Position numbers and translations under genes: made by a program
Notes under the pieces: generated by a model
Databases searched by the model: none
Seen by the model: the letters and a program-made list of their open reading frames with translations, nothing else
Told to the model about the DNA's origin: nothing
Shown here: piece by piece, positions 1-64,000 of the stretch
Numbering within the stretch: the first letter of the stretch is position 1
How the letters are laid out: each line of letters begins with the position of its first letter
NCBI GenBank assembly: GCA_020832415.1
Contig: JAFIES010000141.1
Coordinates: 1-64,000, forward strand
DNA: 64,000 bases
Direction of reading: 5' to 3'
Origin: Balneolaceae bacterium
GTDB lineage: Bacteria > Bacteroidota > Rhodothermia > Balneolales > Balneolaceae

Positions 1-472
1 CCTACCTTCACCTGAAGAAATGGTTTGCAAAGAAAGTAACTTTAATTCAAATTTAACCTATAACTATAACCAATCTGTTTTGTCCAGTTTATAGGGGGTC
101 GGTACACTTATCATGTTCGTATAATTTAAAATAAGTTATTATGACTTCTGCGAACTGACAGTCCCAATTCCTCGGGATCAATGTCGAATACGGAAAAGGT
201 CGGTATAGAGGCCAAACAGCAGCCCGATACCGGCTGTGAATAGTAAAATCCGAAGAGCGCGTTGAGCAGTTTCGTTTTGTTCATATTTGCCAGAATGTAC
301 TGAATCCGGAAATTTCAGAAATTAAGTCTTCTCCAGTTTGAGATGGAGAGTCAAGGATTCTCATCCGATTGGTTTTTAAGTTGTTTCCTTTTCAGAGTAT
401 TGGAACCACCCCTGACCCACTTGTGAAGGAGCGGAGTTTAGAGAAATTCCGAAATTAACCTTGGTGCACATG
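1..472. other. left-edge region without a confident gene
   Basis: No convincing complete gene is visible. Positions 3-56 are open on the plus strand, ending in TAA, and could be the last codons of a gene entering from the left. On the minus strand, positions 178-318 encode a stretch with one hydrophobic helix (RILLFTAGIGLLFGLYTDLF) but no ATG, GTG or TTG start in frame, so it is not called. The remainder is AT-rich and probably holds the 3' end of the minus-strand transcript carrying the SufT-like gene. No clear terminator hairpin was found. Confidence 0.4.
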
Positions 473-793
473 TCACTTCCCTGGCGGTGGCGGTACGGAG
501 AAGAATTCTACTCCCTCTTTGATCATCTCGACGGTCCAGTCGGGTTTCATCACCATCTCCACCTCATAATTGTCGATCTCCTCCAGGCTGCTTACTGCTT
601 TTTCTACCTGCTGCTGAAGGTAGCGACGCATGGGACAACCCGGAGTCGTTGTGGTGAATTGCACTTTTACCTTGTTTCCTTCAATTTGTATCTGATAAAC
701 CAGGCCAAGGCCCATAATGTTGACACCCAGTTCAGGGTCCATCACACTTCGAAGCTGCTCAATTAGCTGAGTTTTTAAATTCTGTATATTCAT
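473..793 (-). CDS. SufT/MIP18-family iron-sulfur assembly factor
   Basis: A small DUF59/MIP18-type protein. Family members help mature or transfer Fe-S clusters. The signature is visible as SVMDPELGVNIMGLGLVYQI near the N terminus, followed by the conserved TTPGCPMRRYLQQQV segment whose Cys is typical of the family, in a basic/acidic alpha-beta fold of about 106 residues. I chose the ATG at 793 because the family begins shortly before the DPE motif; the frame stays open to 856 with another ATG at 811. It lies downstream of a ferredoxin-like gene and a NirK-like gene on the same strand, so a role in Fe-S supply or repair under denitrifying conditions is plausible. That role is inferred from context only. 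Confidence 0.8.
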   Translation of the reverse strand: MNIQNLKTQLIEQLRSVMDPELGVNIMGLGLVYQIQIEGNKVKVQFTTTTPGCPMRRYLQQQVEKAVSSLEEIDNYEVEMVMKPDWTVEMIKEGVEFFSVPPPPGK

Positions 794-920
794 TCTTAAA
801 TCCAGTTGCATAGTTATTAGTTCGGATAAAACAGCCTCCGCCCTGACCGTTATCACCTAAACCAATATTGACCGGAGAGGAGACTTTACGGACATAATCG
901 TATTGATAGTGGTTGTCATT

Positions 921-1313
921 TTAATCAGCGTCAGTCCAGGATTCAATCAGGTGTTCCCTTTTATGTTCAACATTAGCCCACTCATCAGCATCCGGAAGAG
1001 GGTCAAATGATTCATTGGTTACACGATCCTTCCAATCTTCTGCCAGCTTTTCATTTAATTCTATATAGTGTTCCCATTTTTCAGGCACTTCATCATCGGG
1101 GAAGATCGCCTCCACCGGACATTCCGAAACACAGGCATCACAGTCGATACATTCAATGGGATCAATGGTCAGGAAGTAAGGCCCTTCCCGAAAACCATCT
1201 CTGGCCGCATCAATGCACGCGTTTTTAACAGTTTTCGCAACATGCAGATATGATTGATTCATATTTAATTGGATCCCCTCAGATTTTGAACTATTTGCGG
1301 GTAAACTACTCAT
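921..1313 (-). CDS. FdxA-like ferredoxin retaining a single 4Fe-4S motif
   Basis: The core resembles the seven-iron FdxA ferredoxins: an ECIDCDACVSECPVEAIF motif provides a complete CxxCxxCxxxCP set for one [4Fe-4S] cluster, followed by the FdxA-type PDDEVPEKWEHYIELN tail. In normal FdxA an N-terminal CxxxxxxCxxxCP segment binds a second ([3Fe-4S]) cluster. Here the matching region reads NACIDAARDGFREGPYF, with only one Cys, so that cluster is probably absent. The ATG at 1313 is chosen because AGGA lies 8 bases upstream; the frame is open to 1358 and another ATG lies at 1262. It sits between the NirK-like gene and the SufT-like gene, suggesting an electron carrier tied to denitrification or Fe-S repair. 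Confidence 0.8.
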   Translation of the reverse strand: MSSLPANSSKSEGIQLNMNQSYLHVAKTVKNACIDAARDGFREGPYFLTIDPIECIDCDACVSECPVEAIFPDDEVPEKWEHYIELNEKLAEDWKDRVTNESFDPLPDADEWANVEHKREHLIESWTDAD

Positions 1314-1363
1314 TTTATATTTCCTGAAATGATGCGTTATCACTGTTTCTTCATACAATATTA

Positions 1364-1419
1364 AACGGGTTACAAATCTCTAAAAACCTGTATCTGATTT
1401 AAAGAATTTATAACCCGTT
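1364..1419. repeat. long inverted repeat between nirK-like and ferredoxin genes
   Basis: AACGGGTTACAAAT (1364-1377) and ATTTATAACCCGTT (1406-1419) are inverted copies matching at 13 of 14 positions, separated by 28 bases. The element lies between the stop of the NirK-like gene and the start of the ferredoxin gene, both minus strand. No T-run follows on either strand, so a simple intrinsic terminator is unlikely. It could be a two-site operator or an mRNA stem-loop separating expression of the two genes. Confidence 0.5.
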
Positions 1420-1448
1420 AAGATGCTGTTACAAGATTTGTTTGTACA

Positions 1449-3122
1449 CTACTCCGGTTTACGTCGCCAGGCTGCAATTGCAAAACCCAGAGCCAACAGG
1501 GCGGGAATCATAGGCCACATAATGGTGGCTATATTTAAATCACTGTCGGCCTTTATGACTGATACCTTCCCTTCCATATAGGGATGCGGAGTACAGATGT
1601 ATGTGTAATCGCCCTCTTCTTCGAAAGTATAACTCCACGATTCGGCATGGGCCAGCATCGGTGAGTTCAAATTTGTGGGGCCTTCGGTTGAGACCACATT
1701 ATGAATTCCTGAATATTCACCGGCCAGATAACTGAATACATCCTCATTAATCCACGTCACCGTAGTGCCGGGTGTGATCTCTATTGTTTTAGGATAGTAG
1801 GAGTTACCTATAATATGTACGGTTACTTCTTTGGTGCCGTTTCCATAAACTGCAGGAGGGTCTATATCAGGAGTGCCGGCCTTAAATGGCGACATTATCC
1901 GGGTTGCATTTTCCTTCATTTCTGCCAGTTCCTCCTCTGTATAGAGCGGCCCGGTTGCTTCAACCCGCTTCGGTGTATCGGCGTTACGGTCGGCCACGAG
2001 CAGCCCGATTGCTCCTCGGCTTGTTGAACCCACGGCGTGGGATAGCATCGTGTAGGCACCTTCGTCCGGTGGAACACGAAACTCTATCACGAATGTATCA
2101 GACGGCCCGGCTGTTACAGTCTGGCCACCTGTTAATACATTTTCGGGGTGTCCCTGCCAATAGGCAAAATCCCAGACAATCCCCACAAGGTGAAAGGTTG
2201 AAACCAGGTTAGGCCCTACGTTCATAAAGTTGATCCGAACATAATCACCCGGCTTTGCTGTAATCGGTTCCTTCACATATTTAAAAATCTCACCATTGAA
2301 CGTTACGTAGGTAGGATTTCCTTCCACAGCGTTTTTCCCGCTGGAATACCACTCATGCTGAATCAGATCAATCTCTATATCGGGGCCGTGACCAAGCTCC
2401 TCTTCCAGTCTGAATTTCTGTTCAGCCGGTTCCACAATCATCATCCCGTACTGACCAAACATCACATGCATCGGAATGGCATGGCCACCCGGTGCGCAGT
2501 GGTACAAGTATATTCCAGGAATAGTCGCTTTAAATTTAAGAGATTTTGACTGCCCCGCAGGAATCTGTCCCAGATACTTGGAGGTTTGAGTGTAGGCAGC
2601 ATGAATTGACGCACCGTGCGGAATACTTCCATTGTTTTGCACTATTATCTCAACGATATCTCCTTCGGTTACCCTGAGTGTTGGCCCCGGTATAGAGCCA
2701 TTGGTTCGAAATCCATCATAAATAACTCCATTTCCTAAATAAGCCAAACCCTCATCCAGTTCGATGGTAAAGCTTATATCAGCCTCAACATCCTGGTCTA
2801 CAAAGCTTGTTGTTGGAATGGAGAGATTGGCATCTCTTTGAATAATTTCTATAAAATCACTGTCACTCTGGGGTGCATTTTGTGTGAACAGGTGGCGGGT
2901 AGCTTCTGCAAAATCGAGAGGCAGATTTTTTTGGGCCTCCATGGCAGCCATCAATTCATCACCTATCAGCGTACCCTTCATTTCAGTTTCAATCTGTTTT
3001 TTGTAGAGGGCATTGCATGCCGGGCATGCATTCGCCTGCTGTATGAATGCTGCAGTAAGGATCATGGGCAGTATTAATAGCAGCAGTAGTTTTTTTGTTA
3101 TGGCAGGTTTTACATTTTTCAT
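1449..3122 (-). CDS. nirK: NirK-like copper nitrite reductase with C-terminal cupredoxin domain
   Basis: A 557-residue exported multicopper protein. Residues 1-32 form a signal peptide, followed by a CPAC motif and helical linker. Residues 115-375 are two cupredoxin domains of the nitrite reductase type: H169 and H174 (PHGASIH), H208-C209 (YLYHCAP), H219 and H362 match the type 1/type 2 copper His and Cys ligands. Residues 430-523 are a third cupredoxin domain with H474, C510, H513 and M516. A membrane helix at about 530-552 ends in RRKPE, which would anchor it. By motif alignment with classical NirK, the catalytic Asp is S172, the catalytic His is V316 and the axial Met is Q224. It may therefore be a divergent nitrite reductase or another two-domain copper oxidase. 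The nos/ric context supports denitrification. Confidence 0.75.
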   Translation of the reverse strand: MKNVKPAITKKLLLLLILPMILTAAFIQQANACPACNALYKKQIETEMKGTLIGDELMAAMEAQKNLPLDFAEATRHLFTQNAPQSDSDFIEIIQRDANLSIPTTSFVDQDVEADISFTIELDEGLAYLGNGVIYDGFRTNGSIPGPTLRVTEGDIVEIIVQNNGSIPHGASIHAAYTQTSKYLGQIPAGQSKSLKFKATIPGIYLYHCAPGGHAIPMHVMFGQYGMMIVEPAEQKFRLEEELGHGPDIEIDLIQHEWYSSGKNAVEGNPTYVTFNGEIFKYVKEPITAKPGDYVRINFMNVGPNLVSTFHLVGIVWDFAYWQGHPENVLTGGQTVTAGPSDTFVIEFRVPPDEGAYTMLSHAVGSTSRGAIGLLVADRNADTPKRVEATGPLYTEEELAEMKENATRIMSPFKAGTPDIDPPAVYGNGTKEVTVHIIGNSYYPKTIEITPGTTVTWINEDVFSYLAGEYSGIHNVVSTEGPTNLNSPMLAHAESWSYTFEEEGDYTYICTPHPYMEGKVSVIKADSDLNIATIMWPMIPALLALGFAIAAWRRKPE

Positions 3123-3284
3123 ATTAAGGGAGATTTGTTTTGATTTTTCAGGTATCTAATAAGTATGAGATGGTGGCTATTTTTTTAGATACTTCGGCAT
3201 GTATAACTATTGAAAGGAGCATAAGTAGCAATACAGTCTGCTTACTAAATAGCTAAAAAAAGGTTGGTATGGAAATGCATATAA

Positions 3285-3662
3285 TCAGGTCAGACGCGGA
3301 GGTGGTGTGGTATGCTTCAAAAAGGGTGATAAAAGATTCTGATGGATAGAAAAATAGTCTCTGAATACGTAGGTAAGCATGGCAGGAGATTGACTTGCCG
3401 AAATCTGTATAGGAATTGGATAATACTCCATATCTATAAGCGGAGTGTTATCATCGTTGCTCTCTTGCCAATCATCAGCGAGGGTAGTGAAGTCGTGCGA
3501 ACAAAAAGAATCCTGAGAACTTGAACCCTGGCTGCTGGATTGTAATTGCAATAGCTCAGGTAGGTCTCCCTTATACAGGTAAAACTTTGCCATAGGTAGT
3601 ATTGGTTGTATGATTCCAATACAAAACGAAATTATAAGTATGGCAGAGTAAACCCTTTTCAT
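3285..3662 (-). CDS. small secreted or membrane-anchored hypothetical protein
   Basis: Not recognised. The frame is open from 3725, but the ATG at 3662 gives a start immediately before a basic N terminus and hydrophobic segment (MKRVYSAILIISFCIGIIQP), typical of a signal peptide or single anchor. An ATG at 3686 is an alternative. The rest is about 100 polar residues rich in Ser, Gln and Asp, with a lone CSH motif and a C terminus ending in HTTPPPRLT. It lies upstream of the NirK-like gene on the same strand, separated by about 160 bases, and is divergent from ric. A link to copper or nitrite metabolism is only suggested by position. Confidence 0.45.
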   Translation of the reverse strand: MKRVYSAILIISFCIGIIQPILPMAKFYLYKGDLPELLQLQSSSQGSSSQDSFCSHDFTTLADDWQESNDDNTPLIDMEYYPIPIQISASQSPAMLTYVFRDYFSIHQNLLSPFLKHTTPPPRLT

Positions 3663-3762
3663 GGTTGTTGTCTGGTTATTGCTCATAACACATGTGAAAA
3701 ATTTGTAATGAGTGATAAATCTCACAATGCAAATTCAACATTATTATAATAAAATATTATAA

Positions 3763-3778
3763 AAGATAAAATTGTCTT
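3763..3778 (+). promoter_or_regulatory. candidate Rrf2-regulon operator upstream of ric
   Basis: AAGATAAAATTGTCTT is an imperfect palindrome (AAGA and TCTT ends). The first ten bases are identical to the elements at 5541 and 6043, and a weaker version lies at 15582. It lies 33-69 bases before the possible ric start codons. The regulator assignment is inferred from the two Rrf2 genes in the island. Confidence 0.45.
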
Positions 3779-3846
3779 ATATCTTAATAATAAATTCATG
3801 ATGTGTTGTTATGTTGTATTCTAAACCAATCTATTACATAAACTCA

Positions 3847-4596
3847 ATGATGAATGATATGAATATGAAAGAACAAACAGACCTTTCTCCTGAAATAACT
3901 GTAGGTGAAATCGTTGCTATGAACTATAATGCAGCCGGTGTCTTCAGGCAGTATGGACTCAATTTTTGTTGTGGTGGAGGAATATCACTGAAAGAAGCCT
4001 GTGAAAAAGGAAATGTTTATCTCGATGATGTTCTTATCCAGTTAAAGCAGCTCGAACGTTCAGGAACCGGTATAAATGAAAATTTCCTGGCCTGGGATAT
4101 CCCCTATTTAATCGCTCACATTGAGGAAACCCATCACCGGTTTGTGAGACAAAAAATTGAAGAGATTTCTGCCTATGCTCAAAAGGTAGCCGGTGTCCAC
4201 GGAGAAAGACATCCCGAAAATATCGATATTGACAGAACGTTCAATGAGCTTGCCATCGAAATGATGGATCACATGCAGGCGGAAGAGAATACCGTTTTCC
4301 CATTAATTGAAACCATCGCTGCAAAAAGGAAAAAGGGTGAGCCGGTGAGTGAAGAAGAGATTCTGAAGCTGAAAAAAGAACTGGCGGAAATGGAAGATGA
4401 TCATGATGGCGCAGGTAACCTGATGAAAAAATTAAGGGAATTAAGCCACAATTTTACCCCTCCGGCTGATGCATGTGCCACCTACCAGATTCTTTACAAA
4501 AACCTAGAAGGTTTTGAAAAAGATCTGCACAAACATGTACATCTCGAGAATAACATTCTTTTCAAAAAGGCTGAAGACCTGCTTCCGGTAAATTGA
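3847..4596 (+). CDS. ric: iron-sulfur cluster repair di-iron protein (RIC/ScdA/YtfE)
   Basis: Repairs Fe-S clusters damaged by nitric oxide or oxidants, using a hemerythrin-like di-iron centre in the cytoplasm. The N-terminal ScdA_N domain contains the conserved FRQYGLNFCCGGGISL segment with paired Cys. It is followed by a four-helix hemerythrin-like domain whose ligand helices carry HIEETHH, DHMQAEENTVFPLI, EDDHDG and HKHVHLENNILF. The frame is open from 3811; ATG codons at 3847, 3850, 3859 and 3865 are all possible. I give 3847 because known family members begin only about 10 residues before the domain. A palindromic motif at 3763 lies just upstream. Placement beside nirK, nosZ and Rrf2 genes fits NO detoxification. 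Confidence 0.9.
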   Translation: MMNDMNMKEQTDLSPEITVGEIVAMNYNAAGVFRQYGLNFCCGGGISLKEACEKGNVYLDDVLIQLKQLERSGTGINENFLAWDIPYLIAHIEETHHRFVRQKIEEISAYAQKVAGVHGERHPENIDIDRTFNELAIEMMDHMQAEENTVFPLIETIAAKRKKGEPVSEEEILKLKKELAEMEDDHDGAGNLMKKLRELSHNFTPPADACATYQILYKNLEGFEKDLHKHVHLENNILFKKAEDLLPVN

Positions 4597-4620
4597 TCTG
4601 ATTTATAACAGGGAGCTCCA

Positions 4621-5055
4621 ATGCCAACAGTTACACGCTGGTTTATTAAAGCCGGATTGATCTATTTCCTGATGGGAGTAATTTTGGCTTTCACGGCAGA
4701 ATTACCATTTATCAATTCCGGGGCACTGTTGCTCCCCGTTTACTGGCACATGCTGGTGATGGGCTGGCTCACTCAGATTATCATTGGAGTATCCATCTGG
4801 ATGTTCCCAAGAAAATGGAGAGACAAGAAAAAACGGGAATCCGTCTTGACCTGGCTTACGTTTTGGCTCTTAAATTCAGGACTGATTCTTCGTTTTTTTA
4901 CGGAACCCTTTCTGCCATTCTTTAATGATACATTAACTGTTCAGCTGATCATCATTACTTCTGCAATACTCCAGATCGCAGCTATCTGCACATACATTGC
5001 AGAAATCTGGCCAAGAGTACACTCCAAAAAGAGAAAAAGAGGGGTTTCTGCATGA
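4621..5055 (+). CDS. four-helix membrane protein, oxidase/NnrS-like (first of a pair)
   Basis: A 144-residue protein with four predicted membrane helices and a basic C-terminal tail. The second helix carries PVYWHMLVMGW followed by WMFPR. This resembles the low-spin-heme helix of cbb3/NO-reductase subunit I (PxH, then GW) and also the His/Met-rich helix of NnrS, but here the His (H43) is two residues later than in the oxidases. The gene follows ric by 24 bases and overlaps the next gene by ATGA, so translation of the pair is probably coupled. It is far too short for a complete oxidase (usually about 450 residues or more). Function unknown; heme binding and a role in NO handling are inferences. 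Confidence 0.75.
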   Translation: MPTVTRWFIKAGLIYFLMGVILAFTAELPFINSGALLLPVYWHMLVMGWLTQIIIGVSIWMFPRKWRDKKKRESVLTWLTFWLLNSGLILRFFTEPFLPFFNDTLTVQLIIITSAILQIAAICTYIAEIWPRVHSKKRKRGVSA

Positions 5056-5471
5056 TGCCAACCCTCTCTGTATGGATTTTGCGTCTTTCGCTGGTATATC
5101 TGTTTATTACAGCAATAAGCGGTTCTGTACTACTGATTCATAAATCAATTCCTTTGCATCCCGCAGCTTGGAGCCTGTTGCCTATCCATTTTGAAATGGC
5201 TATTTGGGGCTGGCTCGTACAGTTTGTAATGGGAACAGCTTACTGGATGTTTCCCCGATATCTTACGGGCCCCAAAAGAGGCAATGAAATTTTTGCAGTC
5301 ATCTCAGTAGTTTTATTGAATACAGGAATTTTACTTCTCATTTCCGCACCGTTTATTTCTCCGGATAATGCAATAAAAGCCATATCGAGGTTGGTAATTG
5401 TTGTGAGTGTAGCACTTTTTTCAGCTTCACTATGGAACAGGGTTTTGAGCTACAGAAGAGTGCCTCATTAG
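5052..5471 (+). CDS. four-helix membrane protein, oxidase/NnrS-like (second of a pair)
   Basis: A 139-residue paralogue of the preceding protein with four predicted helices. The matching helix reads LLPIHFEMAIWGW then YWMFPR. H46 is two residues after Pro and seven before Gly-Trp, the same spacing as the low-spin heme His of cbb3-type subunit I. At the aligned position of its partner's H43 it has E48, so the two proteins present different potential ligands. The overlap with the upstream gene (ATGA) suggests equal expression and perhaps a heterodimer. Followed by about 100 bases and the first rrf2 gene. Annotation pipelines often call such proteins cytochrome oxidase subunit I-like; real activity is unknown. 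Confidence 0.75.
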   Translation: MMPTLSVWILRLSLVYLFITAISGSVLLIHKSIPLHPAAWSLLPIHFEMAIWGWLVQFVMGTAYWMFPRYLTGPKRGNEIFAVISVVLLNTGILLLISAPFISPDNAIKAISRLVIVVSVALFSASLWNRVLSYRRVPH

Positions 5472-5540
5472 ATTTCATCAAATATTTTGATAATATATTT
5501 CTGAATAACCTTGACATTCCGAATTGAATAGAACTATATT

Positions 5541-5556
5541 AAGATAAAATACTCTT
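5541..5556 (+). promoter_or_regulatory. candidate operator upstream of the first rrf2 gene
   Basis: AAGATAAAATACTCTT ends 17 bases before the rrf2 start codon. It matches the element at 3763 at 14 of 16 positions. An operator so close to its own gene would suit autoregulation. It contains TAAAAT and could instead be part of a core promoter. Confidence 0.45.
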
Positions 5557-5573
5557 TAATATTAATTAAAGCG

Positions 5574-6026
5574 ATGCTGCTATCAAATACGTGTATTTAT
5601 GGATTAAGAGCTTCTGTTTTGCTGGCCTCAAAAGAAGGTGACAAATTTGTTACCATCAGAGAGTTAAGCGATGAACTGCATATCTCATTCCACTTTCTTA
5701 CTAAAGTATTGCAGCAGTTAACAAAATCAGAATTACTTCAATCATACAAGGGGCCCAACGGAGGGGTAAAACTTGCCAGGCCGGCCTCACAAATAACCTT
5801 TATGGACGTTGTGATTTCAATTGATGGAGAAAATATCATAAAAGAGTGTGCACTTGGTTTGCCGGGCTGCGGCGAATTGAAACCCTGCCCTCTTCACGAC
5901 CAATGGTCGGCCATGAAGGAGAACATTCTCCGAATGATGCGGGATGTTTCTCTTAAACAGCTGGCAGCAAACAAAAACTCAGATCCGTTAAAACAACTTG
6001 CATCAGTACATGCTTTAAAAAAGTAG
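5574..6026 (+). CDS. Rrf2-family transcriptional regulator (NsrR/IscR-like), copy 1
   Basis: A cytoplasmic DNA-binding regulator of 150 residues. The winged-helix domain is seen from the MLLSNTCIYGLRASVLLAS start through SFHFLTKVLQQL and the wing KGPNGGVKLARP. Three Cys in ECALGLPGCGELKPCPLHD form the Fe-S binding loop typical of Rrf2 regulators that sense NO or Fe-S status. It lies between the ric/membrane pair and the nos operon and is preceded by a palindromic element also found before ric and the cytochrome/nosZ operon. A role as NO-responsive repressor or activator of this island is a reasonable inference. A close paralogue lies at 15621. Confidence 0.92.
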   Translation: MLLSNTCIYGLRASVLLASKEGDKFVTIRELSDELHISFHFLTKVLQQLTKSELLQSYKGPNGGVKLARPASQITFMDVVISIDGENIIKECALGLPGCGELKPCPLHDQWSAMKENILRMMRDVSLKQLAANKNSDPLKQLASVHALKK

Positions 6027-6042
6027 TTTTTTTAGTAGTTAA

Positions 6043-6058
6043 AAGATAAAATAGTATT
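6043..6058 (+). promoter_or_regulatory. candidate operator upstream of the cytochrome c-nosZ operon
   Basis: AAGATAAAATAGTATT ends 12 bases before the cytochrome start codon and shares its first ten bases with the elements at 3763 and 5541. The right half is less palindromic (TATT rather than TCTT). Confidence 0.4.
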
Positions 6059-6070
6059 AATTCAGTTATA

Positions 6071-6553
6071 ATGAACACCTATAAACCAATACTTACTTCT
6101 ATTGCACTCTTCCTTCTCATACCGCTTTTCTATGCCTGCGGAGGTGAAGAATCTTCCGATCGCCAAACCTCACAACCGGAAGTTGAAGAAGCGGGCCTTT
6201 CAGATTTTGAACTCGAACATGGAATAGGCCCTGTTACGGAACCGGTAGAAATCGGAGAGATTGATCCCGACCTGGTTACCAAAGGCCGGAACATTTACGA
6301 AATGAAATGTGAAATGTGCCACAATTACCAAGGGCGTATGGTAGGGCCGGAGCTTGGCAATGTACTTGAAAGGAGAAGCCCTGAGTTTGTTATGAACTTT
6401 ATTCTGAACCCTGGCGGAATGACACGGGATCACCCTGTGGGCCAGGAATTGCTTCGGGAATATATGACGGTAATGCCCTTTCAAAATGTGCAAAGAGATG
6501 AGGCCAGAGCCATCGTGGAGTACCTGCGATTCTATTACGAAGAAAATTATTAA
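6071..6553 (+). CDS. lipoprotein monoheme cytochrome c (nos-associated)
   Basis: A 160-residue periplasmic electron carrier anchored by a lipid. The signal peptide ends in a lipobox-like FYAC. A single heme site is visible as KCEMCHNYQG (CxxCH), and a likely axial Met lies in LREYMTVMPFQN near the C terminus. A low-complexity acidic linker of about 40 residues separates anchor and heme domain. The gene lies 32 bases before nosZ and is probably its co-transcribed electron donor, as in other clade II nos clusters where small cytochromes c accompany nosZ. Start ATG at 6071 is directly before the signal peptide. Confidence 0.88.
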   Translation: MNTYKPILTSIALFLLIPLFYACGGEESSDRQTSQPEVEEAGLSDFELEHGIGPVTEPVEIGEIDPDLVTKGRNIYEMKCEMCHNYQGRMVGPELGNVLERRSPEFVMNFILNPGGMTRDHPVGQELLREYMTVMPFQNVQRDEARAIVEYLRFYYEENY

Positions 6554-6585
6554 ACACACCAAAAAACCAACAAAACAACGAGACA

Positions 6586-8562
6586 ATGGATAATAAAAAA
6601 TCTAACACACTACGCGGATTGCTTCTCGGAGCAGGCTTTATAGCTGTTGCAGCGTTCATCTTTACGGGTTGTCCGTCGCAACAAAGCATGTTCGATTCCG
6701 GTGATGCCGCACAAAAAGTGTACGTAGCACCGGGTGAGCATGATGAATACTACGGATTCTTCTCAGGCGGCTATAGCGGCCAGTTAAGTGTTTGGGGACT
6801 CCCTTCAGCACGTTTTCTGAAAGTGATACCGGTCTTCTCACAAGATCCGGAAACCGGCTACGGATATTCCGAAGAAACCAAACCGTTATTGATGACCAGT
6901 TACGGGTTCATCCCCTGGGATGACTCTCACCATCCGCATATTTCTCAAACCAATGGCGATGCCGATGGTCGATGGATCTACATCAATGCCAATAATACAC
7001 CACGTATTGCACGGATTGATCTGCAAACATTCGAAACCAAAGAGATTCTTGAACTGCCAAATACAGGCGGTAACCACGCATCTTCATTTGTTACATCAAA
7101 CTCTGAGTATGTAATTGGTGCCACCCGTTTCAGTATCCCTTACGAAATGGATCTTGATGTGCCTATCGACAGTTACAGCGAAGAGTTTAGGGGAGCTCTC
7201 TCTTTTATCGCTCTGGACCCTGAAACCGGTATGATGGAGATGGACTTCCAGATTCTGGTTCCTCCCTACAACTACGACCTTGGCCGTGCAGGTAAAGGCC
7301 CGTCGTCCGACTGGGTATTTTTCACCACATACAATACAGAAGAAGCCCACACACTGCTTGAAGTGAACGCATCCCGTAATGATAAAGATTACGTGGCAGC
7401 TGTAAACTGGAAACGTGCAGCAGAACTGGTTCGCAATGGCGCCGGTGAGACCATGAGTGCCGAGTACTACCACAACTACTACGAAGGTAACCAGGGCATC
7501 GCCATAAACGATGTTAAAGATCAGGTAACGGTTCTCACACCGCAAGATGGCCAGAATTTTATTTACTTCCTGCCAACACCTAAATCTCCCCACGGGGTTG
7601 ATATCGACCCAACCGGAGAGTACATCGTTGCGGGTGGTAAACTTGCAACCGTAATTCCTGTTCACTCATTCTCACGAATGATTGAAGCCATCGAAAACCA
7701 GCGATTTGAAGGACATGTAGAAAATATTCCAATTCTTGATTACGATGCAACCATCATTGGCGAAGTTGAAAATCCGGGACTGGGCCCGCTCCACACCGAA
7801 TTTGATGGCAGAGGATACGCATATACCTCCGTGTATATTTCATCCGAAATTGTAAAGTGGTCGCTCGAAACGTTTGAAGTTGTTGACAGAATCGATGCAT
7901 ATTACTCCATTGGTCACCTGATGATTACCGGCGGCGACACCAAAAATCCTGACGCAAGGTACCTTGTTGGATTAACCAAAACCGCAAAAGACAGATACCT
8001 CCCAACGGGGCCAAAACAGAATCACCCCGCGCAGTTGTATGATATCAGCGGAGACAGAATGCAGCTTCTTCTCGATTTCCCAACCATCGGTGAACCTCAC
8101 TATGCACAGGCAATTCGTGCCGATATTGTTACACCGAATGTGAAACAGATCTATGAAATGGAAGATAACGATCACCCCTATGCACTTCGCAGGGTAGCTG
8201 ATAATCGTGTAGAGCGCGATGGTGATGTGGTTCGTATCTATATGTCATCAACCAGAAGCCATTTCCGGCCGGATAATATTGAAGGTATCCGTGTGGGTGA
8301 TACTGTTTACATTCACCTGACCAACCTTGAGCAGGAGTGGGACGTGGTTCACGGCATCGCTGTTAAAGGTGCGAACAACTCGGAAATTCTTGTAGCACCG
8401 GGGCAAACCAAATCGATAAAATGGGAGCCCACAAGAACGGGTATCTATCCATTCTACTGCACCGCTTTCTGTTCTGCGCTGCACCAGGAAATGCAGGGAT
8501 ACATTCGAGTATCAGCTGCCGACTCTGATGTTCCGCTTACATGGAGTACTGGCGGCAACTAA
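6586..8562 (+). CDS. nosZ: nitrous oxide reductase, clade II (Sec-type)
   Basis: Reduces N2O to N2 in the periplasm. The 658-residue protein has a seven-bladed propeller with the CuZ His ligands in segments such as SHHPHISQTNGDADGRW, SPHGVDIDPTGEY and GPLHTEFDGRG. The C-terminal cupredoxin domain carries the CuA ligands H588, C625, C629, H633 and M636 (YCTAFCSALHQEM). The N terminus is a Sec-type signal without a twin-arginine motif, as expected for clade II. It ends in FTGC with C29, suggesting a lipoprotein attached to a membrane. It is the second gene of an operon led by a cytochrome c and followed by nosB-like, nosL, nosD, nosF and nosY genes. Confidence 0.97.
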   Translation: MDNKKSNTLRGLLLGAGFIAVAAFIFTGCPSQQSMFDSGDAAQKVYVAPGEHDEYYGFFSGGYSGQLSVWGLPSARFLKVIPVFSQDPETGYGYSEETKPLLMTSYGFIPWDDSHHPHISQTNGDADGRWIYINANNTPRIARIDLQTFETKEILELPNTGGNHASSFVTSNSEYVIGATRFSIPYEMDLDVPIDSYSEEFRGALSFIALDPETGMMEMDFQILVPPYNYDLGRAGKGPSSDWVFFTTYNTEEAHTLLEVNASRNDKDYVAAVNWKRAAELVRNGAGETMSAEYYHNYYEGNQGIAINDVKDQVTVLTPQDGQNFIYFLPTPKSPHGVDIDPTGEYIVAGGKLATVIPVHSFSRMIEAIENQRFEGHVENIPILDYDATIIGEVENPGLGPLHTEFDGRGYAYTSVYISSEIVKWSLETFEVVDRIDAYYSIGHLMITGGDTKNPDARYLVGLTKTAKDRYLPTGPKQNHPAQLYDISGDRMQLLLDFPTIGEPHYAQAIRADIVTPNVKQIYEMEDNDHPYALRRVADNRVERDGDVVRIYMSSTRSHFRPDNIEGIRVGDTVYIHLTNLEQEWDVVHGIAVKGANNSEILVAPGQTKSIKWEPTRTGIYPFYCTAFCSALHQEMQGYIRVSAADSDVPLTWSTGGN

Positions 8563-8610
8563 GGGTTTACCCCTCAGTTCGGCAACAGCCGGACAGTTGA
8601 TCCCAAAGCA

Positions 8611-8640
8611 CCCGGGTACGGCCTCAAAACCGTATTCGGG
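8611..8640 (+). promoter_or_regulatory. stem-loop between nosZ and the next gene
   Basis: CCCGGGTACGG and CCGTATTCGGG form an 11-bp RNA stem (including two G-U pairs) around an 8-base loop, in the 169-base gap after nosZ. No T-run follows, so read-through is likely. It may protect the nosZ mRNA 3' end or set the expression ratio within the operon. Confidence 0.55.
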
Positions 8641-8731
8641 ACTTTAATCCTACAGCTCTTTTATTTAGTGAATTGTCTTTCCTGTAACCGGGGAGATATT
8701 TCACAAAATAAACCGCTTTAAAAACTGAATC

Positions 8732-9316
8732 ATGGAAATTAAATCAAGAATAGTAATGACGCTGGCAGCTTTGATGCTTATCGGCCTCTACTACCAGCCA
8801 TTCTGGACCATCGACATGTCGGCACCACAGTACCCCGAAGGTATCGGGATGTACATTCACATTAATGATGTAACCGGCCACAATCGCCACGATCTGCAGA
8901 GCATTAACACGCTTAACCACTACATAGGTATGGCAGAAATTCACAAAGAAGATTTCTGGGAGTTTGAAGTAATGCCGTGGATTTTTGGCTTTCTGATTGC
9001 TTTCGGGCTAATAGCTGCTGCTGTTGGCAATATAAAACTGGTAATTACCTGGCTAGCACTGATGGTAGTATTGGGAATTCTGGGATTTGTAGACTTTTAC
9101 ATGTGGGGATATGAATATGGCCACAACCTCAGCCCTGATGCACCCATTAAAGTGCCGGGTATGAGCTATCAGCCGCCCATGCTTGGTTGCAAACAACTCC
9201 TGAACATCAATGCGTGCTCCTGGCCCTATATCGGCTCCATCTACTTAGGGCTTTCGGTAATGCTGGCCGGAGGTGTAATCTGGATCGAAAAATTTTCAAA
9301 AAAACAGAACACGTAA
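8732..9316 (+). CDS. NosB-like four-helix membrane protein of the nos operon
   Basis: A 194-residue integral membrane protein with helices near residues 8-25, 78-97, 100-122 and 166-185. The loop after helix 1 is exported-looking and contains His and Met residues (GMYIHINDV, NHYIGMAEIHK). The loop before helix 4 contains two Cys in MLGCKQLLNINACSWP. Clade II nos clusters commonly encode a conserved membrane protein directly after nosZ (often named nosB); its function is not established. Position between nosZ and nosL fits that protein. A role in copper delivery or electron transfer to NosZ is inference. Confidence 0.75.
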   Translation: MEIKSRIVMTLAALMLIGLYYQPFWTIDMSAPQYPEGIGMYIHINDVTGHNRHDLQSINTLNHYIGMAEIHKEDFWEFEVMPWIFGFLIAFGLIAAAVGNIKLVITWLALMVVLGILGFVDFYMWGYEYGHNLSPDAPIKVPGMSYQPPMLGCKQLLNINACSWPYIGSIYLGLSVMLAGGVIWIEKFSKKQNT

Positions 9317-9331
9317 GAATCAACAACTACC

Positions 9332-9353
9332 GCATGCTCTGAGGGGGGCATGC
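9332..9353 (+). promoter_or_regulatory. stem-loop before the first nosL-like gene
   Basis: Two copies of GCATGC (9332-9337 and 9348-9353) can pair around a 10-base G-rich loop, ending 17 bases before the nosL-like ATG. It may affect mRNA processing or translation of that gene. Confidence 0.4.
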
Positions 9354-9370
9354 TAAAAACAAGGATCAAC

Positions 9371-9889
9371 ATGAAAAATCTAATTCAAACAGTGCTTTTC
9401 AGCCTGATGGCTGCCACACTTCTTGGTTGTGCTGAAGTAAGAACCGATCAGCCGGCTAACCGGAACGCAGAAACAAGAGCCATAAGCTACGGCAGCGATC
9501 TCTGCGCATTTACCGGAAAAACCATCGATGTAGTTCGCTACGGCGGGCAGATTATCATGCAGGATGGCACAGAGCACAAGTTTATGTCGGTAGAATGTGT
9601 AGCGGGATTTTATCTCGGTATTGAGGACAAGAGCCAAATCAAATCAATGAAAATTGTGGATTTTGCCGAGGGGTATCAGCTCTTGCCTGTAGATGAACTT
9701 GTCTATTTACACAGCACCCTGCGCCCCAGCCCGAACGGAATGTTCCTTACGGCTGTGGATGCATCAAATCAAAAAATGAAAAACTATATCTATGATGCCT
9801 ACCCCGGCCCCTATCTGGCCTGGGAAGAGGTACTTGAGCTGGTTCAGAATGAATGGGATCTGACCGGACAAACAGCTCTAAAAAATTAA
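9371..9889 (+). CDS. NosL-like copper lipoprotein with an altered metal site
   Basis: A NosL paralogue of 172 residues. The signal peptide ends in LLGC, so it is a lipoprotein. The region that in NosL carries a CxYCxM copper motif here reads DLCAFTGKTID: the first Cys is kept but the second Cys and the Met are gone. The downstream SVECVAGFYLG Cys and the YLHS and WDL segments align with the second NosL encoded next. Start ATG at 9371 precedes the signal peptide (frame open from 9350). It is 62 bases before canonical nosL. It probably works in copper handling for NosZ or the NosB-like protein, but the changed site may alter affinity or partner. Confidence 0.75.
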   Translation: MKNLIQTVLFSLMAATLLGCAEVRTDQPANRNAETRAISYGSDLCAFTGKTIDVVRYGGQIIMQDGTEHKFMSVECVAGFYLGIEDKSQIKSMKIVDFAEGYQLLPVDELVYLHSTLRPSPNGMFLTAVDASNQKMKNYIYDAYPGPYLAWEEVLELVQNEWDLTGQTALKN

Positions 9890-9895
9890 TTAACA

Positions 9896-9921
9896 GGCGC
9901 TTCAAACTCAAAAAAAGCGCC
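9896..9921 (+). promoter_or_regulatory. stem-loop between the two nosL genes
   Basis: GGCGCTT (9896-9902) and AAGCGCC (9915-9921) form a perfect 7-bp stem directly after the first nosL-like stop. It is followed by CATATC, not a T-run, so it resembles an intercistronic processing or stabilising hairpin more than a terminator. Confidence 0.5.
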
Positions 9922-9951
9922 CATATCTAAAAATATAAAAAGGAGAATACC

Positions 9952-10419
9952 ATGAGGGGTAGAACTTTCTTTTCGATGATGCTGATTGCATCACTCACAA
10001 TTCTTATAGCTTGCGAACCTAAACCGCAGCCTATTGAACTTGGCAGTGATCAGTGCGCTTACTGCCGTATGATGATTACCGAAGCTGAGTTTGGCACTCA
10101 AAGCCTGAACAACCAGGGGCGATCGTTTAAATTCGACTCCATCGAATGCCTGGCCGCTTTTGTAATAACGGCCGACGACCCGGCTAACATCCACTCCAAT
10201 TACGTACCCGATTTTCTGAACAGAGAAAACTGGCTGCAGGCTGAAACTGCCGTCTATCTGCACAGCGAAACCTTACGAAGCCCGATGGGGCTCAATCTCA
10301 CCGCTTATGCCAATCGGGAATCTGCCGAACCGATTCAGGCTGAGTATGGGGGCGATCTCATAGATTTCGATCAGGTTATGGAAATTGTTCAGCGAGAATG
10401 GCTTACTAACAGCCGATGA
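9952..10419 (+). CDS. nosL: NosL copper chaperone lipoprotein
   Basis: NosL binds Cu(I) in the periplasm and supplies copper for the CuZ cluster of NosZ. The signal peptide ends in LIAC, giving a lipid-anchored protein. The copper motif is visible as QCAYCRMMI near residue 37, with a later IECLAAF Cys and a YLHSE segment. Length (155 residues) is normal for the family. An AGGAG ribosome site lies just upstream. The stop codon overlaps the nosD start (ATGA), indicating translational coupling. Confidence 0.93.
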   Translation: MRGRTFFSMMLIASLTILIACEPKPQPIELGSDQCAYCRMMITEAEFGTQSLNNQGRSFKFDSIECLAAFVITADDPANIHSNYVPDFLNRENWLQAETAVYLHSETLRSPMGLNLTAYANRESAEPIQAEYGGDLIDFDQVMEIVQREWLTNSR

Positions 10420-11675
10420 AAACCTTTGGAACTATGAAATTCTTCATTCACATATCCCTACTCTTGTTTGGCCTGCTGGTGATTGCTGAATCAGCAGCGG
10501 CGCAGATTACTGTACGGCCTGAAGGGCCTGTAACCTCCATTCAGGTAGGAATTGATCAGGCTGCAGCCGGCGATACAGTGGTTGTGCATGCAGGCACGTA
10601 TCAGGAGAATAATATTGAAATCACAAAACCGCTTGTGCTCATGGGAATTGATCGCCCTCTGATTGATGGCGACAATGAAGGCACCATTTTGGTGATACGT
10701 GCCGACAGCATAACCGTTCAGGGCTTTGATTTCAGAAATACGGGACGAAGTTATATCAGAGATTACACGGCAATTCTGATTGATCAGGCGAGTGATTTTA
10801 TTGTAGAAGATAATCACCTCTACAATGTATTCTTTGGCATATACCTGGCCGAAACGAATCGGGGTATTGTCCGAAACAACCGAATTGAGTCGTACGACAG
10901 GCGGGAAGCATCATCCGGAAACGGAATCCATTTATGGTATGTGAAAAATCCGGAAATTATCGGAAATCACGTGGAGGGAATGCGTGATGGCATCTACCTG
11001 GAGTTTGTGGAAGATGCACGTATTAACGGCAACATCAGCAGCAAAAATAACCGCTACGGTTTGCACTACATGTTTTCCAACGGCGGCACCTACTACGATA
11101 ACACCTTCCGCAAAAATGGCGCCGGCGTGGCTGTGATGTACTCAGAAAACGTAGATATGAAAAACAATCTGTTTGAGAACAACTGGGGTGCATCATCATA
11201 CGGGCTTCTGCTTAAAGACATGCGGCAGAGCAATATAGAAGGCAACCGGTTCTACAGAAATACAGTGGCTATTTATTCAGAAAGTTCAACAAATATTCAG
11301 ATTAAAAACAATCATATTGAGCAAAATGGCTGGGCAATCAACATTAAATCGAGCAGTGCACGAAACTACTTTACCAAGAATAATTTCATAGAGAACAGCT
11401 TTGACGTGCGAACTGACAGCCCCCGGAATAACAATGTTTTTGAGGGGAATTACTGGAGTAATTACGAAGGCTACGATCTTGACAGAGATGGAATAGGCGA
11501 TGTACCCTATCGCCCTGTGAGCCTCTTCTCGGTGATTATTGAAAAACAGCCCGAATCGCTCATTCTTATGCGGAGCATGTTTATTCGCCTGCTCGATACA
11601 GCTGAGAGAATTATGCCTGTGCTCACCCCAAAAACACTGTACGATGAACAACCAAAAATGCATCGAATACCATGA
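10416..11675 (+). CDS. nosD: NosD, periplasmic beta-helix maturation protein
   Basis: NosD works with NosF and NosY in assembly of the CuZ cluster of NosZ. The 419-residue protein has a signal peptide (FIHISLLLFGLLVIAESAAA) and a long right-handed beta-helix with many Asn-rich repeat turns such as GIVRNNRIES, PEIIGNHVEG and SNIEGNRFYRN, typical of CASH/NosD repeats. A C-terminal segment follows the consensus NYWSNYEGYDLDRDGIGDVPY. The start overlaps the nosL stop; an ATG at 10434 is a possible alternative. The stop overlaps nosF in the same way. Confidence 0.95.
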   Translation: MKTFGTMKFFIHISLLLFGLLVIAESAAAQITVRPEGPVTSIQVGIDQAAAGDTVVVHAGTYQENNIEITKPLVLMGIDRPLIDGDNEGTILVIRADSITVQGFDFRNTGRSYIRDYTAILIDQASDFIVEDNHLYNVFFGIYLAETNRGIVRNNRIESYDRREASSGNGIHLWYVKNPEIIGNHVEGMRDGIYLEFVEDARINGNISSKNNRYGLHYMFSNGGTYYDNTFRKNGAGVAVMYSENVDMKNNLFENNWGASSYGLLLKDMRQSNIEGNRFYRNTVAIYSESSTNIQIKNNHIEQNGWAINIKSSSARNYFTKNNFIENSFDVRTDSPRNNNVFEGNYWSNYEGYDLDRDGIGDVPYRPVSLFSVIIEKQPESLILMRSMFIRLLDTAERIMPVLTPKTLYDEQPKMHRIP

Positions 11676-12376
11676 TAGAGATTAAAGAACTTAAAAAATC
11701 CTTCGGAAGCCTTGAAGTTTTGAAAGGAATCAATCTTACGATACCCAAAGGACAGGCAACCGGAATAGTTGGACCAAACGGCGCCGGCAAAACCACGCTG
11801 ATTAAAACCATTCTTGGCCTCGTAAAACCCGATTCGGGCACCATCCGGGTAAACGAAACCAAACTTAATGGAAACTGGCAGTACCGCCGTGATATTGGTT
11901 ACATGCCACAGGTTGCCCGATACCCGGAAAATATGAGAGTTCACGAGCTGCTCGAATTTATTAAGGGATTACGGAATCAACCCGCTGTTTATGAAGAGGA
12001 GCTGATTGATCAGCTCAATCTCGGGCAGGAGCTGCAAAAGCAACTGCGAACACTCTCCGGTGGCAACAGGCAGAAAGTTGGTGCCACGCTGGCCATGATG
12101 TTTAATCCAAACATCCTCTTTTTTGATGAACCCACCGCGGGACTTGACCCTAAATCGAGTCAGAAGTTTAAAGAGCGGGTTAAAGTTGAAAAAGAGAATG
12201 GCAAAACGGTGATCATCACATCGCACATAATGAGCGAACTCGAACAGCTCGTAGATCATGTGATCTTTATTCTTGATGGAAACATTCGCTACTACGGCTC
12301 CACAAAAAATCTGCTTGCAGAGAGCAATGAAGAGCGCCTTGAGGGAGCCATTGCAAGCATGATGGAAGTAGCCTGA
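11672..12376 (+). CDS. nosF: NosF, ABC transporter ATPase for NosZ maturation
   Basis: Cytoplasmic ATPase that powers the NosDFY complex. The 234-residue protein has Walker A GPNGAGKTT (34-42), the ABC signature LSGGNRQKV (about 128-136), and Walker B with D-loop ILFFDEPTAGLDP (148-160), followed by the switch His in ITSHIM. Length is compact, ending soon after the nucleotide-binding domain, as in other NosF proteins. It overlaps nosD by ATGA and is followed 24 bases later by nosY. Confidence 0.96.
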   Translation: MIEIKELKKSFGSLEVLKGINLTIPKGQATGIVGPNGAGKTTLIKTILGLVKPDSGTIRVNETKLNGNWQYRRDIGYMPQVARYPENMRVHELLEFIKGLRNQPAVYEEELIDQLNLGQELQKQLRTLSGGNRQKVGATLAMMFNPNILFFDEPTAGLDPKSSQKFKERVKVEKENGKTVIITSHIMSELEQLVDHVIFILDGNIRYYGSTKNLLAESNEERLEGAIASMMEVA

Positions 12377-12400
12377 TAAATATTTTAAACACCTGAGAAA

Positions 12401-13195
12401 ATGAATTCACTATTACTGCATATCGCCAAAAATGAATGGAAAAGTTTACTGCGTGGTAAATGGGTAGTTGGCTACGGGCTTATTTTCCTGCTGCTAACCG
12501 ACTCACTGCTTCGGTTTGGTGGCGGCGGCCCGGAAGCACTGCTTAGCCTTTCGAATGTAATGCTGCTATTTATACCGCTTGTTGGTATGATTTATGGAAT
12601 ACTCTATATCTACCAGAGCCGGGAATTTATCGAGCTGCTTCTCACCCAGCCTATCGACAGAAAAGTACTCTTTTGGGGTCTGTTTGTTGGAATCTCCACC
12701 CCGTTAATGCTCGCTTTTGTGGTTGGATCGCTGTTACCGCTTGCCTGGCATAGTATTTTAATGACAGCTGCCGCCCCGTCTGCAATGGTACTTGGGCTGG
12801 GTGCTGTACTCACAATGATCTTTGTATCCCTCGGCTTTCTATTTGGCCTGGCTTTTTATGATGATCGCATCAAAGGATTTGGATTTACCATTGTAGTGTG
12901 GCTCTTTTTGGCGATATTGTATGATGGGTTGGTACTGATGCTGGTATTCACGTTCGGGCAATATCCGCTGGAACGATTTGTGATTGCCGTTTCCATGCTC
13001 AATCCGATTGACCTTGCCCGGATTATGGTGATGCTTGAGTTTGATGTATCCGCATTGATGGGATATACCGGCGCCGTTTTTAACCGGTTTTTCGGCTCAA
13101 GCCTTGGCATCATAACCGCAAGTGGCATGCTTACAATCTGGCTGGCTATACCAACCTGGATTGGCTTACGAGTGTTTAAAAAGAAAGATTTTTAA
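12401..13195 (+). CDS. nosY: NosY, ABC transporter permease for NosZ maturation
   Basis: Membrane subunit of the NosDFY complex. The 264-residue protein begins with an amphipathic NEWKSLLRGKW segment typical of ABC-2 permeases, then shows six hydrophobic helices at about 23-40, 48-68, 95-115, 127-150, 163-185 and 236-256. The charged YQSREFIELLLTQPI loop after helix 2 matches the family's coupling region. Order after nosF completes the nosL-D-F-Y set. The next gene (ctaA) starts 70 bases downstream on the same strand and may be co-transcribed. Confidence 0.93.
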   Translation: MNSLLLHIAKNEWKSLLRGKWVVGYGLIFLLLTDSLLRFGGGGPEALLSLSNVMLLFIPLVGMIYGILYIYQSREFIELLLTQPIDRKVLFWGLFVGISTPLMLAFVVGSLLPLAWHSILMTAAAPSAMVLGLGAVLTMIFVSLGFLFGLAFYDDRIKGFGFTIVVWLFLAILYDGLVLMLVFTFGQYPLERFVIAVSMLNPIDLARIMVMLEFDVSALMGYTGAVFNRFFGSSLGIITASGMLTIWLAIPTWIGLRVFKKKDF

Positions 13196-13264
13196 ACTCC
13201 CCCTTATGCCTGCGCTAGTGGAGAGGGGCACTTTGGTACAAACACAGAAATAATTTGTTTATCA

Positions 13265-14290
13265 ATGACATCTGCAGACAAAAAGCACATCAGAATCTGG
13301 TACTGGAGTGGTGCAACACTTGTTTTTCTGATTCTGATTATTGGCGGAATTACACGATTAACCGGCTCCGGACTTTCAATGACAGACTGGAAACCAATTA
13401 TGGGGGCCATCCCGCCAATAACCGATGCACAGTGGCAGGATGCATTTGATCAGTACAAGCAATTTCCCGAGTACCAGCAGGTAAACCGCGGTATGAGTCT
13501 CGCAGAGTTCCAGTTTATCTTTTTCTGGGAGTACCTGCACCGAATGATTGGCCGGCTGATCGGCCTGGTATTCATTATTCCCTTCGGCTACTTCCTGGTA
13601 AAAAAGAAGTTTGATGCTACACAGGTTAAACGTGCTTCATTATTATTAATATTAGGCATATCACAAGGTTTAATGGGCTGGTATATGGTACAAAGTGGTT
13701 TGGTTGATGTGCCAAGGGTTAGCCCGTACCGATTGGCTGCACACCTTTCTCTGGCCTTTATCATTTTTGGGTTCTGTGTGTGGTTTGCCCTCGACCTGAA
13801 AGAGCGCACTATCCGGCCGGGAAGCGGAGCAACGGAACTGCGAAAATGGCTTTGGATTTTTTTGGTGATACTCTCACTCCAGGTTATCTGGGGAGCATTC
13901 GTTGCCGGGCTGCATGCCGGACATATCTACAACACATTTCCAAAAATGCACCAGTTCTGGATACCTCCTGAACTCTGGCTGATGCAGCCCTTTGCCATTA
14001 ACTTCTTCGAAAATATGGTAACCGTTCAGTGGATTCACCGTGTTTTGGCAACACTACTTGGCCTTATGGCTGTTGGCATGTGGGTGCGAGCCTATCAAAC
14101 AGATACAACGTTTCTAACAAAAAAATGGATACTCGCAGTATTAGCTGTTGTTTTAGCTCAATATCTGATTGGTGTTTTTACCTTGGTATATCATGTACCG
14201 GTATGGCTTGGGGTGCTTCATCAGGCAGTGGCAATGATTCTGTTTGGTGTTGTGATTGGCGCCCTGCATCAGCTTCGAAGTTTTAAATAG
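13265..14290 (+). CDS. ctaA: heme A synthase (COX15/CtaA family)
   Basis: Oxidises heme O to heme A in the membrane for aa3-type terminal oxidases. The 341-residue protein starts with the family pattern GGITRLTGSGLSMTDWKP and has about eight helices. Conserved heme-ligand His residues appear in EYLHRMIGR, LAAHLSLAF, WIHRVLATLLG and VLHQAVAM. Length matches the proteobacterial/mitochondrial (type 2) form. It is unusual to find it directly after nosY; with hemN and the Rrf2 genes nearby the region looks like a block for respiratory heme supply. Start ATG at 13265. Confidence 0.93.
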   Translation: MTSADKKHIRIWYWSGATLVFLILIIGGITRLTGSGLSMTDWKPIMGAIPPITDAQWQDAFDQYKQFPEYQQVNRGMSLAEFQFIFFWEYLHRMIGRLIGLVFIIPFGYFLVKKKFDATQVKRASLLLILGISQGLMGWYMVQSGLVDVPRVSPYRLAAHLSLAFIIFGFCVWFALDLKERTIRPGSGATELRKWLWIFLVILSLQVIWGAFVAGLHAGHIYNTFPKMHQFWIPPELWLMQPFAINFFENMVTVQWIHRVLATLLGLMAVGMWVRAYQTDTTFLTKKWILAVLAVVLAQYLIGVFTLVYHVPVWLGVLHQAVAMILFGVVIGALHQLRSFK

Positions 14291-14335
14291 CTGGTTCAAC
14301 CAGAATGATATGTATTTACTGTAAATCAAGAGCAG

Positions 14336-15532
14336 ATGAACATTAATCCACATTTCAGAAGAGTTTGGCAGTTATCGCTGCTCAGTTTTATAATCGCCTC
14401 GGTTACCGGGTTTTTGTACCGATACGGAATGCTCTATCCGCTGGCCGACTGGCTGAATTTTGCAAACATCCGGCATGCTCACTCCCACCTGATGTTTTTC
14501 AACTGGGTTTCACCACCCATAATGGTGTGGATGGCATCATCACTGATCAACTATGATGATAAACCTGCAATACGAAATTTCTCTACCTGCCTCTACACCA
14601 TGCTCTTTTTAGGAGCTCTCTCGTTCCCATTTTTTCTACTCTACGGATATCACTCCGTCCCGATTGGATCTGCAAATTTGCCGATAGCTGCAATACTATC
14701 CGGAATGGTTATGATAACCTGGTATTGGTTTGCCCGGCTTTATATTAAAGTGAGAAAAAATAAACCCGGCAATCTGTCAGTTCTCTTTTTTGATGCAGCT
14801 CTGCTAACCCTCATGATTAGTTCACTGGGTGCCTGGGGTGTATCGCTGTTTCAGTTCACAGATGTTCAGAGTCCGCTTTTTGCCTCAGCATTGACCCACT
14901 TTTTCCTCGCCACATTTACAGAAGGATGGGCTCTTTTGGGAATACTTGGGATTTTATGGGCTCTGGTTCCATCTTCTAAAACTGATTTATCCATTTCAGC
15001 CGGATGGCTTTGGGCACCTATTCTTTTTGGCTCAATGATGGTTTTTCCGTTTAGTCTTACTCAATCATTAGTCACACCGGTTATGCTGTTTACCGCCAAA
15101 ACAGGGCTATTTCTGATCGTATTGGCACTCACTCTAAATGTTTGGTTTCTGCTTAAAGCGAAGGTATTCTTCAATCTTTCACTAAAAATAGTTCTGCTGC
15201 TCCTGATCTTAAAAATTCTGTTTCAGGCTGCTGCAATTCTCCCCCTGGAAATATGGCCCGGTGAACACGGCCTGAGGGTATTCTATCTGCATTTACTGTT
15301 ACTGGGTATCATCTCAATAACACTGTTTGAGGGATTTATCCCCGAAAAACTTCACCTGGCAAAATCTCTGTTTGCCCTTTCCGCACTTCTTGTAATTATC
15401 TCTCTGGGAATGATTAGCGGTTATTGGCCGATACATTTAATGTTGCCAGATACCTACTTTTGGATATTGATAATTGCTGGATTACCAACGTTGCCGGCAA
15501 CTGTATTATGGATTTATACACTCAAAAATTAG
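14336..15532 (+). CDS. polytopic membrane protein, oxidase/NnrS-like, 398 residues
   Basis: Not assigned to a named family with certainty. About 10-12 hydrophobic helices are visible. The second carries NIRHAHSHLMFFNW (H47, H49, H51 before Trp57), which aligns with the His/Gly-Trp helix of the small proteins at 4621 and 5052 and resembles NnrS or heme-copper oxidase subunit I. Later His residues lie in LTHFFLATFTEGWALLG and RVFYLHLLLLG. A full set of CuB/high-spin heme ligands is not recognisable. The gene follows ctaA by 45 bases and precedes the second rrf2 gene, so a heme- or NO-related membrane function is plausible. The start at 14336 gives a normal N terminus before helix 1. Confidence 0.75.
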   Translation: MNINPHFRRVWQLSLLSFIIASVTGFLYRYGMLYPLADWLNFANIRHAHSHLMFFNWVSPPIMVWMASSLINYDDKPAIRNFSTCLYTMLFLGALSFPFFLLYGYHSVPIGSANLPIAAILSGMVMITWYWFARLYIKVRKNKPGNLSVLFFDAALLTLMISSLGAWGVSLFQFTDVQSPLFASALTHFFLATFTEGWALLGILGILWALVPSSKTDLSISAGWLWAPILFGSMMVFPFSLTQSLVTPVMLFTAKTGLFLIVLALTLNVWFLLKAKVFFNLSLKIVLLLLILKILFQAAAILPLEIWPGEHGLRVFYLHLLLLGIISITLFEGFIPEKLHLAKSLFALSALLVIISLGMISGYWPIHLMLPDTYFWILIIAGLPTLPATVLWIYTLKN

Positions 15533-15581
15533 TGGCTAAGAACAAGAAATTTATGGTAATAAGCAGAATAAATACCTATTT

Positions 15582-15597
15582 TGGATAAAAGAGTCTC
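15582..15597 (+). promoter_or_regulatory. weak copy of the candidate Rrf2 operator
   Basis: TGGATAAAAGAGTCTC matches the element at 5541 at 11 of 16 positions and lies 23 bases before the second rrf2 start. It is the poorest of the four copies and could be chance in AT-rich DNA. Confidence 0.25.
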
Positions 15598-15620
15598 AAT
15601 AACTTATAACTAAGATTAAT

Positions 15621-16082
15621 ATGCTATTATCAAAATCATGTGTCTACGGGCTTAGGGCATCACTTTACCTGGCGGCAAGAAATCAAGGAGAGTTCATACC
15701 CATCCGAACGATGAGTGACAAACTCGAAATATCATTCCACTTTTTAACGAAAATATTACAGCAACTTACTGCTGAGGGAATCCTTGAATCGTTCAAGGGG
15801 CCTAATGGCGGTGTTCGGCTAACAAGGGAAGGCACCGAAATACAACTGATTGACATCGTACTTGCTATCGACGGGTCGCAGCTGCTAACTGAATGTGCAC
15901 TCGGCCTGCCGGGTTGTGGCGTAAAAAATCCTTGTCCGCTCCACGATAAATGGGCAGAAACAAGAGATGCCATCCACGAAATGCTGGAGAAAACCACTCT
16001 AACTGAACTCGTTCAAAAAGGGAAGGCAGAAAATCTGCGTTTAACCACAGATGGTGGTTTCGATATACTTTTTGATAATTAA
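15621..16082 (+). CDS. Rrf2-family transcriptional regulator (NsrR/IscR-like), copy 2
   Basis: A 153-residue close paralogue of the regulator at 5574, sharing MLLSxxCxYGLRAS, SFHFLTKxLQQL, KGPNGGVxL and the CALGLPGC...PCPLHD cluster loop with three Cys. It probably binds an Fe-S cluster and senses NO, oxygen or cluster status. It precedes hemN by 14 bases and so may control anaerobic heme synthesis or be co-transcribed with it. Having two paralogues at both ends of the nos block suggests duplication with divided targets. Confidence 0.92.
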   Translation: MLLSKSCVYGLRASLYLAARNQGEFIPIRTMSDKLEISFHFLTKILQQLTAEGILESFKGPNGGVRLTREGTEIQLIDIVLAIDGSQLLTECALGLPGCGVKNPCPLHDKWAETRDAIHEMLEKTTLTELVQKGKAENLRLTTDGGFDILFDN

Positions 16083-16096
16083 TCTGTTTCGTAGCT

Positions 16097-17476
16097 GTGA
16101 GTTTACATAAAGACGATCTGCTTAATTTGGTGCAACAATACAATGTACCCGGTCCGAGGTATACCTCTTACCCAACGGCTGTTCAGTTTAGTGAAGAATT
16201 TGATAAATCTGAACTTGAAGATAATTTCAAGCGCAGAAGAGAGAGTGAAAAACCACTCTCTCTCTACATTCATATACCGTTCTGTTTTTCACTATGTTGG
16301 TATTGCGGCTGCACCAAAATCATCACAAAAGATCAGAACAGGGGTGATATCTATCTCGATTATCTCGATAAAGAGATGGCTTTAGTGAGTAAAACCACCC
16401 ATCCACTTGCAACCCTCAAACAGATCCACTTTGGCGGGGGAACCCCAACGTTTCTTGATCCGAAGCAGATCAGAAGGCTTGGCCAGCTCATCAAAACATA
16501 TTTTACTCTGCACAATGATGTTGAGTTTAGTGTTGAAATAGACCCGAGAAGATGCAGTGAAGAGCACATCATTGCCCTCGCGGAGATTGGCTGCAACCGC
16601 GCCTCCCTTGGCGTTCAGGATACAAATGAAGAGGTCCAAAAAGCGATTCACAGAATCCAGCCATTTGAAAAGACCGCAGAAGTAACCGAACTATTGAGAA
16701 AACATGGCATCAACAGTATCAACTTTGATTTGATCTACGGACTGCCAAAGCAATCAATCCGATCATTCAAAAAAACTATCGAAGATGTAGTGCACCTCGA
16801 ACCCGATCGATTCGCAATCTATAGTTATGCCCACATCCCATCCATTATGCCTGCGCAAAAACTACTGGATGAGGCTGACTTTCCATCAACCCATAATAAA
16901 TTGGGTATGCTGGTCCATGCCATTGAGAAGCTGCCCGACTATGGTTACAGCTACATAGGGATGGATCACTTTGCCAAAGAGAGTGACGAACTGAGCAAAG
17001 CACTGAAAGAGGGGACCCTCCAGCGAAATTTCCAGGGTTACAGTACACACGCTGAGCTGGAAATGATCGCACTGGGTATGTCTTCCATTTCACAGGGGCC
17101 GGATCTCTACTGCCAAAACGACAAAGATCTGAATCAATATTACGCCGCACTGGATGATGGAAAGTTGCCGGTTAAAAAAATATTACGCCTTTCAGAAGAA
17201 GATAAGATCAGAAAAACTGTAATTATGCATGTGATGTGCCGCGGCGGAATTGATTATTCCGAACTATCGGTAGAGCTTGGCATCCCTTTTACTGATCATT
17301 TTTCGGATGAACTTGAAAACCTCAAACAGCTTGAGGCTGATGGACTTCTTTTATTAACACCCAATGGGTTCAACATCACATCAACCGGACGCCTGTTTTT
17401 AAGAAACATTGCGATGGTTTTTGATGGGTATCTCACTCAAAGCCGCCACAAAGCAGCCTACTCCAAAACGGTTTGA
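16097..17476 (+). CDS. hemN: oxygen-independent coproporphyrinogen III dehydrogenase HemN
   Basis: A radical SAM enzyme that decarboxylates coproporphyrinogen III to protoporphyrinogen IX without oxygen. The 459-residue protein has the N-terminal PGPRYTSYPTA motif of true HemN, the CxxxCxxC cluster (C63, C67, C70 in PFCFSLCWYCGC), GGGTPTFL and a C-terminal HemN domain. The start is GTG at 16097, 14 bases after the rrf2 stop, because there is no ATG before the conserved N terminus. This supports anaerobic growth with heme-dependent denitrification enzymes. Confidence 0.95.
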   Translation: MSLHKDDLLNLVQQYNVPGPRYTSYPTAVQFSEEFDKSELEDNFKRRRESEKPLSLYIHIPFCFSLCWYCGCTKIITKDQNRGDIYLDYLDKEMALVSKTTHPLATLKQIHFGGGTPTFLDPKQIRRLGQLIKTYFTLHNDVEFSVEIDPRRCSEEHIIALAEIGCNRASLGVQDTNEEVQKAIHRIQPFEKTAEVTELLRKHGINSINFDLIYGLPKQSIRSFKKTIEDVVHLEPDRFAIYSYAHIPSIMPAQKLLDEADFPSTHNKLGMLVHAIEKLPDYGYSYIGMDHFAKESDELSKALKEGTLQRNFQGYSTHAELEMIALGMSSISQGPDLYCQNDKDLNQYYAALDDGKLPVKKILRLSEEDKIRKTVIMHVMCRGGIDYSELSVELGIPFTDHFSDELENLKQLEADGLLLLTPNGFNITSTGRLFLRNIAMVFDGYLTQSRHKAAYSKTV

Positions 17477-17652
17477 TGATTCTTTCACATCAGAACTATC
17501 AAGCTGAACTGACCCTTAATTGTTGATTTCATCTTAATCAGCTGTGCTGTCCACATGAATTCTAAAATCTGCGTGTGGAATGAAATACGTATGGATTATC
17601 TTTTAGATGATAGGTCATTCAAAAGATTTGATTAATGCTAAAAGACTTAATC

Positions 17653-18420
17653 ATGAGATTCGCCATCATTTTACTTCTGTTCTGTTTCACACATCTGCAG
17701 CTTGCTGCACAAACTGAAACAGACCCAATCGAAACCATGCTGGAAGAAGCTTCGCAGCTGATGAGCGAGAACGATGAAGAAGGAGCCCTGGAGATTTATC
17801 TGAATATTCTCGAAGCGGATCCTGAAAACTACGAAGCTCTCTGGAATGCAAGTCTGCTGCATTCATCGAATGGTTTTCGGTTCGATGACGAAGACACCCA
17901 AAAAGAGTTCTTTGAACGGGCACAAGAGTTAGCCGAAACAGCGCTCAAATTTCACGACGATCGCGGCCATCCCTATTATGTGATGGCTGTTGCTAAGGGG
18001 CGCATGGCAGACTTGGTGGGTGTAAACCGAAGAATTGAATTAGGCCACATCATCGAAGAGTATGTAGAAAAGGCTTTGGAAATTATGCCTGAACATGCTC
18101 CGTCGTGGCATCTGTATGGAGTTTTGCAGTCGGAAGTGGCAAATGTAAGCAGGGCAGAGCGAATTGCTGCAAGGTTCATTTCAAGCGGCTTGCCGGATGG
18201 TACAAATGAACTTGCAGAAGAATACCTGCTGAAAGCGAAAGAACTCGATCCGAAAAGTATCATCATCAGACTCGATCTTGCACGGCACTACATGAGAACG
18301 AATCAGGATGAGATGGCCATTCCAATTCTCGAAGATTTGCTGGAACTGGAGCCGCGGCAGAAAGACGATCCTGAGTTTCTGCAGGAAGCTGAAGACTATT
18401 TGCGAGAACTGCTTGATTGA
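17653..18420 (+). CDS. secreted TPR-repeat protein
   Basis: A 255-residue protein with a signal peptide (MRFAIILLLFCFTHLQLAAQ) and tetratricopeptide repeats. Visible repeat units include EGALEIYLNILEADPENYEALWNASLL and a C-terminal block around LDPKSIIIRLDLARHYMRTN followed by IPILEDLLELEP. The middle (residues about 90-190) resembles the regulator-of-microtubule-dynamics-like TPR proteins of Bacteroidota. Frame open from 17635; the ATG at 17653 fits the signal peptide best. It ends one base before the convergent HlyD gene. Function unknown; a scaffolding role in the periplasm is likely. Confidence 0.8.
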   Translation: MRFAIILLLFCFTHLQLAAQTETDPIETMLEEASQLMSENDEEGALEIYLNILEADPENYEALWNASLLHSSNGFRFDDEDTQKEFFERAQELAETALKFHDDRGHPYYVMAVAKGRMADLVGVNRRIELGHIIEEYVEKALEIMPEHAPSWHLYGVLQSEVANVSRAERIAARFISSGLPDGTNELAEEYLLKAKELDPKSIIIRLDLARHYMRTNQDEMAIPILEDLLELEPRQKDDPEFLQEAEDYLRELLD

Positions 18421-18421
18421 T

Positions 18422-19516
18422 TTAGCGACCCGGACGCAGAACGATATCTACAATCTCTCCGGGAGAGAGCGTAATATCCACTGAGGGATCAATCGCAATT
18501 TTTACCGGCAAGCCGCTTTCATAAATGGCACCGGGCCGTTGCAGCTGGTTGTCGATCATACGAATGTGGCCGCCAAGCTGTTCTATATTTGATTCAAAAA
18601 AGCTTCTTCCCGGTTTTCTGGTTCTTACCTCAACAGCCATGCCCGCCTCCGGCTGTACTGTAAATGGCTGACGCAAATAGCCAACAATGTAAGCCGGCTC
18701 AGCTGATTCAATCCTGAGCAAAGAATCACCTGTTGCCACATACTCGCCCGGTTTGTGATTCACCATACTCACCACTCCGCTGATTGGTGCATAAATTGGC
18801 ATCGGTGCCGACTCTGCAAGAAGTGCCTCCATTTTTTGCTCCTGTACCCTTATGGCAGCAAGGATCGGATCACGATCTGCACGGGTATCGTATCGCTGGA
18901 ACTCTTCGTTTTCCCGGATTCTTTCACCGAGATAACGGATCAAATCTTCGGTCTCTCGCACTTCAACAGAAAGCAGTTCATACTCCATTTTTGCCAGTTC
19001 ATACCCCTGATCAGCAATGAGGTCCCGTTCAAATAGTTCAGCCGCACGCTGATAGTTTAAACGGGCTTGCTGTTTTTTAAGCTGTGTGGATGCAAGTGAA
19101 ATCCTTGTATTGAGCTCCTCAATTTTTAAATCTTCGAGGTTTGATCGGTTTCGGAGATCATCAGCTCCTGCATCCATACTCTCTCTGATCAGATCGCTTT
19201 CGGCACGAAACAGACTCAGTTGAGCATTCACAAAAAGTGTATCCTGTCTGTATATCTGCCCGATGAGTTGTCCTTCCTCAACCCAATCGAATTCGTTGTA
19301 GTAGAAATTAATTAAAATGCCGTTTGCCGGGCTGGAAACTGTAGAGTGATCGCCAACAACTTCACCAATCATGGCAGGATTACTTACCTGATTTTCCCAC
19401 AAATAGAACACAGCCACGCCAACCATCAGAAATACTGCCAGGGGCAGCGCCCGCACACGTAACTCCCGGAGGCGTTGCTTAAAAGGAATAGGTACCGGAG
19501 TGTATTTTCTTTCCAT
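18422..19516 (-). CDS. HlyD-family membrane fusion protein
   Basis: A 364-residue inner-membrane adaptor. One membrane helix lies at about residues 22-41 (RALPLAVFLMVGVAVFYLW). It is followed by a split biotinyl-lipoyl-like domain (SPANGILINFYYNEFDWVEEGQLIG and, later, YAPISGVVSMVNHKPGEYVATGDSLL), a long coiled-coil hairpin of about 110 residues between them, and a C-terminal beta-barrel. It is the last gene of a three-gene operon after DUF4956 and a VTC-domain protein, separated by only 3 bases. No ABC or RND partner is encoded here, so it may serve export of the polymer made by the VTC protein; that is inference. Confidence 0.85.
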   Translation of the reverse strand: MERKYTPVPIPFKQRLRELRVRALPLAVFLMVGVAVFYLWENQVSNPAMIGEVVGDHSTVSSPANGILINFYYNEFDWVEEGQLIGQIYRQDTLFVNAQLSLFRAESDLIRESMDAGADDLRNRSNLEDLKIEELNTRISLASTQLKKQQARLNYQRAAELFERDLIADQGYELAKMEYELLSVEVRETEDLIRYLGERIRENEEFQRYDTRADRDPILAAIRVQEQKMEALLAESAPMPIYAPISGVVSMVNHKPGEYVATGDSLLRIESAEPAYIVGYLRQPFTVQPEAGMAVEVRTRKPGRSFFESNIEQLGGHIRMIDNQLQRPGAIYESGLPVKIAIDPSVDITLSPGEIVDIVLRPGR

Positions 19517-19519
19517 AGC

Positions 19520-20206
19520 TTAAATCTCCGACTCATCTTCTGCCCGAAGGCTGCTAACATTGGACACCCCTTCGATCGATTTAATTTCATCGAGAAGCAG
19601 ATCAACCCTGTCCGGATCGCGCATAAGAAGCCTGTATGAAAGGTGAGTTGCATCTGATTCATCACCCGATCTCTGCGATGCAAGTTTGGTTTTTAGCGTA
19701 TGCCGCTGCAGAAAGTTTTGAAGCTGATCCAGTTTTGAGAGTGGCAAAGCCCAGCTGAGGTTTAAAATCAGATCATAGCGCTGCCGGGCACCAAAATTTG
19801 TAAACCAGATAAATAGTAGTGCCAGCGATGCTACAAGCACACCTATTACCGCCGTAGTAAATTTTTGAGTACCACAGGCCATTCCCACTACAATCAGGGA
19901 GAGGATATATACTGTATCGAGTGTATCACGAAGGATATTTCGAAAACGAACAATGGCAAAAACGGCAAGTAAGCTGAAAGCCGTAACCAGGTTGTTATCA
20001 AGTACCATCATCACAAGTGCAACGGTGATAGGTATAATAATAAGTGAGCTCACAAAATTTCGTGAGTAAGATAAACCGGTATGGGTGTACATATAGACCC
20101 AGGCAAGCAACTGCCCGCACATAAATGCCAGAAGAAGGCCTAAAAGCAGTGTGGGTAAATCTGTGGGAAGTGGTGCAGTATCACCAAATTGTAACCAATC
20201 GTTCAT
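19520..20206 (-). CDS. DUF4956 integral membrane protein
   Basis: A 228-residue protein with about four to five helices in its first 135 residues and a cytoplasmic alpha-beta tail. The family signature is visible as FAIVRFRNILRDTLDTVYI after the third helix and GMACGTQKFTTAVIG before the last. The C-terminal part resembles a ferredoxin-fold regulatory domain (HLSYRLLMRDPDRVDLLLDEIKS). DUF4956 genes are repeatedly found next to VTC polyphosphate polymerase-domain genes, as here, and probably act in the same process. Substrate unknown. Confidence 0.85.
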   Translation of the reverse strand: MNDWLQFGDTAPLPTDLPTLLLGLLLAFMCGQLLAWVYMYTHTGLSYSRNFVSSLIIIPITVALVMMVLDNNLVTAFSLLAVFAIVRFRNILRDTLDTVYILSLIVVGMACGTQKFTTAVIGVLVASLALLFIWFTNFGARQRYDLILNLSWALPLSKLDQLQNFLQRHTLKTKLASQRSGDESDATHLSYRLLMRDPDRVDLLLDEIKSIEGVSNVSSLRAEDESEI

Positions 20207-20225
20207 AAACGATAATAACTTTTAA

Positions 20226-20975
20226 TTAGACTGTGGTAAGTTTTCTGTTCTTAATTTTTATAATTCCATCAACATATTTTGCAGCGGACTGCTGCCTAAG
20301 GTGAAATACCTGTATAAGTTCTTCCATCCAGTGGGGAAATCGATCCGTAAATTTCAGCTCAAGGATTACCGTGTTGCCAAATACCGATACAGGATTATCG
20401 TGCCGGGCACTTAAACCATTTTCAATGTTAAACCGTGAACTACTTTGAACGGATCGATCGAACGTGACCCGCGCTGAATTGTTATCGTGCATTTCGTATG
20501 CTTCCCGGAGATAAGTAACATGAATTTTTGGTAAGGCACCAAGCAGGTTCTGCAGATAAATAAAATTTGATAACGATTGTAACTGTTCAGGGTTTTTGTA
20601 AACAAGATGATTATACGTGGGAACACTTCCATTAAGCAGGTCATTCAAAAACTCCCTTTTAACTTTGGCACGCTGTTTCCTGATTACTTTATTATACCTT
20701 CTTTTTATCTCAAAATTTATTGGACCTTCCTTTTCATCATAATATCGTAATCGAAGTTTAAACCGGTTTCTGTCTCCGTTTATGGTATCCTGATAGGTTT
20801 TCAGATTACTGGAATCAAGATACAGACTGTTCACCCGATAGGATAAGTTCGGTTGGGTTTGGCCATATATATCACAATCGAGATAGGTTTGAACGAATTG
20901 TCGAATCTGTAAAGCTTTCGACTCAGAGATTCTGTACTTGAGCTCAAACCGCTGTCTCTGAATTTTATCTTCCAT
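20226..20975 (-). CDS. VTC-domain protein (polyphosphate polymerase-like)
   Basis: A 249-residue cytoplasmic-type protein of the VTC/CYTH tunnel family, known from yeast Vtc4, which makes polyphosphate from ATP. Seen motifs: RQRFELKYRIS at the N terminus, NSLYLDSSNLKTYQDTINGD, RFKLRLRYY, FEIKRRYNKVIRKQRAKV and ILELKFTDRFP. These supply the alternating basic and acidic residues that line the tunnel. I chose the ATG at 20975 because the family begins a few residues before RFELKY (frame open from 21020). It leads an operon with DUF4956 and HlyD genes. Whether it makes polyphosphate or another phosphorylated polymer is unknown. Confidence 0.85.
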   Translation of the reverse strand: MEDKIQRQRFELKYRISESKALQIRQFVQTYLDCDIYGQTQPNLSYRVNSLYLDSSNLKTYQDTINGDRNRFKLRLRYYDEKEGPINFEIKRRYNKVIRKQRAKVKREFLNDLLNGSVPTYNHLVYKNPEQLQSLSNFIYLQNLLGALPKIHVTYLREAYEMHDNNSARVTFDRSVQSSSRFNIENGLSARHDNPVSVFGNTVILELKFTDRFPHWMEELIQVFHLRQQSAAKYVDGIIKIKNRKLTTV

Positions 20976-21148
20976 GATGCGTACACGTAAAAGCCTCATT
21001 TTTTCTGAGGCGTAAATCAATCAAATAACTAACAGCGTATTATACTAAGGATAATCATATACAAAACGAGAAGAAATTTATTCTTCGATAATTTTGATAC
21101 TCAATAAAATAAACAGCTTTTGAGCAGATACAATATCTGTATTTAAGG

Positions 21149-21610
21149 TTAGCCGGATATGCGCATCCCCTTGTTTCTGCCCTGAATAATTTTAATCAGG
21201 TTAGATACACCATACAGAAGTAGAAAGATGGCAATAAACAGTGCAACAGAATCCGGATTCATCACAATCAATACGGCGATAATCAGTGTCAGAAATCCCA
21301 TAATCGAAAATTGCAGTGCCATCAACAGGATCAGCCCAAAAAAGCCCAGAAATGCTGCAAATGTGTAGGGTATCAGGTTTGGCAGAATAAAAATCACGAT
21401 GCCTGTAATAATGGGTAACGCAGCAATTACCGGAGGAAACCTGAAATAGATCATCAAAAGCCCGAGTGCCATTAAATAGCCACCGGCAATGAGGTAGAGA
21501 AACCCGGGATAACTCAGCGTGAGCACACCGGTTATGAGTGCCAGAATTGCATTAAGCAACTGGCGCTGTTTTGACCGATACTGGATATTGATATGGAAAT
21601 ATTGAGCCAT
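21149..21610 (-). CDS. small polytopic membrane protein (DUF308/HdeD-like)
   Basis: A 153-residue protein with about six short hydrophobic helices and little else, starting with a polar MAQYFHINIQYRSKQRQ segment. Repeated units of the form GVLTLSYPGFLYLIAGGYLMALGLLMI resemble the paired-helix repeats of DUF308/HdeD-like proteins, but the match is by general appearance only. It follows the aminopeptidase gene by 25 bases on the same strand. Function unknown. Confidence 0.65.
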   Translation of the reverse strand: MAQYFHINIQYRSKQRQLLNAILALITGVLTLSYPGFLYLIAGGYLMALGLLMIYFRFPPVIAALPIITGIVIFILPNLIPYTFAAFLGFFGLILLMALQFSIMGFLTLIIAVLIVMNPDSVALFIAIFLLLYGVSNLIKIIQGRNKGMRISG

Positions 21611-21635
21611 GGTTACCTCATCCGGTTATCATTGT

Positions 21636-22982
21636 TCAGCTATTACTGCTCATAATCTCTTCGATCTCTTTGATCTCTTTTGGCACATCCGTAAGGTTTT
21701 CAACACCATCTTCTGTGATGATCAGATTATCCTCAATTCTGATGCCTCCAAAATTGAACAAACCCTCAACCTTCCCGCGGTTCAGATAGGCAGCCTGCTC
21801 ACTGTTTTCAAGCGCAGGTTTTAGCAGTGCAGGTATAAAGTAAATTCCGGGTTCGATGGTGATTACCATTCCGGACATCAGCTCACGGCGCACGCGCAGA
21901 AACCGGATACCGGGCCTGTCAATACGATCCACTCCTTTTGGATAACCGCCCACATCATGCGTTTCGAGCCCAAGAAAATGGCCCAGGCCGTGCGGAAAAA
22001 AGAGAGCAAAAATGTTCTTCTCCATCATCTCTTCGATGTTACCTTTCACAATGCCAATCTCTTTAAGGCCATGCAGAATAATGCGGCATGCAGCAAGGTG
22101 AAGCTCTTCCATCTTTACGCCCGGCTTAACTGCATCAACTGTTTTATTGAGTGCGTCAAGACAAACCTGATAAATAGCTGCCTGATCGCCCGTAAAACGG
22201 CCATTTGCAGGAAATGTTCGTGTTACATCGGATGCGTAGCCATTATACTCATAGCCTGCATCAATCAAATAAAGATCGCCATCGCTGATTGGCTGATTGT
22301 TTTCTGTATAGTGCAAAATGGCACTGTTCACTCCGCCGGCATGGATTCCGGAATATGCCGGCTGAAGTAATCCGTTTTTCTTTTGATGGTAATCGAACAG
22401 AGCTTTTGTTTCGTATTCGTTCATTCCCGGTTTCAGGGATTTCATCACTTCCAGATGCGCCAGATTATTTACCCGGGCCGCTTCACGCATGCAGTTCAGC
22501 TCAAATTCCGTTTTAATGCTTCTGCAGTATGTAATTGCATCCGCAAGAGTTTCAGTATCAACTTTGAATTCGCGGTTTAAATCCTCAATAAATTCAGCCT
22601 GCTCTTCATCAAGGCAGTAGATTATTTCAGGTTTTCTGCTTTTCAGCACAGTCAGCAGTTCGTTACCAAAATGCAGATGATCCGGTTTGTAAGCCTCTTC
22701 AATCTCTCCGGTATCTTTTATTCGTCCATGCCAAACTGCAAACTGAGCATCACGTTTGGGTGTAAAGAGATGAAATTCTCCCGATTTTATATCAATAATT
22801 GTGTGATAATCCGGCTCATTCACACCGGTGAGATACCAAAAATTACTCTCCTGCCGAAACGGAAATTCGTAGTCTGTACCATAGCGATACATAATTTCGG
22901 CACCTTTCAAATAGATGATTCCTTCCTGATTCTCTTCAAACAGTGAGAGCAGTTTTTCGCGATGCATTTTTGCTGATGACAT
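21636..22982 (-). CDS. pepP: Xaa-Pro aminopeptidase (M24B)
   Basis: Cytoplasmic metallopeptidase removing an N-terminal residue linked to proline. The N-terminal AMP_N domain (residues 1-130, with NFWYLTGVNEPDY) precedes the pita-bread domain. Metal ligands appear in order: YLIDAGYEYNGYASDVTRTFP (two Asp), PHGLGHFLGLETHD (His), ITIEPGIYF (Glu) and GGIRIEDNLIIT (Glu). Length of 448 residues is standard for bacterial PepP. No special regulation is visible. Confidence 0.93.
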   Translation of the reverse strand: MSSAKMHREKLLSLFEENQEGIIYLKGAEIMYRYGTDYEFPFRQESNFWYLTGVNEPDYHTIIDIKSGEFHLFTPKRDAQFAVWHGRIKDTGEIEEAYKPDHLHFGNELLTVLKSRKPEIIYCLDEEQAEFIEDLNREFKVDTETLADAITYCRSIKTEFELNCMREAARVNNLAHLEVMKSLKPGMNEYETKALFDYHQKKNGLLQPAYSGIHAGGVNSAILHYTENNQPISDGDLYLIDAGYEYNGYASDVTRTFPANGRFTGDQAAIYQVCLDALNKTVDAVKPGVKMEELHLAACRIILHGLKEIGIVKGNIEEMMEKNIFALFFPHGLGHFLGLETHDVGGYPKGVDRIDRPGIRFLRVRRELMSGMVITIEPGIYFIPALLKPALENSEQAAYLNRGKVEGLFNFGGIRIEDNLIITEDGVENLTDVPKEIKEIEEIMSSNS

Positions 22983-23076
22983 AATTTTCCGGGCTGTTAA
23001 TAAATTTTTTTGAGCAGACTGATGAATGTTAATCGCTGCAATTATGAAGTTCTATGGAATTTAGCAGTTGATTTGA

Positions 23077-23991
23077 TCAATCAAAAAAGTTGAGTAGTGA
23101 ATGAGGCATTTTTTTGAGATAGTCCGGTTCAGACTTTTCTAAAAACAGTTCGGATAAGCCTGCATCAGACAATGAAACTGCCCCACCCCTGTAAACTGTA
23201 ACCGCAGAACCTTGATGTGAGATGAGTTTTTCAAGATCAACGGTTACCATACCGGTGCTCACTCCTTGTTCATTGATAATGGCAAGCAGATATTGACCCG
23301 CATGACCGCCCGATATCAGGGTAATTGCCAGCCTGGTATCGTCGTCAACATCGATAAGTTTATAATAGTGGCTAAGTGGCAAGCCTTCTAAATCACCCTG
23401 GAATGCAAGATATCTTTTACTGCCGGCAAACTGTTCATCCCAAAAACTATTTAGCAGATCAACCATAAAATCTGCAAGTTTTTTACCGGAATTGGCCTTT
23501 AAAAAACCTCTATCTGACCAGTAATCAGTTTTTTTTTGAAAAGCAGCATTGGGTATTTGATTAAGCCGGGAAGAAACTTCATCTGTCTTACCGCCATTAT
23601 GTTCAAACCATAAATCTTCCACACCATTCGTAAGCACTATATACCTGGCTTTAACCGACTGATTGTACCGTGCTGCCTGCTCTGCAGTGGTTCTGTTTAA
23701 TGCCACATTTTCCGCCTTACATTCAACCAAAATGTGAGGTTCCAGGGAGGAGTTATAGAGAATCAGATCAGCCCGAAGATCGTTTTTAGCTTGCAAGCTT
23801 TTCACAGGATTTTCAAATCCAATTCTCGACTTTTTTACGTCTGTTTGATGTAACAGATACTCCAGCCAGGTAAGACGCACTCTCTCTTCAGGCCGGTCTT
23901 TGAAACGCTTCTTCAATACCGGATTGTAGAGCCATTTCTGGCTCTTTTCAATTTTAATTTGCGGAAAATGGTGGCGGGCAGGACTCTTCAT
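23077..23991 (-). CDS. HsdR_N-type PD-(D/E)xK nuclease-like protein
   Basis: A 304-residue stand-alone protein with the N-terminal fold of type I restriction R subunits. The candidate catalytic pattern is RADLILYNSS followed by HILVECKAEN (D...ExK). The conserved RLTWLEYLLHQ and YIVLTNGVEDLWFE segments of HSDR_N_2 proteins are present. There is no helicase motor and no neighbouring methylase or specificity gene, so it is not a complete restriction system. Such proteins are common single genes in Bacteroidota. The C-terminal half (about 180-304) is unrecognised. Confidence 0.75.
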   Translation of the reverse strand: MKSPARHHFPQIKIEKSQKWLYNPVLKKRFKDRPEERVRLTWLEYLLHQTDVKKSRIGFENPVKSLQAKNDLRADLILYNSSLEPHILVECKAENVALNRTTAEQAARYNQSVKARYIVLTNGVEDLWFEHNGGKTDEVSSRLNQIPNAAFQKKTDYWSDRGFLKANSGKKLADFMVDLLNSFWDEQFAGSKRYLAFQGDLEGLPLSHYYKLIDVDDDTRLAITLISGGHAGQYLLAIINEQGVSTGMVTVDLEKLISHQGSAVTVYRGGAVSLSDAGLSELFLEKSEPDYLKKMPHSLLNFFD

Positions 23992-24014
23992 GTGGCTTGA
24001 AAAGTACCAAAGAT

Positions 24015-24064
24015 CAGGGGTTCAGAAAAGAGACCATTTCCTTGGTTTCTGCTTAGAACCCCTG
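24015..24064 (-). terminator. stem-loop downstream of yidC
   Basis: CAGGGGTTC (24015-24023) and GAACCCCTG (24056-24064) are perfect 9-base inverted arms. Inside them AGAAA/TTTCT and ACC/GGT can extend the pairing. It begins 11 bases after the yidC stop. The base run after the stem on the minus strand (ATCTTTGGTACTTTTC) is only moderately T-rich, so termination may be partial. Confidence 0.55.
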
Positions 24065-24074
24065 TAAAGATACT

Positions 24075-25925
24075 TTACTTCTTCTTTTTAGCCTTTTTGG
24101 ATGGCCTTTTTTTGCCTTTTTCTTCTACTTCCAGTTCAGGCTTTTTATTGCTCATCTGCTTGTTTATGATCGCTTGCTGGGCCACTGAGAGCACATTATA
24201 AACCAGGTAGTACAAACTCAATCCCGAAGCAAAATTGTTAAACACAAACAGAAGTATAAACGGAATGATGTATGTAAACGCCTTCATGTTTGGGCCGCCA
24301 CTTGGGGCTGCACCGCCACTCATTCCGCCTGAAACTTTCGTCTGCAGGAACATAGCAGCAGACATCAGCAGCACAAAACCTGCAATCTGATCGCCCAGAA
24401 AAGGAATTGTAAACGGTAAATCCAGAATATAATCCGGAGCAGACAGATCACTTGCCCACAAGAACGACTGCTGACGAATCAACATAGAATTCTGGAAGAA
24501 GAAAAAGAGCGTAATAAGAATCGGGAACTGCAGCAACATCGGCAAACATCCACCAAGCGGATTTACTTTTGCCCGTTTATACAGTGCAATGGTCTCTTTT
24601 TGCTGCTTCTGCGGATCATCTTTATACTTTTCCTGTATCTCTTTCATCTGCGGCTGCAGCTCTTTCATAGCCGCCATACTCTTGAAACTCTTCTGCGTGA
24701 GAGGGAAAAGTATCAGCTTAATAATCACACCAAAGAGTATAATTAATACCCCGTAATTATTGATGAATAGGCTTCCAAAAGCAAAGAAAGGTATCACCAA
24801 ATATCGTACAAGCGGATCAGCAAACCAGCGAATCAGAGCGTAACCGATTTCGATTACATCATATGCATTTTCGTGGAAATCGCGCAGATCGTAATATCTC
24901 AGCGGCCCGGCATACAACTCATAAGTGAGAGTGGGATTTTGCGCAAAACTTGATTGAACGGCTACCTGATAGCGATGAATGGTTCCGGGTAATGAAGGAT
25001 CACCATCAACTTCTCCCGACAGAATTGCAGCATTGGAGTGGGTTACCGGCTTGATGTACTGACCGAAAAATCGGGTTTTGGTCATTACCCAATCTATGGT
25101 TCCATTAAATCTCTGCTCACCCGTGCCCTCTTCACCTATCTGCAGTTTCTCCATACTGCCGCCAAGAAATACATTGGCCGATGAATTTTGAGCATCCTGA
25201 ACAAAATCTCTTTCGGTTAAATTAAGCGCTGAAGTCCATCCAAAATCTACATTGGTGCCGCTGATGTAGGACTCCATATTAACCAGTTCTACATCAATAG
25301 AATAGGCGTATTGGCCTGAATGAAATGTGTAGGTGAAACGAATTTCAGAATCATCATCAAGCGCAAGTCTGTACCCTATGTTAATACTCTCGTCATCAGC
25401 TAATTCAAAAATACCGGTTTCGTGGAGGGGCTCAAAAACCAGTTCGTTGGTTTCAATATTGTAATTTTGATGCGACAAAAATCCTAACGAGTAGGCTGAT
25501 CTCAATGTATCAGTAAGCATTTGCACATTGAACTGATCCCACGTTCTGTGCTCAAGCAGTGTATATTTTACAGGGCCCGCACCTACGTTGGAGAGCTCAA
25601 TTTCGTAAAGAGGTGTTCGTACAACTGTGGTAAGCGTATCACTGATTGATGCAGCTGCAAAAGTTCCCAAAGCACGCGCAGGAGTTTGGGTCGTCTCTTC
25701 CTGCTCGCTGATCTCTACTTCTCGTTCTGTTGGTTCGGTGCCAACTGTATCAGCATCTTCTATGCCCGGCTGCTGCTGTGCCTGTATCGCTGCGATGCTG
25801 TCTTGTGCGGCAATTCGCTCGGCTTCTCTTCGCTCAAGCTCTTCCTGGCTTGGCATTGTGGACCACGCCCAGGCAATCGTGATAACAAAAATGAGTAGGA
25901 GTCCTGTAACTGTATTTCTGTCCAA
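24075..25925 (-). CDS. yidC: membrane protein insertase YidC
   Basis: Inserts and folds inner-membrane proteins, alone or with Sec. The 616-residue protein has an N-terminal helix (VTGLLLIFVITIAWAWSTM), a large periplasmic beta domain (about 80-340) and the C-terminal 60KD_IMP core with five helices beginning near FINNYGVLIILFGVIIKLILF. The hydrophilic-groove Arg region, the LPMLLQFPILITLFFFF helix and a highly basic Lys-rich tail are visible. It follows rnpA by 13 bases; the yidD gene often found between them is missing. Confidence 0.96.
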   Translation of the reverse strand: MDRNTVTGLLLIFVITIAWAWSTMPSQEELERREAERIAAQDSIAAIQAQQQPGIEDADTVGTEPTEREVEISEQEETTQTPARALGTFAAASISDTLTTVVRTPLYEIELSNVGAGPVKYTLLEHRTWDQFNVQMLTDTLRSAYSLGFLSHQNYNIETNELVFEPLHETGIFELADDESINIGYRLALDDDSEIRFTYTFHSGQYAYSIDVELVNMESYISGTNVDFGWTSALNLTERDFVQDAQNSSANVFLGGSMEKLQIGEEGTGEQRFNGTIDWVMTKTRFFGQYIKPVTHSNAAILSGEVDGDPSLPGTIHRYQVAVQSSFAQNPTLTYELYAGPLRYYDLRDFHENAYDVIEIGYALIRWFADPLVRYLVIPFFAFGSLFINNYGVLIILFGVIIKLILFPLTQKSFKSMAAMKELQPQMKEIQEKYKDDPQKQQKETIALYKRAKVNPLGGCLPMLLQFPILITLFFFFQNSMLIRQQSFLWASDLSAPDYILDLPFTIPFLGDQIAGFVLLMSAAMFLQTKVSGGMSGGAAPSGGPNMKAFTYIIPFILLFVFNNFASGLSLYYLVYNVLSVAQQAIINKQMSNKKPELEVEEKGKKRPSKKAKKKK

Positions 25926-25938
25926 AATTCTGTATCAG

Positions 25939-26403
25939 TTAAATTTCGTGATTGATTGATTGCCTTGAATCGCTGTTCGTCTCTGCTGAATATCTCGCCA
26001 ACCGCTCTCTTGTTCTTTTCAGAAGATCTGCAATCTGGGCGTTCGCACTTTCGAAGGTCAGCTGATCGCTGCCGGCCATAAATGCCCCATGAAATCCAAA
26101 GTTGTTTTGAGAGAACAAATCCTGCAGCAACTGTTGATTTAACCGGTAAGATTCGCGCATGTACCGTTTTATTCTGTTACGCTTAACAGCACCCTTTATC
26201 CTCTTTTTGGGGGCTATAAAGCCGATATAACAACCCTCAGCAGGGTCGTTGTACAGGCGGTAACGAAATTGGAGGGAATCTGAGTTCAGCACGGTAGATT
26301 TTTCAAAAAGGCGCTCGAAATTACGCCTTCCACGCAATATTTTTGATCGGGGCAGTGAATTATCGGTGGTATGTAGGTCAGGCCTACTTACCTCCTCTTT
26401 CAT
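25939..26403 (-). CDS. rnpA: ribonuclease P protein component
   Basis: Protein subunit of RNase P, which trims the 5' leader of tRNA precursors with the RNA subunit. The 154-residue protein has the typical [13 protein letters not shown] start of the fold and the RNR motif in [16 protein letters not shown]. The N-terminal 20 residues before ILRGRR are longer than usual. The ATG at 26403 lies inside rpmH, giving a 20-base overlap in another frame; no later ATG or GTG precedes the conserved core, so this start is favoured. Confidence 0.95.
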
Positions 26404-26539
26404 CGCTAACCGTGAGCTTATGCCTTCCTTTTTTTCTGCGGCGCTTGATTACTTCCTGACCATCTTTCGTGCTCATTCGTTTTCTGAAGCCGTGCTTGTT
26501 AACTCTCTTACGTTTACTTGGCTGAAATGTACGTTTCAT
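26384..26539 (-). CDS. rpmH: 50S ribosomal protein L34
   Basis: A 51-residue ribosomal protein read directly from the minus strand: it begins [19 protein letters not shown] and continues [19 protein letters not shown], the universal L34 pattern, ending DERGGK before TAG. The last codons overlap the 5' end of rnpA. Upstream is an approximately 270-base divergent intergenic region shared with secA rather than the dnaA/oriC region seen in many bacteria, so this locus is not evidence for an origin here. Confidence 0.96.
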
Positions 26540-26809
26540 GTTCTGTTAAATTAAATAAATTCGTTTTACCTGTTTTTAGATAGACCCCAAAAATAAGAAG
26601 AAAATATATAAAACCGAATCCCTAATTTTTATAAAAATAGTGCCTGTTTCATCAATCTTTCTGACATTGTTGCGTTAAGCACCCAAATTGAAAGCATGGC
26701 ACCGTATTTGCTGTGTTTTTGTTGCAGAAAATGAACTACTGAAGCAACCTGTTGAACAGCGCTTTATTTAGCTGTATTTTGCCAGACTAATTTAAAACCG
26801 ATTTTATTC

Positions 26810-29800
26810 ATGTTAGACCAGATATCCAGTTTTCTTACCAAAATTTTTGGCACCAAAAGTTCAAGAGATTTAAAAAAGTTATGGCCAATCGTTGATGAGA
26901 TAAAAAGCTTTGAAGATGAAATAAAAGCTCTCTCCGATGAAGAACTGAAACAGAAAACAGTAAATTTCAAACAGCTCATTAAAGATCGTACACAGGAAGT
27001 GAGCGATCAGATTGCTGAAATCAAGCAAAAGATGGACTCAAATGATGAGTCGATTACCCTTGAGGAACGAAGAGAATTTTCCGACCTGCTTGAGGAGCTT
27101 GAGCAAGAGTGGCTCGACATACTTGAGGACACACTCGATGAAATTCTGCCTGAAGCTTACGCCGTACTGAAGGATACCTGCCGCAGATTTGTCGGTAAAA
27201 AGTGGAAAGTTGCCGGCAGTGAAATTGTATGGGACATGATTCCATACGATGTACAGCTTGTTGGAGCCGTTGCCATGCACAAGAGCAGCATCTCTGAGAT
27301 GAAAACCGGTGAAGGTAAAACGCTTTCAGCCATTTTTCCATCCTATCTGAATGCACTTGCAGGACGCGGAGTACATGTGATTACCGTTAACACCTACCTG
27401 GCCCAGCGTGATGCAGAGTGGAATGAGCCCATTTTCAACTTCCACGGACTGCATGTAGATTGCATCGACCGGTACGACCCCAATACAGAAGCCCGACGAA
27501 AAGCTTACCGCGCAGATATTACTTACGGTACCAACAACGAATTCGGTTTCGACTACCTGAGAGATAATATGGTTGTGGAAGAGGAGCAGCTTGTTCAGCG
27601 CGAGCATCACTACGCCATTATTGATGAGGTTGATTCTATTCTGATTGATGAAGCCCGTACACCGTTAATTATTTCCGGTCCCGTGCCACAATCATCAGGA
27701 CAGCAGAAGTACGAAGAGATGAAACCCCGGGTTGAAGCACTTGTGAAGGCCCAAAAAGCACTCGTGGCATCACTCGTGAGTGAAGCAGAAGCCGAATACG
27801 AAGCTGAAAATTTTGAAGCAGCCGGCCTTGCACTTTTCCGCGCTGAAAGAGGCTTTCCAAAGAATAAAAAATTCAAAAAGCTGATGCAGGAAGCAAGCTA
27901 TCAGCGCCTTGTTCAGCAAACCGAAAGCTTGTACCTGGCAGATAATGCCAAGAATATGCCTTTTGTTGATGAGTACCTCTACTATGCAGTAGATCTCAAA
28001 CAGAAGTCTATCGAAATGACCGACAAAGGGCGCGATTTCATCACTTCTGAAAAAGAAGGCGATGAGTTTTTTGTGATACCTGATCTTGGCCTCGAAACCT
28101 CCCTCATTGAAGAGGAGGCCGAAAAACTTCGGAAAGAGAAAATCGCGGCAGTTGAAGAGAACAGCGAGTTCAGCGATGATTATAAAGCCAAGAAAATTGA
28201 AGAGATTGAAGAGGAGGTAAAACAGGAGCGCGAAAAGAAATTTAATGAACTGCACCGTCTGTTTGCCGAGCGTGGTGATCGAATTCATACCGTGAATCAG
28301 CTGCTTAAATCTTACACCCTCTTTGAGCGTGAAGAAGAGTATATCGTACAGGATGGTAAAGTTCAGATTGTTGATGAGCACACCGGCCGTGTACTTTCCG
28401 GACGTCGATATTCCGACGGTTTACACCAGGCTATTGAAGCGAAAGAGAATGTAAAGATCGAAGCGGCTACACAAACCTACGCAACCATTACGCTGCAGAA
28501 CTACTTCAGGATGTACCACAAACTTGCCGGTATGACCGGTACAGCTGCTACAGAAGAGGGAGAATTTAACGAAATTTACAGCCTTGATGTTACCGTAATC
28601 CCCACCAACCGCCCCATTATTCGGGATGATCGTGAGGATCTGATTTTCCGCACGAAACGCGAAAAATTTAAGGCCACCATTGATAAAATTCGTGAATACC
28701 ACGAAAAGGGCCAGCCGGTTTTGGTGGGTACCACCAGCGTTGATATTTCCGAGAGCATCAGCCGTATGCTTAAGCGCGAAAAAATTCCGCATAATGTGCT
28801 GAACGCCAAGCAGCATGCGCATGAAAGTGAGATTGTTGCACAGGCCGGACGACCGGGTGCCGTTACCGTTGCCACAAACATGGCGGGACGAGGAACCGAT
28901 ATTAAACTGACTGATGAAGTTAAAGCGAATGGCGGCCTTGCCATTCTTGGTACAGCCCGGCATGAATCCCGCCGAATTGACCTTCAGCTGAGAGGCCGTG
29001 CGGGACGACAAGGTGATCCCGGTGAAACACAGTTTTTTGTATCGCTTGAAGATGATTTGATGACACTGTTTGGCGGCACCGATAGAATTGCCAACATCAT
29101 GGACAAACTGAACTTCGATGAAGGTGAAGTTATTCAGCATCCATGGGTAACGAAATCACTCGAGAGAGCGCAGAAAAAAGTTGAGCAGAACAATTTCAGC
29201 ATTCGTAAGCGGCAGCTGGAATTTGATGATGTACTCAACAATCAGCGAAAAGTTATCTACTCCAGAAGAAAGCACGCCCTTAAAGGTGATCAGCTGCAGA
29301 GTGATATTTTCGATATGATTGAAAACCTCATTGAAAATGTGGTCTATGAGCACTTTCCAACCGGAGATTTTGAAAAACTACGGGATGAAATTCTGCGCCT
29401 TCTCGCTGTGGAAATTGAGATTGACCGCGACAAATGGGCCATCTGGGGAGAGGATGGATTGACCGACCATGTTATCGAAAGAGCTTTCCAGGTTTACCGG
29501 AAAAAAGAGAACCTGATTGCAGAGCCGCTCTATCGTATCATCCAGCAGATACAATCATCGGATGCAGAGAAAAAACCAACCAAAATTCAGGTTATTTTCA
29601 GTGATGGCATTCGCCGGATGAGAATTATTGTGGATGTGGAAAAAGCGGAGAAAAATCAAGGCCGTGAAGTTGCCCGGGCACTTGAGCGAACCGCAATTCT
29701 CTCAACCATCGATAACAAGTGGATGGAACACCTTCGTGAGCTGGATACAGTTAAAGAAGGTATTGGCCTGCGCTCTTTCGGGCAGAAAGATCCGCTTCTT

Positions 29801-30196
29801 GAATACAAACGCGAGGCTTTTGAGATGTTTAAAGGCCTGCTCGATGAGATCAACAAAGAGACCATCACCCTTATCTGGAAAGCGATACCTGAAATGTCAG
29901 GTGCACCGCAACAGGCCCAAAAAACCCAGGGCAAATACGATATGGCAAAAGCTCAAACTCAGCATGCCGACTCAACCAATATGGGTTTCAGAGGAGCTCA
30001 GCAGGGGGAAGATGGCAATCAGCAACGGGCTTCAGCACCGGGCGAAAAACGCCAGCCTGTAACAGTTGAGGATGAACCGGGCCGTAATGACTTTGTGAAG
30101 GTGCAAAACCTGAGCACCAATCAGGTGAAGAAGGTGAAGTGGAAATACGCCAAAAAAATGGTGGATGAAGATGGCTGGATACTTGTGGAAAAATAA
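26810..30196 (+). CDS. secA: preprotein translocase ATPase SecA
   Basis: Motor that drives unfolded preproteins through SecYEG. The 1128-residue protein shows Walker A MKTGEGKTL, DEVDSILIDEARTPLIISG, a preprotein cross-linking domain, ATNMAGRGTDIKL and the QLRGRAGRQGDPG motif of the second motor domain. It is longer than the E. coli protein (901), with a charged coiled-coil-rich insertion around residues 300-480, as in Bacteroidota relatives. The C terminus ends DEDGWILVEK and lacks the CxCx8CH zinc motif of many SecA proteins. Confidence 0.97.
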   Translation: MLDQISSFLTKIFGTKSSRDLKKLWPIVDEIKSFEDEIKALSDEELKQKTVNFKQLIKDRTQEVSDQIAEIKQKMDSNDESITLEERREFSDLLEELEQEWLDILEDTLDEILPEAYAVLKDTCRRFVGKKWKVAGSEIVWDMIPYDVQLVGAVAMHKSSISEMKTGEGKTLSAIFPSYLNALAGRGVHVITVNTYLAQRDAEWNEPIFNFHGLHVDCIDRYDPNTEARRKAYRADITYGTNNEFGFDYLRDNMVVEEEQLVQREHHYAIIDEVDSILIDEARTPLIISGPVPQSSGQQKYEEMKPRVEALVKAQKALVASLVSEAEAEYEAENFEAAGLALFRAERGFPKNKKFKKLMQEASYQRLVQQTESLYLADNAKNMPFVDEYLYYAVDLKQKSIEMTDKGRDFITSEKEGDEFFVIPDLGLETSLIEEEAEKLRKEKIAAVEENSEFSDDYKAKKIEEIEEEVKQEREKKFNELHRLFAERGDRIHTVNQLLKSYTLFEREEEYIVQDGKVQIVDEHTGRVLSGRRYSDGLHQAIEAKENVKIEAATQTYATITLQNYFRMYHKLAGMTGTAATEEGEFNEIYSLDVTVIPTNRPIIRDDREDLIFRTKREKFKATIDKIREYHEKGQPVLVGTTSVDISESISRMLKREKIPHNVLNAKQHAHESEIVAQAGRPGAVTVATNMAGRGTDIKLTDEVKANGGLAILGTARHESRRIDLQLRGRAGRQGDPGETQFFVSLEDDLMTLFGGTDRIANIMDKLNFDEGEVIQHPWVTKSLERAQKKVEQNNFSIRKRQLEFDDVLNNQRKVIYSRRKHALKGDQLQSDIFDMIENLIENVVYEHFPTGDFEKLRDEILRLLAVEIEIDRDKWAIWGEDGLTDHVIERAFQVYRKKENLIAEPLYRIIQQIQSSDAEKKPTKIQVIFSDGIRRMRIIVDVEKAEKNQGREVARALERTAILSTIDNKWMEHLRELDTVKEGIGLRSFGQKDPLLEYKREAFEMFKGLLDEINKETITLIWKAIPEMSGAPQQAQKTQGKYDMAKAQTQHADSTNMGFRGAQQGEDGNQQRASAPGEKRQPVTVEDEPGRNDFVKVQNLSTNQVKKVKWKYAKKMVDEDGWILVEK

Positions 30197-30227
30197 GTTA
30201 ACCGGCCTGTAGTTCTTTATTCAGTTT

Positions 30228-31109
30228 TTATCGCATAGAATAGCCCAGCATAAAATGCCAGACTGTGAGCGCTGCAAGCTTCACAGTTTGACTATCTCTG
30301 TCGAATAGCGGGTTTACTTCGCAAATATCAAATGATGTTACATTGCTGCATTTGCCTAACCGAAAAGCAAGTTCCAGCCACAACTCTTTCGATATTCCGG
30401 AAGCATTCGGAGCGCTAACTCCGGGAGCTTCCGACTGGTTAACGGCATCCATATCCATCGTGATCATGATTGAACCATCTGTAATTTCAAGCTGCTTCTC
30501 AATCATCTCTGCTGATATTTCATAATCAAACAGAGCCGAACCGGCAGATTTTGCAAATTGGTAATGCTCGAATGAAACGGCAGATGGGTTCAATCCAAAA
30601 ACGTGATAAGCTTCGCAACAGCCTGAACTATGATCTATAGCTTGCCTGAACGGTGAACCGGAATGTGGCAATCCGTTTTTTAATGCCCTTACATCTGTAT
30701 GAGCATCAATATTGATGATAGTAACCGGCTTTTCCAAAGTAGCATAACCCATAAAATGGCCAAATGCTGTTTCATGTCCGCCGCCCAGAATAATTGGCAA
30801 AACACCGGTATTCAAGCGCGGTTTCAGCTCCGATGCCAAACGCAGCTGATCTTTTTCCACATCATTTTCGCAGGGTATAGTGCCGGCGAAATCAGTAGCC
30901 TCTAAAACATCGGTGTGCTTCTGGTAATGCTTTGCATGAGGAGTAAGATTACCCAATGCAGCCCGGATAAGTTCAGGCGCTTTCGACGCCCCCGGCCTGC
31001 CACCATTCGTAAACACTCCATGATCGGACGGGAATTCAAGAATATGAATAGCTGAACGCTCTGCCGATCGCCTGCCAATAAAATCTCGAAGTTTTGGATC
31101 ACTGCTCAT
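30228..31109 (-). CDS. hutG: formimidoylglutamase (arginase family)
   Basis: Hydrolyses N-formimidoyl-L-glutamate to glutamate and formamide in histidine catabolism. The 293-residue protein has the ureohydrolase manganese motifs GGGHETAFGH, INIDAHTDVR and MTMDMDAVNQSEAPGVSAP. Assignment to HutG rather than arginase or agmatinase rests on hutI being encoded two genes upstream on the same strand. Its start overlaps the stop of the exchanger gene by ATGA. Confidence 0.88.
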   Translation of the reverse strand: MSSDPKLRDFIGRRSAERSAIHILEFPSDHGVFTNGGRPGASKAPELIRAALGNLTPHAKHYQKHTDVLEATDFAGTIPCENDVEKDQLRLASELKPRLNTGVLPIILGGGHETAFGHFMGYATLEKPVTIINIDAHTDVRALKNGLPHSGSPFRQAIDHSSGCCEAYHVFGLNPSAVSFEHYQFAKSAGSALFDYEISAEMIEKQLEITDGSIMITMDMDAVNQSEAPGVSAPNASGISKELWLELAFRLGKCSNVTSFDICEVNPLFDRDSQTVKLAALTVWHFMLGYSMR

Positions 31110-32194
31110 TTTCGTCTTTTTGGATTAAAATTTCTAAAGCGATACCTCTTTTTCAGCTCAAGTGTGGCAAGTAAAAGCACCGCAAATGCAACTACCGGAA
31201 TAATGAAATAGAGTGTCATATTCACAAAAACACTGAGAAAATCATGCTCCGTTGATGACAGATAGAGATAGAAAATGTATGAAAAGTAGAAAAAGAGTAA
31301 CAGCACACCTTCCCACCGAACAATTTTATGCCCTGTATAAAAAATGGGTACACAGAGTATTGAGGCCCCAATTAATACAAGCAGATCGAATGATACCAGT
31401 ACGTCCTGAACCGGAATGGCCCCGGGGATGAAAAGCCCGGACACACCAAGAACTGCAAGAAAATTGAGAATGTTACTCCCGATTACACTTCCAACGGCAA
31501 TATCGCGCTCACCCTTTAATGCGGCCGCAAGAGAGATGACTATTTCAGGTAACGAAGTACCAATTGCCACAACAGTAAGACCAATGGTTAACTCGCTAAC
31601 ACCTGCCATTTCAGCAAAAATAAGTGCACTCCCAATCAGCCATCTTGCCCCCAAAATTAATGCAGCGAATCCCGCAATTGTACCAATCAAATTTAAGCTG
31701 ATAGCAGAAAACCCACGATTTATATTCTCTGAAGGTTCAGGGTTACCTCCACCTTTTCTTCTTGCCAGATATATGAGATAAACCATCAGGATTGCTGATA
31801 GAATAAGGCACTCAATAAAAGTTATTGAACCATTCAGGGCCAGCAAATAGACGAAGATGGTGATGGCTATCATAATGGGCACATCCCATTTGATAAGATT
31901 TTTGTTCACCTTCAGCGGTATAAAAAGAGCTGAAATTCCCAAAATGAGCAGTGTATTGGTAATGTTGCTCCCCACGATATTACCAAGCATCAGGTCAGTT
32001 TGCCCATCTATACCGGCCTGTATGCTTACAGCGAGTTCCGGTGCACTTGTCCCAAATGCAACAACTGTTAATCCAATGATAAGTTTAGGGATGCCTGAAA
32101 TGATGGCCAGTTTAGATACACATCGCACCAATATTTCTGCCCCACCAATAAGGGCAACCAAACCTACCACAAACCAAATAATTGGCTCAATCAC
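31106..32194 (-). CDS. calcium/sodium antiporter (CaCA family, YrbG-like)
   Basis: A 362-residue membrane protein of about ten to eleven helices with the two alpha repeats of the CaCA superfamily: LTVVAFGTSAPELAVSI with NIVGSNITNTLLILG, and LTVVAIGTSLPEIVISL with SVIGSNILNFLAVLG. Family members exchange Na+ or H+ for Ca2+. It lies between hutI and hutG, overlapping hutG by four bases, so it is part of the same transcript. A link to histidine use (for example Na+ or Ca2+ balance) is not evident from sequence. The C-terminal tail is basic (RNFNPKRRK). Confidence 0.9.
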   Translation of the reverse strand: MIEPIIWFVVGLVALIGGAEILVRCVSKLAIISGIPKLIIGLTVVAFGTSAPELAVSIQAGIDGQTDLMLGNIVGSNITNTLLILGISALFIPLKVNKNLIKWDVPIMIAITIFVYLLALNGSITFIECLILSAILMVYLIYLARRKGGGNPEPSENINRGFSAISLNLIGTIAGFAALILGARWLIGSALIFAEMAGVSELTIGLTVVAIGTSLPEIVISLAAALKGERDIAVGSVIGSNILNFLAVLGVSGLFIPGAIPVQDVLVSFDLLVLIGASILCVPIFYTGHKIVRWEGVLLLFFYFSYIFYLYLSSTEHDFLSVFVNMTLYFIIPVVAFAVLLLATLELKKRYRFRNFNPKRRK

Positions 32195-32250
32195 TACTAA
32201 TTTTTCCGTTTAATTTTTCTGATTATCAAACTCTGTTTACTTTGTATTCT

Positions 32251-33468
32251 CTACTCTGAAATCCGGACACCTTTTGCATACACACGATCAATCTTGCTGC
32301 CGCCAAAGTGGTACATCCAAAAATTCAGGTCCGGTGTATTAATTATAACAAAATCAGCACTCTTACCGGGTTCTATCGAGCCGATTTTTTTCTCCATTGC
32401 TACGGCTTTTGCTGAATAGATTGTGGCAGCTTTTAAGGTTTCAGCAGGAGTTAATCTGCCGTGGTTACAAGTTAACATCATGGCAAGGTGCATATTGAAG
32501 CTTGGAGCAGAGCCTGGGTTAAAATCGGTAGCTACTGCAACATCAACACCTGCGTCTACCAGGCGCTTGCAATTTAAATAGGGTTGTTGTGTGTAGAGAG
32601 AAGCAATTGGCAGTGTAACTCCTGTAACATTTCTTTCAGCCATTCTCTTCAGGCCTTCATCCGAAACCTGCTCAAGGTGGTCGGCACTTCTGGCACCAAC
32701 TTCGGCCGCAAGTTCAGCACCACCTCCATCACTTAACTGATCCGCATGCAGTTTCGGTTCCAATCCATGCTCCATTGCAGCATTCAAAATGGTGCGGGCT
32801 TCATCAATTGAGAAAGCTGATTCTTCAACAAATATGTCGCAAAACTGAGCAAGATTTTGATGCGCAACGTATGGTATCATCTCGTGAACAATCAAATCGA
32901 TATACCCTTTTCGGTTATCTTTAAACTCTGAAGGTATCGTGTGAGCTCCTAAAAAAGTTGGAATCAGATCAACAGTAAAATTTTCCTGAAGTTTTTTATA
33001 CACTTTAAGCTGTTTGATTTCATCCTGAAGAGTGAGACCGTAGCCGCTTTTGCACTCAATGGTGGTAACACCAAGCTGAATGATGTTACGAAGCAGTGAC
33101 GCCGATTTTTCATACAGCTCTTCAAACGAGGCTTCTCTTGTACTTTTTACTGTTGAGAGTATACCGCCACCGGCTTTGGCAATATTCAGGTAGCTTTCTC
33201 CGCGAATACGCATTTCAAATTCATCCGGGCGCCACCCACCGAAGCAAAGATGTGTATGGCAGTCGATCAGGCCGGGAATTACTATGTGGCCTTTAGCATC
33301 AACAGCCTGTGCCGATTGGTATTTTTCCGGAAGTTCAGACTCTTTTCCAACCCAATCAAACGCACCTTCACTCCAAACGATTGCTGCATTCTCTATCGGA
33401 TGAATGCTATCCTGAGGGCCTTCCATGCAACATGTATAGAGAGTGGAGATGTTTTTTAATACATGCAT
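32251..33468 (-). CDS. hutI: imidazolonepropionase
   Basis: Amidohydrolase that opens imidazolone-5-propionate to formimidoylglutamate, the substrate of HutG. The 405-residue protein has the metal-binding PGLIDCHTHLCFGG motif, ECKSGYGLT, a second His group in KLHADQL with a later SADHLEQ, and the metal Asp in VATDFNPGSAPS. It leads the hutI-exchanger-hutG operon. HutH and HutU are not in the window. Start ATG at 33468 matches the normal N terminus. Confidence 0.95.
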   Translation of the reverse strand: MHVLKNISTLYTCCMEGPQDSIHPIENAAIVWSEGAFDWVGKESELPEKYQSAQAVDAKGHIVIPGLIDCHTHLCFGGWRPDEFEMRIRGESYLNIAKAGGGILSTVKSTREASFEELYEKSASLLRNIIQLGVTTIECKSGYGLTLQDEIKQLKVYKKLQENFTVDLIPTFLGAHTIPSEFKDNRKGYIDLIVHEMIPYVAHQNLAQFCDIFVEESAFSIDEARTILNAAMEHGLEPKLHADQLSDGGGAELAAEVGARSADHLEQVSDEGLKRMAERNVTGVTLPIASLYTQQPYLNCKRLVDAGVDVAVATDFNPGSAPSFNMHLAMMLTCNHGRLTPAETLKAATIYSAKAVAMEKKIGSIEPGKSADFVIINTPDLNFWMYHFGGSKIDRVYAKGVRISE

Positions 33469-33586
33469 AAAAGCTGATTTATGAAAGCAGGAAATATTTT
33501 TAATTAATTTGAGAAAAAACGAAACCTTCTCAATTGAGCGGCGTAATAGTTACTAAATGTTTTGGTTAAAAGAAATGCATACTATT

Positions 33587-33619
33587 AACCCTGCACGTTG
33601 AAACGTGCAGGGTTTTTTT
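33587..33619 (+). terminator. strong hairpin with T-run on the plus strand, between gdhA and hutI
   Basis: AACCCTGCACG (33587-33597) and CGTGCAGGGTT (33604-33614) form a perfect 11-bp stem with a 6-base loop, and a run of T continues to 33619 on the plus strand. Both flanking genes are on the minus strand. On that strand the stem is followed by AATAGT, so it would be a poor U-tract terminator for gdhA and a good one for antisense transcription. Confidence 0.75.
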
Positions 33620-33622
33620 ATG

Positions 33623-35026
33623 TCATGGAAATATTCCCATCTGCTCGTAGATACCACCAACTTTGTTGATAGCGCTGATAAAAGCAGCCGTTCTGAGATC
33701 TACATCGTGAACTTTCCTCAACTCGTTGATCTCATTGTAACTGTTTACCATGGTATCTTTTAACCCGGAATCCACAAGCTCCTTTTCCCCAGCTCCCCTG
33801 GCAAGAATTTCAAGCTCTTTAGAAGTAAACTTCCTATCGGATATGGTTTCAATTACAGAAAGTATTCGTTTATAGCTGTCTTCTTCAAACCGTTTTCCCA
33901 TTCGCCCAAACCGAACGTGCTGGATATTTTTGAGCCATTCAAAGTACGATACCGTAACACCACCGGCATTCAGATAGTTATCAGGAATGATTAGTGCACC
34001 CCTGTTTTTAATAATTTCGTGTGCTTCTGAAGTAGTAGGACCGTTCGCTGCTTCACCAATGATTTTGGCTTTTATTTTCGTTGCATTTTTTTCGTTTAGC
34101 TGATTTTCAAGTGCAGCGGGAATCAGTATATCGCATTCGGCTTCGAGCACAGCCCAGCTGTCTTTCAGCTTTTCTGTTCCTTCAAAACCGGTAACCCCAC
34201 CTGTCTCTTTTTTGTACTCCATCAGTTTTTCAAGATCAATGCCTTTACTATTATAGATGGAGCCGTCCATCTCTGCAACACCAACCATAATTGCACCGGC
34301 TTCCGTCATATATTTGGCTGTATGATAGCCCACATTACCCAACCCCTGCACTACAAAGGTTTTTCCTTCAATACCCGGTTCAAGCCCAAGCGCTTTCATA
34401 TCCTCATGGTTTGAGCACGCTTCTTCAATGCCGAAAAACACCCCCCGTCCGGTTGCTTCAGTTCTTCCGCGTATACCGCCCTGGCTCAGTGGTTTGCCGG
34501 TTACACACCCTTCGGCGTTTATATCGGAACTAATTTGGCGAAAGGTATCCAGAATCCAACCCATTTCTCGTGCGCCGGTTCCATAATCGGGTGCAGGCAC
34601 ATCAGAACCGGGACCTATAAAATTTTTCTTATAAAGTTGAAATGTGTAACGGCGTGTAATACGCTCCAATTCGGCATCTGAATAATTGTTTTTGTTAATT
34701 TTTATACCCCCTTTAGCACCTCCAAAAGGCACATCCACCACAGCACATTTGTATGTCATCAGGGCGGCAAGAGCCATTGTTTCGTCTTCGTTTACTGTCA
34801 TTGAGTAACGAATCCCTCCTTTTGTAGGTAGTTTGTGATGGCTATGCTCCACTCTCCAGGCGTGGATTACTTCAATACTGCCATTATCTCTCTCAAGTGG
34901 AAATGTAATATGCAGCACGTCATTACACGATTTCATCTGTGACAATAATCCCGCATCAAAACGAGTGTATGCTGCAGCTTTATCGAAAGCTTTGTTTACC
35001 TGTTCATAGAACTTATAGTCGCTCAT
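33623..35026 (-). CDS. gdhA: glutamate dehydrogenase (Glu/Leu/Phe/Val family)
   Basis: Interconverts glutamate and 2-oxoglutarate with ammonia. The 467-residue protein has the substrate motif KGGIRYSMTV, the catalytic Lys region VDVPFGGAKGGIKIN, a Rossmann domain with VVQGLGNVGYHTAKYM, and GEAANGPTT. The sequence type resembles large-family NAD(P)-linked enzymes of Bacteroidota and archaea rather than E. coli GdhA; cofactor use cannot be decided by eye. It lies upstream of the hut genes on the same strand; histidine breakdown ends in glutamate, which this enzyme could deaminate. Confidence 0.93.
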   Translation of the reverse strand: MSDYKFYEQVNKAFDKAAAYTRFDAGLLSQMKSCNDVLHITFPLERDNGSIEVIHAWRVEHSHHKLPTKGGIRYSMTVNEDETMALAALMTYKCAVVDVPFGGAKGGIKINKNNYSDAELERITRRYTFQLYKKNFIGPGSDVPAPDYGTGAREMGWILDTFRQISSDINAEGCVTGKPLSQGGIRGRTEATGRGVFFGIEEACSNHEDMKALGLEPGIEGKTFVVQGLGNVGYHTAKYMTEAGAIMVGVAEMDGSIYNSKGIDLEKLMEYKKETGGVTGFEGTEKLKDSWAVLEAECDILIPAALENQLNEKNATKIKAKIIGEAANGPTTSEAHEIIKNRGALIIPDNYLNAGGVTVSYFEWLKNIQHVRFGRMGKRFEEDSYKRILSVIETISDRKFTSKELEILARGAGEKELVDSGLKDTMVNSYNEINELRKVHDVDLRTAAFISAINKVGGIYEQMGIFP

Positions 35027-35106
35027 GATACTCCTTTATTTTTGGTAGATAGTTTATCAATTGTCGTAAATATGCCCCATACATACAAATTTAAAGTGGC
35101 TTACTC

Positions 35107-35624
35107 TTATAATTCGCAGGCTTTTACAATCTCCCATTCATCCGGTGCTCCCAGAAGATGTACAAGTGCAACTTTATTGATTGTGTATGATTTAGACAGA
35201 TATTCTCTCAACCTCTTTTTTCCACAGATAGGTTTTCGCATGGAATCTGTGCGTAGAGCATAGAGATATGGTGATCATCCCTTTTGCCAAATTCACCCTC
35301 AAATATCTGGTCAATGGAATCTGCAGCTGCATCTACTTGAGGGTGATCTCTCAGCGATAAAATCAGTTTTTGATACAGCTTCTCTCTGCACTCAACCGAC
35401 CGGGTTGTTATGCTGAACGGCTTTAAACCGTGAGCAATTTCTGGAAGAAATTGTATTAACTGCCTCTCCTCAAGTTTGGGCACTCTTCCGATTGTGATAT
35501 GCGGGTGAAATGGGGAAGAATTTAAAGAACGGCTGATGCGCTCAATCGGCTGCCGGAGTTCCGTTTCAGAGGATTCATCCGGCAGCAGCCATAGTACATA
35601 ACCATCAAGGGCGGGTAACTTCAA
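35107..35624 (-). pseudogene. 2H phosphoesterase (cyclic phosphodiesterase/LigT-like) with a frameshift
   Basis: The first frame (35624 to 35208, 138 residues) has both catalytic motifs of the 2H superfamily: H42-I-T44 in FHPHITIGR and H119-I-S121 in DDHHISMLY. It stops at a TGA right after an A6 tract (35216-35221 on the plus strand as T6). Adding one A, or a -1 shift, continues the protein for about 36 more residues, including VALVHLLGAPDEWEIVKACE, the usual C-terminal strand and helix of the family, ending at TAA 35107. The product may be truncated, made by slippage at A6, or the frameshift may be a sequencing error. Substrate unknown; such enzymes act on cyclic phosphodiesters or RNA ends. 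Confidence 0.8.
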
Positions 35625-35645
35625 AAAGTTTAATCCTTATCAGAT

Positions 35646-35921
35646 TCAGACGGATTTGGCATCCACCTTATCATCTGTATGGAAGCTGAAAACGTTAATC
35701 AAAAACAGAAATGCGATAGATCCTATAGCTGCGTAAACCAGCGGTGCAAAGAGGTTTAACTGAATAGCTATCACACCAATAATTACCGAACCGGCTGCCC
35801 CCCAGAGCACGTTACCAATCATCCCAATTCCTCGCTTGATCATTACCAGATCAATTACGAAACCAATAAAGAGGCCGATTGAAATTAACCAATAAATTGT
35901 AACGCCGTTTAATTCTTCCAT
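35646..35921 (-). CDS. small three-helix membrane protein (YeaQ/GlsB-like)
   Basis: A 91-residue protein with three hydrophobic helices and a short acidic tail. The order helix, KRGIGMIGNVLWGAAGSVIIG, helix resembles transglycosylase-associated/GlsB stress membrane proteins, which share a Gly-rich middle, although the classical GGWLAG start is not obvious. It is followed by the frameshifted phosphoesterase on the same strand and is divergent from dinB. Function unknown, possibly envelope stress. Confidence 0.6.
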   Translation of the reverse strand: MEELNGVTIYWLISIGLFIGFVIDLVMIKRGIGMIGNVLWGAAGSVIIGVIAIQLNLFAPLVYAAIGSIAFLFLINVFSFHTDDKVDAKSV

Positions 35922-35998
35922 GAATCAAAAGTTTTAATTGTATTACTTTATTCTGACGGGCAAAGATACAAATTTTCCCCTTTTTGAGGCAGTTTTTT

Positions 35999-37096
35999 AT
36001 GAGAAAACCGGAAGAAATCACCAGAAAAATTATCCATATCGATATGGATGCCTTTTTTGCCTCTGTAGAACAGAGAGATTTTCCCGAACACAGAAACAAA
36101 CCCGTTATTGTAGGCGGCTCTCCGCAGGGGCGTGGCGTAGTAGCAGCAGCCAGCTACGAAGCGCGAAAATATGGAATCCACTCTGCCATGCCTGCATCCA
36201 GGGCTGTGAAATTGTGTCCGCATGCTGTTTTCCTAAAACCTCGGTTTGATGTTTACAGAGAAGTATCCCATCAGATTCGTGATATTTTTTATCAATTTAC
36301 AGATCTCGTAGAACCACTCTCTCTGGATGAAGCCTACCTGGATGTAACCGAAAATCATGCAAAAATTCCATCGGCTACCATTATTGCCTCACGAATAAAA
36401 AAACTGGTTAAAAAAGAGACCGGACTTACAGCTTCTGCCGGTGTTTCGTTTAATAAATTCCTGGCAAAAATCGCCTCCGATCTTGATAAACCGGATGGAT
36501 TAAGCGTGATAACACCTGATGAAGCTGAAGCTTTTATTGAAAAACTTGAGATAGGTCGTTTTCACGGGGTCGGAAAAGCCACACAAACAAAAATGGAGAG
36601 CCTTGGGATAAAAACAGGTGCAGATTTAAAGAAGAGAAGTGAAGTTGAGCTCGTTAAAATGTTTGGGAAAGCCGGCCATCACTACTACAGAATTGTGCGC
36701 GGACTGGATAAGCGCGAGGTAAAACCACATCGAATCAGAAAGTCGATCGGAAAAGAGCGAACCTTTTCTGAAGATATATCTGACCTGCAATGGATCCATG
36801 AATTTCTGGATGATCTGTCAGGAAAAATTGCTGATTCGATGGATAAATTGCAGGCTGCAGGAAAAACCATCACACTAAAGGTTCGCTATAAAAACTTCGA
36901 AACCGTTACCCGCAGCCAAACTCTCTCCCATTTCACTCACGCAAAAGAGGAGCTTGCCGAAGTTGCCAAAAATCTTCTTCAAGAAACAGAGGCGGGTAAA
37001 CGAGAAGTGCGCCTGTTGGGAATATCCGTTTCAAGCCTCAATCTCACGGAAGGGGGAATAATCGGTGAACAACTTGAACTCCCCCTTAAATTTTAA
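35999..37096 (+). CDS. dinB: DNA polymerase IV (Y-family)
   Basis: Error-prone translesion polymerase. The 365-residue protein has the catalytic IHIDMDAFFASVEQRD start, PLSLDEAYLDVTE with the second acidic pair, SAGVSFNKFLAKIASDLDKPDG, the helix-hairpin-helix HGVGKATQTKMESLGI, and the little-finger domain. It ends with GEQLELPLKF, a QLxLPL beta-clamp binding motif. The ATG at 35999 is chosen; a TTG five codons upstream is possible. No LexA box was recognised by eye. Confidence 0.95.
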   Translation: MRKPEEITRKIIHIDMDAFFASVEQRDFPEHRNKPVIVGGSPQGRGVVAAASYEARKYGIHSAMPASRAVKLCPHAVFLKPRFDVYREVSHQIRDIFYQFTDLVEPLSLDEAYLDVTENHAKIPSATIIASRIKKLVKKETGLTASAGVSFNKFLAKIASDLDKPDGLSVITPDEAEAFIEKLEIGRFHGVGKATQTKMESLGIKTGADLKKRSEVELVKMFGKAGHHYYRIVRGLDKREVKPHRIRKSIGKERTFSEDISDLQWIHEFLDDLSGKIADSMDKLQAAGKTITLKVRYKNFETVTRSQTLSHFTHAKEELAEVAKNLLQETEAGKREVRLLGISVSSLNLTEGGIIGEQLELPLKF

Positions 37097-37107
37097 GCAC
37101 TCTGTTT

Positions 37108-37422
37108 TTACCCTCTCACAAGCACTGCATTGTACGGAACTCTCCGGCTCAGCGACCTGCAGCTACCCTGGGGTGGCTGATGCCCGGGCGGCCTGTCCAC
37201 GTACCAGATTCTGCACATACCACGTGATGGCATATGGCCCGGCGGTATGCGCACAGCCGCACGATGGTTATGATGCTTTTTCTTTTTTACAGCCACTTTT
37301 TGTCGTGGCGGGTCACCAATCACAATCGGTTCGGGTGTGATAACCATACCACCTGAAACCATACAACCGGTAAATGTGCCGGCCCCAAGCATGATGGTAA
37401 ATATTGTAATGAGCTTTTTCAT
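37108..37422 (-). CDS. small lipoprotein with PPGH motifs
   Basis: A 104-residue lipoprotein: signal peptide and lipobox FTGC, then a basic His/Lys stretch (KKKKHHNHR) and the paired motif RIPPGHMPSRGMCRIWY followed by DRPPGHQPPQGSC. This PPGHxP repeat is seen in small lipoproteins of many bacteria; function is not known. The His-rich, Cys-containing sequence could bind metal, which is untested. It ends 11 bases after the convergent dinB stop. Confidence 0.75.
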   Translation of the reverse strand: MKKLITIFTIMLGAGTFTGCMVSGGMVITPEPIVIGDPPRQKVAVKKKKHHNHRAAVRIPPGHMPSRGMCRIWYVDRPPGHQPPQGSCRSLSRRVPYNAVLVRG

Positions 37423-37558
37423 ATCAACTGTTTTGAGTTATTGTGAATTCGAGCAACCGGCAGGTGCACGGCTGCATCGTTTATAACTGAAAGACAGTTG
37501 AGCGGAGTAATTGTTTCAAAAGAATGGGCAATTCACATCATCATGTGATACAAACTGC

Positions 37559-39238
37559 TCAGCTTGAGAAGGTATCAGGCAGATCATTTTCATACAGAAC
37601 AATATCGCCGGCGCGGGCGTAATCATTCAAAATATCATTCGCTTCAAAAAGGGTATCTACAATTTGAACCTCTTTGTTATTCCCTTTTATCGATGACGTA
37701 ATTCCCTCCAGGATGGGCCTTGTTCGCTCTTTTCCAACCAGAATCACAAGATCGATATCAGCCAGGCCGATATGCTCACCAAATTTTTTATTCTCTTCAT
37801 ACTCAAGCTCACCCAGTTCAATCATTCCGGGGGTAATTATTATTTTTCGCCCGTTCTTGAAAGAGACAAGAATATCGACCGCATTTTTGGCCCCTATTGG
37901 ATTGGAGTTGAATGCATCATCAATCACAAGTAAACCGTTTCGCTGTTTTAGCTGAAGCCTGTGTTCAACCGGTTCAATGCCTGCCGCTGCAAGTGCAACT
38001 GTTTGCGGACGAATTCCAAACTCGCTGACCACAGCAGCCCCGAGCAGAAAATTCTGAATGTTGTGAGCTCCCAGAAGTTTTGTTTTAATCTTTTCTGATT
38101 GCCTGATTGCACCGGAACGATCAAGCCAGTTGAGCGAAAATTCGGTGCCTGCAGGGCTCACTTCCACATCCGATGCTGTTATGGTTCCATTTTCACCGGT
38201 GAGTACAATTTTTACGTCATCCCTGAAATCTTTCAGTTTCTGCAGATGAGGATCATCACCATTGAGAACAAGGGTGCCTCCTTTTTTAAGCTCCCTCGCA
38301 AGTGTTGATTTTTCCCGGACAATCGCCTCCTGAGATCCAAAAGTTTCGAGGTGTGCAACGCCAATGTTTGTTAATACGGCAATATCGGGGCGGGCAATAT
38401 CGCACAGCTCTTTAATGTTGCCCTCGTACCGAGCACCCATTTCGAGAATCAGCACATTGTGCTGGGCGTTCAGGTCGTTGTTGATCACTTTACAGATGCC
38501 CATCGGGGTATTGTAGCTTCCCGGGGTTACACATACGTTCATGCGCTCTTTCAAAAAAGAGTGAATCACAAACTTTGTACTTGTTTTGCCATAACTGCCT
38601 GTGATGGCTATCACTTTTAGATCGGGCATGGAAGCCAGTTTCTTTCGGGCTTTTCGTTTGAATCCATTTTGTATGGTGGCCTCAACAGGTTTTAAAAACC
38701 ATGCGCCGATGTAGAGAATAAGCGGAACCAATATGTCGGCAAAGAGCAGGGTAAATCCGATAAAATATGGATCCGTATGGATGAATGGGGCTGCAAAGTC
38801 CCTCATCGGCAAGGTATTAAAACTGAAATCAATCAGGAAAAACCAAAGCAGTACAAAAAGTACAAACAGAGTACCGGCCAGCCGTTTCATCCGCGGGGTG
38901 TAAACCAATGGTTTTTTCTCTTTTTCCGGTTTGTAACGGGATGTGCCTAAAAACCAAAAAATGGTGAATATACTCATGATAATTGCACCTGCCGTGAGAG
39001 TAATTCTCTCAGCTACAAAGTAGAACATCGCCATGATCACAAAACTGTAAAGCAGGTGCTCAGTCGTAAAGACCTTTGCAAACAAATTCCCCGACAACCA
39101 TTGTCTTAGTTCGTTGGTTTTATAACCAAGCTGCTGAAACATGTGCAAAAAGAAACGTAACCTGTGCAGAGAGTGGCGGATGAAAACGGCTATCATTAGA
39201 TATACAAGGCCGTTTGTAAGAAGTGAGTATAATTCCAA
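37559..39238 (-). CDS. MurF-like Mur ligase with N-terminal membrane domain
   Basis: A 559-residue protein. The first about 190 residues contain five to six hydrophobic helices. The C-terminal part is a Mur ligase: ATP loop ITGSYGKTSTK, LEMGARYEGNIKELCDIARPD, NIGVAHLETFGS, the carbamylated-Lys region REKSTLARE, LNGDDP, and the C-terminal DDAFNSNPIGAKNAVD with TPGMIELG. The centre and C-terminal domains match MurF (adds D-Ala-D-Ala to the UDP-muramyl tripeptide), but the normal N-terminal substrate-binding domain of MurF is replaced by the membrane segment. It could be a membrane-tethered MurF or a ligase for another substrate. Confidence 0.8.
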   Translation of the reverse strand: MELYSLLTNGLVYLMIAVFIRHSLHRLRFFLHMFQQLGYKTNELRQWLSGNLFAKVFTTEHLLYSFVIMAMFYFVAERITLTAGAIIMSIFTIFWFLGTSRYKPEKEKKPLVYTPRMKRLAGTLFVLFVLLWFFLIDFSFNTLPMRDFAAPFIHTDPYFIGFTLLFADILVPLILYIGAWFLKPVEATIQNGFKRKARKKLASMPDLKVIAITGSYGKTSTKFVIHSFLKERMNVCVTPGSYNTPMGICKVINNDLNAQHNVLILEMGARYEGNIKELCDIARPDIAVLTNIGVAHLETFGSQEAIVREKSTLARELKKGGTLVLNGDDPHLQKLKDFRDDVKIVLTGENGTITASDVEVSPAGTEFSLNWLDRSGAIRQSEKIKTKLLGAHNIQNFLLGAAVVSEFGIRPQTVALAAAGIEPVEHRLQLKQRNGLLVIDDAFNSNPIGAKNAVDILVSFKNGRKIIITPGMIELGELEYEENKKFGEHIGLADIDLVILVGKERTRPILEGITSSIKGNNKEVQIVDTLFEANDILNDYARAGDIVLYENDLPDTFSS

Positions 39239-39450
39239 TTTTATGACTATTGTTTAGGTTAATTCAGCAGTTGGCAGGTCGAATCTGATTAATCAATCAG
39301 TTATCTTGCGGCGAACAAATTACCTGATTATATACAGATCTAAAAGATAGTAAACATAGAACAAAAAGATGTTCCCACTTATGGAAACTTCTTTCGCACG
39401 CTAATAAGCTGGTATCTTCTGTATAAAATTTTAAACCTAAGAATCGCATC

Positions 39451-40449
39451 ATGAAATTAATTATCCCAATGGCAGGCCGCGGTACAAGAGTGCGTCCTCA
39501 TTCCCATACCACTCCAAAACCTCTTCTACCGGTTGCGGGCACCATGATCATCGAGAGAATCATCGAAACATTTGCCCGTACGCTCGACCGAACCATTACA
39601 GAAGTGGTATATATTCTTGGTCCCGATTTTAGCAAGGATATCAAAAATACCCTTGAAGAGATGAGTAACCGCCATAATGCCAAAGCAACATTTCGCGTGC
39701 AGGAAACAGCACTTGGCACTGCACATGCCGTTATGTGCGCAGGTGAAGACCTGAAAGGTGAAGTAATCATCGTATTTGCCGATACACTTTTCGACTCAAA
39801 AGAGAAAGTTTCTGTTGAAGATGCTGATAGTGTAATCTGGCTGAAAGAGGTTGAAGACCCTTCCCGTTTCGGTGTAGCCGTTCACGATGAAGATACCATC
39901 ACCGATTTTGTTGAGAAACCCACAGAGCCTATCTCAAACCTTGCGATAATTGGTGTGTACTATTTCAAAAAAGGTGAAGACCTGAAAAAAGAGATCCAGT
40001 ATCTGCTGGATAATAATGTAACCGGCCACGGTAATGAGTATCAGCTAACAGACGCACTCGACAGACTTCTGAAAGATGGTAAAGTGTTTAAAAAAGCTAC
40101 TGTTGATGAATGGCTCGATTGCGGCACACTACCGGCCTGGCTGGATACAACCTCTGTTATATTGGAAAAAGAGAACCACAATTTCGGTCAATTTGAAGGG
40201 TCTACTATATATCCTCCGGTTTTTATCGCTGAAGGTGTTACCATTACCGGTAGTGAGATTGGCCCCTCTGTAAGTATTGAAGCCGGTACAACAATCAAAA
40301 ACAGTACGCTCAAAAATAGTATTGTTCAGCACAACGCCATTATTGAAGAGAGTAAGCTGGACAACTCATCAATCGGGAACCATGCAGAAGTGAGCAGGGC
40401 TCATGGTGAAATTCATGTAGGCGATCACTCCATCTTGAAGCAAAAATAA
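39451..40449 (+). CDS. sugar-phosphate nucleotidyltransferase
   Basis: A 332-residue nucleotide-sugar synthase of the RmlA/GlmU-like family. N terminus MAGRGTRVRPHSHTTPKPLLPVAG is the nucleotide-binding loop with the catalytic Lys. ALGTAHAV, FADTLF and GVAVHDEDTITDFVEKP are further core motifs. The last about 80 residues form a left-handed beta-helix-type hexapeptide region (EGVTITGSEIGPSVSIEAGT), as in dTDP- or UDP-glucose/GlcNAc pyrophosphorylases with an acyltransferase-like tail. Exact sugar and nucleotide cannot be read by eye. It stands alone. Confidence 0.85.
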   Translation: MKLIIPMAGRGTRVRPHSHTTPKPLLPVAGTMIIERIIETFARTLDRTITEVVYILGPDFSKDIKNTLEEMSNRHNAKATFRVQETALGTAHAVMCAGEDLKGEVIIVFADTLFDSKEKVSVEDADSVIWLKEVEDPSRFGVAVHDEDTITDFVEKPTEPISNLAIIGVYYFKKGEDLKKEIQYLLDNNVTGHGNEYQLTDALDRLLKDGKVFKKATVDEWLDCGTLPAWLDTTSVILEKENHNFGQFEGSTIYPPVFIAEGVTITGSEIGPSVSIEAGTTIKNSTLKNSIVQHNAIIEESKLDNSSIGNHAEVSRAHGEIHVGDHSILKQK

Positions 40450-40483
40450 GTTTTGGGTCGACATTGGTTACGTCCGTATCAAA

Positions 40484-41257
40484 TTACGGTTCGTAACTAT
40501 GTTGCAAAAATCTGAACCGGTGGAGATCATTGCCAATCTGAACATCCAGCAGGTAAATTCTCGCTTCTTTTATGTTTGAGATACTGATTTCACCTGCGAG
40601 AGTTTCACCTGGAAGCAGATCGGTAGTTCTTATGGCTGATGTTTCCCAGTAGGCCCGCATGTCATTCAGGTTAGCTGCCTGAGCATAGAACTGTTCTCTG
40701 CGCTCAGCCCGCTCCATAGCAAGTCTTGTTCTTCGAACATCTCTCGCAGCCCGTTCTGATGATGAACTGCTCCCAATACTTGAGATATCATCAATTGCAT
40801 TTGCTGTTCCAGCAATGCTTTCAAGTACAACATTTGTTCGATTTCGCGCAGCTGCCCTCGAAGTTTCCCTGTCGATATTCAAAATCATCTCTTCAGGATT
40901 GTGCGCTTCACCTTCAGCAATCAAAACTTCATGCCATTCGCCATCATCAGGCCTCTCGTCGTAACGAAACCTATACTGATATGCACTGTATGAGATACCC
41001 TCAGTACTAAACCGGATCGGTTCATCGCCATAATTTACTACCTCAAGATCCAATACAATTCTCCCCCCGATGTGGCGGTAGTAGGAAAGAACGGCTGTTG
41101 AGTTTTCTGCATCACTATATACATACTCCATACCCCTGTAGACTCTCACATCCTCCTCATTGTGATCGTGCTGTAGCCTTTGAACTGGCTCCGGTGAACA
41201 AGCTGCAAACAGTATCGGTATGGTGAACAGAAGAGTGGTTATGTGGATAGATTTCAT
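40484..41257 (-). CDS. lipoprotein of unknown function
   Basis: A 257-residue lipoprotein with signal peptide and lipobox LFAAC directly before SPEPVQRLQHDH. A beta-sandwich-like domain of about 100 residues follows (RIVLDLEVVNYGDEPIRFS). The middle is a charged helical segment rich in Arg and Glu (ERAARDVRRTRLAMERAERR). The C-terminal strand pair includes LLPGETLAGEISIS. The frame is open from 41290; the ATG at 41257 fits the signal peptide. Not recognised; no operon partner. Confidence 0.7.
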   Translation of the reverse strand: MKSIHITTLLFTIPILFAACSPEPVQRLQHDHNEEDVRVYRGMEYVYSDAENSTAVLSYYRHIGGRIVLDLEVVNYGDEPIRFSTEGISYSAYQYRFRYDERPDDGEWHEVLIAEGEAHNPEEMILNIDRETSRAAARNRTNVVLESIAGTANAIDDISSIGSSSSSERAARDVRRTRLAMERAERREQFYAQAANLNDMRAYWETSAIRTTDLLPGETLAGEISISNIKEARIYLLDVQIGNDLHRFRFLQHSYEP

Positions 41258-41465
41258 AATAGTTATCTCTTTTTCATGACTATTCCTCACATATAAAAAT
41301 AAGAATTTTCCATGTCCGGTTCGATCGCATCATTGTGTTATACATAAAGAAGTAACAGTTATCCCGGCCAAAAAGCCCTGAGTGCTAATCCATTTATATA
41401 GCCGGAACATTAAAACAGAACTGTGGTTCACCATCACATCAACAAACTATTAAACTATGCATCTT

Positions 41466-42137
41466 ATGAAATCAAAAACGACCATAATTTTATTATCTAT
41501 TATCGTTTCAATAGCATTTATTCTTTCCAGCTGTTCAAGCTGGAGCCGAACAACATCAGGTGCGGTAATTGGAACGGGTGCCGGAGCCGCTGCCGGGTCT
41601 GTAATTGGCAAAACACTGGGTAACACTGCGGCCGGAGCCATTGCGGGAGCAGCCGTTGGCGGAACTGTTGGAGCCATTATCGGACGCCAAATGGACAGAA
41701 GAGCGGAAGAAATCGCCAAAGAACTCGATGGTGTTACCATTCAGCGTGTAGAAGAAGGTATTGCAGTAAGTTTTGATAGTGGTATTCTCTTTGATTTTGA
41801 TTCATCCACATTGCGGGCAGAAGCAAGAGAAAATCTTCGAAAGCTTGCACAAATTATGAGTGAAGACGATGAAACTGAACTTATGATAGTTGGCCATACC
41901 GACTCTGTAGGTGATGAGAACTACAACATGCGATTAAGCCTGCGCAGGGCAGAGTCTGCAGCAAATTATATGATATCACAAGGACTCAGCCGAAATAGGG
42001 TTTCCGTTGAAGGACGAGGCGAAAATGAGCCCATTGCAACCAATGAAACGGACCAGGGCAGGCAGGAAAACCGAAGAGTTGAGGTTGCCATCTTTGCAAG
42101 TTCTGATCATATAGAGCGCCTCGAAGCAGAAAATTAA
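41466..42137 (+). CDS. OmpA-family lipoprotein with glycine-zipper segment
   Basis: A 223-residue outer-membrane-associated protein. Lipobox LSSC is followed by a glycine-zipper (GAVIGTGAGAAAGSVIGKTL and repeats) and a C-terminal OmpA/MotB peptidoglycan-binding domain with VGHTDSVGDENYNMRLSLRR and NRRVEV. It resembles the YiaD/Pal-like group. It probably anchors the outer membrane to peptidoglycan. The start ATG at 41466 is preferred because it gives the basic signal start MKSKTT. A terminator follows at 42168. Confidence 0.92.
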   Translation: MKSKTTIILLSIIVSIAFILSSCSSWSRTTSGAVIGTGAGAAAGSVIGKTLGNTAAGAIAGAAVGGTVGAIIGRQMDRRAEEIAKELDGVTIQRVEEGIAVSFDSGILFDFDSSTLRAEARENLRKLAQIMSEDDETELMIVGHTDSVGDENYNMRLSLRRAESAANYMISQGLSRNRVSVEGRGENEPIATNETDQGRQENRRVEVAIFASSDHIERLEAEN

Positions 42138-42167
42138 ACCTTACTATTCTTTATTCAGAGAGCAAAA

Positions 42168-42214
42168 ACAGCCTCTTTCACGGTTTAATTACTGTGGAGA
42201 GGCTGTTCTATTTT
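42168..42214 (+). terminator. intrinsic terminator after the OmpA-family gene
   Basis: ACAGCCTCT (42168-42176) and AGAGGCTGT (42198-42206) form a perfect 9-bp stem with a 21-base loop, followed by TCTATTTT. Confidence 0.8.
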
Positions 42215-42340
42215 ACACCGTTTTCTCAAACACATACCAAATTCCTGCCTGAAAACACCTGATCACAAATAAGTGAGATAAGGCTGATTGCTATTCGAAT
42301 AGTTTTTATTTTATGGGGCTAAATAAAAGCCCGGAATCCC

Positions 42341-43756
42341 TTGATCGACATCCCAAAGAAGCACAGAGATCTGTTTGAATATATCGGTAAAACTGCTGAG
42401 AGCATTGGTCAAAAGGTGTATGTAGTGGGCGGTTATGTGAGGGATTACTACCTTCACAAACCGGCTGAGCAAAGTACCGATATCGACTTTGTAACGGTTG
42501 GCTCCGGAATACGCCTGGCTGAAGAACTCGCCAAAAACTTACCAAATACTAAAATTTCTGTATTCAAGCAGTTTGGCACTGCTCAGGTAAAATACCGAAA
42601 ACTCGATCTCGAATTTGTAGGTGCCAGAAAAGAGAGTTACAGAAGGGAGTCGCGTAAACCAATCGTTGAAGATGGCAGTCTTGAAGATGACCAGCTGCGA
42701 AGGGATTTAACCATCAATGCGCTCTCATGGTGCCTTAATCCCGGTTCTTTCGGGGTACTTCACGATCCGTTTGGCGGCATCAAAGATCTGCACGCAGAAG
42801 TGATCCGCACCCCCATCGATCCGGAAAAAACCTTTGATGATGATCCCCTCAGAATGATGCGGGCAGTACGGTTTGCAACTCAGCTAAATTTTCGGATTGA
42901 TGTTAAAACCGTGGCGGCTATCAAAAAAATGGCACCTCGTTTATCCATAATTTCCCGGGAGAGAGTTCTTGATGAACTGAACAAAATTGTAATGGCAACT
43001 ACGCCATCAGCCGGTTTTGCATTGCTGCTAGAAACCGATCTTCTGAAGGAATTTTTCCCGGAAATGGTAAACCTGCTGGGGGTTGATGAAAAAAATGGAC
43101 AACGCCATAAAGATAATTTCTGGCACACTCTCGAAGTTCTCGATAATGTTGCTGAAGTAAGCGATAATCTCTGGCTGCGCTGGGCCGCCATTATGCATGA
43201 CATAGCCAAACCGCCAACAAAACGCTTCGATAAAAACGCCGGATGGACATTCCACGGGCACGACGCGCTTGGTGCTAAATGGGTGCCAAAGATCTTCAGG
43301 AGGCTCACCCTCCCTCTCGATGACCGGATGAAATACGTGCAAAAACTGGTTCGCTTGCATTTGCGCCCAATCGCCCTGGTTTCTGATGAAGTGAGTGACA
43401 GCGCAATCCGCCGCCTGATTTATGAAGCCGGTGATGAAATTGAAGATCTGATGATTCTCTGCCGTGCTGATATAACCAGCAAGAATGAGTGGAAAGTGAA
43501 AAAATTCCAGAACAACTTTGACAGAGTTGAAAAACGAATCAAAGAAGTTGAAGAGAAAGATAAAATCAGAAACTGGAAAAATCCCATCAGTGGTCAGGAT
43601 ATCATGGAAGTATTAGAAACCGGCCCCGGACCGATTATTGGCACGGTAAAAGATAAAATCAAAGATGCCATATTCGATGGTGACATTGAAAACGACTACA
43701 CTGCCGCTTACAATTATCTTTTAAGCATAAAAGATCAGTACATTGATCATTCATGA
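42341..43756 (+). CDS. cca: CCA tRNA nucleotidyltransferase with HD domain
   Basis: Adds or repairs the CCA end of tRNAs. The 471-residue protein has the class II nucleotidyltransferase motifs VYVVGGYVRDYYL and DIDFVTVG, the RRDLTINAL region, FDDDPLRMMRAVRFATQL, and a C-terminal HD domain (HTLEVLDNV, WAAIMHDIAKPPTK). The start is TTG at 42341 because an in-frame TAA lies just upstream and no ATG precedes the core; a small hairpin (42316-42332) and GGAA lie immediately before it. A 12-bp palindrome CTATTCGAATAG at 42291 lies further upstream. Confidence 0.93.
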   Translation: MIDIPKKHRDLFEYIGKTAESIGQKVYVVGGYVRDYYLHKPAEQSTDIDFVTVGSGIRLAEELAKNLPNTKISVFKQFGTAQVKYRKLDLEFVGARKESYRRESRKPIVEDGSLEDDQLRRDLTINALSWCLNPGSFGVLHDPFGGIKDLHAEVIRTPIDPEKTFDDDPLRMMRAVRFATQLNFRIDVKTVAAIKKMAPRLSIISRERVLDELNKIVMATTPSAGFALLLETDLLKEFFPEMVNLLGVDEKNGQRHKDNFWHTLEVLDNVAEVSDNLWLRWAAIMHDIAKPPTKRFDKNAGWTFHGHDALGAKWVPKIFRRLTLPLDDRMKYVQKLVRLHLRPIALVSDEVSDSAIRRLIYEAGDEIEDLMILCRADITSKNEWKVKKFQNNFDRVEKRIKEVEEKDKIRNWKNPISGQDIMEVLETGPGPIIGTVKDKIKDAIFDGDIENDYTAAYNYLLSIKDQYIDHS

Positions 43757-43784
43757 ACCATTAAAACCAATCACTTCTGAAACA

Positions 43785-44042
43785 ATGGATGGATATACAA
43801 TTGTAGGACTTATAGCAGGTTTTTGCACAACGGTGGCTTTCTTGCCTCAGGCCATTAAAACATGGAAAACCAAATCAGCCAAAGACCTCTCTCTCGGCAT
43901 GTACTCCATTTTTTGCACCGGTATTGTGTTATGGCTTACATACGGAATTCTAATCTCTGATCTGCCAATCATTCTAACCAATATTGCATCGCTTACATTG
44001 GCCTCCAGCATTCTCTATTTTAAACTGCGTTTTAAAAATTAG
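43785..44042 (+). CDS. SemiSWEET-type sugar transporter
   Basis: An 85-residue three-helix protein with the PQ-loop motif in AGFCTTVAFLPQAIKTWKTK, then DLSLGMYSIFCTGIVLW and a third helix. SemiSWEETs form dimers that move mono- or disaccharides across the inner membrane. The ATG at 43785 gives the standard short N terminus MDGYTIVGLI; an earlier ATG at 43743 would overlap the cca gene. Close spacing to cca (28 bases) and ispE (9 bases) suggests one transcript. Substrate unknown. Confidence 0.88.
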   Translation: MDGYTIVGLIAGFCTTVAFLPQAIKTWKTKSAKDLSLGMYSIFCTGIVLWLTYGILISDLPIILTNIASLTLASSILYFKLRFKN

Positions 44043-44051
44043 TATACCTTT

Positions 44052-44918
44052 ATGATTTGGATCGCTAACTCAAACGCAAAAATAAATCTTGGGCTTCACG
44101 TTCTTGAACGGCTCCCAACCGGCTATCATCGCATAGAAACCGGCTTCTGTTTCATTGAATGGAATGATCGTTTTGAAGTAAAAGAGTCTGAAAAATTTCA
44201 GCTTCGAATGTCTGATGAAACCATTCCGGTTGATGAGCGCAATCTTATTACGAAGGCTTATCTGGCTTTCGATCGCTACATCGGTTTGAAAAATCACTAT
44301 GCGTTCAACATCACAAAGAATATACCTGCCGGCGCCGGTCTCGGTGGCGGAAGCAGTAATGCTGCATTAACCCTGCGCATTCTCAATAAACTGGAAAAAA
44401 CCGGCTTGAGCAGTGAAGATCTGATCGACCTGAGCAGAGACCTTGGAGCTGATATTCCTTTTTTTATTAAAGGAGAGCCCGGTATTGGCACAGGTCTTGG
44501 TCAGGATATCGAACCGCTCGACATACAACCCGATTCATGGATCCTAACCATCTATCCGGGATTTGAATCATCAACCGCAGAAGCCTACCAAAAATGCAGG
44601 CCAAACCCCAGCCCCGATTTTTCAATCAAAGGAGTGCTTACTGAAGAGGAACCCGACCAGTGGCAATATCTTCTTCAAAACGACCTGGAGCCGCCCGTTA
44701 TTGGCACTTATGAAATGATTGGAAATATAAAAGATCAACTCATTGATTTTGGAGCTGTATATTCCTGCATGAGCGGAAGCGGTTCTTCAATTTTTGGGCT
44801 TTTTGAGCAGGATTTTGTTGCAATTAATGCGTATGAGTCGTTTCATAAGCTTGGGTTTGCCGTAAATTTAACAAGACCCGGCTTTAAACCGGATATGGGC
44901 ATATACAGAAAAGATTAA
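44052..44918 (+). CDS. ispE: 4-diphosphocytidyl-2-C-methyl-D-erythritol kinase
   Basis: GHMP kinase of the non-mevalonate isoprenoid pathway. The 288-residue protein shows SNAKINLGLHVLERLPTGYH at the N terminus, the ATP-binding loop IPAGAGLGGGSSNAALTLR, and CMSGSGSSIFGLF near the C terminus. Normal length. It sits 9 bases after the SemiSWEET gene and 21 bases before glycogen phosphorylase. Confidence 0.95.
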   Translation: MIWIANSNAKINLGLHVLERLPTGYHRIETGFCFIEWNDRFEVKESEKFQLRMSDETIPVDERNLITKAYLAFDRYIGLKNHYAFNITKNIPAGAGLGGGSSNAALTLRILNKLEKTGLSSEDLIDLSRDLGADIPFFIKGEPGIGTGLGQDIEPLDIQPDSWILTIYPGFESSTAEAYQKCRPNPSPDFSIKGVLTEEEPDQWQYLLQNDLEPPVIGTYEMIGNIKDQLIDFGAVYSCMSGSGSSIFGLFEQDFVAINAYESFHKLGFAVNLTRPGFKPDMGIYRKD

Positions 44919-44939
44919 TTCTACCACACTTAATAAACT

Positions 44940-47399
44940 ATGAGTAAGAAAAAAGTAATTAACCCACGCTCCGGCATGGACGTGGACTCTTTCAGAGAAG
45001 ACATCAAACAACACCTTCGCTACACACTCGCCAAAGACGAATTTTCAAAAACCAAATGGGACAATTACCGAAGTGTGGTCCTGTCCGTGATGGATCGCCT
45101 GCATGATAAATGGATTGAAACACAGCAGGGATACTACAATAACAACTCAAAGCGGGTCTATTACATCTCAATGGAGTATCTAATCGGCCGCCTGATGGAT
45201 AACATGCTTGTGAACCTTGGACTGCAGGATGTAGCCGCAGAAGCCATGGCCGAAGCCGGTTTGGATTATGATGAGGTTCGCAACGCCGAATGGGATGCCG
45301 GCCTCGGTAACGGGGGCCTTGGACGCCTTGCAGCCTGCTTTCTCGATTCGATGGCCACGCTGGGAATTCCGGCAATTGGATATGGAATCCGGTACGACTT
45401 TGGAATTTTCTATCAGTCCATAGAAAATGGCTACCAGATTGAAAAGCCTGATTTGTGGCTGCGATATGGAAACCCCTGGGACATCGTACGGCCAAAAACC
45501 AAGTACAATGTTCCATTCTACGGGCACTCCCACGCCGCACACGATGAGGAGGGATCACTCAGGTTTAAGTGGCAAGATACTCATGATGTGCTCGCTATTG
45601 CGTACGACACACCCATACCCGGTTATAAAAACGACGTTGTAAATAACCTGAGGCTCTGGAAAGCATCCTCATCATCATCAATCGATCTGAAAAGCTTTAA
45701 TCAGGGCCAGTACATTGATGCTGTACGTGATACTCAGCTCAACGAAAATATTTCACGTGTACTCTACCCGAACGATAAAGTTTTTGTTGGCCAGGAACTT
45801 CGTCTAAAACAGGAGTTTTTCCTCGTTTCTGCTTCCATGCAAGACATTTTACGCCGATTCAAAAAGAATAATGACGACTGGAGAAAACTTCCGGATAAAG
45901 TGGCAATCCAGTGTAATGATACCCACCCGAATCTTGCAATCCCGGAGCTGATGCGGGTATTGGTAGATGAAGAAGGCCTCGACTGGGATCTTGCCTGGGA
46001 TATTACCGTGAAAACCATGGCGTACACCAACCATACCCTGCTGCCCGAAGCACTTGAGAAGTGGCCGGTTTCACTGCTCAGGAACCTGTTGCCACGCCAT
46101 CTGCAGATCATTTACGAAATCAACCGGCGCTTTTTGCAGGATGTGCAACTGAAAATCGGAGACGATCGCGGAAAACTCAGCCGCTTATCCATAGTAAGTG
46201 AAGGTGAAAATCCTGTGGTTCACATGGCATCACTTGGCATTGTGGGTTCAAGGAAAATAAATGGCGTTGCAGCTCTCCATAGTGATCTGATCAAGAAAAC
46301 ACTCTTCCGCGATTTTTATGAAATCTACCCGGAGAAGTTCACAAACAAAACCAACGGAATCACTCCGCGCCGATGGCTGCGCCAGTGTAACCGCGAACTT
46401 GCCGATCTGCTTACAAGTAAAATTGGTGAAGGCTGGGTAACAGATCTCGATCAGCTCAAAAAGATCGAAAAGTTTGCTGATGATAAAGATTTCATGGATC
46501 GCTATGTTGAAATAAAACAGAGCAATAAACAGCGAATGGTAGACTATATTGAGCAAAAGCGGGATATCAAAGTGGATGTACATTCCATGTTTGATATCCA
46601 GATTAAACGTATTCATGAGTACAAACGTCAGCTCATGCTCACATTATACGCCATCACTCAGTACAATAAAATTAAAGCTAATCCCGACCTTGATGTTGTT
46701 CCGCGAACCATTCTCGTAGCGGGGAAAGCCGCACCCGGCTACACAATGGCCAAACTCTTCATCAAACTGATGAATGATGTGGGTGAAAAAATCAATAACG
46801 ACCCGGATGTAAACGGTAAACTGAAATTTATCTTCCTGGAAAACTACAGCGTTACTCTCGCTGAGAAGATGATTCCTGCTGCAAACCTTTCCGAACAGAT
46901 TTCAACAGCCGGTTTTGAAGCATCCGGTACCGGGAATATGAAATTTGCCCTCAACGGAGCGCTTACAATCGGTACGCTTGATGGTGCCAATGTTGAAATC
47001 AAAGAAGAAGTTGGTGATGAAAATATCTTCATTTTTGGTAACACGGTTGATGACGTAGACGCACTCCGCAGGGAAGGATACAATCCATGGGATTTCTACG
47101 AAAAGAACAGCGACCTCAAACAAGTTCTTGACCAAATTAAAGATGGATTCTTTAATGATGATTCGGACCTCTACAACCCAATCATCGATTCGCTTCTGCA
47201 CAAAGGGGATTACTTCCTAGTTTTGTCCGATTATGAAGCTTATTGTAAAGAACAGGCAAAAGTGGATGATCTCTACCGCGATCAGGATGCATGGAACAGA
47301 ATGGCTCTGCTCAATACTGCACGTGTTGGTAAGTTTTCATCCGACCGTACCATCCGCGATTATGCCGAAGAGATCTGGCAGGTAGATGTGAAAAAATAG
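44940..47399 (+). CDS. glgP: glycogen/starch phosphorylase
   Basis: Releases glucose-1-phosphate from alpha-1,4-glucan ends. The 819-residue protein begins its conserved part at YYISMEYLIGRLMDNMLVNLG, with GNGGLGRLAACFLDS, NGITPRRWL, VDVHSMFDIQIKRIHEYKRQ and the pyridoxal phosphate Lys in SGTGNMKFALNGALTIGTLDGANVEI. The length is as in E. coli GlgP/MalP. A strong terminator follows. Confidence 0.96.
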   Translation: MSKKKVINPRSGMDVDSFREDIKQHLRYTLAKDEFSKTKWDNYRSVVLSVMDRLHDKWIETQQGYYNNNSKRVYYISMEYLIGRLMDNMLVNLGLQDVAAEAMAEAGLDYDEVRNAEWDAGLGNGGLGRLAACFLDSMATLGIPAIGYGIRYDFGIFYQSIENGYQIEKPDLWLRYGNPWDIVRPKTKYNVPFYGHSHAAHDEEGSLRFKWQDTHDVLAIAYDTPIPGYKNDVVNNLRLWKASSSSSIDLKSFNQGQYIDAVRDTQLNENISRVLYPNDKVFVGQELRLKQEFFLVSASMQDILRRFKKNNDDWRKLPDKVAIQCNDTHPNLAIPELMRVLVDEEGLDWDLAWDITVKTMAYTNHTLLPEALEKWPVSLLRNLLPRHLQIIYEINRRFLQDVQLKIGDDRGKLSRLSIVSEGENPVVHMASLGIVGSRKINGVAALHSDLIKKTLFRDFYEIYPEKFTNKTNGITPRRWLRQCNRELADLLTSKIGEGWVTDLDQLKKIEKFADDKDFMDRYVEIKQSNKQRMVDYIEQKRDIKVDVHSMFDIQIKRIHEYKRQLMLTLYAITQYNKIKANPDLDVVPRTILVAGKAAPGYTMAKLFIKLMNDVGEKINNDPDVNGKLKFIFLENYSVTLAEKMIPAANLSEQISTAGFEASGTGNMKFALNGALTIGTLDGANVEIKEEVGDENIFIFGNTVDDVDALRREGYNPWDFYEKNSDLKQVLDQIKDGFFNDDSDLYNPIIDSLLHKGDYFLVLSDYEAYCKEQAKVDDLYRDQDAWNRMALLNTARVGKFSSDRTIRDYAEEIWQVDVKK

Positions 47400-47419
47400 G
47401 TGCCTGCTTTTCATTATTC

Positions 47420-47460
47420 ATAGCCTGGTTGTACTTGTTGCAATCAGGCTATTTTTATTT
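47420..47460 (+). terminator. intrinsic terminator after glgP
   Basis: ATAGCCTG (47420-47427) pairs with CAGGCTAT (47445-47452), followed by TTTTATTT. Confidence 0.85.
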
Positions 47461-47533
47461 ATGCAACACCGCAACAGAGAGAGTGTAGTTTCGTAAGAGA
47501 TATTTAGACAATTTCATCTATAATTCTACTCTT

Positions 47534-48163
47534 ATGAAAACAATCAAATTCTTCTCAATGCTGACCATTTTTGCGGGGCTGATTTTGATACAAAACCCTG
47601 CCCATGCGCAGCAAACCGAAACACTGTTTGATGGGAATGTATCCCACGGCGGATTTGGAGGCCCGGTTGTTAAATTCAGCAACGTGGCAGAATCAGGTGC
47701 TGTTTGGGTTGGCGGACGTGGCGGATGGATCATCAATCTTAATGAAAATCATGGCATCTCTCTTGGAGGTGGCGGCTATGGACTTGCTACCAATCATCCC
47801 GCATCAAACCCACAAATTGGCGACCCTGACAGTGATTACTACGCTTTAACAGGATATGGCGGTTTCGAATTTGAATATACCAACAGATCCTACAAACTGG
47901 CTCATTTCACACTATCAACACTGATTGGCGGCGGCGGACTGATGCTTCGTGAGCGAGATTACGAAGAAGTTGAGGAAGAGGTTGATACTTACTTTGTTCT
48001 CGAACCCGGTATTCATGCCGAATTGAATGTAACTACATTCTTCCGGATTTCTACCGGATTAAGCTACAGAATGACCAGCGGCATAAACAAATTTGGTTTT
48101 ACTGATAGTGATTTTTCAGGCCTGAATGCCATAATTACCTTCAAATTTGGTGGTTTCTTATGA
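47534..48163 (+). CDS. secreted beta-rich protein, first of a tandem pair
   Basis: A 209-residue protein with a signal peptide cleaved near AHAQ, then QQTETLFDGNVSHGGFGG and a run of alternating beta strands rich in Gly and aromatic residues (GISLGGGGYGLATN, YGGFEFEYTNRSYKLAHF). It looks like a small outer-membrane barrel or surface beta-sandwich, but no family was recognised. An internal EEVEEEVD acidic loop is present. It overlaps the next gene by ATGA; the two products share most motifs, so a tandem duplication is likely. Confidence 0.75.
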   Translation: MKTIKFFSMLTIFAGLILIQNPAHAQQTETLFDGNVSHGGFGGPVVKFSNVAESGAVWVGGRGGWIINLNENHGISLGGGGYGLATNHPASNPQIGDPDSDYYALTGYGGFEFEYTNRSYKLAHFTLSTLIGGGGLMLRERDYEEVEEEVDTYFVLEPGIHAELNVTTFFRISTGLSYRMTSGINKFGFTDSDFSGLNAIITFKFGGFL

Positions 48164-48768
48164 AAAAGTTGCTTGTAATTCTCGCCCTATTGATGCTCGC
48201 ACCGGTTTTAATAAATGCCCAACAGACCGAAACCCTGATTACAGGTGATGTAAGGCATGGCGGGTTTGGTGCTCTGCTATATGGAGTAACATCTGTAAAT
48301 GGTGAAGCAGTATATCTCAGGGGATCGAGAGCTGCCTGGAGTATTACATTTCGTGAAGGCCACACACTTAATATTGGCCTTGGAAGTTATCGCACACAAT
48401 CAGGTTTTGATGCCGCTGAGTGGCAAATACCGGATATCCAAACACCCGAAATGCGAATGAGCTATGGAGGGTTTGAACTCGAGTATCTCAACAGAGCATA
48501 CAAGCTGGTTCATTACAGTTTCCAGACAACCATAGGCGGTGGTGATGTGCGATACAGAGACAGAAATATCGATCTTGAGCGAACATCCGATACATTTTTC
48601 ACACTGCAGCCGGGTGCTAATGTTCACCTGAATGTTACCAGCTGGTTCAGGGTTAGCGGCGGCCTTTATTACAGATATGCAAATGGCGTAAACTTGCAGG
48701 GCACGGGAAATTCTGATCTCTCCGGTTTATCTGCCATATTTGGCTTGCGGTTTGGATGGTTCCAGTAG
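48160..48768 (+). CDS. secreted beta-rich protein, second of a tandem pair
   Basis: A 202-residue paralogue of the preceding protein: signal peptide (LLVILALLMLAPVLINA), then QQTETLITGDVRHGGFGAL, YGGFELEYLNRAYKLVHY and a matching C-terminal strand set ending SGLSAIFGLRFGWFQ. Predicted periplasmic or outer-membrane location. Translational coupling to the first copy is indicated by the four-base overlap. A LytTR regulator gene follows within about 80 bases. Function unknown. Confidence 0.75.
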   Translation: MKKLLVILALLMLAPVLINAQQTETLITGDVRHGGFGALLYGVTSVNGEAVYLRGSRAAWSITFREGHTLNIGLGSYRTQSGFDAAEWQIPDIQTPEMRMSYGGFELEYLNRAYKLVHYSFQTTIGGGDVRYRDRNIDLERTSDTFFTLQPGANVHLNVTSWFRVSGGLYYRYANGVNLQGTGNSDLSGLSAIFGLRFGWFQ

Positions 48769-48847
48769 TCAGTATCAATCTGCTTTAATGCATAACGCAT
48801 CAAACTTTTTTGGAAGAACTCCGTACAGATTGAAAATTCTGTCTGAT

Positions 48848-49201
48848 ATGTCTCATCCAATAAAGCTTACACCCGAAGATAAGGTTTTACTTATTGATGG
48901 TGACGAATGCAAACTCGTTAAACTTGCGGATATTCGTTATTTCGAATCGTTTGGGAATTATTCCAAAACCCATTTTACAGGCGGTAAACTTCTTATTTAC
49001 AGAACGCTGAACTACCTTGAAAACCGCCTCTCCGGGCAAAACTTTTTCCGTGCAAACCGGCAGCAACTCATAAATCTTTCTCACATTCAGGATGTTCAGA
49101 TCACAAACAAGTCAACATTCAGAATTGAGATGAGTTGTGGTAAACAGATTGACATTTCACGCAGAAGGTCACAAAAGTTTAAGGAATCATTAAGCCTGTA
49201 A
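48848..49201 (+). CDS. LytTR-domain DNA-binding regulator
   Basis: A 117-residue protein made almost entirely of a LytTR DNA-binding domain: VLLIDGDECKLVKLADIRYF, a TLNYLENRLSGQNFFRANRQQLINLSHI core, and IDISRRRSQKFKESLSL at the C terminus. No receiver or membrane sensor domain is attached. The frame is open from 48740; ATG at 48848 starts the domain with a short leader, and 48788 is an alternative. Its position directly after the two secreted paralogues suggests it controls them or belongs to a shared sensing pathway. Confidence 0.85.
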   Translation: MSHPIKLTPEDKVLLIDGDECKLVKLADIRYFESFGNYSKTHFTGGKLLIYRTLNYLENRLSGQNFFRANRQQLINLSHIQDVQITNKSTFRIEMSCGKQIDISRRRSQKFKESLSL

Positions 49202-49251
49202 AATGGTGTATCCTTTCGGCCCTTTCCGATCATAAATTTTCATTCAACAAA

Positions 49252-49283
49252 AAAGGGTGACTCCCGGTTTGAGAATCACCCTT
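49252..49283. terminator. bidirectional terminator between convergent genes
   Basis: AAGGGTGA and TCACCCTT form an 8-bp stem. On the minus strand it is followed by a T6 run, suiting the gene ending at 49316. On the plus strand AAAATTT follows, after the LytTR gene. Confidence 0.8.
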
Positions 49284-49315
49284 AAAATTTGCCCGGTTTT
49301 TATACATGAAACCGG

Positions 49316-49837
49316 TTAAGAAATACGATTCCTCGGAGTACCGTACTTATCAAAATACTCTACTCTTACTTCATCTTCATTTTGCAGCACTATTTTGTAC
49401 ATCATGCTGTAAGGGTCAAAGTTCTGGATCACAACTTCGTTTCCAATCATTTTATATGATTGGTATTCGCCTTGTGCCAGTACCATCGAAATACTTCTCG
49501 GCACTGCAATATTGCGCTGTACAACAGTTGCTTTTATAAGTTTGCCGCTGCTGTCATACTCAGCATACACTTCTTCATTTTTTGAAGTGCCTTCAATCAC
49601 ATAATTTCTTGTCTGGTTACTGTTCAGCCTGATTTCATCCAGATTACTTTTTTGAAATGGATTCTCTTTGATCAAACATTGCAAACTCTGAAAACAGGAG
49701 AAATTCTTTTCAGTTATTGTGAGGCTGTTTTGCGGAGATTCAGTATCTGATCCCCCGATAGTAACTTGCAGTGCTACTGCCTGCATGCATGTCATAACTA
49801 AAATTGTGGCTGTAATAAGTATATTTTTTAATAGCAT
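49316..49837 (-). CDS. secreted protein of unknown function
   Basis: A 173-residue protein with a signal peptide (LKNILITATILVMTCMQAVA), a Ser/Asn-rich segment, a Cys pair in NFSCFQSLQCLIKEN, and a C-terminal half predicted as beta strands (NYVIEGTSKNEEVYAEYD, RVEYFDKYGTPRN) resembling repeat-type beta-sheet domains. Not recognised. Single gene with its own terminator. Confidence 0.65.
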   Translation of the reverse strand: MLLKNILITATILVMTCMQAVALQVTIGGSDTESPQNSLTITEKNFSCFQSLQCLIKENPFQKSNLDEIRLNSNQTRNYVIEGTSKNEEVYAEYDSSGKLIKATVVQRNIAVPRSISMVLAQGEYQSYKMIGNEVVIQNFDPYSMMYKIVLQNEDEVRVEYFDKYGTPRNRIS

Positions 49838-50113
49838 GGTATCTTTGAATTTAGTTGAGGGTTAAACTCAAATACGCCGCTTCTTTCTGCCGGTTACAAA
49901 ATGAAGACTGCAATTATATGAATGGTTCTCCTTGCATATTACCGGCAGTAATAACGTGATGTTTGGTGATGAACTTTTCAAGTTAGTCACTCTGTAGAAT
50001 GGCTCGTAAACGGGTAATTCCTTCTTTTTTGAGAAATTGCGTCAGATGATCTAAAGAAATGTGCTCCGTCACCATCTTTATGTCCTGATGTATTCAGCCT
50101 GAAGGAGCATCAT

Positions 50114-51664
50114 TTATTTGCCTGCCAATGCATTTGCACACCTGATCCCATCCATCGCAGCAGAAACGATGCCACCGGAATATCCGGCGCCCTCTCCGCA
50201 GGGGTACAATCCCGTTACCTGAGGATGTTGCAGCGTTCTGTAATCTCTGGGGATACTTACCGGTGATGATGTTCGCGTTTCCGGAGCATGAACAACGGCT
50301 TCATTGGTTAAATAGCCCCTCATTGATTTATCGAACTCTTTGAACCCGTTTTTCAGGGATTCATGGATAATAGCCGGCAATACGGATACCAGCTCAACTG
50401 ATTTGATTCCCGGAGCGTAGGATGTATTTGGCAGATCGGCTGATAACCGTCCCTCAGTAAAATCAACCAGCCTCTGTGCCGGTGCCGTTTGAGTTTTTCC
50501 GCCAGCCTCCCACGCTTTTTGTTCAATCGCTTTTTGATACTCCATAGCCGCGAGCGGGCCAAATTTTTCATACGGCTTAAAATCGTCCGGCCTCAGTTCC
50601 ACAACAATCCCTGAATTTGCCGTTGCCCGCGCCCTGCGAGATGACGACCATCCGTTTGTTACAATCTCACCCGGTTTTGTGGCGCATGGTGCAATCACCC
50701 CGCCCGGACACATACAGAAGGAGTAAACTCCGCGCCCGCCAATCTGTTTAACAATTCTGTACGGTGATGGCGGCAGATACGCCCCCCTGTCATCACAACT
50801 GTACTGTATGGAGTCAATCAGTGATTGGGCATGCTCTACCCTTACTCCGATAGCGAGTGGCTTAAGGTCAATTTTTATCTTCTTTCGGTGCAGCAGTTCA
50901 AAAATATCACGTGCAGAATGGCCTGTCGCCAGAATTACATTATCAGCCCGAAATGTTTCATTACTTAATGTTTTAACACCTTTTATTTGTCCACTTTCAA
51001 TCAGAAAATCTGTAACGCGTGTGTTGAAGTGTATCTCGCCGCCGCTCGCCAGAATGCACTCTCTCATCGTTGCGATAATTGGCGGCAGTTTATTGGTGCC
51101 AATATGAGGATGCGCATCCACCAAAATATCCCTTACGGCTCCAAAGCCAACAAATAGCTCCAAAATTCGCTGGATATTACCCCGCTTTTTTGAACGGGTA
51201 TAGAGCTTTCCATCCGAATAGGTTCCTGCACCACCTTCACCAAAACAGTAGTTAGAATCTTCGTTTACAATGTGTTTTACGTTGATGCCTTTCAGATCAG
51301 CAATCCGGTTTTTTACATCTTTTCCGCGTTCAAGAATTACCGGTTTTAATCCATGCTCAATCAGCTGAAGGGCTGCAAACATTCCGGCGGGCCCTGCCCC
51401 AACAATCACTACCTCTTTGGCATTGCTTACGTTTGGATAGTCCGGCAGGTTGATGGGTTCCTCGGTAAAATCCTCATCCACATAAACATTCACTTTCAGG
51501 TTAATGATCACTGTTTTTTGACGTGCATCAATCGACCGGCGAAGAATCTCTACATGGCGTATTTCATCCCGGGGGATATTCTTTTCTTTGGAGATGTAAG
51601 ATTTTAGTTCATCCGGTTTTGCTGCAGTGCGCGGAAGCACCCGTAACTGATATTCTTTCTGCAT
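50114..51664 (-). CDS. COG2509-type FAD-dependent dehydrogenase
   Basis: A 516-residue flavoprotein. After an about 85-residue N-terminal alpha-beta domain, the FAD-binding motif VVIVGAGPAGMFAALQLIEHG is followed by GEGGAGTYSDGKLYTRSK, a second nucleotide strand VILATGHSARDIFELL, and CMCPGGVIAPC with paired Cys. The C terminus has GLYPCGEGAGYSGGIVSAAMDG. This matches the widespread uncharacterised FAD-dependent dehydrogenase family. Substrate is unknown. Single gene, transcribed away from sulP. Confidence 0.85.
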   Translation of the reverse strand: MQKEYQLRVLPRTAAKPDELKSYISKEKNIPRDEIRHVEILRRSIDARQKTVIINLKVNVYVDEDFTEEPINLPDYPNVSNAKEVVIVGAGPAGMFAALQLIEHGLKPVILERGKDVKNRIADLKGINVKHIVNEDSNYCFGEGGAGTYSDGKLYTRSKKRGNIQRILELFVGFGAVRDILVDAHPHIGTNKLPPIIATMRECILASGGEIHFNTRVTDFLIESGQIKGVKTLSNETFRADNVILATGHSARDIFELLHRKKIKIDLKPLAIGVRVEHAQSLIDSIQYSCDDRGAYLPPSPYRIVKQIGGRGVYSFCMCPGGVIAPCATKPGEIVTNGWSSSRRARATANSGIVVELRPDDFKPYEKFGPLAAMEYQKAIEQKAWEAGGKTQTAPAQRLVDFTEGRLSADLPNTSYAPGIKSVELVSVLPAIIHESLKNGFKEFDKSMRGYLTNEAVVHAPETRTSSPVSIPRDYRTLQHPQVTGLYPCGEGAGYSGGIVSAAMDGIRCANALAGK

Positions 51665-52034
51665 CTGCTTAAGATACTAAAAATGCTATCTCAGTTTTCT
51701 ATCCCCGTCAGAGAAATTGCACCTACAATCTATAGTTCTTGATTCATTCAAAAAGCTGATTCCACAAAAAAGCGCTTCTTATAAAACTGTCGGGTAATCA
51801 ACGCTATTTCCTTTCATTTACCTGATTAAACCTTACCTTAGCACCCTTCAATTCAGGTCTCCAAAAATCCTGCAACCTGATCATTTCATTTTTAACATTC
51901 AGAGTACAATACACAATTTATTTTCAAGTAATCTTTGCCATATATCCATTCTCAAACATCAAAAAAGATTACGGTAATTCGGGTAAAATTTAGCCTGATC
52001 TCTGAACACCTATCCTAATATTTATATAAGGTTT
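51665..52034. other. divergent intergenic region, 370 bases
   Basis: Lies between the starts of the flavoprotein (minus) and sulP (plus). It is AT-rich and should hold two promoters. I see no ORF, no RNA gene, and no strong inverted repeat or operator that I can name. Confidence 0.5.
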
Positions 52035-53570
52035 ATGCTATTAAAATATATAGAAAACAAACAATCTAACGTCAAAACCGAAGTGCTTGCCGGGCTTACC
52101 GTATCTCTTGCTCTCGTTCCTGAAGCGGTGGCGTTTTCGCTCATAGCAGGGCTTAGCCCACTCGTTGGGCTCTATAGTGCTTTCATTATAGGCTTAATTA
52201 CAGCCGTGATGGGTGGCCGGCCGGGAATGATCTCCGGTGCTACAGGTGCAATTGCTGTTGTAATTGTAAGCCTGGTGATGAATCACGGAGTGGAGTACCT
52301 TTTTGCTGCTGTTGTGCTGATGGGACTCATTCAGCTGGCAGTTGGCAGCCTGAAACTTGGTAAATTGATCAGGCTGGTTCCGCACCCCGTTGTGTTTGGA
52401 TTTGTGAACGGGCTTGCCATTCTGATTTTTCTCTCACAACTCAACGAATTTAAAGTATCGGGAGGCACTGCAGGTGGTGATTGGCTTAGCGGAACCCCAC
52501 TCTATCTGATGCTCGGCCTTGTGCTGACTACGATGGCTATCATCTATTTTCTGCCAAAAATCACAAAAGCGGTACCGCCTTCATTGGCTGCAATCGGGGC
52601 GGTTTCTGTGGTTGTGATCTTTCTTGGCCTGCCAACAAGAACCGTTGGGGATATCGCCTCCATTTCCGGTGGACTTCCGCAATTTCATCTGCCCGTTGTA
52701 CCCATCAACTTGGAAACTCTCGCAATTATTTTTCCATACGCTTTTATCATGGCAATGGTTGGGTTGATAGAAAGCCTGCTCACCCTAACAGTTGTGGATG
52801 AGATGACCGAAACCCGCGGCAAAGGAAACAAAGAGTGTATGGCGCAAGGAACTGCTAATTTGGTAACCGGTTTCTTTGGTGGCATGGGTGGCTGTGCGAT
52901 GATTGGTCAAAGCATTATCAATGTGAGCTCGGGTGGGCGAAGCAGAGTATCGAGCACTGTGGCCGCTGTTGCCCTGCTGATGTTTATACTTTTTGGGGCA
53001 TCCATTATCGAGCAAATTCCAATGGCTGCACTGGTTGGATTGATGATTATGGTTGCCATTGGAACCTTTGAATGGGCAAGCCTAAAAATTATCGGAAAAG
53101 TGCCTGTTACGGATATTGTGGTAATGGTTATGGTAATGTTTGTAACCGTTGTACTCCATAACCTCGCTCTTGCTGTTCTTGTCGGTGTGATAATTTCAGC
53201 CTTGGCATTTGCCTGGGAAAACGCAAAGAGAATCCGTGCCAGGAAGCATGTTGATGAGTCCGGAGCCAAACACTACCAAATTTACGGCCCACTGTTCTTC
53301 GCTTCCGTCACCGCCTTCCACGAAAAGTTTGATGTGATTAACGATCCCGATCATATATACATAGACTTTGAGGAGTCTACTGTGGCAGATCACTCCGCAA
53401 TTGACGCATTAAATAAAGTAACCGGGCGTTACAACCGAATTGGTAAAAAAGTGAGCATTATAAACCTCGATAATAATTCGAAACATCTGCTCAATAAAGC
53501 AGGGAGCATCATTGAAGTGGATTACAATAAAAAAATTGATCCTACAAAACCCGTTAAGCAAACCGCATAA
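52035..53570 (+). CDS. SulP-family anion transporter with STAS domain
   Basis: A 511-residue permease. The N-terminal region has the SulP signature EVLAGLTVSLALVPEAVAFS and SATGAIAVV-type repeats (RPGMISGATGAIAVV), with about 12-14 helices to residue 400. Residues from about 410 form a C-terminal STAS domain (GPLFFASVTAFHEKF, IDFEESTVADHSAIDAL). Family members carry sulfate, bicarbonate or other anions with Na+ or H+. Substrate is not predictable by eye. Ends before a bidirectional terminator. Confidence 0.93.
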   Translation: MLLKYIENKQSNVKTEVLAGLTVSLALVPEAVAFSLIAGLSPLVGLYSAFIIGLITAVMGGRPGMISGATGAIAVVIVSLVMNHGVEYLFAAVVLMGLIQLAVGSLKLGKLIRLVPHPVVFGFVNGLAILIFLSQLNEFKVSGGTAGGDWLSGTPLYLMLGLVLTTMAIIYFLPKITKAVPPSLAAIGAVSVVVIFLGLPTRTVGDIASISGGLPQFHLPVVPINLETLAIIFPYAFIMAMVGLIESLLTLTVVDEMTETRGKGNKECMAQGTANLVTGFFGGMGGCAMIGQSIINVSSGGRSRVSSTVAAVALLMFILFGASIIEQIPMAALVGLMIMVAIGTFEWASLKIIGKVPVTDIVVMVMVMFVTVVLHNLALAVLVGVIISALAFAWENAKRIRARKHVDESGAKHYQIYGPLFFASVTAFHEKFDVINDPDHIYIDFEESTVADHSAIDALNKVTGRYNRIGKKVSIINLDNNSKHLLNKAGSIIEVDYNKKIDPTKPVKQTA

Positions 53571-53622
53571 TGAGGCATATTGAATATTGTTTATTGAAAA
53601 AGCACCTGATCAATTGAATATA

Positions 53623-53659
53623 AAAAAGGCACTCCACGCTTTCACGAGAGTGCCTTTTA
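53623..53659. terminator. bidirectional terminator between sulP and the next convergent gene
   Basis: AAAAGGCACTC and GAGTGCCTTTT form a perfect 11-bp stem with an intervening loop of about 12 bases. A/T runs on both sides suit termination in both directions. Confidence 0.85.
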
Positions 53660-53679
53660 ACTGTATTCGTTCCTGTTGA

Positions 53680-54102
53680 TTATTCTGATTTTGGAAACAG
53701 ATCTTTGTTAATCAGAAAGATATATGGTATTACGTATACCCAGTGCCTGACCAGCGAGCCGATTGCCATATCAGGCCCCACATTCAGCCCCATTACACCT
53801 GCGCCCACGAGGGGGAACATAAAGAACCACACAAGTGCTACAGTTTGGGCTGTAATGAATATAAATGGCCGCAACCAGGCCGGCCCAAAAAGTGAGGGTG
53901 CAATACCGGCGTAGAGAATAGCCAGTAACGCTCCGTTACTATAGTGTCCAAATACACCATATGCCAGGCCAAGTCCTGTTTTTTCACCAAGCAAGGCGGG
54001 AATATCCCACCAGCCCATACCCATCACTAATCCAAAAACATCGAAAAGGATGGTTCCTAATAATCCGGCAATAATTGCATTCGTCCAGTTTATCGTATGC
54101 AT
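53680..54102 (-). CDS. four-helix membrane protein of unknown function
   Basis: A 140-residue protein with four helices (ATG at 54102). Gly-rich helix 1 (AIIAGLLGTILFDVFGLVMG) and a segment with YGVFGHYSNGALLAILYAG resemble DUF6789-like membrane proteins, but this is by general look. A His in VRHWVYVIPYIF lies before the last helix. It follows the AhpD-like gene by 12 bases on the same strand and is probably co-transcribed. Confidence 0.65.
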   Translation of the reverse strand: MHTINWTNAIIAGLLGTILFDVFGLVMGMGWWDIPALLGEKTGLGLAYGVFGHYSNGALLAILYAGIAPSLFGPAWLRPFIFITAQTVALVWFFMFPLVGAGVMGLNVGPDMAIGSLVRHWVYVIPYIFLINKDLFPKSE

Positions 54103-54114
54103 CTTCAGCCCCGT

Positions 54115-54663
54115 TTAACTTACAGTTTCTGTGAGTTCAGGTGCTGCCGGGAAATCTACTGGTACATCTGTTACATTGTGGAGGAAGTTGGTAGTGGCTT
54201 TCTCTCCAATGTTTACAATTACATCTACCAGATTCTCCTTTGTATAACCGGCATTGAAGAAATTTTCCAGAACAGTGTCTGAAATTTTTCCGCGGTTCAC
54301 TGCAACGGCTTTACTCAGTTTGGCAAGTGCATCAAATTTTCCGTTAAAAGATGCATGGCCTTTTCTCAATTCGATGGTTTGTTCTTCAGTAAAACCATTC
54401 ATCTTTCCAATGGCAGTGTGGGCCGCCTGGCAGTAAGTACATCCGTTTACCTGGCTAACTACAAGGTTAATCACCTCTTTCTCTTTATTGTTGAGTGATG
54501 TTTTACCATTGGCAAATGCAAGATAGCGCGCCGGGGCATGCTCTGAATATGCATAGGTTGCATAGATATTTGGAACAAATCCAACTTTTGACTCAAGATC
54601 ATCAAAAATCTTTTTGTTCTGTTCTTTTATGTCGTTACGGGTGGGTACATTAAAAGGTCTCAT
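54115..54663 (-). CDS. carboxymuconolactone decarboxylase/AhpD-like protein
   Basis: A 182-residue all-helical protein with the redox motif NGCTYCQAAHTAIGKMNGF (CxxCxxxH), the active site of AhpD-type thiol hydroperoxidases. The N-terminal FVPNIYATYAYSEHAPARYLAFAN segment matches the CMD/peroxidase-like fold. Some homologues reduce peroxides with an AhpC partner; no AhpC gene is here. A 12-bp inverted repeat sits just before its start codon. A distinct CMD protein is encoded at 56862. Confidence 0.85.
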   Translation of the reverse strand: MRPFNVPTRNDIKEQNKKIFDDLESKVGFVPNIYATYAYSEHAPARYLAFANGKTSLNNKEKEVINLVVSQVNGCTYCQAAHTAIGKMNGFTEEQTIELRKGHASFNGKFDALAKLSKAVAVNRGKISDTVLENFFNAGYTKENLVDVIVNIGEKATTNFLHNVTDVPVDFPAAPELTETVS

Positions 54664-54670
54664 AATAATT

Positions 54671-54726
54671 ATCCGTTTGTTTTTTGTTTATGTTTAATCT
54701 GAAACTAACTTCGCAAACAAACGGAT
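54671..54726. promoter_or_regulatory. 12-bp inverted repeat in the AhpD-like gene leader
   Basis: ATCCGTTTGTTT (54671-54682) and AAACAAACGGAT (54715-54726) are perfect inverted copies 32 bases apart. The proximal arm ends 8 bases before the AhpD-like ATG (minus strand), so it overlaps the ribosome-binding region. It may be a protein-binding operator (an AraC-family gene is adjacent) or an mRNA hairpin controlling translation. Confidence 0.6.
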
Positions 54727-54764
54727 GGAGTAAAATGGCAGGATTACACGGTTGATTGTCAATA

Positions 54765-55613
54765 TTACCCGAGAGGCAGCTGATCTTTTTGATTTTTGAA
54801 TTCGGTTGTTGTCATACCGGTATGATTTTTAAACAGTTTGCTGAACTGAGCCGGATCAGAATACCCCAGTTCATACCCCACCTCTTTGGCAGTTTTATCT
54901 GTGTAGAAAAGCATTCGTTTTGCCTCCATAATTACCCTGTTATGAATTACACGAAGGGGAGAATCCTCGGAGTATTTGCTAAAAATATTGGTGATTGTTT
55001 TGGGAGATTTGTACATGAGCTCTGCGTATTCGCCAACCGATTTCTTTGTTTTAAAATGCTCCTCAACCAACACATTAAACGATCTTATTAAATCTATATC
55101 TGATTGATTTTCATTGGATTTTAATATCTGATCCTTTGCAAGCCGCGTACACCTGATTATCAGCCTTTTCAACAAAATCCGCAGCATCTCTTCCTGGTTA
55201 GCATCTGCAACAGAGAACTCCTCTTCAAGTACAGAAAATAGTGTTTTGAGACGCCTGGTCTCATCCTGATCTAATTTTAATACCGGCGAGCTGTTTGATC
55301 CGAAAAAGAGGAGTCCATTACAGGATACTTCGCTGTCGTAGGTATGCACACAGTAAAATTCCCTGTTGAAAAAGAGGCTTCTGAGATTTTCACCGAACTT
55401 GTCAATATGAACTTTATGAAGATACGTTGTACAAAGCAGGTGATACGGTTCAAGTTCTATTTTACGGTCATCGATATACAGTGATATGACCTGTGCTCCG
55501 TCGTTCCAGAGAAACATCATATACCTGCCACTATCAACAAACTCTTTAGGGAAGCCCCTGGCCATAGCAATGTGCGCACCAATTTCACGATTTGTATATC
55601 TGTTCATTATCAA
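54765..55613 (-). CDS. AraC-family transcriptional regulator
   Basis: A 282-residue protein. The N-terminal about 165 residues form a cupin-like sensor region with no identified ligand. The C-terminal 100 residues form the double helix-turn-helix of AraC proteins: SVGEYAELMYKSPKTITNIF, then KEVGYELGYSDPAQFSKLFKNHTGMTTTEF. The start overlaps the DUF3179 stop (ATGA), so both are in one transcript. It is followed by the inverted repeat at 54671 and the AhpD-like gene, its likeliest target. Confidence 0.9.
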   Translation of the reverse strand: MIMNRYTNREIGAHIAMARGFPKEFVDSGRYMMFLWNDGAQVISLYIDDRKIELEPYHLLCTTYLHKVHIDKFGENLRSLFFNREFYCVHTYDSEVSCNGLLFFGSNSSPVLKLDQDETRRLKTLFSVLEEEFSVADANQEEMLRILLKRLIIRCTRLAKDQILKSNENQSDIDLIRSFNVLVEEHFKTKKSVGEYAELMYKSPKTITNIFSKYSEDSPLRVIHNRVIMEAKRMLFYTDKTAKEVGYELGYSDPAQFSKLFKNHTGMTTTEFKNQKDQLPLG

Positions 55614-56719
55614 TCAACCATTTTGGTTTCAGGGTAAAATACAAGCCATGCAAAAGCAAAGTAATCTCCATATATCTTTGTATCCATTTGCGTGCCTTTG
55701 AGTGGCCCTTCAATTGCCTGGCCGGCTATATTCCAGGTGCTCCCGCTATTTTTATCGCGTATTTTGCCTGAATGAAATTCAAACTCAAGCTTTTCACCAT
55801 CAACCAAAGGAGAAAATACTCCGGTAGCCCCATCATCGCGTGAGCGATGTATCGTGCGATTATCCATGGCAGAAGCCATCCCATCAAGATGAAATATCAC
55901 AATTGGTTCACCGCCAACTGTATCGTGCAGCACACGCTTTTCTTTTGTTACGCTATAGGTATATCCTTTTACCTCTGCTTCTGTACGTACACCAATAACC
56001 TTTTCCATAGGGCTTATCTCTCCCGGAACATCATTTTTCAGCAGGAAGGGAGAGTTATTGATATCATCATACCCCGCATAAGGGTTTTCTCCATAATTTC
56101 TGCGGTGCCCCGTTTCCCTTGAAAGCACAGGGGCCTCGGGATGTGCTTGCCTGAACTGCTCAAAAGAGATCAACTGGCTTGGCACAATTTTCAGAAAATC
56201 ACCGGTATACACACTTACCAACGCTTCACCTGAAAATTGCTGCCATAAACTTTCGGTTTCACGATCATACATTATCATATCAGAATGACGAAGTAATCCA
56301 GATACTCCAAACTCAAGCACTTCACCATTGTGCCTTCGGTCGAAAACAATTGCTGAATAACAGAGCGGACAGAAAGTAACTGAAACGGGAACACCGCCTA
56401 TCACGTCGTTGGCAATTTCGTGCCACATTAATATCTGGATTGGGTATGCCCGTGCTTCACCATCTATTTCAAGTGATATTACAGGTTCGCGATCCCGAAG
56501 CCAGCCTGAGGCTTCATTCTGGCTAACAAATTTGGGGTTATCAATAGAAGGAATCCCGTCTTTACCCGGTCCGCCATCGATAAGTTCGTTTAGATCGATG
56601 CTGCGTTTTTCAAAATTGGTTTCAAAACCACGAATGTCTTGAGCTAACGCTTCGGATAAGCTACATCCAAAATAGAATAAAAGGATGCTGTAAATAACCG
56701 GTTTTATTTTATGAATCAT
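55610..56719 (-). CDS. DUF3179 secreted protein
   Basis: A 369-residue exported protein: signal peptide (VIYSILLFYFGCSLSEALA), then DUF3179 with ARAYPIQILMWHEIANDVIGG, VSVTFCPLCYSAIVFDR (two Cys as CPLC), ESLWQQFSGEALV and a C-terminal GTQMDTKIYGDYFAFAW. The conserved Cys pair and His suggest metal or redox chemistry, but no activity is established for the family. The frame also includes a Cys in the signal (FGC). It leads an operon with the AraC regulator. Confidence 0.9.
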   Translation of the reverse strand: MIHKIKPVIYSILLFYFGCSLSEALAQDIRGFETNFEKRSIDLNELIDGGPGKDGIPSIDNPKFVSQNEASGWLRDREPVISLEIDGEARAYPIQILMWHEIANDVIGGVPVSVTFCPLCYSAIVFDRRHNGEVLEFGVSGLLRHSDMIMYDRETESLWQQFSGEALVSVYTGDFLKIVPSQLISFEQFRQAHPEAPVLSRETGHRRNYGENPYAGYDDINNSPFLLKNDVPGEISPMEKVIGVRTEAEVKGYTYSVTKEKRVLHDTVGGEPIVIFHLDGMASAMDNRTIHRSRDDGATGVFSPLVDGEKLEFEFHSGKIRDKNSGSTWNIAGQAIEGPLKGTQMDTKIYGDYFAFAWLVFYPETKMVD

Positions 56720-56861
56720 AATGTCACGTTTTTCTTGTCAAGAAACTGATTTACCCCAAACGATCCATAACAATTGTGTAACAAGTTGATTCGCATTGTA
56801 TGAATCGTAACGATTTTGTTTATAATTAATACAACTAAAAATCTAACCTGGCTGAAAGCAG

Positions 56862-57419
56862 ATGGCATATATCAAAACTATATCACCCGAAAATGCTGAT
56901 GGCAACCTGAAACAGATCTATCGTGATCTGGAGGCATCCCGGGGTAAAATTGCTGAAGTACATAAAATTCAGAGCCTGAACCCGGAAGCACTTGTAGCCC
57001 ATATGGAACTCTATATGGCTATCATGTTTGGCAAATCGCCGCTGAAACGTTATCAGCGGGAAATGATTGGGGTGGTAACGTCTGCTACTAACCGCTGCGC
57101 CTATTGTATCAATCACCATGAGCAAGCACTGCTCGCCTACTGGAAAGAGAGGTCAAAAACGAAACTTCTGATTTCAAACCGTTCTGAACTGAACCTTTCG
57201 GACACCGACCACCTGCTTTGCAACCTGGCTGAGAAGCTAACTCTTAACCAAAGCCAGGATTATTCAGAAGATATTAGAATCATGCAAAATGCCTGTATCG
57301 AAGATCGTGCCATATTAGATGCGGTGCAGGTAATTGCCTATTTCAACTTTGTAAACCGAATGGTTCTGGGACTGGGAGCAGAGTTTTCGGAAGAAGAGAT
57401 GAAAGGCTATAAGTATTAA
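56862..57419 (+). CDS. peroxidase-related CMD-family protein
   Basis: A 185-residue AhpD/CMD-fold protein with CAYCINHHEQAL (CxxCxxxH) and the family lead QSLNPEALVAHMELYMAIMFG, plus MIGVVTSATN. It resembles the 'uncharacterised peroxidase-related enzyme' group. It is divergent from the DUF3179/AraC operon over 140 bases that contain no clear operator. It may act with the AhpD-like protein at 54115 in thiol redox or peroxide defence. Confidence 0.87.
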   Translation: MAYIKTISPENADGNLKQIYRDLEASRGKIAEVHKIQSLNPEALVAHMELYMAIMFGKSPLKRYQREMIGVVTSATNRCAYCINHHEQALLAYWKERSKTKLLISNRSELNLSDTDHLLCNLAEKLTLNQSQDYSEDIRIMQNACIEDRAILDAVQVIAYFNFVNRMVLGLGAEFSEEEMKGYKY

Positions 57420-57614
57420 ATGGGGCAATTTCTATTACTTGATGCCGAATATTGCTAAAAATGTGATGGTTTTGTGCTTTCTTTTTTCAAACAATCGATC
57501 ATCTTACTGTTCGAATACCGGTAATTCTCTGTTATCCACTTATGGAGATCCGTAGTTATTCGTTCATACTTGAAGCTGCAGCAGTTTAATTGCAATCTAT
57601 TAAAAGTTCGTATT

Positions 57615-57956
57615 GTGGAATTTAGTGATATATATAGTTGGTTTATGGGACTCGGTGAGCCTTACGGTGTAGATCCCATTATTTTCGGTTCGATCTACGT
57701 AGGTGCAATTCCAATATTCTGGCTGGCTATTATCTGGCTGGTCAGCAACATCAAAGCGAAACGTTCTGTAACAGGGCCTGTGCTATTGGCTTGTAACTGC
57801 GCAATTTCAGCGTATGTTTACCTGATAATCGCAGGAGAAAATGTGCCGGTGTGGGTATATGGGCTGATTGTTGCCATTATTATTTATGCAATTTACTCAA
57901 CGCTTAAAAAAGTAAAACAGAAAAAAGAGGAGTTACTCAATGAAGCATCAGTATGA
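57615..57956 (+). CDS. small membrane protein upstream of the disulfide oxidoreductase
   Basis: A 113-residue protein with three predicted helices (around [41 protein letters not shown] and [20 protein letters not shown]) and a Lys-rich tail. There is no ATG; the GTG at 57615 gives [14 protein letters not shown] and a TTG at 57570 is the other option. It overlaps the next gene by 17 bases. Function unknown; the coupling suggests it works with that flavoprotein. Confidence 0.65.
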
Positions 57957-59385
57957 TTTAATCGTGATCGGGGGAGGAGCAGCAGGATTAACGGCCTCAG
58001 GTGTTGCAGTAAGTTTAGGTGCAAAAACTATGATGATAGAGAAGGCCAGGCTTGGAGGTGATTGCACCTGGTATGGCTGTGTGCCGAGTAAAGTATTGCT
58101 TAATCTTGGCAAAAAAACTGCTCTATCGGGTAAACCTGTAGACTTCTCAGTCGTGCGAAAGAAACTTGACAACATTCGCCACGACATCTACGAAGAAGCA
58201 GATGACCCTGAAAAATTCCGGGAGATGGGTATTGATGTTGAAGAAGGGGAAGCAACGTTTACTGATAAACAGACCATCCGGATCAAAAACAGTGATGGAA
58301 TTCTGCGCGAAGTAAGCTCTAAATACTTTGTAATTGCCACCGGGGCAAAAGCGTTTGTTCCGCCCATTCCCGGCCTTGATAAAACTCCCCATCTCACAAA
58401 TCACAATCTGTTTGAAATAGATGAACTGCCGAAAAGCATGATCATTGTTGGAGGCGGCCCAATTGGGACAGAGATGGCGCAGGCTTTCCAGAATCTCGGC
58501 ACGAAGATAACCGTAGTGGATATGCTGGATACGATTCTTGTCAACGATCATCCGGATCTGACAGCCATCCTGAAAGAGCACCTGGAGAAACAGGGAGTAA
58601 CTTATGAATTGGGTGCGGGTGTTAAATCGGTATCGGGGAACAAAAACTCTGTAGAGGTTACCATTGAACGTGGCGGTAAAACGAAAGTACTTAAAGGAGA
58701 AAAACTGCTCATGGCAACGGGACGACGGGCCAACTACGAGCCTTTAAATCTTGATGCCGCCGGTGTGCAAACGGGCAAACAGGGCGTAACTGTAAACGAT
58801 AAATGCCGCACCAACGTAAAGCATATCTATGCCATTGGTGACGTAACCGGTCGCTACCAGTTCACCCACATGTCAGAGCATATGGCCAAAATTGCAGTGA
58901 GTAATGCTCTCTTGAAATTTCCCATGAAGATGGATCACAAACATGTGCCGTGGGTTACCTACACAGATCCTGAGGTAGCACATGTGGGAGCCACCCAGAA
59001 GCAACTTGACGAAACCGGAGTGAAGTATGCAACCTACAAGTTTCCTTACAACATGATTGACCGGGCCATTACCGATGAAAAGACGGAAGGGTGGATCTAT
59101 GTGTATGCTAAAAAGCTAAATGGTAAAATTCTAGGGGCTGATATAATCGGGGCACATGCCGGCGAATTAATCAGCCAGTATGCACTGGCGATGAAGAACG
59201 GTGTAACATTAAAAAACATGGCCGATACTATTTATCCCTACCCCAGCTATGCGCTTGGAGCAAGGCGGGCAGCCGACCAATGGTATGTAAGAAATCAGAG
59301 TGTTGGGTTGGTAAAATGGATTAAACGCATTTTTGGTTATCGCGGCCCGTTGCCCGATCTCAGCGATCCCGATAAAATTGTTTGA
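57940..59385 (+). CDS. mercuric-reductase-like pyridine nucleotide-disulfide oxidoreductase
   Basis: A 481-residue flavoprotein. FAD-binding [20 protein letters not shown], redox-active Cys pair in [24 protein letters not shown]-binding [35 protein letters not shown] and a dimerisation domain with the [17 protein letters not shown] His/Pro region replaced by PYPSY. It resembles the MerA/dihydrolipoamide dehydrogenase family but lacks the N-terminal heavy-metal domain and C-terminal Cys pair of MerA, so mercury reduction is unlikely to be assumed. A large hairpin follows at 59442. Confidence 0.88.
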
Positions 59386-59441
59386 TTGATAATAGGTATA
59401 GAAATTTTTATATAAATGAGTCTATGTAATGTGTGTTGGAA

Positions 59442-59493
59442 AATGCCACAGAAACACTGAAATCTCTGAGTTTTCGTCTGTTTCTGTGGCATT
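59442..59493. terminator. large hairpin between convergent genes
   Basis: AATGCCACAGAAAC (59442-59455) and GTTTCTGTGGCATT (59480-59493) form a perfect 14-bp stem with a 24-base loop, between the flavoprotein and the convergent cupin gene. Flanking T-runs are weak. Confidence 0.7.
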
Positions 59494-59527
59494 AAAGTAA
59501 GTTGGCATGATCACCGGTTATATTTAC

Positions 59528-60019
59528 TTAGTTACCCGCATCAGCCAGCCGGGGATCATCTTCAGGGTTGATGTATTCAATACCCCATGGGCCATTTCCA
59601 TGCAGCTGAATTACTGTTCTCTCCTCTACATAACCAAACATCGGTTCACCTGGGGGCATAATGGCCAGCCCACCTACGGGAAGCTTACGGGTTTCATCCG
59701 GGTTATACTCCCTGCCATGTGCAAAGTAGAGTGTTCCTTCAAGTACGGTAACCCGTTCATACTCCGGATGGATATGCGGCCTGATTATATATCCCGGTTC
59801 AAGAGTCAGTCTGAAGGTGAAGGGCTCTTCCTGTGATAAATCGCCTTCAATAAATGCGATTGAAGCCCCCTCACCCATCGATGCAACAGGCCCCCATTCA
59901 AGTTCATCCGGCGTAATCATTAAATGGTTATCGTGCCATTCCTGGGCAATTACAGGGTTACAAAACAGAATAAGTAGTAGTCCGGTTAGTAAACCTATTG
60001 GATTTAATAGTTCTCTCAT
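59528..60019 (-). CDS. secreted cupin-domain protein
   Basis: A 163-residue exported protein: signal peptide (GLLTGLLLILFCNPVIA) and a single cupin barrel. Cupin motif 1 is RPHIHPEYERVTVLEGTLYFAHG with possible metal ligands HxH...E; motif 2 is near LAIMPPGEPMFGYVEERTVIQLHG. Role unknown. It lies between the flavoprotein and arsM but transcription units are separate. Start ATG at 60019 with an AGGAGG-like sequence just upstream. Confidence 0.85.
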   Translation of the reverse strand: MRELLNPIGLLTGLLLILFCNPVIAQEWHDNHLMITPDELEWGPVASMGEGASIAFIEGDLSQEEPFTFRLTLEPGYIIRPHIHPEYERVTVLEGTLYFAHGREYNPDETRKLPVGGLAIMPPGEPMFGYVEERTVIQLHGNGPWGIEYINPEDDPRLADAGN

Positions 60020-60237
60020 CGTTACCTCCTATGATTTTTTATTAATCTGATTTATACGAAAAAAATCCAATATGAAGTACTGGAACTTACATGCTGTAGG
60101 TTCAAAAAATATATTTTTTGATAAAACATCAAATAACTAAGTCGTTCAAGCCAAATGGATTGCAGAAATAGTCCAATACTTCTAATTAATTTTCCAAATA
60201 ATAAGATTCAGGTTTTAATCATATACGATTTGTTTCC

Positions 60238-61287
60238 TTAGCAGCAACTTCCCTTATTAACAGTATCTGATGAAGAAACCTGTTCGCAGTTAAATACACC
60301 GTAGTGTACGGATCTGTCACCATCAACCCTGAAATGTTTGCTGAAGCGGGTATTCTCAACCATAGCAGCTGAATTACCACAAACCAGCATTGGTTTGCCG
60401 GCATGGAAGGTGTGATGGTCATCAAGGATGAAATGGTGTGGTGACTCATGTATGGTGCCTAGATACGTTGCCACTTGTCCATAATCTTCACAAATATCCT
60501 CAAGCGTATCGAGTTTGAAGGCACGTATGGTGAGAGACCTGAAGTTGATCATTCCTACTTTGAGCTCGATATCAGGGTCTTCAATTTCGATATCATGCCC
60601 GGTTACAACCCTGTAATCGGGATAACCAATATCGCTAAGTATTCGCCTGAAATCTTCAATATACATAGCACCGGAAAGGCATTCGCCATATAGAACCGGA
60701 TCTTCAATCAGATCTCGTGGAATTCTCCGATCAGCAAAAATATCCGAAAAATAGAGTTCCCCACCCGGTTTAAGTACCCGGAATATTTCGCTGTATACCG
60801 ATTTTTTATCGGGTGAAAGGTTGATTACACAATTTGATATTACCACATCCACTGAGTTATCATCAATACCGAGTGATTTTAAATCTTCGATATATCCTTT
60901 TCTGAAATCCACATTCGGTTTACTATACCCAAAACGCTTCATCTGTTTATCAATATTTCGGGTAGCTACATCAAGTTGTTCATCGGTCATATCCACACCA
61001 ATTACATGGCCGTTTGGTCCAACTAATTTTGACGCTACGTAGACATCTCGCCCTGTACCGCAACCAAGATCGAGAACAGTTTTACCTTCCAACGCTAGAG
61101 AAAGAGGAGAACCGCAACCATAAAATCGACTTATCACCTCATCCTCAATTTCTGACAAAATTGGTTTTAGATAATCCGGAATTACTTCAGTGGTACAGCA
61201 CGCTGTTGTTTTTAGATCTTTGGTGCTTTGAAGCACTTTCCCATAATAGTTTTGTATTGATTGAGAAACAGTTCCGTTGTTATTCAT
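60238..61287 (-). CDS. arsM: arsenite S-adenosylmethionine methyltransferase
   Basis: Methylates trivalent arsenic. The 349-residue protein has the SAM-binding VLDLGCGTGRDVYVAS motif, GVDMTDEQLDVA, and the conserved Cys set: C30-C31 (TTACCTTEV), C58 (YGCGSP), C153 (SNCVINLS) and C203 (GECLSGAMY). The C-terminal domain of about 100 residues is typical, and the end GSCC may bind metal. No ArsR regulator was seen nearby. A CcdA-like and a TlpA-like gene lie just upstream; they may supply reducing power. Confidence 0.94.
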   Translation of the reverse strand: MNNNGTVSQSIQNYYGKVLQSTKDLKTTACCTTEVIPDYLKPILSEIEDEVISRFYGCGSPLSLALEGKTVLDLGCGTGRDVYVASKLVGPNGHVIGVDMTDEQLDVATRNIDKQMKRFGYSKPNVDFRKGYIEDLKSLGIDDNSVDVVISNCVINLSPDKKSVYSEIFRVLKPGGELYFSDIFADRRIPRDLIEDPVLYGECLSGAMYIEDFRRILSDIGYPDYRVVTGHDIEIEDPDIELKVGMINFRSLTIRAFKLDTLEDICEDYGQVATYLGTIHESPHHFILDDHHTFHAGKPMLVCGNSAAMVENTRFSKHFRVDGDRSVHYGVFNCEQVSSSDTVNKGSCC

Positions 61288-61389
61288 GACGTTTTTACGT
61301 TGGTTGTTGGTATAAATGACATACGAATTTATTTATGCTTTGGATGAATTGAGCGCAAATCGCCTTAAAACCATTGTCTTCATAATGTT

Positions 61390-62061
61390 TCAATACATTA
61401 AAAATGATTGATAGTATATCACGTACCCGCCGGCAATAATCAGCAGCCAGCCTGTAATTTTTTCCATATGGGGCATAATCTTTCTGAGCATTTTCATCAG
61501 TGTATCCCTGGCAATTACAGAGAGCAATATGGTCCCAATCATCATCAGGCTCATTCCTGCAAAATATGCAGCGAAATACCCGGCACCTGTCAACGCTGAT
61601 GGAGCTGCCATGGCCTGTGTAGCTACAATTAGAAAAAGGGGAAAGAGACAGCCCAAAGCACCAATAGCATAGGCCAGGCCAAAGATAAACGCTTCTGCCA
61701 CTTCCGATTTGGGTGTGGCATGATTCACATGCAGTGTAAATGAAAAGCTTTTCCCGGAGGCCATCAGAATGCCTATCAAAATCAGGATGCTACCCATTCC
61801 AATGGTGATCCACATCATGTAATCTTTCAAAAGCTGAGCTGCCGACACAATCAGTACTGCGGCAATGGCGTAAATTACCAGTATGCCTGTGATACTGAGC
61901 ATGGCCAGCTTCAGTCCGCGTAATAGACGGACGGAAAGGCCGGGGTTAGTGTCAGCCGTTCTTGATATGAACGCGACAATATAACCCGGCAGAAGTGCAA
62001 CTGCGCAGGGTGCCAGGAATGCCAGCACACCCTGCACAAAAGAGAACGCGTAAAAATCCAT
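61390..62061 (-). CDS. CcdA-like thiol-disulfide transmembrane protein
   Basis: A 223-residue six-helix protein of the DsbD/CcdA family. Conserved Cys-containing helices appear as LAFLAPCAVALLPGY and AYAIGALGCLFPLFLI, the pair that shuttles electrons from the cytoplasm to periplasmic thiol proteins. It directly follows the TlpA-like gene (5-base gap), so the two form an electron-transfer pair. Likely uses: cytochrome c maturation, or metal/arsenic handling with the neighbouring arsM. Confidence 0.9.
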   Translation of the reverse strand: MDFYAFSFVQGVLAFLAPCAVALLPGYIVAFISRTADTNPGLSVRLLRGLKLAMLSITGILVIYAIAAVLIVSAAQLLKDYMMWITIGMGSILILIGILMASGKSFSFTLHVNHATPKSEVAEAFIFGLAYAIGALGCLFPLFLIVATQAMAAPSALTGAGYFAAYFAGMSLMMIGTILLSVIARDTLMKMLRKIMPHMEKITGWLLIIAGGYVIYYQSFLMY

Positions 62062-62066
62062 TCCGC

Positions 62067-62585
62067 TTAATTGAGAAGTTGGGCAAACAGCTCCCTGAAC
62101 TCATCAGCAGAAAGAGCCTGGCCGGCCTTTTTAAATGCGATATTTCCGTCACGATCCACGCCAACAGTTGTGGCCTGTCCGCTTACACCAAAATCCATCA
62201 TGATCTCAGGCTTTCCTGCCGTACTTGGGAACTTGAATCCCCGTTCTTCAGATAATTTACGGATCACATCTTCCGTGTCAGTGGGGTCGATACTAATCGC
62301 TACCATCGTAAGCCTGTCTTCGTATTCAGGATAAACTTCCGACATGACCGGCCAGTTACGTGCACATGTTGGGCACCAGGATGCTGTAAAATAGACTACT
62401 ACCGGCTTGCCGTCATCAAGGGATTGTTGCAGGCTGATGGTTTGCCCGTCGATAGTGGTTACTTCAAAATCAGGAGCTCTGTCTGGTGTTTGAACCTGAT
62501 CTCTTTCACCATTCTGGGCGCAGGAAACAAGTATAAGTAGTGCCAGAACGATTGTAATTTTTAACGAATGGATAAATTTTGTCAT
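62067..62585 (-). CDS. TlpA-like thioredoxin-fold lipoprotein
   Basis: A 172-residue exported thiol-disulfide protein. Lipobox LVSC ends the signal peptide; the active site is ASWCPTCARNWP (CPTC), with the cis-Pro region near AGKPEIMMDFGVSGQATTVGVD. It is the first gene of a pair with the CcdA-like membrane protein, which would reduce it. It may reduce apocytochrome c or another periplasmic disulfide. Confidence 0.92.
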   Translation of the reverse strand: MTKFIHSLKITIVLALLILVSCAQNGERDQVQTPDRAPDFEVTTIDGQTISLQQSLDDGKPVVVYFTASWCPTCARNWPVMSEVYPEYEDRLTMVAISIDPTDTEDVIRKLSEERGFKFPSTAGKPEIMMDFGVSGQATTVGVDRDGNIAFKKAGQALSADEFRELFAQLLN

Positions 62586-62701
62586 CTTCTTTTTAATGGT
62601 TGAATTATTGATTTTGATATCATTTCAACCAAACTAAAGAATCAGTGACCGGTTAGTATCCCAAAACTGTAACAGGTTATTGTTGTTTCTGTAAACCCTG
62701 T

Positions 62702-64000
62702 TTAAAATCCATTACCGGGTATCGCAACCGTGAACGTAGTTCCTTCATTCTCTACACTGCTCACCATTACTTCAGCTCCGTGAAGGCGGAATATTTTCTG
62801 TGCGATGGCAAGCCCCAGTCCGGCTCCCTGTTTTTCAGATCGGCTTTTATCGGCACGGTAAAAACGGTCAAAAACATGGGGCAGATCTTTTTCGGGAATA
62901 CCAATACCTGTATCGGAAATTTCCAACACAAAATCCTGCCCGCTTTTTACCGATGATATCGTCACTTTCCCACCTTCCGGTGTATGTTGAATAGCATTAT
63001 CAATAAGATTTGTAAGTGCCCGGTTCATCAAACTGATATCAGCCTCAATGAGTGTATTGGGATTTTTTGGAAATTCTGCTTCCAGTAAAACTCCTTTTTT
63101 CTCTGCTATGGGTTTGAACTGCTGCACAAGATCCTGGATCAGTTCCGCCATAGATATATTTTCCAGGTTTGGCGTTACCTCTTCTGCGTCAAGCTTACTC
63201 AGTTCAAACAGGTCATCAATCAGTCGGTTCAGTTTTTTTGTATTACTCAGTACGGTTCCAAAATAGCTGTTCAGCTCTTCTTTCGTGATCGATTCACCTT
63301 TCATCTGGATTGTTTCCAGGTAGCCCTGAATCGAGGCTATAGGACTGCGCAGGTCGTGCGATACATTTGCAACAAGGTCTCGGCGTAATCGGTCGGTTTT
63401 TTGAATCTCTTTCATATTTTCAACGAGCGTATCTGCCATTCTGTTAAAACAGACCGACAAATCAGAAAGCTCATCATTGCCCTGTACTTCTATTCGGTCG
63501 TTAAGCTGACCCCGCTCAAATCCGGTCACTGTTTTTTTGATCTTTTTGAGCCGTTTGCTAAGGTTTGAGAAGATAAAAAGCCCGGTTAACAAGCTAATGA
63601 GCAGTACAAAACCCAGCAGCATGAGAGTGCCGCGCACGATGTAGCTGTCGGTAATCATAGCAGTTGCCTGTGTAAACTGATCACCCTCAAGCACTACATA
63701 AAGGTAGCACCCCTCCGATCCCATGATGCTTACATTTGCAACGCTGAATGGTTTTTTACGGACCGGATTGAGTGGGTCACTTGCCAGGATTGGCAATGGA
63801 TCGCCGTTAATAAATTTGTCCAGCGGATCTGTATCAATTATTATTTTGTCGAGCGCTACATTTTCCCGATTAGCAGGGATGATACTTTTTACATATCCTT
63901 CTCTGCTAAGGAGGTAAAAATCGAATTGGGGATTTTTACCGCTCAGTTCTGTCAGCTTCGCTTCAATCTCTTCCTGGTTAAACGATTCGGAAAGCATCGG
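62702..64000 (-). CDS. sensor histidine kinase, truncated by the window edge
   Basis: The visible part (about 430 residues) has the end of an extracytoplasmic sensor domain, a membrane helix (YIVRGTLMLLGFVLLISLLTGLFIF by position about 125-150), a HAMP region, the phospho-acceptor box VSHDLRSPIASIQGYLET, and the ATPase motifs NLIDNAIQHTPEG, DTGIGIPEKDLPHVFDRFY and GAGLGLAI. The first membrane helix expected before the sensor domain is missing, so the gene continues beyond 64000. A response regulator is probably encoded outside. Signal unknown. Confidence 0.9.
   Translation of the reverse strand, partial: PMLSESFNQEEIEAKLTELSGKNPQFDFYLLSREGYVKSIIPANRENVALDKIIIDTDPLDKFINGDPLPILASDPLNPVRKKPFSVANVSIMGSEGCYLYVVLEGDQFTQATAMITDSYIVRGTLMLLGFVLLISLLTGLFIFSNLSKRLKKIKKTVTGFERGQLNDRIEVQGNDELSDLSVCFNRMADTLVENMKEIQKTDRLRRDLVANVSHDLRSPIASIQGYLETIQMKGESITKEELNSYFGTVLSNTKKLNRLIDDLFELSKLDAEEVTPNLENISMAELIQDLVQQFKPIAEKKGVLLEAEFPKNPNTLIEADISLMNRALTNLIDNAIQHTPEGGKVTISSVKSGQDFVLEISDTGIGIPEKDLPHVFDRFYRADKSRSEKQGAGLGLAIAQKIFRLHGAEVMVSSVENEGTTFTVAIPGNGF

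What the first reader, a model, noticed from the sequence alone, without database searches (positions are those of the whole stretch)
4621..5471. Paired 4-helix proteins carrying an oxidase-like heme helix, next to ric
Two overlapping genes encode 144- and 139-residue membrane proteins. Seen: both have a helix with P, then H, then Gly-Trp and a WMFPR end. In the second the spacing P-x-H-x6-G-W matches the low-spin heme helix of cbb3/NOR subunit I. In the first the His is two residues later, and each has a different residue where the other has His. They are a third of the length of any oxidase. Inference: a heterodimer may bind a heme or metal across the pair and handle NO or electrons. They sit between ric and an Rrf2 gene and share its candidate operator.
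Basis: partly seen in the sequence, partly recalled or inferred. Interest (0 to 1): 0.68.

Follow-up and report, generated by a model that had tools for sequence, protein, structure and literature searches.

The report
Split oxidase-like heme protein pair
Two small neighbouring genes in a denitrifying bacterium each encode one third of the membrane core of a respiratory oxidase and between them carry the two histidines that hold an electron-carrying heme, so they look like a two-piece heme protein of the nitric-oxide response that no paper I found describes.

Summary
Confirmed and sharpened. A (4621-5055) and B (5052-5471) are homologous 4-helix membrane proteins, always adjacent in the class. 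Profiles link them to heme-copper oxidase (HCO) subunit I: COX1 is matched by 18 of 21 A and 21 of 21 B, though both window proteins fall below Pfam's cut-off. Each corresponds to one of the three 4-helix repeats of subunit I. The model of a fused A+B pair (pLDDT 90, pTM 0.88) lies on two consecutive repeats of cbb3, aa3 and NOR subunit I (Z about 21); the window's own A lies on the third repeat (Z about 14). B's invariant His sits at the helix-II low-spin-heme position; A's sits at the second His of the helix-X HxH, which holds the same heme. So the pair carries the bis-His low-spin heme set split over two proteins, without the CuB/high-spin ligands. An undescribed 12-helix family (flavobacterial ric and nos loci, rhizobial nirK/nnrS loci) fuses the same two units. 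Context is NO response: ric operon, Rrf2 gene, NsrR-like operators, nirK and nosZ nearby. The genome has no detected NO reductase. Heme binding, stoichiometry and activity are untested.

The parts
4621..5055 (+). Protein A, 144 aa, 4 TM helices; one HCO-type repeat; invariant His43 (codon 4747-4749) at the H-x4-GW position (second His of the helix-X HxH)
5052..5471 (+). Protein B, 139 aa, 4 TM helices; one HCO-type repeat; invariant His46 (codon 5187-5189) at the H-x6-GW position (helix-II low-spin heme His), with a nearly invariant Glu48
3811..4596 (+). ric (YtfE/ScdA-type iron-sulfur cluster repair di-iron protein); first gene of the probable ric-A-B operon, 25 bases before A
   Evidence: TIGR03652 231 bits over cut-off 204.7
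3763..3785 (+). Candidate NsrR/Rrf2-type operator AAGATAAAATTGTCTTATATCTT, 17 of 18 positions of AAGATAAAA-N5-TTTTATCTT, 48 bases before the ric ORF
   Evidence: conserved before ric in several congeners, full 18/18 in L039
5541..5563 (+). Same operator motif (16 of 18) before the Rrf2 gene
5574..6026 (+). Rrf2-family regulator with a three-Cys stretch (CALGLPGCGELKPC), likely the NsrR-like repressor of the locus
   Evidence: PF02082 3e-29; rrf2_super over cut-off; NsrR and IscR models below theirs
6041..6065 (+). Weaker copy of the motif before the cytochrome c gene (13 of 18)
6071..6553 (+). Cytochrome c gene, first gene of the nos cluster (context)
6586..8562 (+). nosZ, N2O reductase (context); homologues found in 44 of 59 relatives
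1449..3122 (-). NirK-like copper nitrite reductase with a C-terminal cupredoxin domain (context); below the TIGR02376 cut-off

Best explanation
A and B are single-repeat members of the heme-copper oxidase superfamily. They associate side by side in the inner membrane like two neighbouring 4-helix repeats of subunit I. One heme b is held at their interface near the periplasmic face, with axial ligands His43 of A (equivalent to the second His of helix X) and His46 of B (equivalent to the helix-II His): the low-spin heme site without the CuB/high-spin catalytic site. The complex is made with the ric protein when an NsrR-like Rrf2 repressor loses its hold in the presence of NO. It acts as a membrane cytochrome b of the NO response, most likely binding NO at the heme (one His displaced) or passing quinol electrons to NO or to a periplasmic partner. 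Shown by computation: homology, fold, ligand register, pair linkage, gene context. Inferred: heme binding, heterodimer, NO control. Guess: the chemical role.
For: Pfam COX1 is matched by 18 of 21 A and all 21 B (best 7.8e-08 and 4.8e-10). Profile-profile: A-B 99.7-99.8%; A to a 12-helix family 96%; that family to HCO subunit I 97% colinear; B to HCO helix-II repeat 89%. Fused A-B model pLDDT 90.2, pTM 0.88; all 50 listed VIA matches are HCO/NOR subunit I, Z 18-21, 257-275 residues over two consecutive repeats. Window A alone: pLDDT 89; top 40 listed matches are HCO subunit I, nearly all at the third repeat. In one search, A+B aligns to repeats 1+2 of the 12-helix family with both His invariant in all 11 rows. 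In the order the repeats go round the ring, A-type His followed by B-type His is the arrangement of the HCO low-spin heme (helix X then helix II). Context: ric operon, operator, nirK co-occurrence 16/23 vs 10/36, p=0.003.
Against: No heme could be modelled and no coordinates were available, so the His-His distance is unmeasured. The fused-pair alignment held 12-helix rows spanning both halves, which may steer the packing. The modelled pair (L083) is only about 30% identical to the window proteins. Foldseek alone gave E no better than 6.7e-03. B's Glu48 could point to a metal rather than a heme. Four of 23 pair-bearing genomes also have a NOR-like HCO, so the pair does not simply replace one.
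Confidence: 0.5

Rival explanations
1. Hetero-oligomeric ring of three 4-helix units (A2B, AB2, or A and B homotrimers) with heme at each interface and one open coordination site, working like the trimeric heme-b enzyme styrene oxide isomerase (SOI): a catalytic heme that reacts with NO rather than an electron relay.
For: HCO subunit I is a ring of three such units; two units leave it open. Window A also resembles trimeric 4-helix enzymes: SOI Z 10.2, MAPEG enzymes Z about 10. In SOI heme b sits at the trimer interface on one His, H58 (PMC11374702).
Against: Those matches are well below the HCO ones (Z 13-14) and may reflect only a common helix bundle. Both His are invariant and at complementary positions, which favours one bis-His site.
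Confidence: 0.2
2. Non-heme metal site (Fe or Cu) made by His43 of A with His46 and Glu48 of B, used as an NO or redox sensor or metal store.
For: Glu48 of B is present in 25 of 28 sequences at the position where A has its His.
Against: Residue spacing matches heme-ligand helices of CcoN exactly. The 12-helix relatives carry His or a small or aliphatic residue, not Glu, at that position in repeat 2, so the acid is not a shared ligand.
Confidence: 0.12
3. Cofactor-free accessory or assembly subunits for an oxidase, nitrite reductase electron donor or membrane repair complex; His kept for structure.
For: HCO-like accessory chains exist: a 470-506 aa HCO-like protein sits in the gNOR-like cluster of relatives. 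The pair sits in the ric operon, away from oxidase genes.
Against: Invariance of two differently placed membrane His across the class and into rhizobial 12-helix relatives is hard to explain without a ligand.
Confidence: 0.15
4. A minimal NO reductase: the pair reduces NO to N2O in denitrifiers that have nirK and nosZ but no NOR.
For: Own genome has only an aa3-type and a ba3-type COX1 hit and no NOR; nirK and nosZ are adjacent.
Against: No equivalent of the CuB/FeB His triad. The ba3 oxidase could reduce NO, and the genome is a 95%-complete draft in 152 contigs. Four relatives have both the pair and a NOR-like HCO.
Confidence: 0.08

Closest known systems
Heme-copper oxidase / NO reductase subunit I (COX1, PF00115; CcoN, NorB)
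   Same: Fold of a 4-helix repeat, helix-2 motif with P-x-H...GW...PR, N-in topology with the His near the periplasmic end, positions of the two low-spin heme ligands
   Different: One third the length per gene, split in two genes, no CuB/FeB His triad, no high-spin heme ligand beyond the two His, below the Pfam cut-off
Unnamed 12-helix family (421 aa in flavobacteria, about 450 aa in rhizobia; 'hypothetical protein')
   Same: Three fused repeats; repeat 1 has the A-type His and repeat 2 the B-type His, both invariant in 13 sequences; flanked by DUF59, DUF2249, ric, nirK or nnrS
   Different: Single chain with a third repeat lacking His; no Pfam or NCBIfam match for the S. meliloti one
Single 151-aa relatives of flavobacteria (L088-L095, L102)
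   Same: One 4-helix repeat; COX1 hit above the Pfam cut-off in L088 (36.5 bits); next to the 12-helix gene in L088, L089, L091, L093, L095 and L102; ric within the same stretch in three of these
   Different: No second gene; mostly both His of HxH in one protein
NnrS (PF05940)
   Same: Heme-copper membrane protein of NO regulons (PMC1274295); an HxH-E-M motif that looks alike by eye
   Different: No profile similarity found here (hhalign 11% or less)
Styrene oxide isomerase
   Same: Small 4-helix membrane protein, heme b at a subunit interface
   Different: Homotrimer with one His per heme; weak structural match only; unrelated pathway

Membership tests
Heme-copper oxidase superfamily (subunit I) | Sequence profile similarity to subunit I | tested here: met
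   COX1 E 6.8e-06 (A) and 4.7e-05 (B), below the curated cut-off; 18/21 and 21/21 homologues match; profile chain through the 12-helix family
Heme-copper oxidase superfamily (subunit I) | Subunit I fold (4-helix repeats in a ring) | tested here: met
   Two repeats: Z 21.2, 3.2 A, 267 residues to cbb3 8smr_E; one repeat: Z 14.3, 2.7 A, 132 residues to qNOR 6t6v
Heme-copper oxidase superfamily (subunit I) | Twelve helices in one chain | tested here: not met
   Four helices per gene
Heme-copper oxidase superfamily (subunit I) | Two His ligands of the low-spin heme | tested here: met
   By position in sequence alignment only: B His46 = helix-II His; A His43 = second His of helix X; binding itself not tested
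Functional HCO/NOR enzyme | CuB/FeB His triad and high-spin heme His | tested here: not met
   Only one conserved membrane His per protein
Functional HCO/NOR enzyme | Bound heme, O2 or NO reduction | not testable with these tools
   -
NnrS (PF05940) | Match to the NnrS profile | tested here: not met
   No PF05940 hit at E up to 1 for A or B; hhalign to seven NnrS at most 10.7%
NsrR regulon | NsrR-type operator and Rrf2 regulator | tested here: inconclusive
   gATAAAA-N5-TTTTATc has the published layout gATGyAT-N5-ATrCATc (PMC1274295) but differs inside the half-sites; regulator identity not assayed
MAPEG / styrene oxide isomerase 4-helix trimers | Homotrimeric 4-helix fold | tested here: inconclusive
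   Z about 10, below the helical-bundle noise level quoted by the tool; oligomer state untested

The most novel reading that the evidence does not exclude
A-B is a living single-repeat, split form of the heme-copper oxidase core that assembles a heme site between chains and reduces NO in denitrifiers lacking any NO reductase; it would show that the 12-helix oxidase core can work as separate 4-helix modules, as expected if it arose by triplication.
Probability: 0.1. Interest if true: 0.9.

Novelty: new variant of a known kind. Interest (0 to 1): 0.64.

Why it matters
The core of all respiratory heme-copper oxidases and NO reductases is a ring of three 4-helix repeats, and it is natural to suppose it arose from a smaller unit. 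Free-standing one-repeat proteins that carry complementary heme ligands in two genes make that testable at the bench. The pair is also a candidate for the NO step or NO defence in nirK+nosZ bacteria without a recognised NO reductase, which bears on N2O budgets, and its 12-helix relatives sit unnoticed beside nirK in rhizobia.

Tried and rejected
Plain sequence search against solved structures with A or B profiles found nothing meaningful. NnrS as a relative: looked plausible by eye (HxHEM..GF) but gave no profile support. A gNOR-cluster HCO-like subunit of relatives is not the 12-helix family. A CopD-like 4-helix gene often found between ric and A, and a 405-aa protein with HAHSH..GW before A in L049, are not homologous to A or B by profile. 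A third 4-helix partner homologous to the pair was looked for in the own genome: only A and B themselves match. Literature searches for 4-helix HCO relatives or triplication found no description; subscription papers are not covered.

Full report
OBSERVATION. The two ORFs exist as stated, with a 4-base ATGA overlap. A starts 25 bases after the ric stop, so ric-A-B is probably one transcript. A has only two His (43, 134) and B four (30, 36, 46, 139); His43 lies near the start of helix 2 of the A model, and His46 at the aligned place in B. With four helices, a basic loop after helix 2 and a basic C-terminus, the N and C termini are predicted cytoplasmic, so both His lie towards the periplasm, as heme ligands do in oxidases (topology inferred from charge).

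DISTRIBUTION. A query with A found A, nearly always with B beside it, in 23 of 59 related genomes; B is itself found by A (29% identity, 1e-14 in this genome). Neighbourhoods show A directly followed by B in the window and in all 20 genome stretches read first, plus 7 further pairs in the class. No A without B was seen in the class where the neighbourhood was read. In other families of the phylum a single 151-aa relative occurs, often beside a 421-aa 12-helix protein and a DUF59 gene, with ric, Rrf2 or nos genes nearby in several. The 12-helix protein also occurs in rhizobia between DUF2249 genes, DUF59, nnrS and nirK, annotated only as hypothetical protein; the S. meliloti one has no Pfam or NCBIfam match.

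FAMILY. Pfam COX1 is the only family with consistent hits: A 6.8e-06, B 4.7e-05, both below the cut-off, but 18/21 A and 21/21 B homologues match. hhalign: A-B 99.8%; A to the 12-helix family 96.2% at its middle repeat and weaker at the first and third; the 12-helix family to an HCO set 97% over 339 columns, colinear, plus alignments shifted by one repeat as expected for an internal repeat; B to the HCO helix-II repeat 89%. NnrS showed nothing.

LIGAND REGISTER. Written from the first His position to PR: CcoN helix II PIHTNVVFWGW...VVPR; B PIHFEMAIWGW...MFPR; CcoN helix X IAHSHFTMYGF...LLPR; A PVYWHMLVMGW...MFPR. In oxidases the helix-II His and the second helix-X His hold the low-spin heme, and the first helix-X His holds the high-spin heme (established knowledge). 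B thus has the helix-II ligand and A the helix-X low-spin ligand. Counts in 28 sequences each: A second position His 27; B first position His 27, second position Glu 25. When A+B is read as one chain it aligns to repeats 1+2 of the 12-helix proteins with both His invariant in all 11 rows. In oxidases the A-type His is on repeat 3 and the B-type on repeat 1, again neighbours in the ring, so the site is the same kind of site rotated by one repeat. The CuB/FeB ligands are missing.

FOLD. No multimer tool was on hand, so I used a related pair whose genes are in frame (L083), reading the single TAA between them as Gly: pLDDT 90.2, pTM 0.88, eight helices. VIA-align: every one of the 50 listed chains is an HCO or NOR subunit I, Z 18.4-21.2, with 257-275 residues aligned over two consecutive repeats. 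Foldseek alone ranked cbb3, ba3 and NOR first, but at E 0.007 or worse. Caveats: the alignment held 12-helix rows spanning both halves, which may steer packing, and L083 is about 30% identical to the window proteins. The window's own A, predicted alone (pLDDT 89.4), matches HCO subunit I in its top 40 rows, nearly all at the third repeat, as the His register would predict. Weaker matches to trimeric 4-helix enzymes include styrene oxide isomerase, which holds heme b at subunit interfaces.

CONTEXT AND REGULATION. The motif AAGATAAAA-N5-TTTTATCTT is matched 17/18 before ric and 16/18 before Rrf2 in the window, and recurs before ric and Rrf2 in congeners, up to 18/18. In upstream stretches its core is about eight times denser than in the coding stretches of the same genes; the consensus was chosen from these sites, so those p-values are not independent. 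Layout agrees with the published NsrR motif. Pair-bearing genomes have nirK more often (16/23 vs 10/36, p=0.003; in the genus 12/14 vs 4/14, p=0.006) and nosZ more often (22/23 vs 22/36, p=0.005). These tests ignore phylogeny and draft gaps.

NO REDUCTASE GAP. The own genome has only two full COX1 genes, which I read from their motifs as aa3-type and ba3-type. Four of 23 pair-bearing genomes also carry a 575-576 aa HCO with GHHSQQ and no HPEVY, which I take to be a gNOR-type enzyme; none of the 36 others shows one. The pair is therefore neither a strict replacement for NOR nor a NOR subunit.

VERDICT. A two-piece, repeat-level relative of heme-copper oxidases in an NO-response operon. Family and fold are well supported; a shared heme is likely but unproven; function is inferred.

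Noticed in passing
L106:18232-19590 (S. meliloti pSymA), L111:9001-10350, L112:9001-10359: A 12-helix HCO-like membrane protein annotated 'hypothetical', between DUF2249 genes and DUF59, beside nnrS and nirK in rhizobia; no Pfam or NCBIfam match for the S. meliloti one.
   Followed up: partly
L036:6442-6930, L041:3307-3795 and equivalents: A CopD-like 4-helix gene lies between ric and A in many congeners; it is missing from the window and no close match was found in its genome (one search had no positive control).
   Followed up: partly
L154:6218-10082, L155:4413-8383, L158:4744-8603: gNOR-like cluster with a second 470-506 aa HCO-like protein of low similarity to subunit I; profile match to HCO 87%, none to the 12-helix family.
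   Followed up: partly
L049:4783-6000: A 405-aa membrane protein with RHAHSHLMFFGW just before A-B in a relative (G030); no Pfam match and no profile link to A, B or the 12-helix family.
   Followed up: partly
window 3285-3725 (-): 146-aa ORF with no Pfam match, divergent from ric, conserved in some relatives (L001, L036, L037, L044).
   Followed up: no
window 8732-9316 (+): 194-aa membrane protein after nosZ with no clear family; conserved in nos clusters of relatives, possibly NosB-like.
   Followed up: no
L097:5861-7219 (-): Ric-like protein with three N-terminal repeats (LEPRxKHPTVFxYFDALxAGExFIIENDHDPKPL) that look like DUF2249 by eye.
   Followed up: no
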